Source: Methanofervidicoccus sp. A16 (lineage in GTDB: Archaea > AGJL01 > Methanococci > Methanococcales > Methanococcaceae). Taken from it: DNA of 64,000 nucleotides. Both the position numbers and the translations under genes were made by a program. The notes beneath the pieces are model-generated. The model searched no databases, was not told the origin of the DNA, and saw only the letters and a program-made list of their open reading frames with translations. Shown in pieces: positions 1 to 64,000 of this stretch. The DNA lies in NCBI RefSeq assembly GCF_003351865.1, contig NZ_CP022242.1, positions 682,001 to 746,000 on the forward strand. Direction: 5' to 3'. Every line of letters begins with the position of its first letter. The first letter of the stretch is position 1.

Positions 1-1
1 T

Positions 2-154
2 ATTTTAGAGGAGCCTTTAGCCTTTGGACTTTATGCTATCTACGTCCTGGTAGAGATGGAGGAGAAGGAAGGGGGAACTGAACCTCTAGAAAAAGAATTG
101 AGTAATTTAGAAGATGTAGAAAGTGTAGATGTTGTAGAGGTATCTTTAGCCTAA
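2..154 (+). CDS. ef1b: Elongation factor 1-beta (aEF-1B), C-terminal fragment
   Basis: The window opens inside this gene; only the last 50 codons are present, ending with TAA at 152-154. The fragment contains the PLAFGLYAIYVLVEME stretch and an acidic tail ending VEVSLA, which match the C-terminus of the archaeal EF-1 beta guanine nucleotide exchange factor for EF-1 alpha. In M. jannaschii the same gene precedes L22, so the context agrees. Read by eye from the sequence; the missing N-terminus lies outside the window. Confidence 0.85.
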   Translation: MLEEPLAFGLYAIYVLVEMEEKEGGTEPLEKELSNLEDVESVDVVEVSLA

Positions 155-171
155 CTATTTTATAATAAAAA

Positions 172-184
172 TTTTTATAAATAG
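172..184 (+). promoter_or_regulatory. Possible TATA box upstream of the 74-codon ORF
   Basis: TTTTTATAAATAGTA lies about 60 bases before the ATG at 241 and resembles an archaeal TATA element. The region is AT-rich, so a chance match is easy; no clear BRE stands beside it. Confidence 0.3.
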
Positions 185-240
185 TATTATTATAATTATT
201 GATAATTTTTTTGAATACTATAACTCTTTAGGTTATATCT

Positions 241-465
241 ATGGTAAAGTATATAAAGAAGTTTAATGAATTTAAGGAGTTTGTAGATTTTATAGAAAAA
301 AAGGGATATACCCTAAGAGTACGTTATAAGAGAGATCTTGTTTTAGAAATAGGTAGTAAAAAACCTAACTTCCTCCTAAAAAACACAGTAGGGAATGTTA
401 GGGTCTGTTATTTCAACGCTTTAAAATTGATGTGGAAGTTAGGTATCTCAATGATAAAAAGTTAA
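241..465 (+). CDS. Small hypothetical protein (74 aa) between EF-1 beta and L22
   Basis: A 74-codon ORF fills the 320-base gap between EF-1 beta and L22 and ends 10 bases before the L22 start, in the same direction. The product is basic and rich in Lys, Phe and Tyr, with no recognised motif and no signal peptide. The sequence before the ATG (AGGTTAT) is a weak ribosome binding site. The lack of stops over 225 bases of AT-rich DNA and the tight packing against L22 favour a real gene, but I do not recognise the family and a chance ORF is possible. Confidence 0.5.
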   Translation: MVKYIKKFNEFKEFVDFIEKKGYTLRVRYKRDLVLEIGSKKPNFLLKNTVGNVRVCYFNALKLMWKLGISMIKS

Positions 466-475
466 GGTGAGGGGT

Positions 476-937
476 ATGGGAAAGTTAAAGTACAAGATTA
501 AAACTGATCCAAATAAAACTACAAGGGCTATGGGTAGGGCTCTCAGAATATCTAGAAAACATGCTGTAGAGATATGTAGGGAGATAAAGGGCATGAAACT
601 TGATGAGGCCATGAGGTACCTAAGGAGGGTAATTGAGTTGAAACAGGTTGTTCCATTTAAGAGACATGGGAAAGAGGTAGGCCATAAGAAGGGTAAGTAT
701 GGCTGGGGTGCAGGGAGATATCCACAGAAGGCTGCAAGGGAGATACTGAAAGTCTTAGAGAATGCTAAGAGTAACGCAGAGTACAAGGGGTTAAATGTAG
801 ACAAACTTAGGATAAAACATATCTCCTCAAATAAAGGGTTTACTATAAAAAGATACATGCCAAGGGCCTACGGTAGGGCTACACCTAAGTTCCAGGAAAC
901 TGTACACATCCAGGTAATATTGGAGGAGTACCAATAA
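476..937 (+). CDS. rpl22: 50S ribosomal protein L22 (uL22)
   Basis: A 153-residue archaeal uL22, which lines the peptide exit tunnel. The conserved ends GKLKYKI and [19 protein letters not shown] and the internal basic loop [16 protein letters not shown] fit the family. The ATG at 476 is chosen because it aligns with archaeal L22 starts and follows GGTGAGG (466-472); an in-frame GTG at 467 overlaps that ribosome binding site and is rejected. First gene of the long ribosomal run; S3 follows after 19 bases. Confidence 0.95.
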
Positions 938-956
938 ATTAAAGAAGGTGAAGAAG

Positions 957-1592
957 ATGATCGAGAGAGTATTTATAAAGGAGCATGTTATTGAGGCACT
1001 TGTAGATGAGTACCTAAAGAACAGGTTAACTAGAGCAGGATACAGCCATATGGAGATGAAAAAAACACCTATTGGAACAAGGATTATTGTATACGCCGAA
1101 AGACCAGGTCTAGTTATTGGTAGAAGGGGTAGACTTGTAAAGGAGTTGACAGAAACAATTGCACAGGAGTTCGGTGTAGAGAATCCACAGATAGAAGTAA
1201 AACAGGTTGAAAACCCTGATTTAGATCCTGCAATTGTTGCCCAGAAGATAGCCTCTGCCCTTGAGAGGGGAATGCACTTCAGAAGAGTTGCCCACGCAGC
1301 AGTTAGAAGGGTAATGGGAGCAGGGGCTAAAGGGGTTGTAGTAATCATCTCAGGAAAGTTAACTGGAGAGAGGGCTAGAACCGAGAAGTTTATGGAAGGG
1401 TATATGAAACACTGTGGAGAGCCCTCTGAAGACCTCGTTAGGAAGGCTCACAGAGTAGCAAAGTTGAAGTTAGGTATAATTGGAGTAACTGTAAAACTTG
1501 TACCTCCAGATGTTATACTACCTGATGAGGTTATTATAAAGGAGGAGGAAGGCAAAAAGGTAGAGGAAGTAAGTAGTGTCGAAGAACAGTAA
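957..1592 (+). CDS. rps3: 30S ribosomal protein S3 (uS3)
   Basis: A 211-residue uS3. The KH-domain signature appears as [14 protein letters not shown] near residues 50-63, followed by the C-terminal region with [18 protein letters not shown]. The protein helps shape the mRNA entry site of the small subunit. ATG 957 follows GGTGA at 948-952; an in-frame GTG at 948 is part of that site and is not used. The tail is acidic and repetitive ([15 protein letters not shown]), as in several archaeal S3 proteins. L29 starts 12 bases downstream. Confidence 0.95.
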
Positions 1593-1604
1593 AAAGGTGA
1601 GATT

Positions 1605-1814
1605 ATGGCAATACTAAGGGCCCAGGAAATTAGGGAGATGAGTATCTCTGAGATGAAGGAGAAGTTGATGGAGTTGAAGAGGGAACTTCTTAAGGAATAC
1701 ACCAACAAGGCTACTAGTGGTTCTCCTTCAAACCCAGGTAGAATGAGAGAGATAAGGAGAACAATAGCAAGAATATACACCATTATGAATGAGAAGAGAT
1801 ATAAAAAACAATAA
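1605..1814 (+). CDS. rpl29: 50S ribosomal protein L29 (uL29)
   Basis: A short helical protein of 69 residues with the typical pattern of an N-terminal [13 protein letters not shown] helix and the conserved [15 protein letters not shown] segment. It binds near the exit tunnel of the large subunit. GGTGAG ends 5 bases before the ATG. Sits between S3 and SUI1 as in other Methanococcales; the 60-base spacer after it is longer than most in this operon. Confidence 0.92.
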
Positions 1815-1874
1815 AAGTTATATACCACATCTTAATTATAGAGTAAAAAACACTAATAAATTAGAGGTGCAGTG

Positions 1875-2183
1875 ATGCCCGAGATCTGTCCAAGGTGTGG
1901 GCTACCTAAGGAACTGTGTGTATGTGAGGAAATTGCTAAGGAAGAACAAAAAATAAAAATCTACGTTACAAAGAGAAGGTTTGGGAAGTTAATGACCATT
2001 ATAGAGGGTATAGACACAGACCTTATCGATATAAAAGATCTTGCAAAGAAGTTAAAAGATATCTGTGCATGTGGAGGAACTGTAAAAAAGGACTCCATAG
2101 AACTCCAGGGAGACCAGAGAAGGAGAGTAGAGGAGGCCCTTATCAAAATGGGCTTCTCCAAAGATACGATTGAAATCAGATGA
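1875..2183 (+). CDS. Translation initiation factor aIF1 (SUI1 family)
   Basis: A 102-residue SUI1 (eIF1-type) factor that binds the small subunit and checks start-codon selection. The core [34 protein letters not shown] and the C-terminal [11 protein letters not shown] are family hallmarks. The N-terminus carries four cysteines (5, 8, 15, 17; CPRCG then CVC) that could bind zinc, as in close archaeal homologues. ATG 1875 follows GAGGTG; the in-frame GTG at 1872 is too close to it. RNase P protein 1 follows after 7 bases. Confidence 0.93.
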
Positions 2184-2190
2184 TGTTCCT

Positions 2191-2481
2191 ATGATAACAC
2201 CCTATAATATACTTAGACATGAGTTGATAGGGTTGGATGTAGAGATTGTAGAGGCATCCAACCCATCATTAGTAGGTGTAAAAGGTAGGGTTGTTGATGA
2301 AACGAGAAATACCCTCATTATAGAGAAGAGTAACGGTAAGGAGATAGTTGTACCTAAGGATATTGCAGTATTTAAATTTAAGTTGGGAGACAATAAGTAC
2401 GTTAAGGTTATAGGTAGCCTTTTAATAGGCAGGCCAGAGGATAGGTTGAAAAGGAAAATTAAAAATATCTATCCCTACTAA
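2191..2481 (+). CDS. rnp1: Ribonuclease P protein component 1 (Pop4/Rpp29 family)
   Basis: A 96-residue Sm-like barrel protein of archaeal RNase P, which helps the catalytic RNA remove tRNA 5' leaders. Hallmarks are ITPYNILRHELIGL at the start and the central GVKGRVVDETRNTLIIE, then KEIVVPKDIAVFKF. ATG 2191 gives the family start MITP; an upstream TTG at 2170 would add seven residues and overlap SUI1. The ribosome binding site (GATGAT) is weak, which suggests coupling to SUI1. Its place between SUI1 and S17 is typical of archaea. Confidence 0.9.
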   Translation: MITPYNILRHELIGLDVEIVEASNPSLVGVKGRVVDETRNTLIIEKSNGKEIVVPKDIAVFKFKLGDNKYVKVIGSLLIGRPEDRLKRKIKNIYPY

Positions 2482-2508
2482 TACTGTTTTGATCTAGTAC
2501 CTATTCGA

Positions 2509-2523
2509 CGAAACTTTTAAATA
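2509..2523 (+). promoter_or_regulatory. Archaeal promoter (BRE plus TATA) ahead of S17
   Basis: CGAAAC followed by TTTTAAATA has the form of a BRE joined to a TATA box. It lies in the 157-base spacer between RNase P protein 1 and S17, the largest gap within the ribosomal run, so S17 and the genes after it probably have their own promoter. A start site would be expected near 2548. Inferred from pattern only. Confidence 0.55.
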
Positions 2524-2638
2524 CTTTTTAAAGTTTATCTCAAAAGGGTTATTTTTAAGGTTTTAATACCCTCCCTTGTTTTTCTTATATATTTCATAAT
2601 CCTATTAGTATTAAAAATCAGCAAATGGAGGTAGTACT

Positions 2639-2968
2639 ATGAGAAACATAGGTATAGATGTGAAGTATCCAGAAAATACCTGTGACGATCCTCACTGTCC
2701 ATTCCACGGCAAGTTGTCTGTAAGGGGGCAGATATTCGAAGGTATTGTAGTAAGTGATAAAGCACCTAGAACTGTTGTAGTTAAAAGGGAAATAACTAAA
2801 TACATTCCAAAGTATGAAAGGTATGAAAAGAGAACCAGTAAGATAGTTGCCCATAATCCACCATGTATTCATGCAAAAGTTGGAGATAAAGTAAGAATTG
2901 CAGAATGTAGACCTATCAGTAAAACCAAGGCTTTTGTAGTTATTGAAAAGATTGAGGAAGAAAAGTAA
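2639..2968 (+). CDS. rps17: 30S ribosomal protein S17 (uS17)
   Basis: A 109-residue uS17, a primary 16S rRNA binding protein with an OB fold. Conserved segments include [16 protein letters not shown], a cysteine-containing N-terminus typical of archaeal S17, and [20 protein letters not shown], then [23 protein letters not shown] 2639 follows GGAGGTAG. L14 begins 9 bases after the stop. Confidence 0.95.
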
Positions 2969-2977
2969 GGTGAGATT

Positions 2978-3376
2978 ATGAGAGGTATTGGTTCAAAAAT
3001 AACTAGGGCTCTACCAAATGGAGCGAGGGTAATATGTGCAGATAACACTGGAGCAAGGGAGTTGGAGATCATTGCAGTTAAGAATTACAAAGGTGTGGCA
3101 AGAAGGCTTCCTGCTGCAGGAGTAGGTAGTATGGTTATAGTTTCAGTTAAAAAGGGAACACCTGAGATGAGAAAACAGGTACTACCTGCTATAATAATCA
3201 GACAGAAGAAGGAGTATAGGAGACCAGATGGTACAAGAGTTAAATTTGAAGACAACGCCGCTGTAATAGTTACTCCAGATGGAAACCCAAAAGGTTCAGA
3301 GATAAAGGGACCTGTTGCAAAGGAAGCTGCCGAAAGGTGGCCTGGTATAGCAAGATTGGCTAGAATAATTGTATAA
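2978..3376 (+). CDS. rpl14: 50S ribosomal protein L14 (uL14)
   Basis: A 132-residue uL14 that lies at the subunit interface. Recognised from [18 protein letters not shown], the [20 protein letters not shown] stretch and the C-terminal [22 protein letters not shown] precedes the ATG. It is packed 9 bases after S17 and 20 bases before L24, so it is cotranscribed. Confidence 0.96.
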
Positions 3377-3396
3377 AACAAAGAGGGTGAATAGAG

Positions 3397-3768
3397 ATGG
3401 TAGCCCTAACAAGATCTAAACAACCAAGAAAACAGAGAAAGGCTCTATTTAATGCACCTCTCCATAGAAGACGCCAAATAATGTCTGCAATGCTCTCAAA
3501 AGAGTTGAAAGAGAAGTACAAAAAAAATGCCCTCCCTGTAAGGAAGGGAGATGTTGTAAGGATAATGAGAGGAGATTTTAAAAACGTTGAAGGAGAGGTT
3601 TTAAAGGTTGATTACAAGTCCTACAGGATACATGTAGAGGGGGCATTTATCAAAAAGCAGAATGGTAAAGAGGTACCTTATCCTATACATCCATCCAATG
3701 TAATGATTGTAAAGTTAGATGAATCGGATGAGAAAAGATTTAGATTCTTAGAGAGAAACAAAAAATAA
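3397..3768 (+). CDS. rpl24: 50S ribosomal protein L24 (uL24)
   Basis: A 123-residue archaeal-type uL24 that binds the 5' part of 23S rRNA. The KOW motif is visible as [21 protein letters not shown] around residues 47-67. The N-terminus [19 protein letters not shown] is the archaeal and eukaryotic (L26e-like) extension. GAGGGTGAAT precedes the ATG. S4e starts 12 bases downstream. Confidence 0.95.
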
Positions 3769-3780
3769 GAGGTGTAAATA

Positions 3781-4527
3781 ATGGCTAGTAAGGGATCTAA
3801 AAAACATCTTAAAAGATATCCTGCCCCAGCAAAGTGGAAACTTCCAAGAAAGGTTAAAAAGTTCGTTACTAAGCCTTCTCCTGGACCTCATTCTATAGAG
3901 AACTCCCTGCCTCTTCTGTTAATAGTAAGGGATCTCTTAGGTTATGCTGACAATGGAAGGGAGGCTAAGAAAATTATTAAAATGGGTAAGATACTTGTTG
4001 ATGGGGTAGTTAGAAAGGACCATAAATTTCCCGTTGGATTGATGGATATACTCTCTATCCCAGACACTGGGGAAGATTTCTTAGTCCTATTTGACAAAAA
4101 AGGTAGAATAACTCTGAAGAAAACAGATAGAAATGACATGAAGTTATGTAAAATTAGAAACAAGACTGTAATAAAAGGGGGACATATTCAGTTAAATCTC
4201 CATGATGGTAGAAACCAGATTGTATACGTTTCAGATCCAACTAAGGCGGAAGAGGATGTTTATAAAACTGGCGATACAGTGATACTCTCTATCCCAGAGC
4301 AGAAGTTGTTGGATCATATTCCCTTTGAAGAGGGCAAATTGGCCTATATTACAGGAGGAAAGCATATTGGCGATATTGCAAGGATAATAAGTGTAGAGAA
4401 AAGAAAACTCCACCCAGACATTGTAACACTTGAAACAAAAGATGGAGAGGAGTTTAAAACTATTAAAGACTATGTATTTGTAGTAGGTGATGAGGAGCCT
4501 GTTCTATCTGCATTGAAAAACCTGTAA
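3781..4527 (+). CDS. rps4e: 30S ribosomal protein S4e (eS4)
   Basis: A 248-residue eS4, found in archaea and eukaryotes but not bacteria. The N-terminus GSKKHLKRYPAPAKWKLPRK, the S4-type RNA-binding stretch (KIIKMGKILVDGVVRKDHKFPVGLMD) and a C-terminal KOW-like region (GKLAYITGGKHIGDIARI) are clear. Length is normal. GAGGTG lies 7 bases before the ATG. L5 follows after 12 bases. Confidence 0.95.
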   Translation: MASKGSKKHLKRYPAPAKWKLPRKVKKFVTKPSPGPHSIENSLPLLLIVRDLLGYADNGREAKKIIKMGKILVDGVVRKDHKFPVGLMDILSIPDTGEDFLVLFDKKGRITLKKTDRNDMKLCKIRNKTVIKGGHIQLNLHDGRNQIVYVSDPTKAEEDVYKTGDTVILSIPEQKLLDHIPFEEGKLAYITGGKHIGDIARIISVEKRKLHPDIVTLETKDGEEFKTIKDYVFVVGDEEPVLSALKNL

Positions 4528-4539
4528 TAGGTGAAAGAG

Positions 4540-5088
4540 ATGTCTTACTTGGAACTATGGGAAAAACAGCCTATGTGTAAACCGAGGATTGAGAAGGTTA
4601 CAGTTAATATGGGAATAGGGGAAAGTGGAGATAGGTTGTTAAAAGGTGAAAAGGTCCTTGAAGAACTTACTGGACAGAAGCCTGTTAGAACCCGTGCTAA
4701 ACAGACAAACCCAGCATTTGGTATAAGGAAGAAACTTCCAATAGGTTTGAAGGTTACACTGAGGGGTAAGAGGGCTGAAGAATTCTTAAAAAATGCATTT
4801 ATCGCATTTAAAGCTGCTGGAAAAACTTTATACTCCTATTCCTTTGATGAGAGAGGTAACTTCTCCTTCGGTATTCCAGAACATATCGACTTCCCTGGAC
4901 AGAAGTACGATCCTGAGATCGGTACCTTTGGGATGGATGTCTGTGTAACACTTGAAAAACCTGGATATAGGGTTAAAAGAAGGAAAATCAGTAGAAGTAG
5001 AATCCCAAAGAGACACCAGGTAAAGAAGGAGGAGGCTATTGAGTATATAAAAACAACCTTTAATATCGATATAGTGGAAGAAGAATAA
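4540..5088 (+). CDS. rpl5: 50S ribosomal protein L5 (uL5)
   Basis: A 182-residue uL5 that contacts 5S rRNA and P-site tRNA. Conserved parts are [38 protein letters not shown] and the glycine-rich [19 protein letters not shown]. The ATG at 4540 matches family starts and follows AGGTGA at 4529-4534; an in-frame GTG at 4531 overlaps that site. S14 follows after 13 bases. Confidence 0.95.
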
Positions 5089-5101
5089 AGAAGGTGAAAA
5101 T

Positions 5102-5254
5102 ATGGTAGAGATTGAAGAGAAAAGGCAAAATCAGAGAGTATGTAAAAGATGTGGAAGGAAGGTAAGGGGAATAATTAGGAAGTACGGTTTGTATCTATGT
5201 AGGCAGTGTTTTAGAGAGGTGGCTCCTCAGTTAGGATTTAAAAAACTGGATTAA
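5102..5254 (+). CDS. rps14: 30S ribosomal protein S14 (uS14), zinc-binding form
   Basis: A 50-residue uS14. Four cysteines at residues 14, 17, 33 and 36 (CKRC then CRQC) form the zinc ribbon of the C+ type. GGTGAAA stands before the ATG, and the gene lies in the usual slot between L5 and S8. Read directly from the sequence. Confidence 0.95.
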
Positions 5255-5275
5255 AAAAATTTTGGAGGTAGGAAT

Positions 5276-5668
5276 ATGAGTCTAATGGACCCTCTTGCAA
5301 ATGCATTAAACCATCTCTCCAACTGTGAGAGGGTGGGTAAAAAAGTAGTTTATATAAAACCAGCCTCTAAGTTGATAGGAAGAGTATTGAAAGTTATGCA
5401 GGATAACGGATATATTGGAAATTTTGAATACATAGAGGATGGTAGGGGAGGAATATATAAGGTGGAACTAATAGGTAAGATAAACAAGTGTGGTGCAATT
5501 AAACCGAGATACGCTGTTAAAAAGAACGAATTTGAAAAGTTTGAAAAGAGATACCTCCCTGCAAAGGGATTCGGTCTCTTAATTGTAAGTACTCCTGAGG
5601 GATTGATGACCCACGAGGAGGCTAAGACAAAGGGTGTTGGTGGTAGACTGATCTCCTACGTCTATTAA
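5276..5668 (+). CDS. rps8: 30S ribosomal protein S8 (uS8)
   Basis: A 130-residue uS8, a primary binder of 16S rRNA helix 21. The start [21 protein letters not shown] and the C-terminal half with [21 protein letters not shown] and GGRLISYVY fit archaeal S8. GGAGGTAGGA precedes the ATG. A 69-base spacer separates it from L6. Confidence 0.95.
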
Positions 5669-5737
5669 ATCTCTTCTATTATATTCATTAAAAAAATTAT
5701 AATAATTAAAATAATTAAAAATTTAAAAGGAGATACT

Positions 5738-6286
5738 ATGCCAGTTGCTGCAGTTATTAGGAAGGAGATTGAGATACCAGAGAACGTATCTGTGGAGATC
5801 AACGGTGATGAGGTTATAGTGAGATCTGGAGATAAGGAGTTAAGGAGAGTACTTTCGTATCCAAACGTTACTATAAAAACAGAGGGGAACAAGGTAATTG
5901 TAGAGAGTTTATTCCCAAGGAAGAAACACGCCGCTATGGTAGGGACTTTTGCAGCCCATATTAAAAACATGATAAAGGGCGTAACAGAGGGGTTTGAATA
6001 CAAGTTGAAGATAAGGTACTCTCACTTCCCTATGAAGGTTACTGTCAAAGGTAATGAGGTAATAATAGACAACTTCTTAGGTGAAAAACACCCGAGGAGG
6101 GCAAAGATCTTAGATGGTGTAACAGTTAAGGTCAGTGGTGAGGATATAATTGTAAAGGGGATAGATAAGGAGAAGACAGGGCAAACTGCTGCAAACATTG
6201 AACAGGCTACAAAGGTTAAAGGAAGGGATATTAGGGTATTCCAAGATGGTATCTACATCGTCGAGAAGGCTGGAAAAACGATCTAA
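5738..6286 (+). CDS. rpl6: 50S ribosomal protein L6 (uL6)
   Basis: A 182-residue uL6 with the family's two similar domains; the second is marked by [20 protein letters not shown] and the end by [17 protein letters not shown]. It sits near the sarcin-ricin loop and factor-binding site. The ATG follows AAAAGGAGAT. A 69-base AT-rich spacer before it could hold an internal promoter, but none is distinct. L32e follows after 9 bases. Confidence 0.95.
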
Positions 6287-6295
6287 GGTGATCCT

Positions 6296-6739
6296 ATGAG
6301 TAAGAGTAGGCTTCTAAGGTTAAAATTTAAGATGAAACAGAAAAGACCTAAATTTAGGAGACAGGAGTGGCACAGACATAAAAGGTTAGGTACCTCTTGG
6401 AGGAGACCTAAGGGCCTACAGAGTAGTATGAGAAAACAGTTGAAGGGTAGACCTGCTATAGTTAAGATAGGTTATAGATCCCCAGCTGCAGTTAGAGGAT
6501 TGCATCCCTCAGGACTTGAGGATGTCCTAGTACACAACGTAAAGGAGTTGGAGAAGTTAGATCCTCAAACCCAGGGGGCGAGAATAGCCTCTACAGTAAG
6601 TAGGAGGAAGAGGATTGAAATAGTAAAGAGGGCTCAGGAGTTAGGTATAAGGATTTTAAATATATCAGAGGAGAAAATTACCGAACTCCTTAACTACAAT
6701 AAGGAAAGTAAGAATGAAGATGATGAAAGTAAGGAGTAA
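6296..6739 (+). CDS. rpl32e: 50S ribosomal protein L32e (eL32)
   Basis: A 147-residue eL32, specific to archaea and eukaryotes. The signature FRRQEWHRHKRLGTSWRRPKG near residues 20-40 and GYRSPAAVRGLHPSGLEDVLVH are diagnostic. The last 15 residues are acidic and polar and vary in the family. AAGGTGAT lies before the ATG. L19e begins 12 bases after the stop. Confidence 0.95.
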   Translation: MSKSRLLRLKFKMKQKRPKFRRQEWHRHKRLGTSWRRPKGLQSSMRKQLKGRPAIVKIGYRSPAAVRGLHPSGLEDVLVHNVKELEKLDPQTQGARIASTVSRRKRIEIVKRAQELGIRILNISEEKITELLNYNKESKNEDDESKE

Positions 6740-6751
6740 TTAGGTGATAGT

Positions 6752-7204
6752 ATGGACGTATCAACCCAGAGAAGGATGGCTGCAGATATACTGGACTGTG
6801 GTATTGAGAGGGTATGGATAGATCCTGAGCACCTAGATAGAGTCAAGATGGCTATTACAAAGGACGATATTAGACAGTTGATCAAAGAGGGAATAATAGT
6901 TAAGAAACAGAAGAAGGGTATAAGTAGTGCAAGATCTAAGAAGTTGAAGGAGCAGAAGAAGAAGGGTAGGAGGAGAGGTCCTGGTTCAAGAAAAGGTGCT
7001 AAGGGAGCCAGAACACCTAAGAAGAGAAAGTGGATAAACACAATAAGACCTCTAAGAAGGATGCTAAGAGAACTTAGAGACAGTGGTATGATAGATAGGA
7101 GTACCTATAGAATGTTGTATAGAATGGCCAAGGGTGGAGCCTTCAGAAGTAGAAGCCACCTTAAGTTATATCTAGAGGAACATGAACTGTTGATAAAGGA
7201 GTAA
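6752..7204 (+). CDS. rpl19e: 50S ribosomal protein L19e (eL19)
   Basis: A 150-residue eL19, a very basic protein that bridges the subunits. [22 protein letters not shown] opens the protein and the Arg-Lys-rich middle ([18 protein letters not shown]) and [17 protein letters not shown] close it, as in the family. AGGTGATAGT precedes the ATG. Confidence 0.95.
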
Positions 7205-7227
7205 ATAATAGTTAAGGAGGGAGAAAC

Positions 7228-7812
7228 ATGGCACATGGTGCTAAGTACAGAGTTCCCTTTAGAAGGAGAAGAGAGGGAAAAACAGATTACAGGAGGAGAT
7301 TGAGACTTTTACTCTCAAAAAAACCTAGGCTTGTAGTTAGAAAATCCCTAAATAACATAATAGTTCAGATCGTAGAGTACGACGAGAAGGGAGATAGGGT
7401 TGTAGTCTCAGCCCATACAAGGGAACTTTTAAAATTAGGATACAAGGGACACCGTGGAAATCTACCTGCAGCCTATCTAGTAGGATACCTCATTGGTAAA
7501 AAGGCACTTAAGAAGGGATATAATGAGGCAATCTTGGATATAGGACTACATGGTGCTACAAAGGGGGCTGCAGTTTTTGCCGTACTTAAGGGTGCCCTAG
7601 ATGCTGGGATGGATATACCTCATGGGGAGAGTATTCTCCCAGATGAGGAGAGAATTAGGGGAGAGCACATTAGGAGGTATGCCCAGTTGTTAAAGGAGGA
7701 GGACGAGGAGAAGTATAAGAGACAGTTTTCAAAGTACCTAGAAAATGGATTACCTCCTGAGAATCTACCTGAACACTTTGAGGAGATAAAAGAGAAAATA
7801 GAAAAATTATAA
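7228..7812 (+). CDS. rpl18: 50S ribosomal protein L18 (uL18)
   Basis: A 194-residue archaeal and eukaryotic-type uL18 (L5e-like), longer than the bacterial form. It binds 5S rRNA. Visible markers are [39 protein letters not shown] and [21 protein letters not shown] strong AAGGAGGGAG ribosome binding site precedes the ATG. S5 starts 16 bases downstream. Confidence 0.95.
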
Positions 7813-7828
7813 TTAAAAGGTGAAAAAC

Positions 7829-8497
7829 ATGAGTATGGATAGAAAGAGGTTTAATCTAGAGGCCTGGGAACCTAGGACCCAGGTAGGAAGGATGGTTAAA
7901 GAGGGCGAGATTACAGATATCGACTACATATTGGATAAGGGATTACCTATCTTGGAACCTGAGATAGTGGATGCCCTCCTTCCAGATATAACAGAGGAGG
8001 TTATAGACGTTGCCCTAGTTCAGAGGATGCACAAGTCAGGTAGGAGGGCAAGGTTCAGGGCTACAGTGGTGGTAGGTAATAAGAACGGATACGTTGGAGT
8101 AGGTATGGGGAAGGCTAAGGAGGTAGGACCTGCAATTAGAAAGGCAATTGCCCAGGCGAAGTTGTCCATAATTAGGGTGAAAAAGGGATGTGGATCCTGG
8201 GAGTGTGGATGTGGAAGACCTCACTCCATCCCATACGCTGTAAGGGGCAGATGCTCCAGTGTTAAGATAGAGATACTCCCTGCTCCAAGGGGAGTGGGAC
8301 TTGTTGCAGGAGATGTTGCCAAAACTGTACTTGGATTGGCAGGTATAAAGGATGTTTGGACAAAGACCTTTGGAGATACGAGAACAACATACAACTTCGC
8401 TATGGCTACCTTTGACGCCCTCAACAAGTTGAACCGTGTCAGATACCAACCAGAGCATAAAAAACTCCTTGGTATTGCAGAGGGTAGGACATTCTAA
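7829..8497 (+). CDS. rps5: 30S ribosomal protein S5 (uS5)
   Basis: A 222-residue uS5, involved in translational fidelity. The double-stranded RNA-binding fold appears as [32 protein letters not shown] (residues about 72-103, given here by its span), and [12 protein letters not shown] is the archaeal cysteine-bearing insert. AAGGTGA at 7817-7823 fits ATG 7829 or ATG 7835; the GTG at 7820 is inside the site. L30 begins 9 bases after the stop. Confidence 0.94.
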
Positions 8498-8506
8498 GGT
8501 GATAAT

Positions 8507-8971
8507 ATGGCTTATGCAGTTGTGCGAGTTAGGGGTAGGGTAGGAGTTAGAGGAGATATTAGTGATACCCTTAAGATGCTTAGACTCCACAGGGTAAATC
8601 ACTGTGTAATAGTACCAGAGACAGATACTTACAAAGGTATGCTTGAGAAGGTTAAGGATTACGTAACCTATGGAGAGATAGATAAAGATACCTTGATAAA
8701 GTTGATCCTCAAGAGGGGGAGGTTACCTGGAGATAGGAGAATAAGTGAGGAGAAGATAGAGGAGTTAATGGGGATGTCTGTTGAAGAGTTATCTGAGAAG
8801 ATAATAAAGGGAGAGATACTCTTAAAGAATACACCTTTAAAACCTGTATTTAGACTCCATCCTCCAAGAAAGGGGTACGACAAGGCAGGTATAAAGAAGC
8901 CCTTCTCAGTAGGAGGTGCTCTCGGATACAGAGGTAGGGAGATAAACAAACTGTTAGAGAGGATGATGTAA
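8507..8971 (+). CDS. rpl30: 50S ribosomal protein L30 (uL30)
   Basis: A 154-residue archaeal-length uL30, nearly three times the bacterial protein. [16 protein letters not shown] at the start, [20 protein letters not shown] and the C-terminal [16 protein letters not shown] with [13 protein letters not shown] are conserved. AGGTGATA precedes the ATG. L15 follows after 12 bases. Confidence 0.95.
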
Positions 8972-8983
8972 AAAGGTGGTAAC

Positions 8984-9415
8984 ATGATAAGAAAACGTAG
9001 AAAGATCAGAAAGTTAAGGGGCAGTAGAACCTGTGGATACGGATCCCACAAGAAACACAGAGGAGCTGGAAACAGAGGAGGTAGAGGAATGGCAGGAGGA
9101 CACAAACACAAGTGGATCCATATTGTAAAGTATAAACCAGATCACTTTGGAAAGTATGGATTCACAAGACATCCATCCCTCGTTAAAGAGTTAAGGACTA
9201 TAAACTTAGGAGAGATCGATGAACTGGTACATAAGAATAGAGACATGTTTAAGGTAGAGGATGGAAAGATCGTCGTAGATGTAACAGAACTTAACTACGA
9301 GAAGGTTTTAGGAAAGGGTAAGATATCCTGTCCAATGATAATAAAGGCGATAGAGTTCTCAGAGAAGGCTAAGGAAAAAATAGAGTCTGCAGGTGGGGAA
9401 CCTGTTGAGTTGTAA
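8984..9415 (+). CDS. rpl15: 50S ribosomal protein L15 (uL15)
   Basis: A 143-residue uL15. The glycine-rich KLRGSRTCGYGSHKKHRGAG and GNRGGRGMAGGHKHKW near the start and the C-terminal GKGKISCPMIIKAIEFSEKA identify it. AAAGGTGGT precedes the ATG. T-rich DNA follows the stop (9416-9440) and could end transcription before secY, which has a 119-base leader. Confidence 0.94.
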   Translation: MIRKRRKIRKLRGSRTCGYGSHKKHRGAGNRGGRGMAGGHKHKWIHIVKYKPDHFGKYGFTRHPSLVKELRTINLGEIDELVHKNRDMFKVEDGKIVVDVTELNYEKVLGKGKISCPMIIKAIEFSEKAKEKIESAGGEPVEL

Positions 9416-9481
9416 TTATTTTTCCATTTTTTAATAATTTTAATAAAAATTATAATAATCATAAATTATAGTAAAAAATCC

Positions 9482-9504
9482 TCTCTAAGCACTGGAGAAA
9501 AATA
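9482..9504 (+). repeat. Partial copy of the short CACTGGA repeat
   Basis: CTCTCTAAGCACTGGAGAAA resembles the core of the 40-base dispersed repeat seen near 19.1, 23.7, 35.0, 44.2, 53.8 and 62.5 kb. Here it lies in the secY leader. The match is short. Confidence 0.3.
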
Positions 9505-9534
9505 ACACTGTGGGAGTTAAATATCGGTGATATC

Positions 9535-10863
9535 TTGGAAGAATTCCTCCGTAAAATAAGGCCTATTTTGGAGTATATTCCAGAGGTCAAGAGACCTGAA
9601 AGGGAGATACCCTTTAAAGAGAAGTTGAAGTGGACTGGAATAGTTCTGGTCCTCTACTTCATTATGGGAACTATAGATCTGTACACTGGGGGAGCCCAGA
9701 TACCTCCAGTATTTGAATTCTGGCAGACTGTAACTGCCTCTAAGATAGGTACCTTGATCACCTTAGGTATTGGGCCTATTGTTACTGCAGGTATAATAAT
9801 GCAGTTGTTAGTTGGATCGGAAGTTATAAAGTTGGATCTCTCCAACCCTGAAAATAGGGCTTTATTTCAAGGTTTACAAAAGTTACTTGCTATATTTCTA
9901 TCTTTCTTTGAAGGCGCCCTATTCGTCGGTGCAGGTGCCTTTGGACTTTTATCTCCTTTAATGGCGTTAATACTGATCCTCCAACTAGCCATAGGTGCGA
10001 TACTCCTTATATACCTCGATGAGATCGTCTCAAGGTACGGAATAGGTTCAGGTATAGGTCTCTTCATTGCAGCGGGGGTATCTCAGACAATATTCGTAGG
10101 TGCCTTTGGGCCAGAGGGTTATTTCTGGAAGTTTATAGAGGCTATGATCCAGGGAGCACTTGGAGTGGCGTTAGAGTTCATACTTCCAATAATAGGTACA
10201 ATTATAGTATTCCTCGTTGTTGTATATGCAGAGTGTTTGAGGGTGGAGATACCTCTTGCCCATGGTAGGATAAGGGGTGCAGTAGGTAAGTATCCAATAA
10301 AGTTCATATACGTGTCCAACCTTCCAGTTATCTTTGCTGCAGCCCTATTTGCCAACGTCCAACTCTGGGGTATGTTCCTGGAGAAGATGGGGTTTCCTAT
10401 CCTGGGACATTTTGTAGAGGGGAGGGCCGTAGATGGTATAGCCTACTACTTTACAACACCTTACGGTATATCAAGTGTCCTATCTGATCCTATCCATGCT
10501 ATAGTGTATACTATCCTTATGGTTGTATTCTGTATAATATTTGGAGTATTCTGGGTGGAAACATCTGGTTTAGATGCTAAATCCATGGCTAGAAGACTTG
10601 GAAGCCTTAACATGGCTATAAAGGGATTTAGAAAGAGCACTAAAGCAATTGAGCAGAGGCTAAAAAGGTATATAATGCCAATTACTGTAATGAGTTCTGC
10701 CTTCATCGGATTACTTGCAGCTGGGGCAGACTTCACAGGAGCCCTTGGAGGAGGTACTGGAGTATTACTTACAGTCTCTATAGTCTATAGGATGTACGAG
10801 CAGATTCTCCAGGAACAGATTTCCGAGTTACATCCCGTACTTTCAAAGTTCCTGAAAAAATAA
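9535..10863 (+). CDS. secY: Preprotein translocase subunit SecY (Sec61 alpha)
   Basis: A 442-residue multi-pass protein that forms the protein-conducting channel in the cytoplasmic membrane. About ten hydrophobic segments are seen, with family stretches TLITLGIGPIVTAGIIMQL (near residue 80), GSGIGLFIAAGVSQTIFVGA and the cytosolic loop GRIRGAVGKYPIKFIYVSN. The start is a TTG at 9535, chosen because GGTGAT ends four bases before it and no ATG fits; homologues begin at the same point. It follows the ribosomal genes as in most archaea. SecG (57045) is encoded elsewhere in this window; SecE is not. Confidence 0.95.
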   Translation: MEEFLRKIRPILEYIPEVKRPEREIPFKEKLKWTGIVLVLYFIMGTIDLYTGGAQIPPVFEFWQTVTASKIGTLITLGIGPIVTAGIIMQLLVGSEVIKLDLSNPENRALFQGLQKLLAIFLSFFEGALFVGAGAFGLLSPLMALILILQLAIGAILLIYLDEIVSRYGIGSGIGLFIAAGVSQTIFVGAFGPEGYFWKFIEAMIQGALGVALEFILPIIGTIIVFLVVVYAECLRVEIPLAHGRIRGAVGKYPIKFIYVSNLPVIFAAALFANVQLWGMFLEKMGFPILGHFVEGRAVDGIAYYFTTPYGISSVLSDPIHAIVYTILMVVFCIIFGVFWVETSGLDAKSMARRLGSLNMAIKGFRKSTKAIEQRLKRYIMPITVMSSAFIGLLAAGADFTGALGGGTGVLLTVSIVYRMYEQILQEQISELHPVLSKFLKK

Positions 10864-11204
10864 GTTTGTTTTTTATTATAATATTCTTTTCCTCTAGAAA
10901 ACCTCAAAAGGATAAATACAGGTTAAATAACAAATATACTCTTTTTTTAAAGTCTTTGAGGACATTTTCCAGGGAAGGTTATATAAAGAATTTTTTATAA
11001 AAATTACAATAAAAAGTTCATCATCATAATCTGGTATTTTTAGTAGTTAGGAGAATATATCCAAGGATATTTATTTTCATTTTAAAGTTTAAACCATATT
11101 CTTTTGTACATTCAAAATATTTTAATAAAAATCCTCTTCTTTTATTTCTTATTATATTTTTTTATCATTGGTATCTAATAAAAGATATATTAATAACACT
11201 CTTT
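10864..11204. other. Intergenic, AT-rich, no gene seen
   Basis: The 341 bases between convergent secY and the potassium channel gene hold no plausible ORF. A T-rich run (TTTGTTTTTTATT) right after the secY stop may be its terminator. TTATATAAAG near 10980 resembles a TATA box but no gene follows it. Confidence 0.5.
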
Positions 11205-12215
11205 TCACCTCTCAGGACGTCCCAATATCTCCTTAAGTTTTTGGAGATGTTCCTTTGTACCAAAGGCGTATACAATGTTGTAGGCCTCTAAGACTACATC
11301 AGGTCCTGGGTTGATGATTACATTATCCTCGTCTTTTATAATTGCTAATATGGTAGCACCACATCTCTGTCTTATTCTAGATTCATGAAGTGTCTTTCCA
11401 ACAACCTCTGATTCAGGGTGAATAGTAAACCTCCCAATCTCCATATCATGGGTTTCATCCATCAGGGTAGATACAAAATCCAATATTTCAGGTCTCAGGG
11501 CCATTTCAGCTATTCTCATCCCTCCTATTTTATATGGAGATACTACCCTATCTGCACCAGCCTTTAGGAGTTTATCTGTTGTAGTTTCTGCCTCGGCTTT
11601 GGCAATAATGTATAATTTAGGGTTTAATCCTCTTGCAGAGATGGTTATAAATAGATTCTCGGCATCAGAATTGACAGTTGCGATCAATCCCTTAGCTCTC
11701 TTTACTCCAGCCTTTATTAAAACCTCATCTAAGGTAGCATCTCCTACAACATACAGTAGATTTTTGTAGTTCTCTGCCTCCTCCATCACTTTCTTTTCAT
11801 CTATATCAACTACTACGTAAGGTACACCTGCATTATCAAACTTCTTTGTTACTACCTTCCCGATCTTCCCAAATCCACAAATAATATAGTGGTTTTTAAT
11901 ATTCTTCAATTTACTTTCCATTTTTTTCAACCTTAATATCTTTTTTAACTCCCCCTCTATGATAAACCCTGCAATGGAGGCAAAGGTATAGGCCATTGCT
12001 CCAACACCACAAACTATATACAACAGTGTAAATACTTTACCCCAGAAGGTAGTAGGTGTTATATCACCATATCCAACAGTAGACAAGGTAATTATAGTAA
12101 CGTAGAGGGCTGTAAAGAAATCCCATCCCTCCAAGTACATAAGACCTAAAGTTGCTGAGAGAATGATGGTTAACAGTACTGAAATACCCAACTTTATTCT
12201 ATTCAATGCTTCCAT
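11205..12215 (-). CDS. Potassium channel with RCK (TrkA) domains, MthK type
   Basis: A 336-residue subunit of a calcium- or ligand-gated K+ channel. Two membrane helices flank a pore loop with the selectivity filter TVGYGD at residues 46-51. A cytoplasmic RCK module follows: the Rossmann motif GFGKIG at 114-119 (TrkA-N), then a TrkA-C domain ending near residue 330. The order and length match MthK-like channels of methanogens. Start ATG has GGAGG just upstream. It is divergent from the flavin oxidoreductase gene; a TATA-like ACATATATAAG (about 12240-12256, this strand) could serve it. The ligand is not evident from sequence. Confidence 0.88.
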   Translation of the reverse strand: MEALNRIKLGISVLLTIILSATLGLMYLEGWDFFTALYVTIITLSTVGYGDITPTTFWGKVFTLLYIVCGVGAMAYTFASIAGFIIEGELKKILRLKKMESKLKNIKNHYIICGFGKIGKVVTKKFDNAGVPYVVVDIDEKKVMEEAENYKNLLYVVGDATLDEVLIKAGVKRAKGLIATVNSDAENLFITISARGLNPKLYIIAKAEAETTTDKLLKAGADRVVSPYKIGGMRIAEMALRPEILDFVSTLMDETHDMEIGRFTIHPESEVVGKTLHESRIRQRCGATILAIIKDEDNVIINPGPDVVLEAYNIVYAFGTKEHLQKLKEILGRPER

Positions 12216-12333
12216 TACTCTCCTCCTTTTTTCAAGGTATAATACTTATATATGTAATCTACAACTAAAATAAGAGTTATAATTATATTTATATTAGTCG
12301 TTAACAAACACTAGAACGATATAAGGGATAAGT

Positions 12334-13497
12334 GTGTATCATTATATCATTGTAGGTTCTGGCGTAGGGGGGAGTACCCTATTTAAGGAGTTAAATAGAA
12401 AATACCCCAATAAAAGGATACTACTGTTAGAGATGGGAGATAGGGGGATAAAGTATAATACACTCAGAGGGGAGGTTCAGATAATATATATAACCTCCCT
12501 TGGTGGCTCAGGGTTAGGGGCTGTTGGAAACGCCATTAGAATAGATCTAAGGAAGATAGGTATAAAAAATAGTGAAATATACCAAGAGATTGAAAGGGAG
12601 TTAAATGTTAGAGAGGTGCCAGATAGTCATATTAACGAGAGGAGCAGGTATTTATTTAATTATGGATTTAAGAGAACTCCAAAGTTTATAGATTTTGATA
12701 AATGTACCTCCTGTGGAATGTGTGCAAGGAAGTTATGCCCTTATAAATGGACTCCTCTAAGGTTTTTAAATACTTCAAATCCATATAGTAAGATACTCTC
12801 CAACTTCTACGTCTCCTCCATTGGTAAGGAGGGAGATATTTTTAAAGTTGAGGGGTATCATCTAATAACTGGAAAAAGGATGGTATTTGAAGGGGAGAGG
12901 GTTATAGTATGTGGTGGAGGTATTAACTCCCCAAGGATACTCTCCAGTATCTTAAATAATGAACACTTGGGAAAAAACCTATTTGTGGATATATTCGTCA
13001 CAGTTGGAGGAGTACTAAATAATTGCAACTTAGATAGATCAGTACCTATGGCTTTATATAAGAGATACGATGGATTTTTACTATCGCCTCACTACTCCAT
13101 ATACCTATATCGCAGTGTAAAAAGAGAGAGAAGAGACGTAAGTAGTAGAGATATTTACGGTATAATGGTGAAGATTGGTGATGAAGGTAGTGGATTTGTA
13201 GAAAGAGATAAGGTATATAAAAGTGTAACTAAGAGGGACGAGAAGTTACTTTCAAGAGGTATAAAAAAGGCATCAGGTATACTCCAAGATATGGGTGTTG
13301 AAAAAATATATAGAACTATACTTAGAGGATCCCATCCTGGAGGTACCTGTGCCATGGGCAGGGTAGTAGATAAAAACTTTGAAACTGAGATAGAGGATCT
13401 CTACGTTTGTGATGCCTCAGTGTTTCCAGAGTCTCCAGGATTACCTCCCATTCTTGGAATAATAGCAATGGGTAAGAGGTTGGGGGATATTTTATAA
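12334..13497 (+). CDS. FAD-dependent oxidoreductase, GMC-like, with a four-cysteine motif
   Basis: A 387-residue protein with an N-terminal FAD-binding fold (IIVGSGVGG, residues 5-13) and a C-terminal segment SHPGGTCAMGRVVD plus DASVFPESPGLPPILG that matches the C-terminal domain of glucose-methanol-choline oxidoreductases. Between them lies CTSCGMCARKLC (residues 124-135), a ferredoxin-like spacing that suggests a 4Fe-4S cluster. The catalytic Asn of many GMC enzymes at the very end is not obvious. Substrate unknown. Start is GTG at 12334 with only a weak AAGGGAT site. It is a short member of the family (typical GMC enzymes exceed 500 residues) and stands alone. Confidence 0.7.
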   Translation: MYHYIIVGSGVGGSTLFKELNRKYPNKRILLLEMGDRGIKYNTLRGEVQIIYITSLGGSGLGAVGNAIRIDLRKIGIKNSEIYQEIERELNVREVPDSHINERSRYLFNYGFKRTPKFIDFDKCTSCGMCARKLCPYKWTPLRFLNTSNPYSKILSNFYVSSIGKEGDIFKVEGYHLITGKRMVFEGERVIVCGGGINSPRILSSILNNEHLGKNLFVDIFVTVGGVLNNCNLDRSVPMALYKRYDGFLLSPHYSIYLYRSVKRERRDVSSRDIYGIMVKIGDEGSGFVERDKVYKSVTKRDEKLLSRGIKKASGILQDMGVEKIYRTILRGSHPGGTCAMGRVVDKNFETEIEDLYVCDASVFPESPGLPPILGIIAMGKRLGDIL

Positions 13498-13945
13498 TTT
13501 TAAAAATTATAATCTCAGATTTATATTAAGTTAACTAGTGGGATCTCAAATTAAAATAATAATAATTATAAATAAAAAAAAGAAATTAAATCAGGGAAAT
13601 GTAAAAAATAGTTCTTATTCTCTAGGCTATATTCAGTAATGAAAAAACAGGACAGGATTTTATTAAATATTTTCTTAAAATTTTTACACCTCTTTTTTAT
13701 TTTTATTTTTTGTTTTATTTTTCAGGTAGACACAAAAACTTATTTAAAGTTAAATAAATTTTTAAACACTAATAAATTATCATAAACAGGCAAATACCTT
13801 TCTGAATACTTTTATAAATACTTCGAAAGTATATCAACACGTCTCAAGTTTCTTTAATATATTCTATATATTTTTTACTTTTAAGTATAGAAGTTTTTAA
13901 ATAATTCATTTATTAATTTTTTTATTAAAGTAAAAAAGGGAAAAA
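13498..13945. other. Intergenic leader of hcgB, AT-rich
   Basis: No ORF stands out in these 448 bases. CTTTTATAAATACTTCGAAAG near 13808 contains a TATA-like core and could be a promoter for hcgB, although it lies about 130 bases before the start. A TTCTCTAGGCTATATTCAGT stretch near 13620 loosely resembles the short dispersed repeat. Confidence 0.35.
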
Positions 13946-14428
13946 ATGGATAAATTGGAAACTTATATCCGAAAGGCATACCTTGAATCCTCCAGAGGAG
14001 AAAGGAAGGGAGATAAGTGGGAAGAGGTAGAAACTATAAAAAATTATATCCTCAACAGTAAAAAAGTGGCTATTGCTACAAATAATATAAATAAATTCAG
14101 GATAATCAAGGATACCTTAATAGAGAAAGTATATAAAGATAGGGATGTAGATATATTCAAGGTGGATATACCTACAGAGGTTGCAGATCTTACAAGGCTA
14201 CCTGCACTAAGTAAAGGATTGATAGCAGTGGATACCACAGACGCCCATCTAGTTATTGCAAGGGGAAGGTTAGGGGTGCCAGGTTCAGGTTCTATACTCC
14301 TTATTATGGATGGTAAAGGTAGGATCTTAAGTGGTTCCATATCCCCTCCCTCTGTTATTCATAAAAGGAGTATTGAGGATACTGTGAGGGAGGAGTTGTT
14401 GGAGGCATTGAGGAGGATAGGCATATAG
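13946..14428 (+). CDS. hcgB: FeGP cofactor biosynthesis guanylyltransferase HcgB
   Basis: A 160-residue protein of the DUF3236/HcgB family. HcgB joins GMP to a pyridinol precursor in making the iron-guanylylpyridinol cofactor of the Hmd hydrogenase. Family motifs seen are RGERKGDKW at 17-25, VAIATNN at 41-47 and ARGRLGVPGSGS at 105-116. GGGAAAAA precedes the ATG. hcgC begins 10 bases after the stop, which strongly supports the call. hcgA, hcgD-G and hmd are not in this window. Confidence 0.88.
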   Translation: MDKLETYIRKAYLESSRGERKGDKWEEVETIKNYILNSKKVAIATNNINKFRIIKDTLIEKVYKDRDVDIFKVDIPTEVADLTRLPALSKGLIAVDTTDAHLVIARGRLGVPGSGSILLIMDGKGRILSGSISPPSVIHKRSIEDTVREELLEALRRIGI

Positions 14429-14438
14429 AGGGATATCT

Positions 14439-15230
14439 ATGAGATGTGGTATAACTGAGACTGTAAAAACCTTAGAGTCAAAGACTAAAGTGGTAGATGT
14501 AATCTACTCCATTGTAGAAGAGAAGACAAGGGCTGTAAAGTACTTCTTAGAGGGGGAGGAGTTTAAGGAAACTCTCATATTTGGAGCATATCTCTGTGGG
14601 AACTATATGGCTTCCTCCCTTGTAAATGACTCTGAGAAGGTGATACTTGTAGATATATACCCTCATCTGAAGGACATTGTACGGAACAACAAGGATATAA
14701 CCTTTATGGATATAAATTCTTTCAATCTCGCATTAAGGAATAATAAGTTAAACCCTGATTTAGTTATCGACTTAACTGGGTTGGGGGGATTGTGTCCAGA
14801 GGTTATATCTAACTTCGATCCAGAGGTACTTATTGTGGAGAATCCAAAGGGAGTTTATGATAGGGATATCTTCCAGGTGGATAACTCATTGGAGAGGTTG
14901 AAGGTAGGTAGGAGGAGAGGGTTGTTAAATACCTACAGAATCTCCAGGGTTTCAAAGACCTCTGGAACTATGACGTTAGTCATAGACACTATATTAGATG
15001 CCTGTCATGAGATTAGGGAACTTGAAGGGGTACTCTACGTAATACCAAATCTCAAATACTACGAGGGTTTTTTATTCCACGAGAAGAACGTTAAAAAGTT
15101 TATGGGAGAGATAAATACACCTGCCATAACTGTAAGTTGCTTAGATGAGGATATACATCCAAAGATAGACGAGATACTTAGGAGAAATATAGATAGGGTA
15201 AAATCCTTCGTAGAAGAAATAGATAGGTGA
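14439..15230 (+). CDS. hcgC: FeGP cofactor biosynthesis methyltransferase HcgC
   Basis: A 263-residue protein of the DUF1188/HcgC family, a SAM-dependent enzyme that methylates the pyridinol ring on the way to the FeGP cofactor. It shows the family's Rossmann-like part ([17 protein letters not shown], near residues 45-61; VILVDIYPH) and [23 protein letters not shown] precedes the ATG. Its stop codon lies within the AGGTGAG ribosome binding site of argG, five bases before the argG start, so hcgB, hcgC and argG are likely one transcript. Confidence 0.88.
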
Positions 15231-15234
15231 GAAT

Positions 15235-16437
15235 ATGGTAAATAATGGAGAGAAGATAGGTGTTTTAGCATACTCTGGAGGTTTAGATACAAGTTGTTGT
15301 CTCAAGTTGTTGGAGGATAAGTATGGCTATAAGGTAGTGACTCTATGTGTAGATGTGGGACAACCTGAGGAGGATATCAGGGAGGCAGAGGAGAAGGCAA
15401 AAAGGTATGGAGTATATAAGCACTATACGATAGATGCCAAGGAGGAGTTTGTAAGGGAGTACATATTCAGGGCAATAAAGGCAAATGCCATGTATGAGGG
15501 GTATCCTCTATCTACAGCCTTAGCAAGGCCCTTAATTGCATTGAAGTTGGTTCAGTTGGCAGAGGAGTTAGGTGCAGAGGCGGTGGCACATGGTTGTACT
15601 GGAAAGGGGAACGATCAGTTTAGGTTTGAGAGTATAATTAGGGCGATGGCACCACATCTAAGGATTATAGCTCCAATTAGGGATCTAAACCTTACAAGGA
15701 AGGAGGAGATAGAGTACGCCAAAAAACATGGTATAGAGATTCCATCGGAGAGTAAGAAGTACAGTATAGATGAGAACCTCTGGGGTAGGAGTATAGAGGG
15801 GGGACCATTGGAGGATCCTGCCTTTGAGCCTCCTGAGGAGGTATTTGCATGGACGAGGAATCCAAAGGAATGTACTGAGGAGGAGTACGTAGAGATAGAG
15901 TTTGAGAAAGGAGTTCCTGTCAGGGTAAATGGAAAGGAGATAGATCCTGTTGATTTAGTAATGGAGTGCAACAGGATAGGTGGAAGGAACGGTATAGGTA
16001 GAATAGACATTATGGAGGATAGGATCTTAGGTTTAAAATCCAGGGAGAACTACGAGTGTCCAGGGGCTGTACTACTTATAACTGCACATAAGGCGTTGGA
16101 GCAGTTGGTACTTAGTAGGGAGGAGTTGAAGTTCAAGGATGTAGTAGATGCCACATATGGAGATCTTATATACAGAGGGTTGTGGCATGAACCTCTAAGG
16201 GAGGCGTTAGATGGGTTTATAGATAAAACCCAGGAGAGGGTATGTGGTAAGGTTATATTGAAATTATACGGAGGTTCCATCAGGGTTGTTGGAAGGGAGA
16301 GTCCATATGCACTGTACAGTAAGGATCTCGTATCCTTCGAGGAGAAGGAGATGGATCAGAGGGAGATCGTAGGTATGGTTAAGTACTACGGATTACAGGC
16401 TACTCTATACCACTCTGTCAAAAGGAGACTCCAGTAG
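15235..16437 (+). CDS. argG: Argininosuccinate synthase
   Basis: A 400-residue enzyme that joins citrulline and aspartate with ATP in arginine synthesis. The PP-loop AYSGGLDTS lies at residues 12-20, and [14 protein letters not shown] and [14 protein letters not shown] are strict family motifs. Length is normal. The start overlaps the end of hcgC functionally: the AGGTGAG site includes the hcgC stop. At the 3' end it overlaps convergent truA by 33 bases. Confidence 0.97.
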
Positions 16438-17226
16438 ATCTATCATACTCTTAGACACTCCAAACTTTACAATACTCTTAAAATACACCTCCATCCACTC
16501 CTCTTTAAATCTCCTGATTACATAAGGATCGTATATATACTCTACATCTGTCTTAGCCTCAACTAAAATAAGCCCTTCAGGAGGAGCAGGGGGCACCCCC
16601 TCCCTGTGATTAACATCTAAGAGACGATCGATCCAACTTATATCCCTTTTACCTCTACCTATCTCAGAGAGTACAGTCACTATCTTCCTTACCATATTCC
16701 AGAGGAAACTCTCTCCTATGACATCTATTACAATATAATATTTATCCTCGGAGATCTTTATATCGAATATTTTTCTAATAGGGCTCTTCTCCTTGGATCT
16801 ATCCCTTTTAGAGAGGTTGTGGAAGGAGTGGGTTCCAATAAGTTTTTTAGATCCCTCGATCATCAGATCTACGTTGTAATCTTCATCCTTTGGAAGAATA
16901 TACCTGTAATGTCTATATCTAACCTTAGGTATCTCCTCTATCTCCCTATATCCAAGTACCCAGATACCTTTATTCTTTAACTTGGAGTAGATGTAGGAGA
17001 GTTTAGGCTCCTCCTTTAGATAGACTACCACAAAATTCCCAAGTGCAGAGACACCTTTATCAGTTCTACCTCCGTAAAATACAATACCCTTCTTTTCTTC
17101 ACTTAGATAACCACACTCCTCCAATGCACTTAGTATATTATCACATACTGTATCCCTGTGAGGTTGAGATTGGAATCCCCTATGACGTCCATCGTAGGCC
17201 ACCTTGAGGATGTACATCTCTTCCAT
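16405..17226 (-). CDS. truA: tRNA pseudouridine synthase TruA
   Basis: A roughly 273-residue enzyme that makes pseudouridine at tRNA positions 38-40. [14 protein letters not shown] holds the catalytic Asp, and the C-terminal [10 protein letters not shown] is the usual TruA motif. The start is uncertain: ATG 17226 ([13 protein letters not shown]) or the second ATG at 17217; a TTG at 17244 would extend it further. The 3' ends of truA and argG overlap by 33 bases tail to tail, and both reading frames are well conserved there. Confidence 0.92.
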
Positions 17227-17570
17227 AATACCACAAGATAACAATTATATTGTAAATTAAAGAATTCCAGTAAAGAGAAATAATATAAATTATTATTATA
17301 AAAAACTTTATAAAAAATAAATACAATAAGAATCTTTCTTAGAATAAATCCTGAACGCTTTAGGAAGATAAAGCAAACATATCAATTCCTTTCTTTTTAA
17401 AGGTTTTATCCTAATCCTAAACAATTAAATGAATACATCCTCTCAACAGATGAATTTTCCCGACTTTTCAAATGTTTATAATAATTTAGAAGGATGAATT
17501 GTTATGGAAAGATCTTTACTCTTTTTAATAGGATATTTGGATAATATGACTCAAATAACAAGGGATATAT
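17227..17570. other. Intergenic between divergent truA and glycosyltransferase
   Basis: About 340 AT-rich bases without a convincing gene. CAAATGTTTATAATAATTT near 17468 could be a promoter for the glycosyltransferase gene. Confidence 0.35.
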
Positions 17571-18632
17571 ATGAACATTCTCATGCCTACGATCTTCCAT
17601 CCTTATAGTGGTGGAATAACCTACCATGTGGACAATATAATAAGTCATTTAATTAACATCTCATCATATAACTTTCATATCCTCAACTATAATTTTCAAG
17701 GAGAAGTAAAAAAGGTACCTCCTAACACCAAAATACACAAAATAAAATATATCAAAGGTATAAGAGGACCAACCTACGCCTACATAGGATACTTACTGGG
17801 AAAAAATGTAATAAAAAAATACAATATCGAGATAATTCACAGTCATTATGCGTTCCCTCAGGGATTTTTAGGAGCACTTCTCAGTAGAAGGTACAAGATA
17901 CCGCATGTATTAACACTTCATGGTAGTGATGTATTAATACTCTCCAAACACCCTATAGGTAAACTATTCTTCAGATATGCCCTTAAATACTGCGACAGGA
18001 TAATCTGTGTAAGTAGATACTTAAAGGAGCAACTTCCTAAGGAGTACCAGGATAAAAGTGAGGTAATATATAACGGGGTAGATTTTAAGATATTCTATGA
18101 TGAAGGTGTAGATGAAGATTATGGCCTTTTTGTAGGATCCTTCGTACCTCAAAAGGGACTGTATACCTTAATTGAGGCTGTTAAGGATATAGACTTTAAT
18201 TTTAAGTTTATAGGAGATGGTCCTCTCTTTAAGGAGATTAAAGAGTATATAGAGAAAAAAGGAATTAAAAATATTGAACTTCTAGGGAGGAAAGACCAAG
18301 TGGAGGTTGCCAAATATCTTAGAAAGTGCAGTTTCTTAGTACTCCCTTCTATCTCTGAAGGTCTCGGTATGATAATATTAGAGGCTATGGCTTCAGGAAA
18401 GTGTGTTATAGGCTCCAATGTGGGCGGTATACCAGAGTTGATCCTTGACAACTACAACGGTTTTCTATTTGAGGCTAATAACGTAAAGATGTTAAGGGAG
18501 AAAATAGAGATATTGGTAAATAACAAGGAGTTAAGAAGGAAGTTAGGTAGAAATGGAAGGGAGTTTTCAAGGAGGTTTTCCTGGGAAGGTGTAGCTAAGA
18601 GGTTAGATACTATCTATAGGAAGTTGGGATAA
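17571..18632 (+). CDS. Glycosyltransferase, family 4 (GT-B fold)
   Basis: A 353-residue GT4-type enzyme. The N-terminal half begins with a PYSGGITYHV loop (residues 11-20) and holds LTLHGSD near 115-120; the C-terminal half has YNGVDFKIF, LFVGSFVPQKG and the E-x7-E motif with E263 and E271 (EGLGMIILE). Such enzymes transfer a nucleotide sugar to lipids or glycans; donor and acceptor cannot be told. It lies within 4 kb of a UDP-ManNAc dehydrogenase gene, so a role in surface glycan or N-glycan synthesis is possible but not shown. ATG follows AAGGGATAT. Confidence 0.85.
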   Translation: MNILMPTIFHPYSGGITYHVDNIISHLINISSYNFHILNYNFQGEVKKVPPNTKIHKIKYIKGIRGPTYAYIGYLLGKNVIKKYNIEIIHSHYAFPQGFLGALLSRRYKIPHVLTLHGSDVLILSKHPIGKLFFRYALKYCDRIICVSRYLKEQLPKEYQDKSEVIYNGVDFKIFYDEGVDEDYGLFVGSFVPQKGLYTLIEAVKDIDFNFKFIGDGPLFKEIKEYIEKKGIKNIELLGRKDQVEVAKYLRKCSFLVLPSISEGLGMIILEAMASGKCVIGSNVGGIPELILDNYNGFLFEANNVKMLREKIEILVNNKELRRKLGRNGREFSRRFSWEGVAKRLDTIYRKLG

Positions 18633-18646
18633 ATTCGTGAGGCTAC

Positions 18647-18670
18647 AATTCCTCAGAGGGGAATTTTTTT
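18647..18670 (+). terminator. Hairpin followed by a T run, after the glycosyltransferase
   Basis: AATTCCTC and GGGGAATT form an eight-pair stem (one G-T pair) around a three-base loop, followed by five to seven T. It starts 15 bases after the stop codon and has the form of an intrinsic terminator. Confidence 0.6.
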
Positions 18671-19538
18671 CTTAGTAGTGTTTAGAAACTTCTTAAGAAA
18701 AAAGTAAATATGGAGTAGGAGTTTTTTACTTTGGTGTACTATAGGATTCTACCACCATTAATAGGAAATAACCTCATAGATTTGGAATTTAAGTTAATAA
18801 AAAATATATTTATGAATATAAAAATAAAAAGTTCTTAAACATTAGAGGATATCCTTCTCTAATAATTCGGGAGTAGACAAAATTTATCTGTCTTTTAAAA
18901 TCTTATATTTAATATTTAGGATAAATAGATTTTTTTATTTTTTAATTTTTTATATTGATTTCCTATTAAAAAAATGCAGTTAAAAAAATAAAAATAATTT
19001 ATAAAATTATAAAAAATAGAAAACTTTAATCAAAATAAAAATATATATTGAAACAGTGAAAAGAAAGGGGAGTTATTAACTCTAAATATTTCCAGTATGA
19101 TGTTTCTAAACACTGGGGATAAGATAAAAAAGTTCTATCATATTAGAAAAAATATTCAATACTTAATAAGTTTAAAAGATTAATACTAATCTTGTTGGAA
19201 AGTATCCATTTTCTTCTTTCAATGTCCAAGGATAGATAGAAGAATTTATTTTTATGTTTTTACTTTTAAAATTTTATATTTAAAAAATATTAAGGCTTAT
19301 TTTTTTATAACTACTTTTTTTAGTTATTTTTTATTTTATCGTTTTTTTTATAATTTTAAAAATTATTATTTTTTATAAAAATTTTTGATAGAGATTAAGA
19401 TTTTAAAAATTAACAAATTAAAATTAATTTATAATACAATTAACATAAAATTAACTATTCATACAAAGGTGATGATTAGAACTATTAACCGTAAAGTATT
19501 TATTATCTTTATATAATTTACACCCTAATGGTGATTCC
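18671..19538. other. Long AT-rich intergenic region
   Basis: No credible ORF. The stretch 19101-19140 is a copy of the short dispersed repeat. AGGATATCCT near 18848 is a small palindrome. GGTGAT at 19526-19535 is the antiporter's ribosome binding site. Confidence 0.4.
19101..19145 (+). repeat. Short dispersed repeat copy
   Basis: Contains TTTCTAAACACTGGGGATAA followed by AAGTTCTATCATATTA. The second half nearly repeats at 23734-23750 (AATTCTATCATAATA), which supports common origin with the 23.7 kb copy. Confidence 0.4.
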
Positions 19539-20792
19539 ATGGAGTTAACTACTACTATTGGGTACCTTGCCCTACTGTTGATTTCAGGTACATTTATCGC
19601 AAAGGTAGGGGAAAAGTTAGGAATTCCCGATATACCTTTATTTTTAATATTTGGATTAATAGTAGGTCCACTTTTAAATATTGTATCTCCGCATTATGCC
19701 CAAGATATCTTTGAATATGTTGCTAACTTAGGTTTGATAGTAATTCTCCTAGGAGGAGCATTTGAAATGAGATGGATAGTGTTAAAGAGGGTTTTAAAAA
19801 CGGTTTTAAAATTGGATACTATTGCTCTTGTTGTTACAATGTTGGTTTCAGGTATAATTTATAATGTTGTCTTAAAAATACCTTTTTTCAGTCCTGTTGG
19901 ATACCTCTATGGGGCTATAACCTGTGCTACAGATCCTGCTACCCTTATGCCAATATTCTCCAAGTCAGATATAGATCCAAAACTGGCAATAACATTGGAA
20001 GCAGAGAGTGTATTCAACGATCCTCTAGGTATCGTATTTACCACTATAATCCTCACCAGTATGGGATTAGCCAGATCCCTGAATCCAGTAGTTAGTTTTC
20101 TCTCTCTTGCCCTTGGAGGTATTATCTTGGGGATCTTAGGGGGAAAGATCTTTGAGAAGTTGTTTTTAAAGTATGATTTTAAAGAATATATTATTCCTCT
20201 CTTCATTGGATTAGCCTTTTTCCTCTGGTATTTTGGAGATAAAATATTTCCCTCTCTCACAGGCTATCAGATAAGCGGTTTTATGGCTGTAGCTATTATG
20301 GGGCTCTACTTAGGAAACACTCTCACAAAGTATCACCACAAAAGTAGGTATATAGAAAGTATAATGAGATTCTGCGAGGAACTATCTCTCATATTCAGAA
20401 TACTGATCTTCATATTCCTAGGGGCAAGTATTAGTTTAGTTATCCTTGAGAAGTATTGGGTCTTTGGACTACTCTGTGCACTAGGATCTATATTCATAGC
20501 TAGACCTTTAGGAGTATTCCTTGCAACCTCTATCCCCCCTGCAAGCCCCCTTAAAGAGAAAATATACTTTGCCCTTGAAGGTCCAAGGGGTGTAGTACCG
20601 GCGGCGTTGTCTGCTACGGTATACAATATAATAGAGAATCACTCTCACTCTATACCTGCAACTATAGTTAAACACCTTCCACCTCAAGAGATTGCAGGAT
20701 CTATACTTGTGGCAACCTTTATAACAATACTTCTAAGTGTGATCCTTGAGGCCTCATGGGCAGAACCTCTATATAAAAAACTTTTTAAATAG
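19539..20792 (+). CDS. Na+/H+ antiporter, NhaP type (CPA1)
   Basis: A 417-residue membrane protein with about a dozen hydrophobic segments. TDPATLMP at 131-138 and ESVFNDPLG, with Asn160 and Asp161 as the predicted ion-binding pair, match archaeal NhaP exchangers, and the numbering equals that reported for MjNhaP1. The protein would exchange sodium for protons across the cytoplasmic membrane, important because methanogens run on both gradients. GGTGAT precedes the ATG. Confidence 0.92.
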   Translation: MELTTTIGYLALLLISGTFIAKVGEKLGIPDIPLFLIFGLIVGPLLNIVSPHYAQDIFEYVANLGLIVILLGGAFEMRWIVLKRVLKTVLKLDTIALVVTMLVSGIIYNVVLKIPFFSPVGYLYGAITCATDPATLMPIFSKSDIDPKLAITLEAESVFNDPLGIVFTTIILTSMGLARSLNPVVSFLSLALGGIILGILGGKIFEKLFLKYDFKEYIIPLFIGLAFFLWYFGDKIFPSLTGYQISGFMAVAIMGLYLGNTLTKYHHKSRYIESIMRFCEELSLIFRILIFIFLGASISLVILEKYWVFGLLCALGSIFIARPLGVFLATSIPPASPLKEKIYFALEGPRGVVPAALSATVYNIIENHSHSIPATIVKHLPPQEIAGSILVATFITILLSVILEASWAEPLYKKLFK

Positions 20793-20864
20793 TATTGAAA
20801 ATAATGAGAACTCAGTCTAATACTAAGGAGGATAGTTATCAAGGATTTTTATACTGGTGGTTGA

Positions 20865-22157
20865 ATGGATAACAACGTTGAAAGAAGAGTAAAAAAAATA
20901 TGTGTAGTTGGATTAGGGTATATTGGATTACCTACCGCCTCTATGCTTGCAAATCATGGGTATAATGTAGTAGGTGTAGATGTTGACAGAGACCGGGTAA
21001 GGAGTATAGAGGAAGGAAATTTAAATATAGTGGAGCCTGGATTAAAAACCCTTGTAAGTGGTGCTATAAACTCTGGAAATCTAAGGGTAAAAACTACACC
21101 TGAAGATGCCGATGCATATATAATATGTGTTCCTACACCGGTAAAGTGGGAGGATAATGCCCCAAGGTGCGATCTATCTTACATTTACAGTGCTATAGAG
21201 AGTATAAAGCCTCACCTACGTGATGGAAATCTAATAATTATTGAAAGTACAGTGCCTCCAAAAACTACCGAGAGTATATACAGGTACCTAAACAACAGTA
21301 GAAAAATATATATGGCCTACTGTCCTGAGAGGGTACTACCTGGCAAGATACTGAAGGAACTTGTGGAGAACGACAGAATTATTGGAGGGGTGAATAGAGA
21401 ATCTGCAGAGTTGGCAAAGGAGATATACTCCTCCTTCGTAGATGGAAACATATATCTAACTGATTCCACCACTGCGGAGATGGTAAAACTTATGGAGAAC
21501 ACCTACAGGGATGTAAATATAGCCTTGGCAAATGAATTTGCAAAAATATGCGAGGAGATAAATGTAAATGTATGGGAGGCTATAGATCTAGCAAATAGAC
21601 ATCCAAGGGTGAATATACTTAATCCTGGTCCTGGAGTAGGGGGACACTGTATAAGTGTAGATCCCTGGTTTATAGTGGAAGTGTCCAAGAATGCAAAACT
21701 TATCAGAAGTGCAAGGGAGTTAAACGACAGTATGCCTTATTACGTCTGCAATCTTCTCTGTAAGGAACTTAAGAGGAGGAAAATAGAGGACCCAAAGGTT
21801 GCCATATTTGGAGTTGCCTATAAAGGAAATGTAGAGGATACGAGGGAGAGTCCTGGAAAGAAGGTAATAAAGTACCTTATATCTAAGGGGATCTCAGTCT
21901 CTATATACGATCCCTATGTAAAAACATTTGAGTATCCATTGGAGAGTTTAAAGGATTGTGTTAAAAACGCCGATGTCATCTTGGTGATAACAGATCATGA
22001 GGATTTTAAAAACTTTAAAGAGGATGAGGTTAGAGAGATATATTATTTGATGAGGAATAAAATAGTGATAGATACGAGAAATGTGCTTAACCAGGATCTC
22101 TGGAGGAATGTTGGTTTTTACGTTAAGTTGCTAGGAGATGGTAAATGTAAGTTGTAA
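20865..22157 (+). CDS. wecC: UDP-N-acetyl-D-mannosamine dehydrogenase
   Basis: A 430-residue NAD-dependent enzyme that oxidises UDP-ManNAc to its uronic acid. The Rossmann motif GLGYIG lies at 16-21 and the catalytic cysteine is C262 in [13 protein letters not shown]. Other markers are CPERVLPG and the C-terminal [16 protein letters not shown]. In Methanococcales its product feeds the N-linked glycan that AglB (54137) attaches to surface proteins; that link is from known biology, not from proximity. GGTGGT precedes the ATG. Confidence 0.92.
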
Positions 22158-22206
22158 TTATTTTTCCTAAATCGTTGGAACCTAATACTTTTTAAGGAAA
22201 AAGGCT

Positions 22207-22228
22207 GATTACCTGTATTACAGTAATC
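22207..22228. terminator. Hairpin after wecC
   Basis: GATTAC and GTAATC pair around a ten-base centre, or with one bulge make an eight-pair stem. It lies 50 bases after the wecC stop and is followed by a T-rich tract further on. A terminator or RNA-end structure is the simplest reading. Confidence 0.4.
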
Positions 22229-22472
22229 TATTATCGACTTTTAATTATTTTTATAATTTTTATTTTCATAATAAAAATTTTTAAATTAAAATTAATATCA
22301 ATAATAAAAAATAAAAACCTACAATTGGAGTACTTAAAAAGGTAGAGAGATAGAGTGTAATTCCTGAGAATGTATTAAAAAAATAAAACAGAAATCTCAT
22401 ATAGAAAATCGACATGTAAGATAATTATAAAAAGAATAATGAAATAATTACTACAAAAATTGAGGGGATAGG
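22229..22472. other. Intergenic leader of the pyrophosphatase gene
   Basis: AT-rich spacer. TTGAGGGGATAGG provides the ribosome binding site for the gene that follows. Nothing else recognised. Confidence 0.35.
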
Positions 22473-23396
22473 ATGTTATACATAGTAGGACATAAGAACC
22501 CAGATACAGACAGTATATGTTCCGCCATAGTTCTAGCCTACTTCTTAGAAGGAGTTCCTGCAAGGTTAGGTGATATAAATCCAGAGACTCAGTTGGTATT
22601 GAAGAGATTTGGAGTTATGGAACCAGAGTTAATAAGATCTGCAGAAGGAAAAGAGATATTCCTAGTGGATCACAGTGAGAGGTCTCAGACTTTAGAGGAC
22701 TTAGAGAAAGGAAAACTTGTAGGTATCTTGGACCACCACAAGGTAGGTATAACTACCTCGGAGCCTATAATATACCTTGCAAAACCTGTAGGATCCACCG
22801 CCACGTTAATAGGAGAACTCTACTTTAAAAATGCTATGGATCTCATAGGAGGTAAGAATAAGGAGTTGAAACCTGATCTGGCAGGGCTACTCCTCTCTGC
22901 AATAATATCAGATACAGTTCTCTTTAAATCTCCAACCACTACAGATATAGATAGAAAAATAGGAGAAAAACTTGCAGAGATTGCAGGAATAGAGGATATA
23001 CACAGTTACGGTATGGAGTTACTTAGAGCGAAATCTACAGTAAGTAAGATGAAACCTGAAGAGATCGTTAAATTGGACTACAAGGAGTTCAACTTCAACG
23101 GTAGGAAGGTTGGTATCGGACAGGTTGAAGTAATAGACATTGAGGAGATCCAGGAGAAAAAAGAGGAGATATACAAACTCCTTGAGGAGAAACTTAAGGA
23201 GGGTTACGACCTTATACTCTTTCTTATAACCGATATAATGAGAGAGGGAAGTGAAGTGTTGGTTGTAGGTAATAAGGAGGCGTTTGAGAGAGCCTTTAAT
23301 GTGAAGGTAGATGGGAAAAGTATCTACTTAGAAGGTGTTATGTCTAGGAAGAAACAGGTGGTTCCTCCCTTGGAGAAGTACTATAAGAGTTTATAA
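22473..23396 (+). CDS. ppaC: Manganese-dependent inorganic pyrophosphatase (family II, DHH)
   Basis: A 307-residue DHH-family phosphoesterase. Metal ligands are visible in GHKNPDTDS (H7, D11, D13), VDHSE (D66, H67) and LDHHKVG (D87, H88, H89). The C-terminal DHHA2 domain ends with MSRKKQVVPPLEKYY, the substrate-binding SRKKQ motif of family II enzymes. It hydrolyses pyrophosphate in the cytoplasm. Length matches the family. It stands alone between long spacers. Confidence 0.95.
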   Translation: MLYIVGHKNPDTDSICSAIVLAYFLEGVPARLGDINPETQLVLKRFGVMEPELIRSAEGKEIFLVDHSERSQTLEDLEKGKLVGILDHHKVGITTSEPIIYLAKPVGSTATLIGELYFKNAMDLIGGKNKELKPDLAGLLLSAIISDTVLFKSPTTTDIDRKIGEKLAEIAGIEDIHSYGMELLRAKSTVSKMKPEEIVKLDYKEFNFNGRKVGIGQVEVIDIEEIQEKKEEIYKLLEEKLKEGYDLILFLITDIMREGSEVLVVGNKEAFERAFNVKVDGKSIYLEGVMSRKKQVVPPLEKYYKSL

Positions 23397-23994
23397 TGAT
23401 CCAATCACTTTATATTTATCTTATTTTCTCTTTTATAATTATTATTTAAAGATTTTTAACAAGGTTTTATCCATAAAATATTGTAATGGAATTAAAACAC
23501 TTCTAAGGAACAAAGTATAAAAAGAATCCTTTTCTCTCTCTAGTTATTTAAAATTATTCTAATAAATAAAAGAGTAAGATCTCCATTTTAAGTTCTCATT
23601 AAAGTAGTAAATTAAAAAAATAAAATTAAAATTTAAATTAAAAATAAAAATCCTAAAAAGAAAAAATCCTTAAAATAGAATATCCACAATCTACTTCTTT
23701 AAATGTCTCTTAGATACTGGAATAAAATAAGAAATTCTATCATAATATAAAAAAAAGATATATAGGATTTTTTATTTTTAAATAACTTCTTCGTTATTTT
23801 TTACCTAGTAAACGATATATTTGATCTTTTTGATGAGAACTAGGACTAAGATCCTCCCTTATAATATTTAACAATTTCCAATTAACAATTTCAAGATTTT
23901 TTATTTTATTGTTGATCCCATTCTTTTCGATTTTAGTCCACCTATAAACGATAGATTTAACTATAAAGTTTTAAAAGATTTAAAAAGTGTTATC
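23397..23994. other. AT-rich intergenic region with a short repeat
   Basis: No credible gene in 598 bases. TCTCATTAAAGTAGTAAATTAAA near 23595 faintly resembles the end of the larger inverted-end elements. A short-repeat copy lies at 23701-23745. Confidence 0.35.
23701..23745 (+). repeat. Short dispersed repeat copy
   Basis: TCTCTTAGATACTGGAATAA followed by AATAAGAAATTCTATCATAA; shares order and spacing with the copy at 19101. Confidence 0.4.
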
Positions 23995-24576
23995 ATGTTC
24001 CAGGAGAGTAAGGAAAAAGCCATGAAAAAGTTGAAAGAGGCTTTAGAGAAGAATCTCGTAGATAGAGAGATATTATACCTCCTTAACAGGATAAACGAAA
24101 TGGAAGACTATTATACCACCAGTTCCTGTATTGGAAGATGTGGTATAATGGAGTTTCCAAAGGGCAAAAATCCCAAGATATACTCTAGATGGCTTGGAAA
24201 GTGGCACCACTACGGAGATGAGGAGGAATTATTTAAGGCTTTAGACAGAAAATCTGAGGATTTTGAAATGTTGGTCTTTGTAATGAACTCTCCTATCCTC
24301 CATGTGGCTTCTAGAGATGTCCCTACTGCGAAGAAACTGTTAGATCTCGCCATCCACAGTGGTTTAAAAGCCTCCTCTATAAAGTCTATAACAGATAGTA
24401 GAGTTATAGTAGAGATAGTAAGTACCTATAAAATAGATGCTCCAATTGGTATAGATGGACGTATCTTGGTAGATAGGGATTACCTTAAGATGTTGTTAAA
24501 GATTGGGAATGCTAAATTGAAAAAATCCAGAGCGTTATTCTACAGGTTTTACAGGGCGTTGGAGAATATTCAATAA
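23995..24576 (+). CDS. taw3: tRNA wyosine methyltransferase Taw3 (TYW3 family)
   Basis: A 193-residue SAM-dependent enzyme that methylates N4 of the wyosine intermediate at G37 of tRNA-Phe. Family motifs are YYTTSSCIGRCG (residues 40-51), KWHHYGD and the SPILHVASRD stretch. Length is typical. The ribosome binding site is weak (AAAAAGTG), and the gene stands alone. Its substrate tRNA-Phe is encoded at 28732 in the same window. Confidence 0.9.
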   Translation: MFQESKEKAMKKLKEALEKNLVDREILYLLNRINEMEDYYTTSSCIGRCGIMEFPKGKNPKIYSRWLGKWHHYGDEEELFKALDRKSEDFEMLVFVMNSPILHVASRDVPTAKKLLDLAIHSGLKASSIKSITDSRVIVEIVSTYKIDAPIGIDGRILVDRDYLKMLLKIGNAKLKKSRALFYRFYRALENIQ

Positions 24577-24603
24577 TAAAAATTAGTAAAAGAGATAAAA
24601 TAA

Positions 24604-24624
24604 GGGATGACAGAACCCATCCTG
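24604..24624. other. Small hairpin after taw3
   Basis: GGGATG and CATCC pair around ACAGAACC. It lies in the convergent spacer between taw3 and cbiQ and may end either transcript. Weak evidence. Confidence 0.3.
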
Positions 24625-24768
24625 CCCTTCTAGTACTTCAAAGCATTTAAAGAATGATGGCAAGTTTTATTTTTTATCCATCTTACTTTTTAATTTACTT
24701 TTATTTTATTTAATTTTAATTATTATTAATATTAAAAATATTATCATCTCCATTTCTACCCAATCACT

Positions 24769-25551
24769 CTAAAATCTGCCGTTAAGTAGGAGATTACTAT
24801 TAGAACTATATTTTAAATCTAGGATGATTATTAATAGTAAATATTTAACACTTGGAGATTTTATTTTATTTAGAAGTTTTAAATCTCCGTTGTACCCTCT
24901 GGAACTCATCATAACAAAGGACCTCTCTCCTCTCTCCCAGGTTCTTATAAAGAGAATGGCTGCCAATGTACCTAAGGACTTATATGTGGTTTTTAGATCC
25001 TTGTAGCCCAACCTTGTATTTTGGGCGTTCATCACCCTTATCATCTCGTCAAGTAAGAGGAAAACATACCTGTACATCATCATTGCAATATCTAAGAGGG
25101 TAGATGGAACCTTTAACTCCCTTAAGATATAGAAGAGTTCAGTCATAGGAGTGGTCAGTGCCAAAAAGAGGGTAGAGGCAACACCTCCTAACATCCTACT
25201 GAATACCAACAGTCCCAAATTTACACCGTAACTGTAGAAAGAGATATCGAAGTTGAAGATTTTTATAGACAGTAGTTTATCACCACCAGAGTATATAAAA
25301 CCCATTAGGATCACTGTAAGTATTCCAAACCCTATGGGGGCTCCTAAAAGAGGTATATATATCCTCAGTGGAACCTTGGCCATGAAAACAGTTAAGGTTA
25401 TCATGATAAAGGCTATAATTAGAGGTACTATGATGGATTTTGAAAAGACGGTGATCAAAAGCATAGATAGTGCAAATAACACCTTTAACTTAGGGTTGAC
25501 GTGACGCAACCTGTTATTATGGGCTATATGGTCTATAGTATTCATCTCCAT
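24769..25551 (-). CDS. cbiQ: Energy-coupling factor transporter transmembrane protein CbiQ
   Basis: A 260-residue T component of a cobalt or nickel ECF transporter. Hydrophobic N-terminal helices follow HVNPKLKVLFAL, and the cytosolic coupling region carries two Arg-containing motifs (TRLGYKDL and SRGYNGDL near residues 180 and 220). The ATG has AGGTGAG just upstream. It is third in cbiM-cbiN-cbiQ. The expected ATPase gene cbiO does not follow; the next gene is taw3, facing the other way. The last 20 residues (LKYSSNSNLLLNGRF) are polar, unlike a membrane end, and may be altered. Confidence 0.9.
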   Translation of the reverse strand: MEMNTIDHIAHNNRLRHVNPKLKVLFALSMLLITVFSKSIIVPLIIAFIMITLTVFMAKVPLRIYIPLLGAPIGFGILTVILMGFIYSGGDKLLSIKIFNFDISFYSYGVNLGLLVFSRMLGGVASTLFLALTTPMTELFYILRELKVPSTLLDIAMMMYRYVFLLLDEMIRVMNAQNTRLGYKDLKTTYKSLGTLAAILFIRTWERGERSFVMMSSRGYNGDLKLLNKIKSPSVKYLLLIIILDLKYSSNSNLLLNGRF

Positions 25552-25627
25552 TTAACTCACCTAAAAAATAGTAGTTTGATATGTTATAAATTATAATATA
25601 AAAAATAAAAAAGAGAGTATTAAACCT

Positions 25628-25921
25628 TTAGGATTTTAACTCTATCTTAGCCTTGTTGTACCCTATAAAGTACCCTATTATAATGGCACCTATTGCAGCC
25701 TGTAGGGCAAAGAGAAGGGACTCTATTTCACCACTTGGTGGTTCCCATACTGGGCTAAACCAGGGCTCATAGTTTGGATTTATCTCCACTATCACCTCCT
25801 CTGCTTCACCATCTGCTCCACCGAAGAGCCCCTCCTCTTCCCCCATACCTGGATACATTAGAAATGGGATAACAGTTAGAATTATAACTCCTAAAATCAT
25901 GAGGATGTGTTTTGTTTCCAT
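25628..25921 (-). CDS. cbiN: Cobalt/nickel transport protein CbiN
   Basis: A 97-residue protein with two membrane helices (residues about 5-24 and 68-88) and an acidic external loop with EEVIVEINPNYEPWFSPVW, which is the CbiN signature. CbiN assists metal loading of CbiM. Its ATG overlaps the cbiM stop by one base (TAATG), so translation is coupled. cbiQ follows after 76 bases. Confidence 0.92.
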   Translation of the reverse strand: METKHILMILGVIILTVIPFLMYPGMGEEEGLFGGADGEAEEVIVEINPNYEPWFSPVWEPPSGEIESLLFALQAAIGAIIIGYFIGYNKAKIELKS

Positions 25922-26622
25922 TATTCAGCACCTCCAGTTTCCATTACTTGGGCGTAGTGAGGTACTTCACTCTCATCGATAAGTCCTAACTTCAAGAGTA
26001 TATCTGGCCTCAACTCCTTTATCTTGTCCCAGAGTAGCGCCGTCAATAATCCTTCTGCGATTGCAAGAGGTACCTGGGTAACGGCAAATACTGTCAGGAA
26101 TGTCATCAACGTATTTACTGGATTATCTCCCGGGAATGCCAGTGTAAGTTGTACAGATGTGGTAACGTAGGTTATCCAATCTGCAGCAATGGCTGCCAAC
26201 ATAACTGCCCATGTGGAGTTTATTTTACCCTTGAGAATTTTCCATACTATTACACCCCCCAAGGGACCCATAATACCCATGGAGAATACATTTGCTCCTA
26301 AAGTGGTTAGTCCACCATGGGCCAACAGTAGCGCTTGGAAGAGTAGTACAACAGTGGCTAAAACAGCAGTAATCGGTACACCAAAGAGTACAGCGCTTAA
26401 TCCATTACCACAGGGGTGGGAACAACTTCCAGTAACTGAGGGCAGTTTAAGGGAACTCAGTATAAACATAAATGCCCCTGCAACTGCTAACAGAGGTTTT
26501 ACCTCTGGCTGTTCTTTAACAAGTTTATTTATCTTTATAATCCCATATCCTACCACTATACCTGAGAGAATATACCAGATTGCACACCACATTGGTGGTA
26601 GAAACCCCTCCATTACGTGCAA
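25921..26622 (-). CDS. cbiM: Cobalt/nickel substrate-binding membrane protein CbiM
   Basis: A 233-residue S component of the metal ECF transporter. The N-terminus M-H-V-MEGFLPP supplies the His2 ligand that the family needs for metal binding, and this fixes the start at a TTG (26622): GAGGTGAT ends four bases upstream, while an ATG three codons later would lose His2. SCSHPCGNGLSAVLFG and MGPLGGVIVW are further family parts. Six to seven hydrophobic segments. Nickel is the likelier cargo in a methanogen, for hydrogenases and F430, but cobalt cannot be excluded. Confidence 0.93.
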   Translation of the reverse strand: MHVMEGFLPPMWCAIWYILSGIVVGYGIIKINKLVKEQPEVKPLLAVAGAFMFILSSLKLPSVTGSCSHPCGNGLSAVLFGVPITAVLATVVLLFQALLLAHGGLTTLGANVFSMGIMGPLGGVIVWKILKGKINSTWAVMLAAIAADWITYVTTSVQLTLAFPGDNPVNTLMTFLTVFAVTQVPLAIAEGLLTALLWDKIKELRPDILLKLGLIDESEVPHYAQVMETGGAE

Positions 26623-27091
26623 GATATCACCTCGGAATTAGAATAGAGGTTTATAATAAATTAATCCAAATTCGTAATATAAATAATTTTCTATTTAAAT
26701 TTAATTTAATTAAAAATTTATTAAATTTAATCTAAATTCTTACTAAGGATATTAAATAGGGAACTTCAGATCCTTGTTATTTGCTAAAAGCAAATACAAA
26801 AACTCTTTATATGTTAAATAGGTTTTATAGAAACTTTAAAGAGAGAAATTGGCCTATATCGTCTAATTTATTTCTATTCTCGCTATCGTTTTTAAATAAT
26901 TTAACATATAACGAAGATTATTAAAAAAATTAAATTAGGTAATTAAAAATAATAGAAAATTGTAGGAACATACTTCAATGATATCTATAATTGTAGCCTT
27001 GTTAGGGAGTATATTTCCATACCCTTTTAATATTGATAATAATAGAAAAATAATCTCCTGACTTTTTAACAGTTTTTAAAATTTATTTTAT
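26623..27091. other. Intergenic region upstream of cbiM
   Basis: No gene seen. TATATGTTAAATA near 26806 and AATTTAACATATAAC near 26897 form a widely spaced inverted pair and could be a metal-regulator operator or simply promoter-like AT sequence. GCTAAAAGC near 26781 is a small hairpin. Confidence 0.3.
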
Positions 27092-27712
27092 ACCCTAGTT
27101 CCCCCATTAAAGGATAGTTTTAAAGAATAATAAAAATAAAAAATAAAGAAAATATTTAAAAAACAGAAAACCTCTATCACCCCAGATACAAAAATTTTAA
27201 AAAGAAGATTGAAGGAGAACGATCCTCTGTATATCTTTTAAATATAGTGGGTACCAGAATAGGATTTTCTATCTTACCTAAGTGTTCAGAAAGATCCTAG
27301 AATGTTTAATAGTTTTTATATTGAACCCTATTCCCATCAAAAAAAAATTCTGATAAGAATAGCAATAATTATAAAAAATAAAACAATAACAACTATAAAA
27401 ATAAAAGTACAAAAAGAAGTATTAAAATCAAAATAAGAGATAATCTTTCTAGGACGCTCTAAGATACCAAATGGAATTGGAGTAGATCCTTCCTCACAGG
27501 TTGCTATTATATATTATATTGTATAATATTTTATTATAAGGTATCATATTTCAATATTTTTCCAGTCTTTTTTTATTATTCTTATTTTTATTATTCAAAT
27601 CATTACTTTGATGGGAATTAAGGTTTTTATATTGATTATTTTCATTATGATTTTTATTATAATGATTATCTTTTTATTATTCTTTAATTACTATTTGGTG
27701 GGAAACTAAGGT
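27092..27712 (-). mobile_element. Inverted-end element (type 1), interrupted by a second element
   Basis: Ends are ACCCTAGTTCCCCCATTAAA on the left and TTTGGTGGGAAACTAAGGT on the right, which are inverted copies of each other. Reverse-complemented, its core matches elements at 34559, 50419, 59735 and 62620 (for example AGGATC-TTTCTGAACACTTAGG and TATTCTGGTA). A different element (27325-27623) splits it. Without the insertion it would be about 310 bases. No ORF of note lies inside, so it would need a transposase in trans. Confidence 0.65.
27325..27623 (+). mobile_element. Inverted-end element (type 2) nested in the type 1 element
   Basis: It begins ACCCTATTCCCATCAAA and ends TTTGATGGGAATTAAGG, an inverted pair. 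The 12 bases TTTTTATATTGA stand on both sides (27313-27324 and 27624-27635), as a target-site duplication would. The host element's sequence resumes after the right copy, in line with other copies. Internal sequence ending in CACAGGTTGCTATTAT matches the element at 29689. Non-coding. Confidence 0.65.
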
Positions 27713-27834
27713 TATTTCAATTTATTTATCAAATAATATAAAAATAGAATAACGTTAATAAATAGATTTACAAACCTTCTCCTTGTTCGATGTATAGGAA
27801 CGCTAATTATCCCAATAGAGAAAATATTTTAAAA

Positions 27835-28665
27835 TCATACACTCTTCTCCATCAACTCTTCTATCTTCCCAGATATCTCATCTAACTCCTCCTCTGATAG
27901 AGGGTTGGGAATTACTTTCCTACTGTTATTAAGAATTCTGTTACCTAACTCTCTAAAGATGTTGGCTAGAGGGTGATCAGGAGAGTACTCAATAACAGTC
28001 TTTTTACGTATCTCACTTTTCACTATAATCTCACTCATTGGGATGTACCCCACAACCTCTGTACCTAGCCTTGAAGCAAATTCTGAGACTATGGAGATGT
28101 TATCTACTACACTTCTACCGTTGTATATAATACCTCCCAATCTAGTATTTCCTCTATGGGCGTACCTCTTTATTCCCTTACAGATGTTGTTTGCAGCATA
28201 CAAAGCCATAGGATCACAGGTTGTCACTATATAAACTTCATCTGCCAGGTGTTTCTGAAGGGGCATAGCAAAGCCTCCGCATACAACGTCCCCCAATACG
28301 TCGTAGATTACTATATCTGGCTCCAAAGTTTCAAACACCTTTAACTTATCCAGTATCTCTATGGCCTTGATTATCCCTCTCCCTGCACATCCTATTCCTG
28401 GTTCAGGACCTCCACTTTCAACACAGTAGATACCTTGAAATCCTTTAAAAACAACATCCTCTAATTGTATATCCTCTCCCTTTTTCCTAAGGATATCTAA
28501 AACAGTGGGTATCTTCTTTCCCACTATATTCCTTGTAGAATCTCCCTTTGGATCACAACCGATTACCATAACCTTCTTACCTGATTCTGCCAGTGCAACG
28601 GCTACATTTGACACAGTTGTGGATTTCCCAATACCGCCCTTTCCATATACACATATTTTTTTCAC
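27835..28665 (-). CDS. cfbC: Ni-sirohydrochlorin a,c-diamide reductive cyclase component CfbC (NifH-like)
   Basis: A 276-residue ATP-dependent iron-sulfur reductase homologous to NifH. In methanogens CfbC passes electrons to CfbD in making coenzyme F430 for methyl-coenzyme M reductase. The P-loop GKGGIGKST lies at 8-16, and Cys93 (GIGCAGRG) and Cys129 (VVCGGFA) bind the bridging 4Fe-4S cluster. The start is GTG 28665, with GGTGA six bases upstream. A longer in-frame reading would cross the tRNA-Phe gene and is rejected. No nifD or nifK lies nearby, which supports CfbC over NifH. Confidence 0.88.
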
Positions 28666-28731
28666 ACTTTCACCGTAAAAAAATAGTTTCAAATATTTAG
28701 ATATATGGATTATTACACATAAAAAATAAAT

Positions 28732-28808
28732 TGGTGCCGTGGGGGTGATTTGAACACCCGACAACTGGATCTTCAGTCCAGCGTTCTCCCAGGCTGAACT
28801 ACCACGGC
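28732..28808 (-). tRNA. tRNA-Phe (GAA)
   Basis: On this strand GCCGTGG pairs with CCACGGC in the acceptor stem; the anticodon stem-loop CTGGACTGAAGATCCAG gives anticodon GAA; the T arm holds GTTCAAATC. CCA is encoded. It is transcribed away from the tRNA-Asn gene, from the shared promoter region at 28852-28884. The genome's Taw3 acts on this tRNA. Confidence 0.97.
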
Positions 28809-28851
28809 TTCCCACGGCTCTATTACACACACCTACTAATATACACAACTG

Positions 28852-28884
28852 ATATATATACTTTTCGCCGAAAAGTTTATATAG
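28852..28884. promoter_or_regulatory. Symmetric divergent promoter for tRNA-Phe and the tRNA cluster
   Basis: A 17-base palindrome ACTTTTCGCCGAAAAGT (28860-28876) is flanked by TATATATA on the left and TTTATATA on the right. Each arm reads CGAAAAGT followed by a TATA box, the form of a strong archaeal BRE-TATA promoter, one in each direction. Start sites would fall near 28830 leftward and 28905 rightward, just ahead of the two tRNA genes. Confidence 0.75.
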
Positions 28885-28928
28885 GAGAAAGTAAATTTTT
28901 ATTGTGCAAACAACATGTAATGTTAAGA

Positions 28929-29004
28929 GCCCCCATAGCTCAGTAGGTAGAGCGACGGACTGTTAATCCGTAGGTCGCAGGTTCGAGTCCTGCTGGGGGC
29001 GCCA
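28929..29004 (+). tRNA. tRNA-Asn (GTT)
   Basis: Acceptor stem GCCCCCA pairs with TGGGGGC; anticodon arm CGGACTGTTAATCCG gives GTT; T arm GCAGGTTCGAGTCCTGC. CCA is encoded. First gene of the rightward tRNA cluster. Confidence 0.97.
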
Positions 29005-29034
29005 AATAACTAGTTTTTATCTTTTTTGTATTGA

Positions 29035-29112
29035 GGGACCGTAGCTCAGCCTGGTCAGAGCACTCGGCTCATAACCGAGGGGTCAAGGGTTCAAATCCCT
29101 TCGGTCCCACCA
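29035..29112 (+). tRNA. tRNA with anticodon CAT (Met, elongator-like; Ile2 not excluded)
   Basis: Acceptor GGGACCG pairs with CGGTCCC; anticodon arm CTCGGCTCATAACCGAG gives CAT; T arm AAGGGTTCAAATCCCTT. CCA is encoded. It lacks the A1 start of archaeal initiators, so it is an elongator Met tRNA or the Ile2 tRNA whose C34 is modified to agmatidine; sequence alone does not decide. Confidence 0.92.
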
Positions 29113-29116
29113 TGGA

Positions 29117-29191
29117 GCCCCAGTGGTGTAGCCCGGCCTATCATGCGGGCCTTTCGAGCCTGCGACTCGGGTTCAAATCCCGACTGGGGCA
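29117..29191 (+). tRNA. tRNA-Glu (TTC)
   Basis: Acceptor GCCCCAG pairs with CTGGGGC; anticodon arm CGGGCCTTTCGAGCCTG gives TTC; T arm CGGGTTCAAATCCCG. Unlike its neighbours it has no encoded CCA: the discriminator A is followed by TATTTT. It starts only four bases after the preceding tRNA's CCA, so the two share one transcript. Confidence 0.95.
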
Positions 29192-29221
29192 TATTTTTTT
29201 TATAAATTATTATTTTATACA

Positions 29222-29309
29222 GCAGGGGTTGTCGAGCCTGGCCAAAGACGCAGGACTTAGAATCCTGTCCCATAGGGGTTCGGGGGTTCAAATCCCCCCC
29301 CCTGCACCA
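29222..29309 (+). tRNA. tRNA-Leu (TAG)
   Basis: Acceptor GCAGGGG pairs with CCCCTGC; anticodon arm CAGGACTTAGAATCCTG gives TAG; a long variable arm (about CCCATAGGGGTT) marks a class II tRNA; T arm GGGGGTTCAAATCCCCC. CCA is encoded. Confidence 0.95.
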
Positions 29310-29329
29310 TTTTTTTTATAGGTATATGT

Positions 29330-29405
29330 GGCCGGGGTGGGGTAGTGGCTATCCTGGGGGACTGTGGATCCCCTGAGCCGGGTTCAATTCCCGGTCCCGG
29401 CCCCA
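29330..29405 (+). tRNA. tRNA-His (GTG)
   Basis: A genomically encoded G-1 precedes the acceptor GCCGGGG, which pairs with TCCCGGC, and faces discriminator C73, as tRNA-His requires. Anticodon arm GGGGACTGTGGATCCCC gives GTG. CCA is encoded. Last in the cluster; a T-run (ATTTTTTTTT) follows and probably ends the transcript. Confidence 0.96.
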
Positions 29406-29688
29406 TTTTTTTTTGGAATGTACTCACTTTTTAGATGGATTTTAATATCTTAGAGATCCCTATTTTTATTATTTCAAGATTTATCTAGGTTCTCTTGGAG
29501 ATGTTGAAATCTCATTATTGTAGTTTGAGGTTCAATCAATTAAGATTTATTTATTTTTTAATTTTTTATAATAATTATTTTTATTATATTGATTAGTTTT
29601 GAATATTCAAATGTTTCGAAAAATAATATATCTGCCATTGTTTGTGGAATACCATTGAATACTGATAAAACAGAAAGAATTTCACTAA

Positions 29689-30003
29689 ACCCCAATTCCC
29701 ATCAAAAAATTCTGATAAGAACAATAATTATAATAAAAAAGTTAATTATAATAAAAGTATAAAAGGGAAGGTATAAAATCAAAATAAAAGATAATCTCTT
29801 GGGATACTCCAACATACTATGGAAGTGGAGTAGATCCTCCCTAACAGGTTGCTATTATTAACTTTATTATTTTTTTTATTATCTAAATCTTATTATGATG
29901 GGAATGAAGGTTTATTTTATTATTATTCCTCTTAAGATTTTTATTATTTTTTTATTATGATAATTATTATTCTTCTAATTACAATCTTGATGGGAACTAG
30001 GGT
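29689..30003 (-). mobile_element. Inverted-end element with a 9-base flanking repeat
   Basis: Left end ACCCCAATTCCCATCA and right end TGATGGGAACTAGGGT are inverted copies. TTTCACTAA occurs directly outside on both sides (29680-29688 and 30003-30011, sharing the edge base), as expected of a target-site duplication. An internal copy of the end (TGATGGGAATGAAGGT near 29898) shows a composite make-up: its left two thirds match the type 2 element at 27325, its right third matches the starts of 62411 and 34358. It abuts the 3' end of the DUF447 gene. Confidence 0.65.
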
Positions 30004-30030
30004 TTCACTAACTCTTTTTCTTAAAGAAGT

Positions 30031-30606
30031 CTAATCAATACCCTTAAGTAACTTCTCCCCCAGTTGAATATACCTCCCATCTCCAACCTTTTTAATGATC
30101 TTAAAGTACTCCTCCATCCTCCTAACCATCTCCTCTCTTTTTTCCCCATCAACAATATTTAGCCGGGAGTAGAGTACAGCCATCTCAACAATGAGCCCAT
30201 CTGCCCTAGAGTAAGGTATTACAGGCGGATTGTTTATACCTCTCTCCAAGAGAATCTCCCCCTGGATCGCCATCAGTTTTGAATCTCCATACTCGTCCCT
30301 AATATCTACAAACCTCCTTTTAACAACCTTTACAACGTATATTTTATAGGCATCGGAGAGGTAGGGAAGACTAATACCCTTATACTTCACAGTACTATAA
30401 TCTCCCTCATCGTCGTATACAGACTGGGCTATAAGATAGGGAGAGGTAATATTCACTACAAAGTAATCCTCAATCCCCAGTATATGGTAGGTATGGGATC
30501 CCTCATATAGATGAAATCTAATTTCCCTATCCTTAAAATATACTCCTATAGGGGCCCTATTGTATCTCCCATCTAAGGCGCAGGTGATCACTACCTCGTA
30601 TCTCAT
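30031..30606 (-). CDS. DUF447 family protein (FMN-binding split-barrel type)
   Basis: A 191-residue protein of the archaeal DUF447 family, predicted to have a flavin-binding split-barrel fold. The N-terminal RYEVVITCALDGRYNRAPIGVYF, NRAPIG in particular, and the ITSPYLIAQS segment are typical. Function is not established. The start is taken as ATG 30606, one base after the stop of the radical SAM gene (TAGTATG), so the two are translationally linked; an earlier in-frame codon at 30666 would overlap that gene. Family assignment from recall. Confidence 0.7.
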   Translation of the reverse strand: MRYEVVITCALDGRYNRAPIGVYFKDREIRFHLYEGSHTYHILGIEDYFVVNITSPYLIAQSVYDDEGDYSTVKYKGISLPYLSDAYKIYVVKVVKRRFVDIRDEYGDSKLMAIQGEILLERGINNPPVIPYSRADGLIVEMAVLYSRLNIVDGEKREEMVRRMEEYFKIIKKVGDGRYIQLGEKLLKGID

Positions 30607-30607
30607 A

Positions 30608-31579
30608 CTATCCCCGATAATATACACCTTGTCTAGTACCTCTCCTTTTAAACTCCTTAATAGCATCGTTGAGTATAGATAATCTACTTAAATTCCACTC
30701 TGGAGATACCTTTATCTCCTCAGGTACCTTGTCCTTCGAAACCCTCTGTATAAGTACGTAGGGAGAAGTATGCTCCAAGAAATCACAGAGAATTTTTATA
30801 TACTGTTTTCTATCTAAAGCTCTATACTCCCCCTTCCAGTACATCTCCTCCAACTTTGTACCTTTAACTACGACTAAGGGATATATCTTAAGGGCATCTA
30901 TCCCCAACTTCGAGAGGGATTCTGCAGTATCTATCATCTCCTCCCAGGTTTCATCTGGTAGCCCAAGTATAACATGCCCACATACGAGAATACCTCTCCT
31001 TTTACACTCTAATATAGCCCCTATAATATGGGATACTCCATGCTTCCTATTTATAAGATCCAAGGTTTTCTGATGGAAACTTTGAATACCTAAGTCTATC
31101 CAGATTTCGTATCCCTTCTTTACATAGTTCTCCAAAATATCTAAAATTTCCCTACTTAGACAGTCTGGCCTGGTACCTATGGAGAGCCCCACTACATCTG
31201 AATAGGATAGGGCGAAATCCCATAATTCCTTTAATCTTTCAGGATCTCCGTAGGTGTTTGTCCCAGGGTAGAAGTAGATGTAGAACTTATCTACTCCCTT
31301 CTTTTTCTGATTTTCCATCTGTTTTTCTATTTGATATTTTAGAGAGTACTTACTATTACAGTACTTTACACCTATGGGCCTGCCCATCTTTGGACAGAAT
31401 ATACAACCTTCAGTATCTAACGTACCATCCTTATTTGGACATATTGACCCACAGTCAACAGGTATTTTAAATACTTTGTAAGGTTTTGCCCTCTTCATAT
31501 ATAAGCCGTACTGGGCTATAGGGTGCCCTTCTTTGTATATAGAATCTATAATGTCTTTGTTGATACCTAGGCTATACAT
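30608..31579 (-). CDS. Radical SAM protein, TIGR01212 (YhcC-like) family
   Basis: A 323-residue radical SAM enzyme. The cluster-binding cysteines lie in an unusual long spacing, with C47, C59 and C62 in CPNKDGTLDTEGCIFC, as in the TIGR01212 group rather than the common CxxxCxxC. IYFYPGTNTYGD, IGTRPDC and CGHVILGLPDET follow in the expected order of the barrel. Proteins of the related YhcC group are poorly characterised; a role in modifying RNA or protein is a guess. GTGAT precedes the ATG. Coupled to the DUF447 gene. Confidence 0.85.
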   Translation of the reverse strand: MYSLGINKDIIDSIYKEGHPIAQYGLYMKRAKPYKVFKIPVDCGSICPNKDGTLDTEGCIFCPKMGRPIGVKYCNSKYSLKYQIEKQMENQKKKGVDKFYIYFYPGTNTYGDPERLKELWDFALSYSDVVGLSIGTRPDCLSREILDILENYVKKGYEIWIDLGIQSFHQKTLDLINRKHGVSHIIGAILECKRRGILVCGHVILGLPDETWEEMIDTAESLSKLGIDALKIYPLVVVKGTKLEEMYWKGEYRALDRKQYIKILCDFLEHTSPYVLIQRVSKDKVPEEIKVSPEWNLSRLSILNDAIKEFKRRGTRQGVYYRG

Positions 31580-31787
31580 GGTATCACTGATTTTTAGTGT
31601 AAAAAGGTTTTAAATTATATAAGGGTAAAAAATATTAGCAAACTAAAAAAATAATAATAATTAAAATAATTAAGGTAAAAATAGAAAAAAATAGAATAAG
31701 ATTTCTGTTTTATCCTTTTTAGGTTTCTTACTTTTTTATAATTTTATTATTTTTTCACTTTCCCAGGACCTACATCTGGTATTAATC

Positions 31788-32624
31788 TCAGATCTTCAAA
31801 CCACCACATGGAACTACACACAACCTCACCCATCTTAAAACCTCCGCAAGTTCCCTACCTACATCTTCAACACCTAACTCCGAGAAGTACCTTACAATTC
31901 CAACCCTATCAAGAACACCTATCTGCCATACCAGAGAATCTAGATGGATCATATTTACATCAACATTCTTTCGCAACTCCTCCAGAACAGAAGTCCAGAA
32001 GTATCTAATATCGTCATCATTCCAAACTGCAACCCCAAGTCTCTCAGTAAATTCCCTAACCCTGTAATCAACTGGAATAGGTATTTCCTCAAAGGAAAAA
32101 TCTGTCTCACCAACCATCAGAAGTGAAATCCCGAGACACTTCATTGCGAAGGTTATAGTTTTTGCATTTATATCCTGTCTCATTGTATCGGCTAATCTGT
32201 ACCAGATATTAACAAAATCCCTCGCCACATCCTCTGGTTTAGAAGTCCAAAGATCTTGGGCTAAACTACTTATAAGGAATTTCTTCAGTCTTTCGATCTT
32301 CCTATTTGAAAAACGCTCCTTCGAGTAGAACTCTCTCAGAATATACATCAGTTCTAGAGGAGATCTAGGTACCTCTTTCTTCTCAAGTAGAGCACTTAGT
32401 GGTGGCCAGTACGCCACCTCAGCCCTCCCCTTAAGTTGATAGTCGTTTAAACCTGCAACAGTCATAAGGACTGCAAATCTCCCAAATCCGTATTTTCCAA
32501 GGAATTTATACATATAGATCCATTCTGGCTCTTTTTTAACTATTTCATTCCAAACTTGAAGGGGTATCTTTGAGAGAACCTCTGATATAGGTTTAACCTT
32601 ACTTTCAATTCCTAAGGAGATCAT
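31788..32624 (-). CDS. N-glycosylase/DNA lyase, AGOG family (8-oxoguanine repair)
   Basis: A 278-residue helix-hairpin-helix glycosylase of the archaeal GO glycosylase (AGOG) type, which removes 8-oxoguanine. The catalytic Lys is probably K155 in NAKTITFAMK and the catalytic Asp D186 in IPIPVDYRV; YGFGRFAVLMTVAGLNDYQL is the usual N-terminal region. The start is ATG 32624, because AGGTGA lies 7 bases upstream; a longer reading from 32723 overlaps thiL and lacks a site. It follows thiL in the same direction with an 89-base spacer. Confidence 0.82.
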   Translation of the reverse strand: MISLGIESKVKPISEVLSKIPLQVWNEIVKKEPEWIYMYKFLGKYGFGRFAVLMTVAGLNDYQLKGRAEVAYWPPLSALLEKKEVPRSPLELMYILREFYSKERFSNRKIERLKKFLISSLAQDLWTSKPEDVARDFVNIWYRLADTMRQDINAKTITFAMKCLGISLLMVGETDFSFEEIPIPVDYRVREFTERLGVAVWNDDDIRYFWTSVLEELRKNVDVNMIHLDSLVWQIGVLDRVGIVRYFSELGVEDVGRELAEVLRWVRLCVVPCGGLKI

Positions 32625-32713
32625 CAATTCACCTTTAATATAAACTAGATTATTATAATTTATTTTCACTTCTATTATAATTAATAAAGTATCATAATAT
32701 CTATTACCATGAC

Positions 32714-33676
32714 TTACTCCCAACTGTGAATATAACCCCCTAACTCTAACTCCTCACCGTCTATATAACAACCTTCCTCTATAACCTTCCCGATCTTCTT
32801 AGCCTCCCCGTTACACTCCCTTCTCAACACTTCAACAACATCATCACATCTCTTCGTCGTAAAAAGTAATTCAAACTCCTCCCCACTGTTCAAAGCAGCA
32901 TGTATAGGATTTATCTGAAACCTATCGCAGAACTCTATAACATCCTTCGGTACAACTCTTAAGAGTTTCTTACTAGATACTTCAAAGTTGCCAATATAGA
33001 ACAACTCCTTTTTAAGTCCATCTGATACATCACAGCAGGAACTTACATACTTATTCAGGATCAGCCCCTCCCTCACCCTTGCACTGGGCTCTAGTAGTTT
33101 TTTCATAATATCTGGATACTCCTCCCAGAGATTGTAGAAGGTTTTTTTACTTATCACTCCCTTATCCCTCATCTTGAGGATCTCCAAGGCACAAAACACT
33201 CTACCTATATCGTAGGTTACCATTATATCCTCTCCAACATTTCCTCCCCTATATACAGGGTTATCTGTTATTCCAATCGCTGTACCACAGAGTGTTAACT
33301 CTTTAGCCCTATTTGTATCTCCACCAACTATGGGACAACTGTATTTTCTACATGCGTAATCTATCCCCCTTATCAACTCTAAGAGAAAATCCCTATCTAT
33401 TTTAGGGAGTCCCATAGACACCACTATACCTAAGGGCCTGGCACACATTGCACATATATCTGATACAGTGGCAGTAATTACCCTCATCCCTATCTGAAAA
33501 GGTGTGAGGATATCTGGAAAATGGGTGGATCTAAACATCATATCTGTGGTAATTGTTAAATAGGCATCTCCCAGTTTAAAAACAGCACAGTCATCTCCTA
33601 TTCCCTTTACTACATCTCCCCTGTAGGTTATGTTATCTATAATAGTTTTTATTATATCTAATTCTGTTATTGACAT
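32714..33676 (-). CDS. thiL: Thiamine-monophosphate kinase ThiL
   Basis: A 320-residue ATP-dependent kinase that makes thiamine pyrophosphate from the monophosphate. GIGDDCAVF near residue 26 and TTDMMFRSTHF are the metal and substrate-binding motifs at the N-terminus, with GGDTNRAKELTLCGTAIG and CCDVSDGLKKEL later. Length and order are normal for the PurM-like family. The ribosome binding site is weak (AGGGAAAAAT). Confidence 0.93.
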   Translation of the reverse strand: MSITELDIIKTIIDNITYRGDVVKGIGDDCAVFKLGDAYLTITTDMMFRSTHFPDILTPFQIGMRVITATVSDICAMCARPLGIVVSMGLPKIDRDFLLELIRGIDYACRKYSCPIVGGDTNRAKELTLCGTAIGITDNPVYRGGNVGEDIMVTYDIGRVFCALEILKMRDKGVISKKTFYNLWEEYPDIMKKLLEPSARVREGLILNKYVSSCCDVSDGLKKELFYIGNFEVSSKKLLRVVPKDVIEFCDRFQINPIHAALNSGEEFELLFTTKRCDDVVEVLRRECNGEAKKIGKVIEEGCYIDGEELELGGYIHSWE

Positions 33677-33914
33677 ATTTTTCCCTATTTTAAAATCTAT
33701 TCCAATTACAGTAATAATAAGGAGGTTATTAATAATTATGATAATTAAAATAAAAATTAATCAATAAAAAAATAAAAACTCTTCAAAAAGAAAGATTAAC
33801 AGAGACTATCTTTTTTGATTTTTTATTTTTTTAATTATTTTTTAGTTATAATTATTATTTATTATTATATTAAAAACTCTCTAGTTGTTATATTATTCTT
33901 TATAAGGTGAAAAG

Positions 33915-34328
33915 ATGAAGACCTTCGTTATTACTGCAAGAGGGCATACAAATGTTAAATGTACCCATAAAACCACCTTGGAGATTACAAAAGAGAACTA
34001 TTTAACATCAACTGGAGACTGTATAATCGGAATATCTGCAGATAAATCCATGTTGGACTTTCCAGAGGATTTCAAGGAGAGGCTAAGAAATGCCGATAGA
34101 ATAGTTGTTGAGATCTTAGTAGATGAACTAAGGGAGGTTATCGTAGGAAAGGGACATAAAGATCTTATCCTAAATCACCCCACTGATATAGTAATTAGAA
34201 AGAGTACCTACATCTGTCCAAGGACTTTGATGATCTCAGCGAATAAAAGTGCTAAGGATATAGATCGGGAGATTGTTAGGAGGTTGAGGGAAGGTGGTAA
34301 GTTGATATTTAAAATAACGGTAGATTAG
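33915..34328 (+). CDS. DUF371 family protein
   Basis: A 137-residue archaeal protein that resembles the DUF371 family, with ARGHTNVKCTHKTTLEITKE at the start, the GDCIIGISADKSM stretch and GHKDLILNHPTDIVIRKS. The family is found in archaea and has no established function. No signal peptide or membrane segment. AAGGTGAAA precedes the ATG. It stands alone; a repeat-rich region follows it. Confidence 0.75.
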   Translation: MKTFVITARGHTNVKCTHKTTLEITKENYLTSTGDCIIGISADKSMLDFPEDFKERLRNADRIVVEILVDELREVIVGKGHKDLILNHPTDIVIRKSTYICPRTLMISANKSAKDIDREIVRRLREGGKLIFKITVD

Positions 34329-34357
34329 TAGAATCTTTTAAACAATAGAAAATAATA

Positions 34358-34558
34358 ACTATGATTGTGATTAGAAGAATAATAAAAATAACAATCATAA
34401 TAAAAAATAATAAAAATCTTAAGAGTAATAACAATAAAATAATTCTGAAGGGATAGAAATAAAAAAGTGAATAACCATAATTCCATTAAAGTAATGATTT
34501 AAATAATAAAAATAATAAAAAAGGACTAGAAAAATATTGAAATATAACACCTTTTAAT
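34358..34558 (+). repeat. Fragments of inverted-end elements, upstream of the 34559 copy
   Basis: 34358-34465 (GATTGTGATTAGAAGAATAA onward, with AAAAATCTTAAGAG) matches the left part of the element at 62411 and, inverted, the right part of 29689. 34474-34550 (ATTCCATTAAAGTAATGATT onward) matches the reverse complement of the end of 27325-27623. The region looks like older, broken copies. Confidence 0.5.
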
Positions 34559-34888
34559 ACCTTAGTTCCCATCAGTAGTGATTAAAGAATAATAAAAAGA
34601 TAATTATTATAATAAAAATCATAATTAAAATAACTAGTATAAAATCTATATATAAAAACTATTAAATACCCTTAGGATCTTTCCGAATCTTTAGATAATA
34701 TTATGAGATCTTATTCTGAATTCCTGTATTAGAAGATATTCAGAGGATCATTCTTCTTCAATCTTCTTTTTAAAATGCTGTATCTGATGATGATAGGAGT
34801 TTTCTGTTTTTTAAACATTTCTTTATTTTTTATTTTTATAATTATTTTTTACTATTTTTTAAACTATTCTTATGATGGGAACTAGAGT
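34559..34888 (+). mobile_element. Inverted-end element (type 1)
   Basis: Begins ACCTTAGTTCCCATCA and ends TGATGGGAACTAGAGT, nearly perfect inverted ends, about 330 bases apart. The core (GGATCTTTCCGAATCTTTAG, TTATTCTGAATTCCTG, TTCTTCTTCAATCTTC) recurs at 50419, 59735, 62620 and, inverted, 27092. No coding capacity. No clear flanking duplication. Confidence 0.65.
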
Positions 34889-35004
34889 ATTAAAAAAAAT
34901 AATAGTAAACAAAAATAAAAAAAACTTCTGAACATTGAAAGATTAGAAATATTTAGAATGGACAGGATATTATAAACAAATAGAGGTAAAAAAGTTAAAA
35001 TACT

Positions 35005-35048
35005 ATTTCTAGACTATATTTACACTGGAGAAACAAAGTAAGTATTTC
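35005..35048 (+). repeat. Short dispersed repeat copy
   Basis: TTTCTAGACTATATTTACAC then CACTGGAGAAACAAAGTAAG. It agrees well with the reverse complement of the copy at 44229. It lies downstream of the marker 11 gene's 3' end. Confidence 0.45.
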
Positions 35049-35104
35049 ATTTTTTAATTTATGTTTTTATATTTCTATAATTTTTATTATCATCATTATT
35101 ATTT

Positions 35105-36010
35105 TTACTCCATATCCTCTGGTAACTTTGCAGCGATATCATGGTGTTCAGCGAGGCCTAAAGCAGCGACAGCACCAATTATTCCCTCCTCCCTGTCAAA
35201 TATCTTAACTATCTCTATGTTGTTCTTCTCCGCTACACCTATAGCCTCCTCTATGGATACCATCCCCTCCTTTGCCTTATTTGTGAATATCTTCATACTC
35301 TTAGATGGAGTTATACCGTAGTATAGAGCCATAGCAGTTTTATCAGATAGACTCCTCTCTTTAAGGAAATCCCTAATAACTTCTTTAACTTTATACTTAT
35401 ACTGAGGATATACTGCAAAGGTTAGTGCAACTGAGACACAGTTCTGGGTTTTATGGGGATTCCCAGGGTACAGTTGCACTATGGTATGATCCATGTAGTA
35501 TCCGAACCCCTTACTTTCAACATACCTCCCTATCTCATGTGCCAGTACCCAGGTTGCCCCCTCCTCCTTTGTATCTGTATCGTCTATACCTACCATCAAC
35601 TTCTCCATCTTCGGAGTAATAACAATACCTCTACAAAGTTTTGAACCTCCTCCCCTTTCCAGTATTACAGTGTCGATAACATTCTCAGCCCCCTTCCTCA
35701 ACTCTATTCCTACCCCGCCCCCAGCCAATCCTGCATAGTGGATATGAACATTATCTTCCTTTATAGAGACCTCTTCAATACCTGCTGCAGAAATTGAGGG
35801 CAATAGGTTTAACCTACATCTCCCTATCTTTAATATAAAGTGGTGTTTATTACCTTCCCTCCATGCAGATATTACAAGGGGAGATGTCCTTTTATACTGG
35901 TATATTACCCACTGGGATCCGTTGGGACATGGATGTTCCTCTACGAGTTCAATGATCCCTAAACCCTCATCTACCATGGCTACTATTCTCTTATAGGATA
36001 TATTATTCAT
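35105..36010 (-). CDS. Methanogenesis marker protein 11
   Basis: A 301-residue protein that matches methanogenesis marker 11, a family restricted to methanogens and of unknown role. The second half carries LMVGIDDTDTKEEGATWVLA, the DDTD motif shared with TiaS-like and related nucleotide-binding proteins, and DHTIVQLYPGNPHKTQNC. ATG 36010 fits the GTGAT ribosome binding site; an in-frame GTG at 36019 lies in the site and overlaps the previous gene's stop. It follows the coiled-coil gene with a five-base gap, so the two are cotranscribed. Confidence 0.82.
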   Translation of the reverse strand: MNNISYKRIVAMVDEGLGIIELVEEHPCPNGSQWVIYQYKRTSPLVISAWREGNKHHFILKIGRCRLNLLPSISAAGIEEVSIKEDNVHIHYAGLAGGGVGIELRKGAENVIDTVILERGGGSKLCRGIVITPKMEKLMVGIDDTDTKEEGATWVLAHEIGRYVESKGFGYYMDHTIVQLYPGNPHKTQNCVSVALTFAVYPQYKYKVKEVIRDFLKERSLSDKTAMALYYGITPSKSMKIFTNKAKEGMVSIEEAIGVAEKNNIEIVKIFDREEGIIGAVAALGLAEHHDIAAKLPEDME

Positions 36011-36015
36011 AATGA

Positions 36016-36471
36016 TCACTTCTTACTCCCTTCTTTGTTAGATCTTTTTAACTCGTAATCTAAAACCATCTCTTTTAACTTTTTTTCAACTTCTTTTAAC
36101 TCCTTTTTTAATTCTTCTATCTTGTAATAGATATTCCATTTTAAGGAACTGTTTATATTTATATATATATTTTTTAATTCCTCTATACATCTCTTTAAGT
36201 TATAGTAGTTTGTTATTGTAATATATTCACTGTTATTCAACCTCTCCAGTTGATCTTCAAGTTCCTTCACTAAATCTAAGTACCTCTTTAGTTCCCTACT
36301 TAAAAATTTTCCCTCCTCTATGGAGATACGTACCTCTGAGTTAGTATCTAAGTTTTCCAGGGTTTCCTCTAAGATATCTATCTCGTTATTGAGATCTATG
36401 TATCTTTTAAAGTACTCCTTTAATTCATCGATTTTTTCGTAATCCTTATCTTTTAATATAATTAACTCCAC
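36016..36471 (-). CDS. Coiled-coil hypothetical protein (about 151 aa)
   Basis: A highly charged helical protein rich in Lys, Glu and Leu, with heptad-like stretches over most of its length (for example LKEYFKRYIDLNNEIDILEE and KIEELKKELKEVEKKLKEM). I do not recognise a family. The start is unclear: GTG 36471 lacks a ribosome binding site, while a perfect AGGAGG at 36499-36504 is followed after six bases by ATC 36492 in the same frame, with no ATG or GTG at the right distance. Lies between arcS and marker 11, in the same direction. Confidence 0.6.
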   Translation of the reverse strand: MELIILKDKDYEKIDELKEYFKRYIDLNNEIDILEETLENLDTNSEVRISIEEGKFLSRELKRYLDLVKELEDQLERLNNSEYITITNYYNLKRCIEELKNIYININSSLKWNIYYKIEELKKELKEVEKKLKEMVLDYELKRSNKEGSKK

Positions 36472-36617
36472 ACTCTTTTTTATATCCTCGATGTTGATCC
36501 TCCTCCATGGAATTTTTAATATCTATTTTTCTGAATATTGGAAGACAGAGAGATTCTCCTTTAAGAATTGTTAATGTCCTTTTATTTGTTGTAATATCTA
36601 TAAGGATTTTAATATAT

Positions 36618-38294
36618 TTAACCACCACTTACGTGCCTAATATTCACCAACCTCCCCCTTTCAGCCCTCTTCATCTCAGAACCATTTAAAATAGATCTCC
36701 CAACTCCAACTACCTCCTCCTCGTAGATAATTACCACCTCATCCCTTACAGAGATATTCTCATCACAGTCCTCGAATCCTGGTGGAAATAGGGCTCCCTT
36801 TTTAACCTTAAAATTAACCTCTACCCAATTCACCTTCCCAAGTAATCTCCCTCCCTCGTAAGTTAAAACGTAGAGACCAGTCTCAGGATTTATGGAACAT
36901 ATCTGGACTAATTTATTATCCCTTTTTATAAAGAACTTCTTAATATTTCCCTTAACTATCACATTGTCAGGGATGAAGTTCTTCCTAAACTGAAACTTTG
37001 AGAGCTCCTTGTAGTTGTGGAGGGTTTGCATTTTTTTTAACTTTTTTAACTCTTTCTCCTTTATTCCACATTCCTCCTTCAACTCTCTAAGTGTATCTTT
37101 TAAAGTTTTCAGGGATTCTGAGGATGTTGGATCACCTTTAGATGTTACTATAAGATCTCCGTATCTCTCGCAGGTATCCCTCAATATCTCCAAGTAGTGA
37201 TCAGGTAGGTGTGCCACTATCTTCAGATGTTGGAACTTCTCCTTTCCCCTTTTTAAGAGATTGTCTAACTCCCTGTTGATAAACTCTATCTCCTCCAGGG
37301 ACCACCTACCTGTAACTGGGATATCGTAATTTACTACGCCCTCGAGAGCCCTGGGGACTACACCGTAGGGAGATGTGATAATAACCTCTTCAACTGGAAG
37401 ACCTGCAGATCTTATTGCATTTATGAAATAACTGTGGGACTTAGATCGTGAATAAGGTTTCTTAGAGGAGCAAGGTAGTAGAACTATAGCGTCTGTAAAT
37501 AACTGGTAGTTTCTCGCCCTCTCTATGTATTTTTTTACCTCAGGTATCTCAGTCTCATCTATTGTGACGATTATCTTCTTCCCCTTTGATAATGGGATAT
37601 TCCTCAAGTCTGGCTCATATCTTTTGTAATTTGCCCGTAGATAGGGATCTGATACTGTAGTCTCCTCAACCAGGTTCCTAAGAGTTCCCTCCCTTATACA
37701 GTACCTTACCTCCATCAGTACCTGGGAGATAATCTCTATATTGTGGTTTATTATCTCCTCTTTATCTCCATCTGTTGATATCATTCTATTCTTTGTAAAG
37801 TAGTAGCCAAGGGATCCGTAGTAGTAGGCAGAGGAGTAATCGAAGTAATCTACACCTAGATATACCAGTAGAGGAATCTCCCAAGGTAGTGCTGTAGGGA
37901 AGTATATAGCACTGTTTGGAGATATGGATGTTCTTATCTTCTGTAGCAACGGTACTAATTCTTTTCTCTTTATAAGTCTTCTACCATCTCCTATTATCAC
38001 TAAATCAGAGTTATCATTAAATATACTGTCTAGCAAGTCCAGATGTTTCCCTACATTAACTATAAAGTATTTGAGGGCGCAGTCCCCTAATTCAACGGTA
38101 CCATGGAGTTTATCCCTGTTTATATTCAGTAGAACCTCTGCCACCTCCCTTGGAGTGTCAAAAGGTACCTTTAACAGAGGAGGTTTGATATCCATTAAAA
38201 TATCCCTGTCTATTATCTTTGGAGTGTATTCACCATCTTTTCTATAACTCTCCTTACATATTCTACCTATGTCGTAGTGGATAGGTTCTAACAT
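36618..38294 (-). CDS. arcS: Archaeosine synthase ArcS
   Basis: A 558-residue protein that converts preQ0 at position 15 of tRNA towards archaeosine. The key motif PCSSKKPYSRSKSH (residues 274-287) fits the ArcS pattern PC-x3-KPY-x2-S-x2-H. The N-terminal part is TGT-like without the usual TGT active site, and the last 75 residues (VKKGALFPPGFED onward) form a PUA RNA-binding domain. ATG 38294 follows GTGAT. Full-length alpha-type ArcS. Confidence 0.9.
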   Translation of the reverse strand: MLEPIHYDIGRICKESYRKDGEYTPKIIDRDILMDIKPPLLKVPFDTPREVAEVLLNINRDKLHGTVELGDCALKYFIVNVGKHLDLLDSIFNDNSDLVIIGDGRRLIKRKELVPLLQKIRTSISPNSAIYFPTALPWEIPLLVYLGVDYFDYSSAYYYGSLGYYFTKNRMISTDGDKEEIINHNIEIISQVLMEVRYCIREGTLRNLVEETTVSDPYLRANYKRYEPDLRNIPLSKGKKIIVTIDETEIPEVKKYIERARNYQLFTDAIVLLPCSSKKPYSRSKSHSYFINAIRSAGLPVEEVIITSPYGVVPRALEGVVNYDIPVTGRWSLEEIEFINRELDNLLKRGKEKFQHLKIVAHLPDHYLEILRDTCERYGDLIVTSKGDPTSSESLKTLKDTLRELKEECGIKEKELKKLKKMQTLHNYKELSKFQFRKNFIPDNVIVKGNIKKFFIKRDNKLVQICSINPETGLYVLTYEGGRLLGKVNWVEVNFKVKKGALFPPGFEDCDENISVRDEVVIIYEEEVVGVGRSILNGSEMKRAERGRLVNIRHVSGG

Positions 38295-38587
38295 GATATC
38301 ACAGTGTAAACTTATAAGAAGTAAGGATATTAAAATAGTCTTAAATAAATCTATCTATAATAATAATCACACAAATAAAAATATAATAATAATTAAAAAA
38401 TAAAAAAGAATGGTTGATATCAAAAGACCAGAGCGGAAATAGAAAAATAGAATTTAATTTTTTATTATTTTTTTAATCCAATCCCATTATTTTACAAATT
38501 TTAAATTAAATTTGACTATAATTATAAATATTTAAATTATTATTATAAACCTTAAATAAATAGGATAATTTACACTCTGGTGAAATA

Positions 38588-39760
38588 ATGCACCATATTA
38601 CGATAAACAACGGACATAATAACTGTGATATTTACATCTTAGGTACTGCCCATGTTTCAGAGGACAGTATAAAAGAGGTAGAGGAAACTATAAAGGAGAT
38701 AGATCCTGATTTAATAGCAGTTGAGTTGGACAGTGATAGATTCTTCGCCCTTATAAATGGAGAAAATGGTAAGGATCCAAAGGATATAAACATATGGGAG
38801 ATACTAAAAAGTGGAGATATTGGATTATTCTTACTTCATACTATTCTCGCAAGTTTTCAGAGGGAGATAGGAGAAAAATTTAACATTAAACCTGGTAGTG
38901 AGATGAAGAAGGCTATAGAGTTGGCTAAATTATATAAAAAACCTCTCTATCTAATAGACAGACCTATTGATATTACACTTAAACGTGCATTAAGCAGTAT
39001 GTCCCTTAAGGAGAAGTTGAAGTTACTCTGCCAGTTGTTTGAAGATGATGACAGTATTAGTAAGTTGGATAAGAGATCTATAAAGGAGATTGTAGATAAC
39101 GCCGAGGAGTTAGTTGAAATATTGAAGGACCTATCTCCTTCCCTCTATAAGGTATTTGTAGATGAGAGAGATAGATACATGGCAAAGAACATCTTTGATA
39201 CCAGTATTGGAAGGGAGAAGATAGTTGTTGTAGTTGGAGCAGGTCATGTTAAGGGGATAATAGATTATCTGAAAAAACTTGAGAGGGGAGAGATAGAGAT
39301 CGATCTAAATGAACTGATGGAGGTAAAAAGGGGAAGGAATTATTTAAAAATAGTATTTTCAATGGTTTTAATTGGGATTATACTTTATGGGATATACTCA
39401 ATATCCTCCAATCCAGAGGTTTTGAAAAAATTCACCATAGACTGGATACTGATAAACGGCACCCTCTCTGCTCTGGGAGTTGTCCTTGCAAGGGGCAAAT
39501 TGCCCTCTGTTATCTCTGCATTCCTTGTGGCACCTATAACCTCCCTCATACCTGTTATTGGAGCAGGTTATATCGTAGGATTGGTGGAGTTGAAGTGTAG
39601 AGGTATAACCCAGGAGGATATTCAACAACTACTTAGGTGCGATAAGTTAAAGGAGTTGATGAATAACAACCTTATGAGGGTATTGATGGTGGCAGCCCTC
39701 TCCAGTCTTGGAAGTGCCATAGGTACCTTTTACTTTATACCTAAGTTCTTAGGACTTTAG
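38588..39760 (+). CDS. TraB family membrane protein
   Basis: A 390-residue TraB/PrgY-like protein. GTAHVSEDS at 19-27 and [12 protein letters not shown] hold the conserved residues of the fold (a proposed metal-dependent hydrolase), with [11 protein letters not shown] near residue 215. The C-terminal third has several membrane helices (from [20 protein letters not shown] onward), as in archaeal homologues. Function unknown in archaea. GGTGAA precedes the ATG. Its 3' end overlaps convergent aroD by 20 bases. Confidence 0.85.
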
Positions 39761-40490
39761 AAGATGAGGGTTTTTTTAACTCTTTTATATCTATCTCCAT
39801 AGGTGTAGAACATTTATCGTCATTCATAGGTACTAAATTCAATGTTTTATATATTTCCTTTAATCTCTCTACATCTATCTGTCCAGGTGCTGAACATTTA
39901 CCATCCATAGAGGCAAAAGTTAATATACTCCCAAAGTAGGTTCCCAGTATCCTTGTTAATTTACCCTTTTCTCCCATCCCTATACCTATTACTTTTCCTT
40001 CAAACTCCTGTATAATCTTTAAAATATTTAAAATATCTCTTTTAGTATTAACCATGGTGGCAAATTTACCAATGTCTCCTATCTGGAGTTCTCTATTTAC
40101 TATATCTAAGAGTGTATCGTATGAAGGGGTCTCTTTAAAGTTGTGGTAGGATATAATAATCTTAGTCTTTGAGCCTATATCATCCCTAAAATCAACAAGT
40201 TCTCTGTTTCTTTTTTCTTTTAACTCTATATCTATATATTTTGCATTGTTTTCAATAGCTACCTTGTATAGTTTTATCCTTCTATCATAACTACCCCTGT
40301 ATCTTCCCCCTTCCCAATGAGCCCTTATTGTAATAATAGAGGGGTATTTAGTCATTTCTATAATATCTTCTTCTCTGATCTCCCTGAAGTAATCTACTAC
40401 AAATTCCACCATATCTGCTACTTCTAAGGCCCTCTCTGCACTAATGATGGCGTCTTTTATATTATCCTCCACTATTGGGACACATATCAT
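39741..40490 (-). CDS. aroD: 3-dehydroquinate dehydratase, type I, with a duplicated C-terminal tail
   Basis: A 249-residue type I enzyme of the shikimate pathway. H116 (ISYHNF) and the Schiff-base Lys K142 (DIGKFATMV) are present, as is the C-terminal [15 protein letters not shown]. Archaeal homologues normally end there, near residue 215-220. Here about 30 more residues follow, in which [17 protein letters not shown] (224-240) repeats [17 protein letters not shown] (196-212), 28 codons apart. The last residues run into the end of traB on the other strand. The ribosome binding site is GGGGGAAATATG-like. Confidence 0.88.
39771..39905 (-). repeat. Degenerate tandem duplication in the aroD 3' end
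   Basis: The segments 39855-39905 and 39771-39821 encode 17-residue units with 9 identical positions, 84 bases apart. On the + strand both contain an ATCTATCT ... GTGCTGAACATTTA / GTGTAGAACATTTA core. This suggests a local duplication that extended the gene. Confidence 0.5.
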
Positions 40491-40706
40491 ATTTCCCCCT
40501 CTTCAACCCTTCTCCTATTATTATTTAGTTATTATATACTGTTTTAATTATCCAACTGTACATATGTTTCATTTTTTAATATATTTATAATTTTGTATTT
40601 TAAATTAATTTTGGAACCTTCAAGGTTTTAGGTACCACGATAGTAGTTGTGAAATATATCTCAAAAGGTTTTAACTTTTCAACTTTCTATTTTTAGAAAA
40701 TGAAAA

Positions 40707-40722
40707 TTTCCCTTAAGGGAAA
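40707..40722. promoter_or_regulatory. Perfect 16-base palindrome, possible operator
   Basis: TTTCCCTTAAGGGAAA is fully self-complementary. It lies 217 bases upstream of the aroD start. A dimeric regulator could bind it; no known site type is matched. Confidence 0.4.
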
Positions 40723-40768
40723 GTAATAGGCAACCGATTATAGGAGAAAATAATAAACAGATGGTACC

Positions 40769-40819
40769 CTAAGGAGAAGTCTTAAAAAGTAGATCTAACA
40801 AACATCTACTCCTCCTTAG
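40769..40819. other. Two-part stem-loop, possible structured RNA or regulatory site
   Basis: CTAAGGAG (40769-40776) pairs with CTCCTTAG (40812-40819), and inside it AGTAGAT (40788-40794) pairs with ATCTACT (40804-40810) around a nine-base loop. Fifteen pairs in all, with an internal loop on one side. It is out of place in AT-rich DNA and read on either strand is nearly the same. Confidence 0.45.
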
Positions 40820-40993
40820 TCCAGTGTAAGGTAGAGAACAATAGTAAGATTTTATTCTTTCAACTGTATAAATTTTTAAATTTTATTTTGATTATAATAA
40901 TTTAATAATAATTTTAAAATTATTATATCTTAATATTTTGGAACTTCTCAGCACTTGGATAGATATTAAACATAAAAATAGTTTATAGAATTG

Positions 40994-42205
40994 TTATACT
41001 CCTTTCTTTAACACCTCCCAAGTACTCCCGTATATTACATTACTATTACAGAAATTAGGCAGATACACTGCCCCCTTTCCTGAATTTGTGGCAACATTTT
41101 TATAGCCCATCTCTTCAATTGGTGCAACAACCATACAGGTATCGCATACAACCTTACCTCCCACCCTCTCAATAATCTCTGTATAGCCCATCCTATCTGC
41201 AATAGCCTTGATATGTATAGATGTACATACCCAGAGGTCGCACTTAAATCTCTTAATATTATTTTTCACTATAAAATCTACAATCTCCTTTATCTCCTCT
41301 AAACTACAGTGTGGACACCCTATACATATGAGATCAGGTTTCTCCTCTGTGGTATTTAATCTATGAAACTCCTCCTCTATATCCTCTTTACTTACAGTTA
41401 TTCTCTCAGTATCATCAATCTTTATTTTACCCATCCTACACTCTGGTGTTATTCCTTCAACATGATAGAGTGCTACACCACCACTGGCAGCTAAGGAGGC
41501 ACCAAGTGCCTTTAGCCTACTGTACTTATTCCCAGAGATACCATTTTTAAATATAAAGTATGGAACCTCATTCTTTACAATTTTTCCAACTAATGATCCT
41601 AAAACTCCATAATCAGATACATCCTTTAACTCTACCTCCACCTCAACAGTATAACTTGGTACCCTGTTCTCATCTAGATGGTATCCATAGAGAGGTGTCT
41701 TTCCAATTAGTGCAGATGCCAGAGCAGAGGGCCCTCCCTCCCTGTTCGTCCTGGCACCAATAACAGAGTTTGCATAGGATACAGCAGAGGATTCTGCCCA
41801 GGCTATGTGATCTCCATAGGTAGGAACGTTGCCAGATAGATAAGGTGTACAGGTACATCCTATCTCAACACCTATCTTTTTGAAACACTCTATTATCTCC
41901 AGTTGCTTCTCTACAAAATCCTTAGGAAAATTAAGTTCCCTATATCTAGATAGATCCATACCTGCAGGGTTTAAGGTTGTAGGTACAGATACCTTAACAT
42001 CACCTTTGGAGACATCCCTTAAGAAGTTTAAACCTTCCTCTCCTATAGTTTTATAGGATACTCCAGAGACCTGGGCTGAGGATATCTCTACAAGTCTCTC
42101 TGCCCCGTATATATCTCCAAGGGATACTAAGAGGTTCATAGCCACTTCTAGGATCTCCCCATGTTCTCCGTTGTATATCCTTTCCTCCTCCTTTGTTAGG
42201 TACAA
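40994..42205 (-). CDS. Aconitase X family, probable phosphomevalonate dehydratase large subunit
   Basis: A 403-residue aconitase X (DUF521) protein. In archaea this is the large subunit of phosphomevalonate dehydratase in the archaeal mevalonate pathway. Cysteines at EIGCTCTPY, ICIGCPHCS and KVVCDTCMVV are likely cluster or active-site residues. The start is a TTG at 42205, giving the family start LYLTKEEERIYNGEHG, with AGGTGAT four bases upstream; a longer reading overlaps the AMP phosphorylase gene. The small subunit (DUF126) is not in this window. Last gene of a three-gene leftward cluster. Confidence 0.85.
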   Translation of the reverse strand: MYLTKEEERIYNGEHGEILEVAMNLLVSLGDIYGAERLVEISSAQVSGVSYKTIGEEGLNFLRDVSKGDVKVSVPTTLNPAGMDLSRYRELNFPKDFVEKQLEIIECFKKIGVEIGCTCTPYLSGNVPTYGDHIAWAESSAVSYANSVIGARTNREGGPSALASALIGKTPLYGYHLDENRVPSYTVEVEVELKDVSDYGVLGSLVGKIVKNEVPYFIFKNGISGNKYSRLKALGASLAASGGVALYHVEGITPECRMGKIKIDDTERITVSKEDIEEEFHRLNTTEEKPDLICIGCPHCSLEEIKEIVDFIVKNNIKRFKCDLWVCTSIHIKAIADRMGYTEIIERVGGKVVCDTCMVVAPIEEMGYKNVATNSGKGAVYLPNFCNSNVIYGSTWEVLKKGV

Positions 42206-42215
42206 CTTATCACCT

Positions 42216-43727
42216 TTAGAATTTACTAATCCTTCTAATAACCATACCTTCAACTCTTACTGGATACGTCCTTCTGGCAAGTTCAACTGCAGATCTTAGC
42301 CTATCCTCTGAACTGGAGTATATTCTGTATAGTATATCCCCCTTGTTTACCTTACAGCCCCTTTTCACGTAGAGTAATACTCCAGCCTTTTTATCTTTGG
42401 GAGCACCAGCCTCCTTCGCTATATTTGTTATTCCCTTGTTGGATAGGGATATCACATACCCATCCTTTGGAGAAGGGATGTCCTCGAAGTATTGCCCTAA
42501 TTCCACATCCTCGGAGTTGGTGATACCTCCTCCCTGTTCAATCACGATCTCTCTAAATTTCTCCAGAGCCTTTCCAGAGTAGAGAATATCCTTAGCCACC
42601 TTTACCCCAGATCCTATCTGTGCTACACCTCCGAACTCTAAGAGAATCCCAGCGAGAGATAGGGATTTCTCGATTAAACTCTTTGGAGCAGATTTGGGAT
42701 CCTCGAGAGCCTTAAGTGCCTCTTTAGCCTCAAGGGCAGGACCTACAGCCCTCCCTATTGGTTGCCCTCCATAAGTGATGGCACACTCTACATCTATGCC
42801 AACTCTCTCACCAAGTTCTATAAACTTCCTTGCAAGGGCATAGCCCTCTCTCTCATTTTTTATCTTAGTCCCAAGTCCAACAGGTATATCAATTACAGTA
42901 TAGTTGATACCTGCTGCGATCTTCTTTGCCATAACACTTGAGAGTAGTTGAGGTTGAGGATCTATAGAGAGGGGCCTCTCAATGTTTATTATTATATCAT
43001 CTGCAGGGGCTAAATTTACACTTCCTCCCCAAACTAGACATCCGTTGGTAGTTTCAACTACCCTCTTCATCTCCTCAGCATTTAAATCTACCCTTGTAAG
43101 TACCTCCATTACATCTGCCGTCCCAGCAGCAGAGGTTATAGCCCTGGAGGATGTTTTAGGAATAATTATGCCTGCAGAGGCCACAATTGGTACAGTAATT
43201 AGGGCATACTTGTTTCCAGGTACCCCTCCAATACTGTGAACATCTACCACAGGGTGTTTATCCCAGTGAAGTTTATCACCAGTTTCTCCCATCCTCTTAG
43301 TCATCTCTACGATCTCTCCCATCTCCATACCGTGGATATATGTAGAGACTATAAAACTTGTTAACTCTATATTTGATAGTTTTCCCTGGACTATCTCATC
43401 TACTATGGTATGTATCTCCTGAGGTTTTAGCACCTGCCCCTCCATCTTCTTTTTTATATACTTTAGAGACTTAGGTCTAGGAGCATGTCTTAATCTTACC
43501 TCCTCCCCCTCCTCTATACCCTCTATGGCACCTCTACTGATCCCTAACTCTCCCTCCTTAACCATCCTCTTTGTGGTGTATAGTACTCCGATGAAGGATC
43601 CCTTTGAACTCTCCACCAACACTCTATCTTGAGGATAGTACTCTGTCCCTATCAAATCCCTCTCATTTGCTATTACCCCGTTATTTCCCAAATCTATATC
43701 CAGCAGTTTTGCCTTAAAGAATAGCAT
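42216..43727 (-). CDS. AMP phosphorylase
   Basis: A 503-residue nucleoside phosphorylase of the archaeal AMP phosphorylase (DeoA-like) type, which splits AMP to adenine and ribose 1,5-bisphosphate and feeds the type III RuBisCO route. An N-terminal domain of about 85 residues precedes the thymidine phosphorylase-like core: HSIGGVPGNKYALITVPIVA, KTSSRAITSAAGTADVMEV, then the C-terminal domain with RRTYPVRVEG. Length is typical. AAGGGATA precedes the ATG. Linked to the genes on both sides by gaps of 2 and 10 bases. Confidence 0.92.
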   Translation of the reverse strand: MLFFKAKLLDIDLGNNGVIANERDLIGTEYYPQDRVLVESSKGSFIGVLYTTKRMVKEGELGISRGAIEGIEEGEEVRLRHAPRPKSLKYIKKKMEGQVLKPQEIHTIVDEIVQGKLSNIELTSFIVSTYIHGMEMGEIVEMTKRMGETGDKLHWDKHPVVDVHSIGGVPGNKYALITVPIVASAGIIIPKTSSRAITSAAGTADVMEVLTRVDLNAEEMKRVVETTNGCLVWGGSVNLAPADDIIINIERPLSIDPQPQLLSSVMAKKIAAGINYTVIDIPVGLGTKIKNEREGYALARKFIELGERVGIDVECAITYGGQPIGRAVGPALEAKEALKALEDPKSAPKSLIEKSLSLAGILLEFGGVAQIGSGVKVAKDILYSGKALEKFREIVIEQGGGITNSEDVELGQYFEDIPSPKDGYVISLSNKGITNIAKEAGAPKDKKAGVLLYVKRGCKVNKGDILYRIYSSSEDRLRSAVELARRTYPVRVEGMVIRRISKF

Positions 43728-43729
43728 AG

Positions 43730-44182
43730 TTATCCCTTATTTAAAACATCTTTCTCTATGTATTTATCTATAAGTTTGGTGTCTATCCTAGTCTTAATAC
43801 CTAGCCTCTCCAACACCATCCTGTTAAGGATAATTTTAAGTATTTCTACACCCTCTTTGGAATCTGTTATCTCTTTTAACTTCCTAGTTATCCTGGGAGA
43901 TTTTAACTTTTTGATAACCTCTACAATGTCTTCATCCTTTACTCTACCCTTCTTTTTATATATCTCATCTGCAATCTCTTCAAGTTTCTTTATATCGAAG
44001 GGCAGGTACTCCACTATTTTCCTATCTAACGTCTCCTCTATGGATATCAATATCCTTGCAATATCTATATTTTCAGTATTTTCATCGATCTCCATCTTTT
44101 TAACGACAAACCAATTTCCTTTTTTTACCCTAAATTGTATACTCTCCTTGTCCTTTTTTGTAGTGGTAATATTTATCACCAC
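43730..44182 (-). CDS. Hypothetical protein upstream of AMP phosphorylase (about 150 aa)
   Basis: A charged, mostly helical protein that I do not recognise. The first half has a short beta-rich part (ESIQFRVKKGNWFVVKKMEI) and the second half is helical (IVEVIKKLKSPRITRKLKEI). Its stop lies two bases before the AMP phosphorylase start, so it is part of that operon. Start is uncertain: GTG 44182 and GTG 44179 both overlap the AGGTGGTGAT ribosome binding site, and the codon at the usual distance is ATT 44170. Confidence 0.65.
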   Translation of the reverse strand: MVINITTTKKDKESIQFRVKKGNWFVVKKMEIDENTENIDIARILISIEETLDRKIVEYLPFDIKKLEEIADEIYKKKGRVKDEDIVEVIKKLKSPRITRKLKEITDSKEGVEILKIILNRMVLERLGIKTRIDTKLIDKYIEKDVLNKG

Positions 44183-44228
44183 CTTCTAACTTTTTATAGA
44201 GGTAGTTTATTATAATTAGTAGTATTAG

Positions 44229-44274
44229 AGAAGATTTACTTTATTCTCCAGTGCTCAGAAGTGCCTAGAGAAGT
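44229..44274 (-). repeat. Short dispersed repeat copy
   Basis: On this strand it reads CTTCTCTAGGCACTTCTGAG then CACTGGAGAATAAAGTAAAT, the best-preserved version of the consensus. It lies just upstream of the leftward operon and the rightward rqcH gene. Confidence 0.45.
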
Positions 44275-44474
44275 AATTTTCATGATTAAAATATATTAAA
44301 ATAAAAAGAATTCTCTACTAATATCGAATTATAATAACTGTTGGAGTTTAATTTCTATAATTTTCTGAATTTTTATTTTTTAATAATAAAATTTTTTAAT
44401 AATTATTATTTTTATTTAGGATTTTTAAATTACAGTAAGATAATTTTTAATTCTTACTTTTTATAGGTGATACT

Positions 44475-46520
44475 ATGAAAAAAGATCTGACCAACGTAGA
44501 TATATACGCCATAGTACAGGAACTTCAAGGAGAGATACTAAAGGGTCTATTGGATAAGGCATTTCTCATAGATTCCCAGGGAGGAAAGGAGTTGATACTG
44601 AAGGTGCATGTCCCAGATGAAGGTGCAAAGGAGGTAGTTATAGGTGTAGGTACTTATAAATATATCACCTTAACAGAGTACAACAGGGAGAAGCCTAAAA
44701 ATCCTCCATCCTTCGCAATGCTACTTAGGAAGTATCTGAAAAATACCAGGATAATCAATGTGGAACAACACAACTTCGACAGGATAGTTAAGATAACATT
44801 TCAATGGAAGGAGAAGATCTTTAAACTCATAGTGGAACTCTTCGGTGAGGGGAATGTTATACTCTTAGATAGCGAGGATAGGATAATACTACCGTTAAAG
44901 ATAGAGAGATGGAGCAGTAGGGAGATCATCCCAAAAGAAATCTACAGGTATCCACCTCAGAGGGATCTAACTCCATTTAACTTAGAGCACTCATTTGAGA
45001 TTTTTAAGAGTAAATTCAGTGAAGATAAGAATAAGAAAAGTGAATGTGTAAGGGTTATTTCAAGGATCTTCGGTATAGCGGGGATATATGCAGAGGAGAT
45101 ATGCCATATTGCAGGTGTAGATAAAAAAACTGTGAATCCCTCTGAGGAGGAGATAGAGAAACTGTACAATGGATGTAAGGAGTTCTTCAACAGGATGTTT
45201 CAAGATAGGAAACCTCACATAGTTTTAAAGGATGGGGACTATTTCGATGTATCTCCAGTGGAACTTATAAAGTATAGAGATTACGAGAAGAGGTACTATG
45301 AGAGATTCATTAATGCAGTGGATGATTACTTCTCACGGAATATTTCAAAGAAGATCGTGGAAGAGGTTGAGAGTAAACTACAGAGGATGATAAAAAAGCA
45401 GGAGAGGATTCTTGAGAGTCAGATAGAAACCCTTAAGAAGTATGAAAAAATAGCCCAAGAGAACCAGATAAAGGGGGATCTAATATATGCCAACTACAAC
45501 ATAGTAGATGAGATCCTCAAGGTTCTTAGGCAGGCGAGGGAGAGGATGGATTGGGAGGAGATAAAGAGGATAATTAAAGAGAACAGAGACAACCCCCTTC
45601 TTAGTAGGATCCTCTCTATAAGAGAGAAGAGTGGAGAAATTGTACTGAGACTATCTGCAGACTACGGAGAGGGGGTTGTAGAGAGGGATATTACATTGGA
45701 TATAAGAAAGAACGCCTTTGAGAATGCAGAGGAGTACTACAGTAGATCTAAGAAATTCAGAAGTAAAATGGAGGGTGTTAAGAAGGCTATAGAGATGAGT
45801 AAGGAGAAACTTGAGAGACTGAAAAGGGAGGAGGAGATAGAACAGGAGTTGATGAAGGAGGTAGAGAAAAAAACCCTTGTAAAGAAGAAGAGGAAAAAGA
45901 GGAAGTGGTACGAGAAGTTCAAATGGACAGTTATAGAGGGCCACTTAATACTCGCTGGGAAGGATGCAACCACAAACGAGCTACTTATAAAGAGATACAC
46001 CGACAGTAAGGATATAGTATTCCACACACTAATGGAAGGTGCACCATTTACAGTGATCAAGATGGACAGGGATATAGAGGAGTTAGAGGAGGAGAAAAGG
46101 GAAAAGTTATTGATGGAGACTGCACGTTTTGCAGTTTCCCATTCCAAAGCCTGGAAGTTGGGGTTAGGTAATACAGACGTCTATTGGGTAAGACCTGAGC
46201 AGATCTCAAAGACTGCAGAGAGTGGAGAGTATCTGAAGAAGGGAGCCTTTGTAGTGAGGGGGAAGAGAAACTTCATAAGGAGTGTGCCCTTAGGATTAGG
46301 TATAGGTATCTTGGAGTACGATGGGGAGAAGAAGTTAACTACAGCGCCTCCTGAGACTGTGAAAAGTTTTGAGAAGTATGTAATGTTAAAACCTGCTAAA
46401 AGGAAAAAGGGGGAACTTATAAAGGAACTTAAGGAGATATTTAAAGATTACGATGTGGATGACGAGGATATTCTTAGAGTCCTTCCTCCAGGGGAGAGTG
46501 ATATAGTTAGAGAGCATTAA
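44475..46520 (+). CDS. RqcH-like NFACT (NEMF) family protein
   Basis: A 681-residue NFACT protein, the archaeal relative of Rqc2/NEMF and bacterial RqcH, which acts on stalled 50S-peptidyl-tRNA complexes. NFACT-N covers about residues 1-230 (LTNVDIYAIVQELQGEILKG; SFAMLLRKYLKN), coiled coils lie near 285-330 and 420-465, and NFACT-R begins at KWTVIEGHLILAGKDATTNE near residue 490. AGGTGATACT precedes the ATG. It is monocistronic. Confidence 0.9.
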   Translation: MKKDLTNVDIYAIVQELQGEILKGLLDKAFLIDSQGGKELILKVHVPDEGAKEVVIGVGTYKYITLTEYNREKPKNPPSFAMLLRKYLKNTRIINVEQHNFDRIVKITFQWKEKIFKLIVELFGEGNVILLDSEDRIILPLKIERWSSREIIPKEIYRYPPQRDLTPFNLEHSFEIFKSKFSEDKNKKSECVRVISRIFGIAGIYAEEICHIAGVDKKTVNPSEEEIEKLYNGCKEFFNRMFQDRKPHIVLKDGDYFDVSPVELIKYRDYEKRYYERFINAVDDYFSRNISKKIVEEVESKLQRMIKKQERILESQIETLKKYEKIAQENQIKGDLIYANYNIVDEILKVLRQARERMDWEEIKRIIKENRDNPLLSRILSIREKSGEIVLRLSADYGEGVVERDITLDIRKNAFENAEEYYSRSKKFRSKMEGVKKAIEMSKEKLERLKREEEIEQELMKEVEKKTLVKKKRKKRKWYEKFKWTVIEGHLILAGKDATTNELLIKRYTDSKDIVFHTLMEGAPFTVIKMDRDIEELEEEKREKLLMETARFAVSHSKAWKLGLGNTDVYWVRPEQISKTAESGEYLKKGAFVVRGKRNFIRSVPLGLGIGILEYDGEKKLTTAPPETVKSFEKYVMLKPAKRKKGELIKELKEIFKDYDVDDEDILRVLPPGESDIVREH

Positions 46521-46622
46521 AAGAATAAAGTTTACAGAATTTACTCCTAAATAGATCTCTACAACAATCAATGAAAATAGATATTAATTTTTATAATAAT
46601 ATCCCACTCCCAGGTGAAAACC

Positions 46623-47108
46623 TTGCTACCAGATTATCTAAGAAAGGAGATACTTGTTATAGGATGTGGAAATGTCCTTTTTGGAGATGATGGATTTGGA
46701 TACGAGGTAATAAAGAGGTTGGAAAAAATAGATCTTCCAGATAACGTGGAAGTTATAGATGCAGGGACAGGGAGTGCTTACTATATAATGTCCCTGTTAG
46801 ATGAGGAATCCTCAGTTAAGAAGTTAATAGTTGTCGATACTATAGATTTTGACCTGCCTCCAGGGACTCTAATAAAGTTGGGAGTTGAGGACCTCCCAAG
46901 GATAGGGAAGTACAGTTTTGACGCCCACGATGTACCTTTAGCACCCTACCTCATAGATGCCCATAAGAGAGGCATAGAGGTAGTAATAATAGGTTGCCAA
47001 GGGAAGGAAATAACATGTCCAGATATAAAGATAGGACTATCCAAGGAGGTAGAAGAATCTGTCGAAAAGGCTGTTGAGATGGTCTTAGAGGAGATTAGAA
47101 GGAGATAA
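46623..47108 (+). CDS. Hydrogenase maturation protease, FrhD type
   Basis: A 161-residue protease of the HycI/FrhD group, which trims the C-terminus of a NiFe hydrogenase large subunit after nickel insertion. GCGNVLFGDDGFGYEV near residue 14, with the metal-binding Asp, and SFDAHDVPLAPYL with the second ligand His are seen. The start is TTG 46623, because AGGTGA (46612-46617) ends five bases upstream; a GTG at 46614 overlaps the site. The partner could be F420-reducing hydrogenase. The stop abuts the trpS stop on the other strand. Confidence 0.87.
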   Translation: MLPDYLRKEILVIGCGNVLFGDDGFGYEVIKRLEKIDLPDNVEVIDAGTGSAYYIMSLLDEESSVKKLIVVDTIDFDLPPGTLIKLGVEDLPRIGKYSFDAHDVPLAPYLIDAHKRGIEVVIIGCQGKEITCPDIKIGLSKEVEESVEKAVEMVLEEIRRR

Positions 47109-48266
47109 CTACTTCAAAATATCCCAGGCCTGCTCCCTTGCAACCTCCCTCTTCTCATTTAGATCCTCTAAAAACTCTACCAACTTCTCATAGCACATTT
47201 TTTTACACTTACCACAGGTTAGTTCTCCAGATTTACAATTCTCGTATATTTCCATAAGTTCTCTATCATCCTCTACTAGGTGGTATAGATAGAGTTCATA
47301 CACAATACATCTTTCAGGAATACCTCCGTATTTCTTATGCTCCTCCAAGGTTTCCCTACCTCCAGTTTTACAGGACATTACCTTCTTCCTAAGTTCCTTA
47401 GAGGGTTTATCACTTAGAAATATGGCAGTTTCTTCCTTGGAAGAACTCATCTTACCTCCAGTTAATCCTGTCATAAACCTGTGGTATGTGGAGGATGGAG
47501 ATATAAAGTTGTACTCCTTACATCTCCCAGCGATATCTCTAGTTAATCTTATATGAGGATCCTGATCTATCCCTACAGGTACCAAAACTGGCATTCTCTC
47601 CTCCAGTTGAGGATGGAGTATATCTGCAACCTGAACTATTGGAGCAAAGAGATGTCCTATATTTGTCTCTCCAGTGAAACCGTAGATAGCCTTCATCTCA
47701 CTGAGGTTCACCCTCTTTGCCAACCTTAGAGATAAATCTTTAACTACATTATTCTTAGATTGGAGATAGACGTGGGCATTCTCCAAGTTGAGACCTAGGG
47801 CTATATAGTTAGTTATATACTCCTCAACTGCCAACTTCTTAGTCCTCTCAAAATCCATCTCTCGAGCCCAGTAAGCCTCTAGATCTGCTATTGGTATATA
47901 TATCTCGGCATTATGACTCTGATAATATATAAGTTGATCCACCACCATCTTGTGTCCAAAGTGCATTCTCCCAGAGGGCATCATCCCACTAACTACTGCA
48001 AACCTCTTACCCTCTCTCATACACTCCACTATTTTCTCAAAGTCTCGATGGCCAAATATCACTCCCCTTCTCATTAGATAGTGAGGATTCTCCAGTTTAT
48101 TTAATATGTCTTTGAAGGGTTTTATCCCAAACTTCTCCATAGTCTCTTTATAGTCAATCTCCTCTGAAACTTCCCAAGGTGTTATCAACCTCTCACCATT
48201 TTTAGTGATAGGATAAAAACATAATATATATTGTAATTTTCTCATTAATTTAGATTTTATACTCAT
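47109..48266 (-). CDS. trpS: Tryptophanyl-tRNA synthetase
   Basis: A 385-residue class I synthetase of the archaeal type. The HIGH motif appears as PSGRMHFGHK (97-106) and KMSKS as GGKMSSSKE near residue 272. ITPWEVSEEIDYKETMEKFG is the archaeal N-terminal segment. The C-terminal GELTCGKCKKMC has three cysteines. The start is uncertain, with no clear ribosome binding site before ATG 48266; ATG at residue 8 is an alternative. It follows cysS in the same direction with a 243-base gap. Confidence 0.94.
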   Translation of the reverse strand: MSIKSKLMRKLQYILCFYPITKNGERLITPWEVSEEIDYKETMEKFGIKPFKDILNKLENPHYLMRRGVIFGHRDFEKIVECMREGKRFAVVSGMMPSGRMHFGHKMVVDQLIYYQSHNAEIYIPIADLEAYWAREMDFERTKKLAVEEYITNYIALGLNLENAHVYLQSKNNVVKDLSLRLAKRVNLSEMKAIYGFTGETNIGHLFAPIVQVADILHPQLEERMPVLVPVGIDQDPHIRLTRDIAGRCKEYNFISPSSTYHRFMTGLTGGKMSSSKEETAIFLSDKPSKELRKKVMSCKTGGRETLEEHKKYGGIPERCIVYELYLYHLVEDDRELMEIYENCKSGELTCGKCKKMCYEKLVEFLEDLNEKREVAREQAWDILK

Positions 48267-48509
48267 TTTTCAAAAGTTAAAAAATAAAATATTAATTATT
48301 ATAAATATCATTCCTATCTTCTTTTTTAAAGAGATGGTATAAACAGAATTTCTTCTCTCCTCCTACAATTTTTAGAGCCTTGTAAGGAAAAGGATGGGAT
48401 CTGTCTTTAATATATTTTTCTTATTTTTCCTAAATATTTTTTATATCATAATTTTTATTGTAATATTTACTTTAATGAGAGATTAAAAGGGTTAAAAAAC
48501 TCCCAAAAA

Positions 48510-49934
48510 TTACACCACCCTCTTCCAAAGAGTGCCTTTTGGTGTATCCTCCAATTGGATACCTATCTTTTTTAACTTATCCCTGATCTCATCGGCTAGT
48601 GGGAAATTTTTCTCCTTTCTCAATTTATTACGTATATCTATCAATATATCAACTAGGTGTTTAAACTCTTCATCTTCACTCTGAGAACTCCCATAGTACT
48701 TGTCGAATATGCCAAATATCTCACCAACTATCTTAAAGAAGTCCCTTGCAAGGAGTAGCGTGCTTCTATTAGGTCTGTTAGATGCTGTCATATACCTGTT
48801 AATGCAACTGGAAACTTCAAAGACATATTTAAGAGCCTCTGGAGTGTTGAAGTCGTCATCCATGGCACTGTAGAACTTCATCCAGAGATCAGTTAATGTA
48901 TTGAGGGTCTCTCTATCCTCCCTCTCAAGTTTATACTTTATCTCAGAATCTCTAAGAACGGCGTCGATGTTCTCCAATGTGTTGTAAAGTCTCTCCAAGG
49001 TATTCATGGTATCCTTTAACCCTTCCTCACTGTACTCTAGTGGAGATCTGTAATGTCTCTGAAGTAGGAAAAACCTTACAACCTCAGGATCGTACCTTCT
49101 TAGAATCTCTTTAAGGGTTACAAAGTTCCCTAAACTTTTACTCATTTTCTCATCATCTACAGTTACAAAACCTGTATGTATCCAGTACTTAACCCAGGGA
49201 CTTTTACCTGTATAGGCCTCACTTTGGGCTATCTCGTTTTCATGGTGTGGGAATATAAGATCACTACCTCCTCCATGGATATCAAAACACTCCCCAAGGT
49301 ACTTAATAGCCATGGCTGAGCACTCTATATGCCATGCAGGTCTTCCCTTTCCCCAGGGGCTGTCCCAAGATGGTTCCCCAGGTTTTGCAAACTTCCACAG
49401 TGCAAAATCTGCAGGATCTCTTTTATTGGGATCTTCAACTCTATGTATCTTCTCTTCATCTAACTTTACATTACTTAACTTTCCATAATCCTTAAACTTC
49501 TTAACATGGAAGTACACTCCACCTTTAGATACATAGGCGTATCCCTTTTTTATCAATATATCTATAAATTCAATTATATCATCTATATGCTCTGAAACCC
49601 TTGGATAGATATCTGCACCTTTAACCTTTAATTTTTCCATATCCTTAAGGAAGGATCTTATATATTTGTTGGTGAGACCCTCTATAGGTACTCCTTCCCT
49701 CTTACTACGATCTATGATCTTGTCATCGATATCTGTAAAGTTCATAACAAGCCTTACAATGTAATTTCTATGTTCCAAGTATCTCCTTATGAGATCAAAG
49801 GCTACGTAAGTCCTACCATGTCCTAGATGGGCTTCGTCGTAGACTGTGGGACCACAGATGTACATCTTAACTATAGGTTTTTCAAGGGGTATAAATTCCT
49901 CCTTTTTCTTTGTTAGTGTGTTGTAGATCTTCAT
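48510..49934 (-). CDS. cysS: Cysteinyl-tRNA synthetase
   Basis: A 474-residue class I synthetase. HLGHGRTY (36-43) is the HIGH motif, KMSKSLGNF the KMSKS motif, and the zinc ligands are in CGPTVYD (C27), ECSAMA and HHENE. ATG 49934 follows GTGAT; the GTG at 49943 is part of that site. Several Methanococcales and other methanogens lack this gene and charge tRNA-Cys through SepRS and SepCysS, so its presence is a taxonomic clue. Length is normal and nothing suggests decay. Confidence 0.95.
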
Positions 49935-50369
49935 AGGTATCACGTAACTTTTTAGAGTGGTAGCAAATATGGTAAGAAGCCAGCCTCTTTTTTAATGATT
50001 AGATTATCTTAACCCTCTATTTAAATGATTCAATAACCTTATTTATTTTTATAATTTTTATACTCAATCACATAACATTATTTAAACTTATAATAATCTT
50101 GATTTCCAATAAGATAATAATTAAAATAATAAAAATAATTAAAAAAAAACGATAAGAAACTGTTAAAAAGTGGTAGGTAGTTAGCGAAAATTCTCTCCTC
50201 TCCCTCTACTGTCAAGGATCATCTAAGGAGAGGGTGTTTAATTATTGTTATTATCTCCTTGGAGTACCCTGAGAACTGGAAAAACCCTTAAAGGAGGCAG
50301 ATTTATATCTACAAAAACACTGAGAATTTATTTATAATTTTTGTTATTTTTTTACTTTACTTTATTTTA
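49935..50369. other. AT-rich intergenic region before the 50419 element
   Basis: No gene seen. CTCTCCTCTCCCTCTACT (50198-50215) and AAGGAGAGGGTGTTT (50225-50239) are imperfectly complementary and could form a hairpin, the only GC-richer spot here. Confidence 0.35.
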
Positions 50370-50745
50370 ACCCAGTTTCCATCAAAAATAATAAAAATAA
50401 TAAAAAAGACTGGAAAAAACCTTAGTTTCCATCAGTAGTGATTAAAAGAACGATGAAAATGATAATTGTTATAATAATAAAAATCATAATGAAAATAATC
50501 AGTATAAAATCTATATAAAAACTATTGAATATCTTAAGATCCTTCCGAACCCTTAGGTAAGATAAGGAATCATATTCTGGTATTCACTATATTTAAAAGA
50601 TATTCAGAAGATAATTCTCCTTCACTCTTCTTTTTAAAATGCTGTATCTGATGATGATAGGAGTTTTCTATTTTTTAAACATTTCTTTTTTTTTATTTAT
50701 TATTTTTGTAATTATTAATTGTTATTTTTTAAACTATTATCAAAA
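50370..50745 (+). mobile_element. Inverted-end element (type 1), right end missing, with a fragment before it
   Basis: The element proper starts at 50419 with ACCTTAGTTTCCATCAGTAG and keeps the family core (GATCCTTCCGAACCCTTAGG; TATTCTGGTATTCAC; CTTCACTCTTCTTTTTAAAA). The right inverted end is lost: AAACTATTATCAAAAG runs straight to the arfB stop codon at 50750. The 49 bases before it (ACCCAGTTTCCATCA onward) match a type 2 end, the same arrangement as at 34474-34559. Confidence 0.6.
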
Positions 50746-50749
50746 GTAT

Positions 50750-51430
50750 CTAATTGATCAACTCCCTAATACACCCTATACATTCCTCTATAGATCTCTT
50801 AAGTATCTCCTCTCCAAGTTTTCTATCTATTTTAACCCCGTACTTCTCAACAACCTTCGCATCCCTGTCTATCAACTTATTACTCTCCCTAGCCTCCTTC
50901 AACCCCACCATACCTATCTCAGGATACTTACTAGGATGATGATCCTCTATTTTATCCTCCCTTCCAATACCAATAACACTTCCAACAGATACCTCTTCAG
51001 TTCCTGCATGGATAAACGTTATATTCTTCATTACTATCCTCATGTTAAACTCCCTCTCTAAATCACCTAAGTACCTGGAGATAAGAACATTACCTCCATG
51101 GCAATTTACTATCAATATCTTTTTAATACCTAACCTCCTACTCCAGGAGAGTATAAACCTTAAGTAATCTACTACCTCCTCAGGTTTATTGTGTACCCCA
51201 TGTTTTACATAAGGGTACTCCGTTGAGGGCAATACTACCCCTAAGAATTTTGCACCTGTTATTATAGAAACTTTCAGTGCTATATAGGATGCTATCTTTG
51301 CATCTGTATCTATGGGAAGTACAGAGCCGTGATTCTCTAAGAATGAACCTAAGGCGATAACTCCTATCTCATGAACTCTCTTATCTATTATATTTCCTGC
51401 CTCCCATCTCAGTTCCAATCTATCCCTCAT
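50750..51430 (-). CDS. arfB: FAPy deformylase ArfB (creatininase family)
   Basis: A 226-residue creatininase-like metalloenzyme. In methanogens ArfB removes the formyl group from the GTP-derived pyrimidine, an early step to F420 and riboflavin. Metal-binding parts are [16 protein letters not shown] (E32, H34, D41, D43) and VNCHGGN (H111), with [17 protein letters not shown] between. The ATG lies inside the end of the acyl-CoA synthetase gene (11-base overlap), so the two are coupled. The stop codon is five bases from the truncated element at 50419. Confidence 0.82.
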
Positions 51431-53540
51431 CTTCAGTGATTATCAGTGCATCCCCTACATATCCCCCTTTACCCTCCTCCTTTACAAAGAGTGGATTTAT
51501 ATCTATCTCCCATATCTCTGGATACAACTCCATAATTAAACCGAGTTTTACCATGGTATCTACTACAAAATCTATATCCCTCCTTGGACGTCCCCTTATC
51601 CCCTCTAACACCTTGTAGGATTTTAACTCCTTTAGAGTATCCAAGGCGTACTCCCTTGTAATGGGATGGATTGCAAAGGAGACGTCCTTCATCACCTCCA
51701 CAAACACCCCTCCCAACCCCACCATGATCACTGGACCGAACACCCTATCTCTCTTTCCCCCTAGGATAAGTTCCATCCCCTCGATGTACTCCTCTATAAG
51801 CACTCCGTCTATTTTACCTTTAATTCCTCTCTCCCTTAGATAATCCTCTCCTCTTTCCATAATCCTGTGGAAAGTCTCTCTAACATCCTCTGGTTTTACC
51901 ACAACACAGTTGATATCAGATTTATGAGGTATATACTTCGAGCATATCTTCATCACAACGTCTCCCAAAATACTACCGTAATACTTAGCCTCCTCTGGAG
52001 TTTTTGCTAAATACCCTCTAGGTACCTTTATACCATGGAGTTTTAAGAATCTCTTTGAGTTGTACTCGTTAGGATTACTTAGGAGTTCCCTTATAGTATC
52101 TAAATTCTCCTCCTTAACCTTCATCAGTTGGGATCTTATATCCTCCAAGTACTCACAGTCATCCTCCTGTACCTTCATAACACTGTACTTATAGGAACGG
52201 GAGAGTACCTCTACACCATTCTCCGGTGATATATAGGCAGGGACTCCATTTTTCCTTAAATAACTCTTTGAGCCCTTTATGGATACACCTCCAACGAAGG
52301 AGGCTACTATCGCCTTGGACAACCCCCTCCTCTCTATCTCTCTCTTTATATCTACCACAACCTCTGCAACCTCTAAGGGTTTCGTCATCTCCTGAGGTGT
52401 AAGTATTACAAGTATGCCGTCTATATTTTTATCCTCTATAAGAGTTTCTAAGGCATGTCTGTACCTATCAGTATCTGCGTCCCCTATGAGATCCTGTGGG
52501 TTAGATACAGAGGATGTAGGTGGAAGATGTCTTCTCAACTTCTCCACTGTGGAGGGTTCAAAATCAGGAAGTGTTAAACCATACCTCCTACAACTGTCTG
52601 CAGCCATTACACCAAAGCCCCCTGCATTAGTAATAATTCCCAATCTATTCCCCCTCATAAGAGGCTGTGTAGAGAATAGGTGCATCAGATCTACCAACTC
52701 CTCGAAGGTTTCCACCGTAAGAACCTTCCCCTTTTTAAATACTGCATTGTATATCTCTATATCCCCCGCCAAACTTCCAGTATGGGAGGAGATAGCCCTG
52801 GCTCCCTCTTCAGATCTACCTCCTTTAAGTGCTATTATCGGTTTAACCTTTGCCAACCTCCTTGCACTGTCTATAAATCTTTTATCCTTAATACTCTCTA
52901 TATAGAGCACAACTACCTTGGTGGTGTTGTCCTGTATAAGGTACTCTAATATATCACTCTCCCGTACATCTACCTTATTTCCTAAACTTACTATCTTGGA
53001 AAACCCTAGATTTAAGAGAGGAGCGATATCTAACACAGCAGTTATCAGCGCCCCACTCTGGGATATAAATGTAATGTTGCCCTCTGCAAAATACCCCTTA
53101 CTGAAGGATGCATTTAACCTGTTGTACATGTTAATTATACCGAGGCAGTTGGGACCGATTATCCTTATATTATACTTTTTACCTATCTTTCTTATCTCCT
53201 CCTCCAGATGGTAATTACCTACCTCTGAAAAACCTGCTGAGATAACAACTGCCCCCTTTACACCTTTCTCCCCACACTCCTCCAACACCTTAGGCACGTA
53301 CTCTGCAGGTACAACTATAACTGCCAGATCTATACTCTCCTCTGGAACATCCAATACTGATTTATAGCATTTGAAACCTAATACTTCACTGTACTTTGGA
53401 TTTACAGGATACACTCTGTTATTGGGATTGTACTCTACGAAAACTTTTAAATTCTTCATTATTGAATAACCTACCTTTCCCTTAGTGTTGGAGGCACCAA
53501 TTACTGCAACAGATCTTGGATTGAAAATAGCTTCTAACAT
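51420..53540 (-). CDS. acdAB: ADP-forming acetyl-CoA (acyl-CoA) synthetase, fused alpha-beta
   Basis: A 706-residue single-chain NDP-forming acyl-CoA synthetase. The CoA-binding domain starts with [17 protein letters not shown], the succinyl-CoA synthetase-like part holds [11 protein letters not shown], and the phosphorylated His is H253 in SSHTGSLAG. The C-terminal 220 residues form the ATP-grasp beta part ([18 protein letters not shown] to [11 protein letters not shown]). It interconverts acetyl-CoA, ADP and phosphate with acetate and ATP. The preferred acid is not evident. Confidence 0.92.
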
Positions 53541-54136
53541 AATATATCCCTATATATTACACTTTATCCACACTAATAAATGCTATCACAGAGATTTTAA
53601 CCTCGTTTCTTAGGGATTCGAAAGTATCTAAATAAGAGTGAATAATTAAAGGGTTTTTATTAACTTATTATACTATATTTTACCAAGTATAAAAGGATTT
53701 TACAGTGATACAGTTAAAAATTAAGTATAAAAAATATTTTTTTCTCATTTTATGTTTAAATCCATTAACTGCTAGGAAAGTCCATTTTTTCTTTACCAGT
53801 GTTTATATGTGCCTAAGGAGTATAATCTGTTATTAGACATTAATTAATAATAAAAATTTCTAATAAAAAAAGAATTGATAGAAATCTCGCTCATTTCCAG
53901 TATTCAGTGTTAAATCAGAAGACAAATAAATAGATCTTATTTTTTTAAACTTTTTTAAACTATTTATTCTTTTTTATTTTTAATTATTAATTTAAAAATC
54001 TGTTTATAATCACTACTTCAAGAAATAGATATTTAAAAATATTATTATCGCCCTAGCCTATTATATATTAAAGATATTTATACCATATCCCCCTACTAAA
54101 CTATAAAAATATCCCAAAATTCAATGGAGGTACAAT
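53541..54136. other. Intergenic region between divergent acdAB and aglB
   Basis: No ORF seen. It holds a short-repeat copy at 53783-53826. CCTATTATATATTAAAG (54057-54073) is a TATA-like element suited to aglB, with a start site expected near 54095. Confidence 0.4.
53783..53826 (-). repeat. Short dispersed repeat copy
   Basis: On this strand it reads TATACTCCTTAGGCACATAT then AAACACTGGTAAAGAAAAAA, agreeing with the copies at 35005 and 44229. Confidence 0.45.
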
Positions 54137-56746
54137 ATGAAAGAGGTATTAGAAAAGATCCATAAATTTTTTAAAAAATATGAACATCTAAAGTTAATCC
54201 TTATTCTGCTACTTATAGGATTAATGAGTTTCCAACTGAGGGCCCAGCCTGCAGATATGGGATTCACTGACAATGAAGCATTAAAGAAGATGTTCGCCGA
54301 TGAAAATGGGAGGATGTACCTTGTTGCATTGGATCCCTACTACTACCTGAGACTCACTGAAAACTACTACAACCACGGTCACCTTGGAGAGACCTTGAAA
54401 TATATAGATGGAAAGTGGGTACCTTACGACACCTGTCAATATGCTCCCCCTGGTCACCCCATAACTAGACCTGTACCAGCAATAACCTATGCAACGATTG
54501 CAGTGTATGAGATATGGCACTCCTTAGATCCGACAGTAACCCTAATGAATGCAGCCTTCTGGGTACCACCTCTTCTAAGTATCCTCTTGGGAATACCTAT
54601 ATTCTTCATAGTTAGAAGGGTTACCAGGAGTAATATCGGTGGAATCGTAGGGGCACTGCTCATAGTCTCTACACCTGCACTACTTTATAAGACCTCTGCA
54701 GGTTTTGCAGATACCCCTATATTTGAAATACTGCCTATACTCTTCATAGTATGGTTTATTATGGAGGCACTTCACAACCAGAGGAACTTTAAGTTATCCC
54801 TTATATACACTATCTTGGCAACACTTACAATGGCACTGGCACCAAGGATGTGGACTGGTTGGTGGTACGGATATAACGTAGTAGCAGTGTTTCTAATACT
54901 CTATACAATATACACTCTCCTCGTAAGTAGATACAAAGATAAAATACCTCTTCCTCTGGTAGTGGATGATGTAAAGAGACTTCTACCTATAGTAGGTATC
55001 TTCATCCTTGGAGGGGCCCTCTTAATATCTCTACTCTATGGTGTAAATGTTTTCATAAATGGAGTTCTCTCACCATTTGAATTTATTAAAATAAAGGAGA
55101 CTACTAAAGCTACAGGTTGGCCTAACGTATTTACTACAGTATCTGAACTTCAGACACCAACACTTAAAGAAATTATAGATGGGGCATTGGGAGATCCTCT
55201 GCTATTTGTATTAGGTGTTTTAGGGATATTGACCTCCTTTATCTCGATGAGGTATGAAAAGGAAGGTATTAAAATAGATCTCAAATACGCCCTCCTCCTT
55301 ACACTATGGCTTATTGCAACATTCTACGCTGCTACAAAAGGAATAAGGTTTATCGGTTTAATGGTACCTCCACTATGTATAGGTGTAGGTATATTAATTG
55401 GGCAGTTGGTGAATGTTATAAAGAGGAGAGATGACGAATTAACAAAGTGGATAATATACCCAACAGTTGGGATACTCTTCCTCATTGCCCTATATAAGAC
55501 ACTTCCAAAGATACCGAAGATCATACTACCTACAACTTACGTTCCTATTGCCGCCTATGGACTTCTCCTCGTTCTAGTAATACTTAGTATATATAAGATT
55601 ATAGATATAGTGGTTTCCTACAACAACAGAATGAAAAAGGTTGCTACTTTACTACTGGCACTGTCCCTAGTCTTACCTCCTTTGGCCAGTGCTGTCCCCT
55701 TCTATACTGCACCAACATTTAACAACGGGTGGAAGGAAGGTTTAGACTGGATAAAAGAGGAAACGCCAAATAACACTGTGATCACCTGTTGGTGGGATAA
55801 CGGTCATATATACACCTGGGCTACTAGAAAGATGGTAACCTTCGATGGAGGATCCCAAAACTCCCCAAGGGCCTACTGGGTAGGTAGAGCCTTTGCTACA
55901 TCTAATGAAAACCTATCAGTAGGTATAATTAGGATGCTTGCTACAAGTGGAGATAAGGCCTTTGAAAGAGGAGGTATCTTGATGAACTACACCAATAACA
56001 GCGTGTCTATGACAGTTAAAATACTCAACGAGATACTTCCTCTAAGTAGAAGTGAGGCGTATAAAATACTTACTGAGAAGTACCACCTAAGTGATGAAGA
56101 TGCTGAAATACTCCTAAATTACACCCATCCAGAACAACCTAATCCAGATTATCTCATCACCTACAACAGAATGACTGATATAGCCTCTGTCTGGAGTATG
56201 TTTGGCTTCTGGAATTTCGATCTACCTCCAGAAACTCCTAACTATAAAAGAGAGAAAGGGTTTTATATGCGACTACCTGGAGGAGATGGATCTTTTATTA
56301 ACAACTCCTTAATAGTTAAAGTACCTATTCAAAACAGGGAAAACTACATGATTTTAAATCTCATTGTAATAAAGAACAATACACTCTACAGTTATGATAT
56401 AGCCTACGATGTGAATAGAAATGCTATAGTAGGTGAAAATATAACAGGATTCCACAAGGTTGTTGTAAAATATGGAGATAAGTTATACGAGAAGGTATTT
56501 AATGAGAAGGGTACTTACAGTTTAATTGTTAGATTGGAACCTTTAGATAACCAAACATACCTGGCATACGCATGGATATCAACGAGGAACTTAGAGGATA
56601 GTATATATACAAAACTTCACTTCTTAGACGGTGCTGGGTTGAAACATATTAGACTGGTTAAGGCTACATGGGATCCTACGCATCCAGGGATACAGCCAGG
56701 ATTTAAGATATACAGAGTAGATTATGGAGAAGAGTATTTAAATTAA
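54137..56746 (+). CDS. aglB: Oligosaccharyltransferase AglB (STT3 family)
   Basis: An 869-residue membrane enzyme that transfers the lipid-linked glycan to Asn in surface proteins such as S-layer protein. The N-terminal half has about a dozen membrane helices, with an acidic loop (DPYYYLRLTENYYNHGH, near residues 66-82) that carries the metal-binding D. The catalytic WWDNG motif is at 552-556, followed by a soluble C-terminal domain. GGAGG precedes the ATG. WecC and the GT4 enzyme elsewhere in the window could act in the same glycan pathway. Confidence 0.95.
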   Translation: MKEVLEKIHKFFKKYEHLKLILILLLIGLMSFQLRAQPADMGFTDNEALKKMFADENGRMYLVALDPYYYLRLTENYYNHGHLGETLKYIDGKWVPYDTCQYAPPGHPITRPVPAITYATIAVYEIWHSLDPTVTLMNAAFWVPPLLSILLGIPIFFIVRRVTRSNIGGIVGALLIVSTPALLYKTSAGFADTPIFEILPILFIVWFIMEALHNQRNFKLSLIYTILATLTMALAPRMWTGWWYGYNVVAVFLILYTIYTLLVSRYKDKIPLPLVVDDVKRLLPIVGIFILGGALLISLLYGVNVFINGVLSPFEFIKIKETTKATGWPNVFTTVSELQTPTLKEIIDGALGDPLLFVLGVLGILTSFISMRYEKEGIKIDLKYALLLTLWLIATFYAATKGIRFIGLMVPPLCIGVGILIGQLVNVIKRRDDELTKWIIYPTVGILFLIALYKTLPKIPKIILPTTYVPIAAYGLLLVLVILSIYKIIDIVVSYNNRMKKVATLLLALSLVLPPLASAVPFYTAPTFNNGWKEGLDWIKEETPNNTVITCWWDNGHIYTWATRKMVTFDGGSQNSPRAYWVGRAFATSNENLSVGIIRMLATSGDKAFERGGILMNYTNNSVSMTVKILNEILPLSRSEAYKILTEKYHLSDEDAEILLNYTHPEQPNPDYLITYNRMTDIASVWSMFGFWNFDLPPETPNYKREKGFYMRLPGGDGSFINNSLIVKVPIQNRENYMILNLIVIKNNTLYSYDIAYDVNRNAIVGENITGFHKVVVKYGDKLYEKVFNEKGTYSLIVRLEPLDNQTYLAYAWISTRNLEDSIYTKLHFLDGAGLKHIRLVKATWDPTHPGIQPGFKIYRVDYGEEYLN

Positions 56747-57044
56747 TTTTTTCTTCTTTTTTATTATAATTTTAATTAAATTAATAAAAATAAATTATTA
56801 AAAATAAAAAAGATGAAGAATGTTTTATAGAGAAATGAATATGGTAGTTAGTCATTTATTAGAATGTCCTATAAATAAAGGTAGATCCCAGTTGTTATTG
56901 GTTCTATTTGGACAGTGATCTATCTTCATATAATTGTTAACTACTGTATTATTTTTTAATATTTTTATCCTAATGTTTTTATAATAAGCAATTTTAATAT
57001 AGTAAAGTCTTGAAAATTTTATAAAATTATCAACGAGTGATACC

Positions 57045-57209
57045 ATGGCAAGAAGAGATGAAGATAGGGGGTTGGCCACAAGTGCAGGATTGATTAGGTA
57101 CATGGATACAGACATTTCAAAGATAAAGATATCTCCTGAAAAGGTATTGGGAATTACAGTCTCTATAATTATCTTAGAGGTTATTCTAAACTACGGTATT
57201 TTTATTTAA
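57045..57209 (+). CDS. secG: Preprotein translocase subunit SecG (Sec61 beta)
   Basis: A 54-residue single-span protein. [16 protein letters not shown] at residues 8-23 and a C-terminal helix ([20 protein letters not shown]) match archaeal Sec61 beta. GAGTGAT precedes the ATG. trpB starts 21 bases after the stop. The gene is too short for many gene finders; it was read from the sequence. Confidence 0.93.
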
Positions 57210-57230
57210 AAAATAGACGGTGATAAAATA

Positions 57231-58397
57231 ATGAGATTTGGAGAGTACGGGGGACAGTACGTTCCAGAGGTACTTAAACCCCCTCTAAAAGAACTGGAAA
57301 AGGCTTACAAGAAGTACAAAGACGACCCTGAATTCAAGGCAGAACTAGACTACTACTTAAAGAACTACGCCGGTAGGGAGACACCTCTCTACTTCGCCAA
57401 AAACCTTACAGAGAAGATAGGAGGGGCTAAGATATATCTAAAGAGGGAGGATCTACTCCTTGGAGGTGCCCATAAGATAAACAACAGTATAGGGCAGGCT
57501 CTTCTGGCAAAGAAGATGGGGAAAACACGATTGATAGCAGAGACTGGTGCAGGGGAGCATGGATTATCTACCGCCATGGCTGGGGCCCTCTTCAAGATGA
57601 AAACTAGGATATACATGGGAAGTATAGATATAGAGAGGCAGAAGTTAAACGTATATAAGATGAAACTCCATGGGGCAGAGGTGTATCCAGTAGAATCTGG
57701 TTCAAAAACATTAAAAGACGCCATTAACGAGGCTTTAAGGGACTGGGTGGAGACCTTCGAATATACCCACTATCTAATAGGTTCCGTTGTAGGGCCCCAT
57801 CCATACCCTACAATGGTTAGGGACTTTCAATCTGTCATAGGGAGGGAGGCTAAGAGGCAGATATTGGAGATAGAGGGAAGACTACCTGACTGTATCGTCG
57901 CCTGTGTTGGAGGAGGGAGTAATGCCATAGGTATCTTTCATGAGTTTATAGACGATAAGGAGGTTAGACTCATTGGAGTGGAGGCTGCTGGAGAGGGGCT
58001 AGATACAGATAAACATGCCGCCACCTTACTTAAGGGTAAGAAAGGTATACTTCATGGTATGTGCTCCTACTTCCTTCAGAATGAGGATGGACAGATAAAA
58101 ACCACTCACAGTATCTCTGCAGGGCTGGACTATCCTGGGGTGGGACCTGAACATGCCTATCTCAAGGATATAGGTAGGGTGGAGTACGTAGGAATAACAG
58201 ACGAGGAAGCTCTAAATGCTTTCTTGGAACTCTCTAGAACTGAGGGCATAATTCCAGCCCTTGAGTCTTCTCACGCCCTCGCCCATGCAATGAAGATAGC
58301 GAAGGATATGGATAAGGATGAGATCATTATAGTAAATCTCTCAGGTAGGGGAGACAAGGATCTACATACTGTAATGAGTCATTTAGAATTTAAATAA
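57231..58397 (+). CDS. trpB: Tryptophan synthase beta chain
   Basis: A 388-residue TrpB1-type enzyme that condenses indole and serine. The PLP Lys is K82 (GGAHKINNS), with [10 protein letters not shown] and [10 protein letters not shown] as phosphate-binding loop. The N-terminus [11 protein letters not shown] is typical of the trpA-partner form. GGTGATAAA precedes the ATG. trpA begins 12 bases after the stop. Confidence 0.97.
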
Positions 58398-58409
58398 GGG
58401 AGTGATTAC

Positions 58410-59177
58410 ATGGAGAAGAAGTTAGTTAGTTTTATAGTTGCAGGGGATCCAAAGGTAGAGGCAACACTGAGGTTTATGAAGGCTCTAAGTAAGTACTCAG
58501 ATATAATAGAGTTGGGTATACCGTTCAGTGATCCCATGGCAGATGGGGAGACTATTCAGAGGGCAAATGTTAGGGCGTTAAAGGGTGGGATGAAGGTTTC
58601 CAAGGTTTTTGACATTATAAAAGAGTTTAGGAAGTATTCTAGTATTCCTGTAGTTGTGATGACATACTATAACCCTGTATTTAACATGGGAGTGGAGAAC
58701 TTTATAAGGAGGTTGAAGGAGGCTGGAGGTGATGGATTAATAGTGGTGGATCTACCTGTAGAGGAGGCAGAGAATTATCTCTCCATTTGTAAGAAGTACA
58801 ATATTGGTACAGTGTTCCTTGCTGCTCCTAATACCTCTGAGGAGAGGTTGAGAGAGATAGATAGGGCATGTACTATGTTCCTCTACTTAGTCTCACTCTA
58901 CGGTACTACAGGGGTTAGGGAAGATATCTCCACCTTGGCTCTAGACTTTTTAAAGAGGGCTAAGAAGATATGTAAAAATCCTATCTATGTTGGATTTGGA
59001 GTATCAAAGAAGGAGCATGCTAAGAGATTTATTGAGGCTGGAGCAGATGGGGTTGTTGTAGGGAGTGCCTATGTGAAGATAATCGAGAAGTACGGTGATT
59101 CCGAGGAAACTGTAAAAAAACTTGAGGAGAAGTGTAAGGAGTTGAAAGAGGGGGTTTTAGAGGGAAGTAAGGGATAA
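58410..59177 (+). CDS. trpA: Tryptophan synthase alpha chain
   Basis: A 255-residue TIM-barrel enzyme that releases indole from indole glycerol phosphate. Catalytic E34 ([11 protein letters not shown]) and D45 (MADGETIQ) are present, and [13 protein letters not shown] and [14 protein letters not shown] form the phosphate site. GGAGTGATT precedes the ATG. The 1.1-kb gap after it separates trpBA from trpEG. Confidence 0.96.
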
Positions 59178-59734
59178 AATAAAGTAAGATTAGAAGTTAG
59201 CATTTACCTTTAGTTCTTATTAAGTAATAATTAAAATTATCTCTTAACATTTTGAGTACGGAAATAAAAAGAGGTTGATTCCTTTTATAACCGATAGAGG
59301 TAGACGTTCAGGGATCCTGGAAATTTTTAGTTTCGGGATTATTTTATTTAATGATAAAAATAATATAATATGATTTAAAACCTAACAAAAAAAAGAAAAA
59401 AGATAAGATTCTTAAGAAGACATGATTAATAGATATCTTCTTGTTTCTTAAATACCCAGTATAAACTAGAGATAAGAGTCATATTTTACTTTTTATATTT
59501 TTTTGTTTAGTTACTAATTATTAGTTTTAGAATTTTTATTTTATTTTAATTTTTATTATAATTGTTATTTTTATTACTGTTGTTTAGTATAAAAAAGGGT
59601 AAAAAATTTTCTTCTTCATAATAGTTAGCACAAACCAGCGGATAGAGGTGAGATCTGCCTTTTTAACTAGTATTAACTTTATGTCAAAATTATTAGCAAT
59701 TTAAAGATTTTTATTTTTTACATTAACATTATTA
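59178..59734. other. AT-rich spacer after trpA
   Basis: No gene seen. CTTTAGTTCTTATTAAGTAA (59202-59221) looks like a decayed left end of the inverted-end family. AAGAAGA (59414-59420) and TCTTCTT (59436-59442) could form a hairpin. Confidence 0.35.
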
Positions 59735-60073
59735 ACCTTAGTTCCCACCAAGTAGTGATTAAAAGAACGATGAAAATGATAATCATTATAATAAAAATCA
59801 TGATTAAAATAATCAGTATAAAATCTATATTAAAATCATTAAATATCCTAAGATCTTTCCGGAACCCTTAGATAAGATAGAAAATCCTATTCTGGTATTC
59901 ACTATACTAGAAAGTTTACAGAGGACATTCTCCTTCAAACTTCTTTTTAAAATTTTTGCACCTGGGATAACAGAAGTTTTTATTTTAAAACTTTTTCTTA
60001 TTTTTTTTATTTTTATTATTTTTATAATTATTCTTATTATTTTTTAAACTATTCTTTTGATGGGAACGAGAGT
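59735..60073 (+). mobile_element. Inverted-end element (type 1) between trpA and trpE
   Basis: Begins ACCTTAGTTCCCACCA, ends TTGATGGGAACGAGAGT, about 339 bases, with the shared core (AGATCTTTCCGGAACCCTTAG; CTATTCTGGTATTCACTAT). ATTATTA stands on both sides (59728-59734 and 60074-60080), a possible target-site duplication, although AT-rich. Non-coding. Confidence 0.65.
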
Positions 60074-60290
60074 ATTATTAATAATTTTTATTATTTTTAT
60101 TTTATTCAGATTTTTATAGTTGCTGTTTTAGTGTAGGGATAGTTTGTCATACTTTATTTATCGCTATTTTTAAAGAATTTTTAATAGAAGCTAAGGTTCG
60201 ATGGACATACATTAATATAAATAGTTTTATTATATTATTTAATACCCCAATTATTTATAATATATCCTAAAATCTTAATTGGAGATAGAT

Positions 60291-61640
60291 ATGAAACTCT
60301 ACAGAAAAAAGTTTGATTATGTTGATCCTATAAAGTTATACAGTGTATTAAGGGAGAAAGGAGAGTATTCATTTATATTAGAATCAAGAGATAAGCATCC
60401 GTCGAAGGCGAGATATACTTACATCTCTGCGAATCCTGAGTTCGTTGTAAAGATTAAGAGGGATACAAAGATAGACAATACCAAGATATCCAAGGAGAGT
60501 AATCCCTTCAAAGGTCTAAAGGAAGTATATTTCAACGAAATAGGAGATGAAACACCCTCCAATATCGATGCGAATGAGAGGTTTATAGGAGGTTTCTTAG
60601 GGTATATAGCCTACGATGCTGTACATAACTACATAGGAGGAGACATTGAGGAGGCGTCAGTTTTTGGATACTACAGGAGTCTCTATGTATATGATCATAT
60701 ACTAAATAGATACTACTACCTTACCCTAAATAATTCAGAGGAGGAGATGAGAAAGGCTGAGAGAATAGTTGAGAGGGCAAAAAAAAGGGAGATTCCAGAT
60801 GAATCAGGTAGTTCAGAGATAGTAAGTTGTGATGCAGGGAGGGAGGAATATATAGAGATGGTGAAGAGGGCTAAGGAGTACATATACGATGGAGATGCCT
60901 TTCAGATAGTTATATCCAGGGAGTACAACCTAAGGAGTGATCTATCTCCCTTTAAGATATATAGGAATCTCAGGGAGATAAGTCCAAGTCCCTATATGTT
61001 TTTCTTGGAGTTTGAGAAGAAGGTTTTAGGGGCATCTCCAGAGACTATGGCATCTGTGGAGAAAAATATACTAAAGATAAACCCTATTGCAGGAACTATA
61101 AACGTTGGGAGAACTGAGGAGGAGACAAAAAGGTTGGCGGAGAAACTCCTTCAGGATGAGAAGGAGAGGGCTGAACATATGATGCTGGTAGATCTGGCAA
61201 GGAACGACGTCAGGAAGGTTTCAAAACCTGGATCTGTTAAATTGAAGAGGTTCTTTGAGGTGGTTAGATACAGTCATGTGCAACATATAGAGAGTGAAGT
61301 TGTTGGAGAGTTAAGAGAAGATGTTACAATGTTCGATGCGGTGGAGGCATCTTTTCCAGCAGGTACTTTAACTGGGGCTCCTAAGTACAGGGCTATGGAG
61401 ATAATAGATACCTTGGAGAGATCTAGGAGAAGGGTGTATGGGGGGGCTGTAGGATACTTCTCACTAAACAACTACGGGGACACTGCAATTGCAATAAGGA
61501 TGGCTGAGGTAGAGAGGGATAATCTCATAAGGGTGAGGGCTGGAGCGGGAATAGTGGCGGACTCTATACCAGAGAATGAATACATCGAAACTGAGAGGAA
61601 AATGGCAGCAATTATGAGTGCCCTGAATGTTAATAGATAA
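60291..61640 (+). CDS. trpE: Anthranilate synthase component I
   Basis: A 450-residue enzyme that makes anthranilate from chorismate with TrpG-supplied ammonia. The C-terminal chorismate-binding core shows NPIAGTINVGRT, LVDLARNDV and GTLTGAPKYRAMEIID. The N-terminal FILESRDKHP (residues 28-37) contains the LES element of the tryptophan feedback site. ATG 60291 follows TTGGAGATA; the TTG at 60279 overlaps that site. trpG starts 10 bases after the stop. Confidence 0.96.
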   Translation: MKLYRKKFDYVDPIKLYSVLREKGEYSFILESRDKHPSKARYTYISANPEFVVKIKRDTKIDNTKISKESNPFKGLKEVYFNEIGDETPSNIDANERFIGGFLGYIAYDAVHNYIGGDIEEASVFGYYRSLYVYDHILNRYYYLTLNNSEEEMRKAERIVERAKKREIPDESGSSEIVSCDAGREEYIEMVKRAKEYIYDGDAFQIVISREYNLRSDLSPFKIYRNLREISPSPYMFFLEFEKKVLGASPETMASVEKNILKINPIAGTINVGRTEEETKRLAEKLLQDEKERAEHMMLVDLARNDVRKVSKPGSVKLKRFFEVVRYSHVQHIESEVVGELREDVTMFDAVEASFPAGTLTGAPKYRAMEIIDTLERSRRRVYGGAVGYFSLNNYGDTAIAIRMAEVERDNLIRVRAGAGIVADSIPENEYIETERKMAAIMSALNVNR

Positions 61641-61650
61641 CGGTGAAACT

Positions 61651-62244
61651 ATGATACTTATCATAGATAACAGAGATTCCTTTGTATGGAATTTGGCGGA
61701 GTACGCCTCTATCTACGACAGTGTAGAGGTGGTGCCAAATACTATAACCGTAGAGGAGGTTAGGGAGATAGATCCCTCAGGTATAATTATATCTCCAGGT
61801 CCTGGAAGTCCAGAGAAAAGGAGGGACGTTGAGAACTGCCCAGATATTGTAAGGAGTGTAGATGTACCTATATTAGGTGTCTGCTTAGGACATCAGATCA
61901 TCGCCTATACCTTTGGGGGAAAGGTGGGGAAAGTACATCCTGTCCATGGAAAGGCGTCTCTAATAAAACATGATGGAAAAAGTATATTCAAAGGTGTAAA
62001 AAATCCCTTTATGGGAGGTAGGTACCATTCCCTGGCAGTGCTCGAGGTGCCCAAGGACTTTGAGATCAGTGCTACTACTGTAGGTGAGGAGAGAATAGTG
62101 ATGGGAATAAGGCACAGATATAAACCTATTGAAGGGGTGCAGTTTCACCCTGAGAGTGTCCTTACAGAGTGGGAGAGTAAGGAGGGTTTGAAGATAATTA
62201 AGAACTTTGTGGATATTGCTAAGGAGTGGAGGGAGAGGAGATAA
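61651..62244 (+). CDS. trpG: Anthranilate synthase component II (glutamine amidotransferase)
   Basis: A 197-residue class I amidotransferase. The catalytic triad is C78 (GVCLGHQ), H166 and E168 (VQFHPESV). SPGPGSPEKRRDV is the oxyanion-side loop. ATG 61651 follows GGTGA; a longer reading would overlap trpE. trpD, trpC and trpF are not in this window. Confidence 0.96.
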   Translation: MILIIDNRDSFVWNLAEYASIYDSVEVVPNTITVEEVREIDPSGIIISPGPGSPEKRRDVENCPDIVRSVDVPILGVCLGHQIIAYTFGGKVGKVHPVHGKASLIKHDGKSIFKGVKNPFMGGRYHSLAVLEVPKDFEISATTVGEERIVMGIRHRYKPIEGVQFHPESVLTEWESKEGLKIIKNFVDIAKEWRERR

Positions 62245-62540
62245 ATAAAATTAAGTAATTAAAAAAGATTTTGAAAACAAAAACTTCTATAACAGATATA
62301 TAAAATTTTAAAAGTATAAACAGATATACCTCGATATATCTACTTCTGAATGTTAAAGGAAGGATGATCCTCTGGAATATCGTTTCATTTTCACTGATTA
62401 TTTTATATTAACCCTAGTTCCTATCAAGATTGTGATTAAAAAATAATAAAAATGATTATCATAAAAAAAATAATAAAAATCTTAAGAGGAATAATAATAA
62501 AATTAATAAAATTCTGATAGATGTAAAAAATAAAATAACC

Positions 62541-62583
62541 CTTTCTTCCTATATGGGATACTGGATAAACAAGTAAGATTTCT
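62541..62583 (+). repeat. Short dispersed repeat copy
   Basis: TTCTTCCTATATGGGATACT then ACTGGATAAACAAGTAAGAT, close to the copy at 35005. Here it lies inside the interrupted 62411 element. Confidence 0.45.
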
Positions 62584-62619
62584 TTTTAATTTTTTAGATA
62601 TTATTATTTTATTTTTATA

Positions 62620-62913
62620 ACCTTAGTTCCCATCAAAGTGATAATTAAAAGAATAATAAAAAGATAATTATTATATTTAAAAATCATAATGAAAATAATT
62701 AATATAAAAACCATATAAATATCCTTAGGATCTTTCTGAACACTTAGGTAAGATAGGAGATCTTATTCTGGTATCCACTATATTAAAAGGTATTTAGAGG
62801 ATCATTCCCCTCCAATCTTCTTTTTAAAATGTTATATCTGAGATATTTTTCTTTATTATTTTTATAATTATTTTTATTATTCTTAAAACTACCCTTTTGA
62901 TAGGAAGTAGGGT
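62620..62913 (+). mobile_element. Inverted-end element (type 1), nested in 62411-62974
   Basis: Begins ACCTTAGTTCCCATCAAAGT and ends TTTTGATAGGAAGTAGGGT, with the type 1 core (AGGATCTTTCTGAACACTTA; TTATTCTGGTATCCACTAT). TTTTTAT occurs at both edges (62612-62618 and 62913-62919), a weak sign of target duplication. Confidence 0.6.
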
Positions 62914-63094
62914 TTTTATTAATAAATAATTATTATTTTTATTTTCTTTTAATTACAAGTGATGGGGACTAAGGTTTTAATAATAAGAATATAATTTTTT
63001 TTTAAGAAATAATATAAAAATCAAAGAATGATAAAAATGATTCTTATTTTTAAGAGTTAAATCATATCCTATATAAATTAACAGGTGAATAAAA

Positions 63095-63898
63095 ATGGAA
63101 GATAATAAAATAGAATCTCCTGAAAATAATAAAAAAATGGAAGATGGAAAAAAGACGGAGTATAAGAGAAAGAGGTACTCCTTTGAGGATCTTATAGCCT
63201 TGGCGGAGGAGATAAAAGATAAAGATCTAAGGGAAAAGGTTATAGAATTTCTAAAGAACCCCCTTCCAACACATAAAGATATTGAAAATACTAACATTCC
63301 CATTGAGGATTCACCTGCCAGTATTAGATGGCATCATAAGTATAAGGGGGGTTTAGTTGAACATACCATAGCTACAACGAAGATAGCGTTGAAGATAGCA
63401 GAGGCTCTTGAGGAGGTTTATGGTTTAAACATTAACAAAGATGTGCTGATAGCAGGGGGGCTACTTCATGACATTATGAAGCCCTTTAACTATATAGAGG
63501 ATAGTGAAGGTGAAGGGTACGATCATATCCCAAAGTTTCATTTAGAGCATCTTACATTAGCAGTTGCAGAACTCTACAAGAGGGATTTTCCGATAGAGGT
63601 TATAAAGGTGGTAGCCTCCCACCATGGGGAGTATGGCTCTATGAAACCAGATTCCATTGAGGGGTGGATACTTCACTATGCAGATACTATAGATGCATCT
63701 TTAAATGATATCGCCATCAGGATATGTCAGGCGAGGGCTAGGGATATAGGGGTAGATGAGGGTGAGATATACAACCTATTTACACCTTTAAAGATATACG
63801 AGATGAGGGTTAAAGAAGGTAAAGATAGATTAAAAGAGAAATTAAATGAGATATTCAATGTAGAGGGTGAAAAAGAGGAGGAAAATAGTTCCGAATAA
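63095..63898 (+). CDS. HD-domain phosphohydrolase family protein
   Basis: A 267-residue protein with an HD domain over residues 75-230. Metal-ligand candidates are H90 (GLVEHT), H125 and D126 (GGLLHDIMKP), H176 and H177 (SHHGE) and D197 (HYADTID). The first 28 residues are charged and likely disordered, as are the last ten. Proteins of this type act on nucleotides or RNA 3' ends; the substrate cannot be told from the sequence. GGTGAA precedes the ATG. It stands alone after the repeat-rich region. Confidence 0.8.
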   Translation: MEDNKIESPENNKKMEDGKKTEYKRKRYSFEDLIALAEEIKDKDLREKVIEFLKNPLPTHKDIENTNIPIEDSPASIRWHHKYKGGLVEHTIATTKIALKIAEALEEVYGLNINKDVLIAGGLLHDIMKPFNYIEDSEGEGYDHIPKFHLEHLTLAVAELYKRDFPIEVIKVVASHHGEYGSMKPDSIEGWILHYADTIDASLNDIAIRICQARARDIGVDEGEIYNLFTPLKIYEMRVKEGKDRLKEKLNEIFNVEGEKEEENSSE

Positions 63899-64000
63899 TT
63901 ATTAAATAATCATTATTATTTATTTTTTAATTTAACCTTAAATTTTTGCTCTTTTTATAAATATTATTTTTCTTATTTATTTGATCTAACTACCAAGAAA
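63899..64000. other. Window end, AT-rich, no feature seen
   Basis: The last 102 bases hold no ORF start that can be supported. TTTTTATAAATATTATT near 63953 resembles a promoter core for a gene beyond the window. Confidence 0.3.

Follow-up and report, generated by a model that had tools for sequence, protein, structure and literature searches.

A nested MITE in Methanofervidicoccus sp. A16 and its large family with IS982-type ends

The nested element and its surroundings

The window analysed here (i.e. the whole stretch of 64,000 nucleotides, positions 682001-746000 of the closed 1,504,113-bp genome of Methanofervidicoccus sp. A16) harbors at 27092-27712 an inverted-end element that is interrupted by a related one of 300 bp (27325-27624), the latter having the 11-bp repeat TTTTATATTGA on both flanks. 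With the boundaries of the inner element set by the rest of its family (ends ACC...GGT, exact flanking repeats), the forward strand reads as follows: the left arm of an outer MITE of type B (27092-27324, terminal repeat ACCCTAGTTCCC), closing with the left copy of the target duplication (27314-27324); the inner MITE of type A (27325-27624, ends ACCCTATTCCCATC / GATGGGAATTAAGGT); the right copy of the duplication (27625-27635); and the right arm of the outer MITE (27636-27712, ends GGTGGGAAACTAAGGT). The initial annotation had described an insert of 299 bases and a duplication of 12; the insert with its inverted ends, and the repeat on its flanks, were recovered at these positions, and the sizes were corrected to 300 and 11 bp. 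The 12th base of the duplication is ambiguous, since T 27313 equals the inner element's own terminal T 27624. There are three exact occurrences of TTTTTATATTGA in the window, including the two flanks of the insert, and occurrences at no more than one mismatch number 12, versus 2.2 expected from shuffling. The outer element shows no clean target duplication in its own flanks (TATTTTAT / TATTTCAA). Near the nested element the only Rfam families found were tRNAs and tRNA-like matches, and the predicted folding is strong (z -3.1 and -4.3) because of the inverted arms.

Related elements are found further along the window, all on the forward strand. A type A element with an extra C-type tail (29689-30003) is flanked by an exact duplication of 8 bp (TTCACTAA); a cluster of six tRNA genes (28735-29402) lies between it and the nested element. 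A MITE cluster at 34366-34888 is composed of a C/A remnant and a B-type element (34559-34888), and forms an intergenic block that is absent in the relative G004, as the flanking genes are there only ~40 bp apart (versus ~780 bp here); the region is thus empty in G004, without giving an empty site exact to the base. Beyond these lie an A-end/B-type mosaic (50369-50740), a B-type element (59735-60073) with the duplication ATTATTA, and a C-type end with a B-type element (62411-62975, the B-type part at 62620-62913), which carries a single unit of the target word and is the window's best match to an empty site.

A dense non-coding family

Types A and B belong to one large non-coding family with a common terminal repeat (ACCCTARTTCCCATCA), whose 17-base end ACCCTARTTCCCATCAA was matched 386 times at no more than two mismatches in 1.5 Mb, versus 0 times by a reversed-pattern control. 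About 46 convergent end pairs in the first 284 kb (the part sampled for this purpose) have exact flanking repeats of 7-11 bp, against a background of 5% per random end pair. The duplications of the family have their mode at 8-9 bp and are mostly of 8-10 bp (exact cases 7-11), which places the 11 bp of the window junction at the long end of the range. At least three element types possess these ends (A, the inner element of the window; B, the outer one; and C, seen in the tail of 29689-30003 and in others), and they are often nested or mosaic. Type A measures ~220-300 bp and type B ~330-350 bp, and neither contains a transposase gene. Counts of copies (as distinct from counts of ends) were taken from stretches around known ends and are therefore lower bounds: ~45 distinct full or partial copies of type A were listed, to which an HMM search adds more, and 93 copies of the type B left arm were found in 465 kb sampled. 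In the same 465 kb, end pairs with a duplication and a spacing of no more than 4 kb enclosed neither a transposase-like ORF nor an autonomous element, and no match was obtained for the B element in plasmid records or for the exact end in viral contigs. The elements are short, bounded by terminal inverted repeats, associated with target duplications and present in high copy number at unrelated sites, as is characteristic of MITEs. The nested MITE of the window is genuine; its kind is ordinary and its density unusual. A separate observation concerns a multi-MITE mosaic of 740-750 bp that is present twice at 94% identity (449833-450576 and 859502-860243 of the genome), with an identical B left arm.

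Recurrence of the junction and state of the target word

Nested and composite MITEs are a general phenomenon, in which one MITE comes to lie inside another and the composite is able to spread; the present case differs in that a single junction recurs at seven sites of a 1.5-Mb archaeal genome. The left A-in-B junction of the window is found at seven genomic loci (a total reached with the further composites at 117980 and 968332). Six of the seven can be read on both sides, and all of these have A in identical orientation relative to B; the seventh (at 118 kb) differs on its right side. Five composites align over the entire element, with TTTTTATATTGA flanking A on both sides (of the right-hand units, one has the form TTTTTACATTGA and another follows additional T-rich bases), and their outer flanks are unrelated to one another. 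A sister composite at genome positions 1322195-1322817 has a perfect outer duplication of its own (TTTTTAAATAA). Another shared junction, with a C-type element lying inside B (ACATTAACCTGG or closely similar forms), was observed at five loci. The initial annotation had taken the nested structure as strong evidence for actual movement, which holds insofar as MITE-like elements have moved by transposition; since the same junction stands at seven loci, the one in the window does not in itself document a recent move at this locus.

These observations are best accounted for by one nesting event, after which the composite spread. We consider it likely that a single insertion of an A-type element into a B-type element duplicated the 11 bp TTTTATATTGA, and that the composite so formed, whose outer ends are still valid as transposon ends, then multiplied by transposition to at least seven places, perhaps aided by gene conversion between the many copies. 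A target hot spot, with separate insertions of A elements at one and the same site in several B copies, is in our estimation improbable. It would account for the occurrence at 903166 of a B-type end behind this word as well (TATTTGTATATTGA|ACCCCTAG), and for the unconstrained trees of the B left arm, on which the composites are scattered. However, the composites readable on two sides have one A orientation and essentially the same duplication of 11-12 bp (elsewhere in the family it varies from 7 to 11 bp), and their A parts cluster beyond what shuffled labels give: five of the seven fall in one 94% clade (tree of 101 rows), and the fewest changes needed (5) were matched by 1 of 500 label shuffles. 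Moreover, a single clade of composites is not rejected, either for A (p 0.12) or for the B left arm (p 0.43).

A second alternative is that the junction spread mainly by gene conversion or recombination among B copies and not by transposition of the composite, which we regard as possible, though less probable than spread by transposition. The copies are mosaics, the junction state and the left-arm phylogeny look uncoupled, and the composite at 118 kb has an altered right side, all of which would be in line with conversion. Against it stands the composite at 1322195-1322817 with its own perfect outer duplication, although conversion into an existing B element could mimic such an arrangement.

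B copies in which A is absent bear on the origin of the flanking repeat. The copy at 62620 presents the unoccupied site TTTTTATATTAATTATTTTC, and is collinear with the window's outer element once the insert and one repeat are removed, and the unoccupied site, as TTTTTATATTGATTATTTTC or in a closely similar form, is also seen in 29 type B copies classed as single-unit (465 kb sampled). The copies at 34559, 50419 and 59735, on the other hand, contain 12-14 extra bases at the target site, corresponding to a doubled word (TTTTTATATAGA-TTTTATACTGA), so that the collinearity initially proposed for 34559, 59735 and 62620 applies to the last (and to the 29 single-unit copies) and is not exact for the other two. 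A doubled word without any insert was encountered in 32 of the 93 outer-type copies sampled. Such doubling in uninterrupted copies had been named beforehand as an observation that could refute the initial interpretation; we judge that it does not do so, since in the window composite the two units do not differ, and both match the single-unit copies exactly.

The doubled copies are nevertheless what would be expected if the flanking repeat were an old imperfect tandem repeat of B, between whose units A inserted with no target duplication. This explanation appears highly improbable to us, as the units of the doubled, uninterrupted copies differ from each other (TTTTTATATAGA / TTTTATACTGA), whereas those of most composites are alike and equal to the single-unit copies, and as duplications of similar size flank unrelated members of the family. 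The doubled form is old, being present in the G001 ortholog of one B copy, and may have arisen either as a footprint of excision or by a separate tandem duplication. That the 32 doubled copies are footprints of excised A elements, with both copies of the duplication retained, seems to us rather unlikely; were it true, IS982-type transposition in archaea could be of the cut-and-paste kind with empty sites left unrepaired, and uninserted, inserted and excised states would coexist in one genome.

The mobilising enzyme and the age of the family

The terminal repeat of the MITEs also bounds transposase genes in four relatives (G014, G019, G034 and G006), and the initial view that the mobilising enzyme lies elsewhere was borne out as regards the type of enzyme, which is that of these IS982 elements with matching ends. 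G014 possesses two copies of 987 bp, one of them with an 8-bp duplication (TAATTATC); in G034 two IS982 copies have 260 codons open; and G006, a member of the same genus, carries an IS982 element with the MITE family's terminal repeat. The family was identified with NCBIfam NF033520 (E 7e-28 and 3e-30; the copies tested are broken and for this reason score under the curated cut-off), and was found in 10 of the 36 genomes of the order searched. According to the available text of PMC7335449, IS982 elements begin with 5'-AC and have direct repeats whose length varies (0 to 10 bp); hits in two Methanococcales (Methanotorris formicicus and Methanocaldococcus bathoardescens) are reported there as well. 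The duplication of the G014 copy (8 bp) is compatible with this published range, and that of the window (11 bp) lies slightly above it. Taken by their ends, the MITEs resemble IS982 elements such as ISPfu3 and ISTli1 (as these are presented in the same text) in 5'-AC termini, short terminal inverted repeats and variable duplications, and the Methanococcales members examined share the terminal repeat of the MITEs; the insertion sequences differ in being autonomous, ~1 kb long and transposase-encoding, whereas the MITEs are non-coding and of ~220-350 bp.

A search of the organism's own genome for a transposase with matching terminal repeats gave no intact copy, and a decayed IS982 remnant at 218141-218364, ending in ACCCTAGTTCTCATTA. 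The MITE interiors have no convincing homology to IS982 beyond ~20 terminal bases; a true IS982 deletion derivative was seen only in G006 (295 bp, retaining the two IS982 ends and part of the transposase). The common ends and the duplication size suggest that an IS982-family DDE transposase mobilised the MITEs in trans, which we hold to be likely together with the single nested insertion and the multiplication of the composite. As the own genome yielded no intact IS982, it is from the ends that mobilisation in trans is inferred, and judging from these sequences the enzyme would have done the moving and since been lost from this genome.

Other candidate mobilisers were considered: neither IS4/IS5-type (PF01609) nor IS256-type (PF00872) transposases had a match in the own genome, and an IS6-like element, inserted into or beside MITEs, is ruled out by its ends (GGACCTGTCCAC). 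The latter, which we take to belong to IS6 from a reading of its protein, is present in three copies of 97-99.7% identity over ~700 bp and looks recently active; its copies (595695-596403, 1059748-1060454 and 1117388-1118096), in or beside MITEs, have the ends GGACCTGTCCACAT... and a 212-aa transposase. An internally deleted IS6-like copy was also noted in G007 (contig C5, locus L231, 829-1208), where it adjoins an end of the MITE/IS982 type.

The closest described counterpart is MITECca01, an IS982-derived MITE of Cardinium cOegib (PMC9769881), which has in common with the methanogen MITEs that it is short, non-coding, of high copy number, equipped with IS982-family ends and often located inside mobile DNA. 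MITECca01, however, resides in a bacterial endosymbiont with an intact parental IS, and its copies are rarely interrupted (PMC9769881), whereas the methanogen MITEs are commonly nested or composite and have a decayed parent.

The movement of these MITEs is mostly old, since the copies of the B left arm average ~82% identity to each other, the closest pair in the identity scan reaches 97.4% over 341 bp, and one insertion is orthologous in a second species. This B insertion (at ~419.6 kb) sits at the same place in G001 and therefore predates the split from it. Ends at no more than one mismatch number 229 in the own genome, 30 in G001, 25 in G007 and 8 in G006, with nearly none in the other genomes; the nearest named relatives by the nifH-like gene are Methanothermococcus isolates. 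The two genes flanking the nested locus of the window were not neighbours in the relatives checked, and at 393500-394300 of the own genome the comparison with G004 concerned an intergenic region only, which was unalignable. Also in G004 (contig C2, locus L223, 2244-2967), coding-region repeats ~117 bp apart match others located near 268-270 kb in the own genome.

In the genome of this thermophilic methanogen the MITEs of one family are thus unusually dense (386 recognisable ends per 1.5 Mb). Their ends connect them to IS982, a family that has received little study, and their likely source enzyme has decayed here and is still carried in copies by relatives. The recurrence of the window's junction further implies that one neat nested junction by itself is not evidence of recent local movement, and that such a junction should first be looked for genome-wide.

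Follow-up and report, generated by a model that had tools for sequence, protein, structure and literature searches.

The window analysed here is a stretch of 64,000 bases, corresponding to bases 682001-746000 of one 1,504,113-base contig (genome G000). At positions 29689-30003, flanked by six clustered tRNA genes (28735-29402) and a minus-strand gene (30031-30666), it contains a gene-less element of 315 bp that has inverted ends and is bordered by a direct repeat. The question raised by this locus is whether the pieces of the element merely lie side by side or were moved together, and by what means. The initial annotation had described it as a type 2 body joined to a piece from another subtype, with a leftover end between them, and had suggested that such pieces recombine and move as a unit. 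It had also called the neighbour a DUF447 gene, and a profile search agreed, with 30031-30666 matching both PF04289 and PF20766. The analyses described below make it very probable that the element is a composite of two fused MITEs of an IS982-type family, devoid of genes and moved as a unit by a transposase acting in trans, whose copies later exchanged pieces. The features concerned are, in window coordinates:

27092-27712, no strand assigned: older type-1 element interrupted by 27324-27624; once joined, its flanks align through the junction with uninterrupted copies
27324-27624, plus strand: type-2 element without a tail, inside the older type-1 element (alignment; joined-flank test)
29681-29688, no strand assigned: left copy of the 8-bp target duplication TTCACTAA; position 29680 adds a ninth matching base
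29689-29705, plus strand: left terminal inverted repeat ACCCCAATTCCCATCAA (109 loose-motif sites; end alignment; family consensus ACCCTARTTCCCATCAA)
29689-29911, plus strand: type-2 MITE body (alignment with 27324-27624), with a less AT-rich core near 29790-29857
29896-29911, minus strand: leftover inner end (reverse complement ACCTTCATTCCCATCA), sharing no 8-9 bp repeat with the left flank
29912-30003, minus strand: tail, a terminal piece of another subtype, as 62411-62510 reversed (85 of 89 aligned columns)
29987-30003, minus strand: right terminal inverted repeat (reverse complement ACCCTAGTTCCCATCAA; G000:C1:711987-712003)
30004-30011, no strand assigned: right copy of the 8-bp target duplication TTCACTAA (duplication test)
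62411-62510, plus strand: piece whose end and subterminal sequence are those of the composite tail (alignment)

The two-part architecture was borne out by alignment. The body (29689-29911) and the type-2 element 27324-27624 are identical in 180 of 208 aligned columns, with a score of 158 compared to a maximum of 18 in 200 shuffles, while the tail (29912-30003) aligns with the reverse complement of 62411-62510 with a score of 131 (shuffle maximum 40, 200 shuffles). Both alignments proposed in the initial annotation (with 27325-27623 and with the reverse complement of 62411-62510) therefore hold, far above shuffled sequence. The internal end that it had placed near 29898 was located at 29896-29911, where it resembles the right end of the type-2 form.

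The outer ends are inverted, as had been claimed. The first and last 22 bases of the element are identical in 17 of 20 aligned columns, and the score of this alignment (18) is only just above the best of 200 shuffles (maximum 17, mean 3.5), so that the inverted ends of this single copy are thin evidence alone; it is the family that carries the case, and the consensus of 109 sites agrees with them. No ORF of at least 80 aa overlaps 29689-30003. There is no transposase gene between its ends, and the element is thus not an autonomous IS982 insertion sequence. It is short, lacks a transposase gene, has terminal inverted repeats and belongs to a multi-copy set with target-site duplications, all of which are properties of a MITE.

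A 332-base query gave at least 119 matches in the 1.504-Mb genome, at least 23 of them spanning 300 bases or more (the query copy included); these counts are lower bounds, since 40 of 306 first-look candidates were scored. The motif RTTCCCATCA occurs at 242 sites in the genome, compared to 5 for the reversed control, and the exact end ACCYTANTTCCCATCA at 173 sites in 1.5 Mb, compared to none for its reversed control. For the comparison of elements, 38 stretches around matches were fetched. The consensus ACCCTARTTCCCATCAA was derived from 109 sites of a loose end motif in these stretches and the window, some of which are plainly not family ends (e.g., the site at 30143, inside the DUF447 gene). 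None of the 31 elements checked, with 700 bases on each side, lies within a spanning open frame of at least 70 codons.

The distribution of the family outside G000 is patchy. The 17-base end ACCYTARTTCCCATCAA was found in 3 of 21 genomes, with 130 sites in G000, 8 in G001 (same genus) and 1 in G019 (same order), and a 16-base end motif in 9 of 36 genomes of the order. On viral contigs, 33 stretches with one end were found, none of which carries a facing pair.

The direct repeat had originally been reported as an exact nine-base repeat outside the element. The repeat does abut the element on both sides, but strictly it is 8 bp long (TTCACTAA): with the ends set at ACCC, the element (right end GGGT) runs up to and includes base 30003, and so the ninth base lies inside the right end. 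Within the window, the nine-base word TTTCACTAA occurs only at 29680-29688 and 30003-30011. Two occurrences alone are unremarkable, as two or more were present in 33 of 100 shuffled windows (mean 1.26); the unusual feature is that both of them abut one element.

Duplications were counted in 30 elements from the fetched stretches and the window, a sample rather than a full census, with both ends set at ACCC. L021 and L028, each with one end lacking the motif, were excluded, and L052 was placed among the simple elements. An exact abutting repeat of 8-9 bp was found in 16 of the 30 elements, whereas 2000 trials with randomly re-paired flanks gave an average of 0.64 and never more than 6. Such repeats were present at the outer ends of 11 of the 21 composites and in 5 of the 9 non-composite elements. 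Among the other ten composites, one has a repeat of 7 bp, one a repeat of 11 bp, and eight have none. An earlier, looser scan of 60 end pairs gave words of at least 9 bases in 21 pairs, compared to 1.4 expected. In none of the 21 composites does an 8-9 bp repeat pair the left flank with the sequence following the inner end. The outer ends are the ones that transposed, and from the contrast between 11 outer and 0 inner repeats it follows that the composite transposes as a unit, in support of the original suggestion. In the case of L025, the 9-base duplication ATAATATTT recurs in the right flank (element 508-816), after ATTTAGGGT, apparently a remnant of an element end that was present earlier at this site.

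The same 9 bases (TTATTTTAT) follow the inner end in 17 of the 21 composites, with a longer linker in the other 4. This common sequence suggests that the junction was probably made once or twice and then spread by copying. The composite forms a family of about two dozen copies, and the copy at 29689-30003 therefore records no local event.

These counts also bear on the possibility that two independent neighbours, a type-2 MITE and a fragment of another MITE, merely touch at this locus and that the flanking repeat is there by chance. Such an arrangement would account for an inner end that is a normal type-2 end, and tail-less type-2 elements do exist, some with duplications of their own (10 bp for 27324-27624, 9 bp for L041). 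However, chance contact would not place the same junction at other sites in 17 of 21 copies, nor would it put the duplication around the whole unit (11/21) and never around the type-2 part alone (0/21), and we consider it extremely improbable.

Besides moving as a unit, the composites have exchanged pieces. A different left end is joined to a similar body in 4 of the 21 (L019, L026, L027 and L030). L036 combines a body 98% like that of L033 with a tail 97% like that of L030, although its body is only 61% like that of L030; L035 has a body 97% like that of L033 and a tail 95% like that of L025. A 9-bp duplication is present at L035, while L036 has none. Trees of body and tail were compared for 19 copies, after exclusion of 10 of the 29 aligned rows (five simple elements, L049, L054, L050, L021 and L034). 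The tail tree was rejected on the body data (AU 2e-55) and the body tree on the tail data (AU 8e-4); the alignment is gapped and AT-rich, and the exact p-values should not be taken at face value, but the mosaics can be seen directly in the aligned sequences. Since the two trees reject each other, the copies have also exchanged pieces, and together with the junction common to 17 of 21 and the different left end of four copies this supports the proposal that pieces recombine. L023 and L024 are 98% alike in both body and tail, and movement of such near-identical copies may have been fairly recent.

The direction of the change from short to long form could also be the reverse, with the three-ended form ancestral and the short type-2 form derived from it by use of the inner end, the tail being lost rather than gained. 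Such an older state could be represented by the four copies in which a longer linker follows the inner end. Against this, the tail sequence is found without a type-2 body at 62411-62510, and L049 and L054 have a similar right end on other bodies; these observations are in keeping with a tail derived from another subtype. Moreover, among the matches listed, those in G001 (64% complete) cover the type-2 body, e.g., query 8-226, and none of at least 300 bases was found outside G000. Loss of the tail is therefore regarded as rather unlikely, and acquisition of the tail by a type-2 MITE as the preferred reading. L054 (509-1005) and L049 (510-887) are composites of other kinds, in which a type-2 left part is fused to a type-1 element or a fragment of one and the whole is flanked by an 8-bp duplication.

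Insertion of the type-2 form was observed at the tail-less element in the window. This element (27324-27624) is flanked by the 10-base duplication TTTTATATTG at 27314-27323 and 27625-27634, and lies within a type-1 element (27092-27712) whose left end is mutated. In an empty-site test, the insert and one repeat were removed, and the joined flanks were aligned to the genome. This gave 22 alignments at 17 distinct places. The alignment runs without a gap through the repeat at L042 (84% over 292 bases), L038, L044, L083/L084 and, in the window, at about 60035 and 62897; at several other places, gaps of about 10 bases fall near the junction, reflecting differences among the type-1 copies in that region. 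The uninterrupted type-1 copies demonstrate the insertion directly. A second nested case with an in-genome empty site is L045, where a type-2 element with the AT-only repeat AATAAAAATAA lies inside an e-end element.

Empty sites were also sought for the composites. The DUF447 gene is present in 17 of 21 genomes, G000 included. In the two closest by DUF447 identity, G001 and G004, the element is absent and the downstream neighbour of DUF447 is a different one; no clean empty site for 29689-30003 was found in these two genomes, because the relatives have other neighbours there. As judged by eye, an apparent homoserine dehydrogenase gene lies downstream of DUF447 in G001 and G004 (L112, L118), where G000 has the tRNA cluster. 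For L024, no empty site was found in G001 and G004, where the flanks are on different contigs, or in G011, where they are about 100 kb apart; in G009, the right flank only is among the matches listed. The syntenic place of L019 was found without the composite in G001 and G004, and the intervening 334 and 192 bases are other, diverged sequence, with a similar-looking end in the G004 interval. Within G000, 24 of 27 elements (21 composites and 6 others) gave no empty-site match. The remaining three were L024 (2 matches), L036 (23) and L049 (15), of which only the best match of each was inspected. Those of L024 and L036 were rejected, as they fall in the element's own locus, and L049 has a plausible empty site at 76%. 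A convincing in-genome empty site was found for none of the 21 composites.

It could further be proposed that the repeats have been retained because they serve the host, for example as a structured RNA or a chromosomal binding site, the ends being secondary. The core near 29790-29857 is conserved between copies, and the plus strand, taken as RNA, folds better than 100 shuffles (z -2.92), although the inverted ends alone could give such a value. Exact target duplications, nested insertions and a patchy spread (9/36 genomes) are nevertheless what transposition leaves behind, and at gathering score the Rfam matches in the window are the six tRNAs and nothing else. A host role of this kind thus appears very unlikely.

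On the match of its ends to IS982-type terminal repeats in related Methanococcales, the element is a member of an IS982-type MITE family. The single site of the 17-base end in G019 starts an element in which part of an IS982 transposase was recognised (NF033520, E 2.7e-21; 76 bits against a cut-off of 130). Matches to NF033520 were found in 7 of 21 genomes, including G000, none of them above the cut-off. Scanning of 26 NF033520 loci for ends revealed a facing pair around the match at six distinct places. Five of these have at most one mismatch in each end, namely L087 and L106 (G006), L088 and L094 (G014), and L105 (G007); the MITE ends are accordingly the same as those of IS982-like elements whose transposase matches all stay below the NF033520 cut-off. 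One of the two G006 loci looks complete and the other is short. The facing ends of L107 (G007) have 1 and 2 mismatches, and those of L093 (G019) 0 and 4. No facing pair of such ends was found at the IS982-like loci of G009 and G011 (5 places), and other IS982-like loci are interrupted by contig ends or bear one end. Abutting repeats, scored by eye at the six facing pairs, measure 8 bp at L088 (TAATTATC) and 7 bp at L087 and L094; L105, L106 and L107 have none.

Many MITEs have only their ends in common with the parent element. When 60-base subterminal windows of six MITE ends were compared with those of nine IS982 ends, none of the 54 comparisons reached p ≤0.02, the windows being short and AT-rich. 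With no similarity found in these windows beyond the 17-base ends, internal deletion of a particular IS982 is a possible rather than an established origin of the family. BLAST also reported similarity between the MITE ends and IS982 elements, but a shuffle control indicated that base composition was responsible, and it was discounted.

Searches of G000 with NF033520, PF01609 and a transposase piece from G014 found no intact IS982 transposase. NF033520 gave one remnant of 66 positions with a stop, PF01609 gave no match at E 0.01, and the G014 piece gave the same remnant and two weaker matches. The transposase remnant, with stops, lies at about 217993-218335 of G000:C1 (217993-218364 for L092 1353-1724), beside an end with three mismatches to the consensus. 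Possible explanations are that the transposase was lost, that it has diverged too far to be recognised, or that it comes from another replicon.

We infer the following order of events, in which an IS982 transposase is the predicted motor: (i) a type-2 MITE would have become the neighbour of another MITE's right end, either through nested insertion combined with a deletion or through recombination among copies, (ii) the transposase would have bypassed the inner end and brought together the left type-2 end and the right end of the other element, (iii) the fused unit would have multiplied to about two dozen copies, and (iv) recombination or gene conversion between copies would later have swapped tails and left ends. 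Mobilisation in trans would be the work of an IS982-type DDE transposase, the intact resident gene for which would no longer be detectable by the searches described above.

A broader reading, which we offer as a tentative possibility, is that of a self-remodelling orphan MITE family, in which about a hundred copies swap ends and bodies, three-ended composites recur and the winning end pairs multiply, served by a transposase from outside the chromosome (from a plasmid, a virus or a past invader). The outside source is suggested by the presence of copies that are 98% alike in a complete genome in which the searches revealed no intact IS982 transposase.

The kind of element is already known, i.e., the IS982-derived MITE. 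MITECca01 of Cardinium, an IS982-derived MITE of about 240 bp with 169 copies, resembles the present family in being gene-less, with IS982-like ends, a very high copy number and a mostly intergenic location, also inside other mobile elements (PMC9769881). It differs in that its parent, ISCca4, is still present in the host genome (68 copies, 7 of them intact), whereas only a remnant was found in G000; in addition, its host is bacterial rather than archaeal, and the sections of that paper that were covered describe no three-ended composite (PMC9769881). IS982 elements are described as being about 1 kb in length, with ends starting with AC and direct repeats of 2-10 bp; archaeal members are ISPfu3 and ISTli1, both with 2-bp repeats, and there are matches in Methanotorris formicicus and a Methanocaldococcus (PMC7335449). 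The present family shares with the archaeal members ends that begin with AC, short inverted repeats and direct repeats of variable length, but 29689-30003 has no transposase gene, and its family has repeats of 8-9 bp in place of the 2 bp of ISPfu3 and ISTli1 (PMC7335449). The ends of the present family match those around the IS982-like genes of G006, G007 and G014 and, less closely, of G019. The MITEs of Sulfolobus and other archaea are likewise small non-autonomous elements moved in trans, but they have other hosts, and the term IS982 is absent from the main text of the review that describes them (PMC10969869). No archaeal IS982-type MITE family with a three-ended subfamily was found among the matches listed in the open-licence literature, and the archaeal member with a composite subfamily appears to be new.

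IS982-type MITEs are hereby extended to Methanococcales. A fused MITE can skip its inner end and spread as a unit while its copies swap pieces, and this is seen here in many copies within one small archaeal genome, apparently that of a thermophilic methanogen. The filled and empty sites, common junctions and end variants provide clean material with which to study how DDE transposases select among rival ends. The element at 29689-30003 is itself a clear but fairly ordinary case of mobile DNA remodelling itself.

The family accounts for several related AT-rich repeats in the window. Additional copies or ends, which belong to other subtypes of this repeat family, are located at 34559-34888, 60066 and 62411-62975. 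On the other side of the locus, a minus-strand gene of the NifH/frxC family (PF00142; 27835-28848) adjoins the tRNA cluster.
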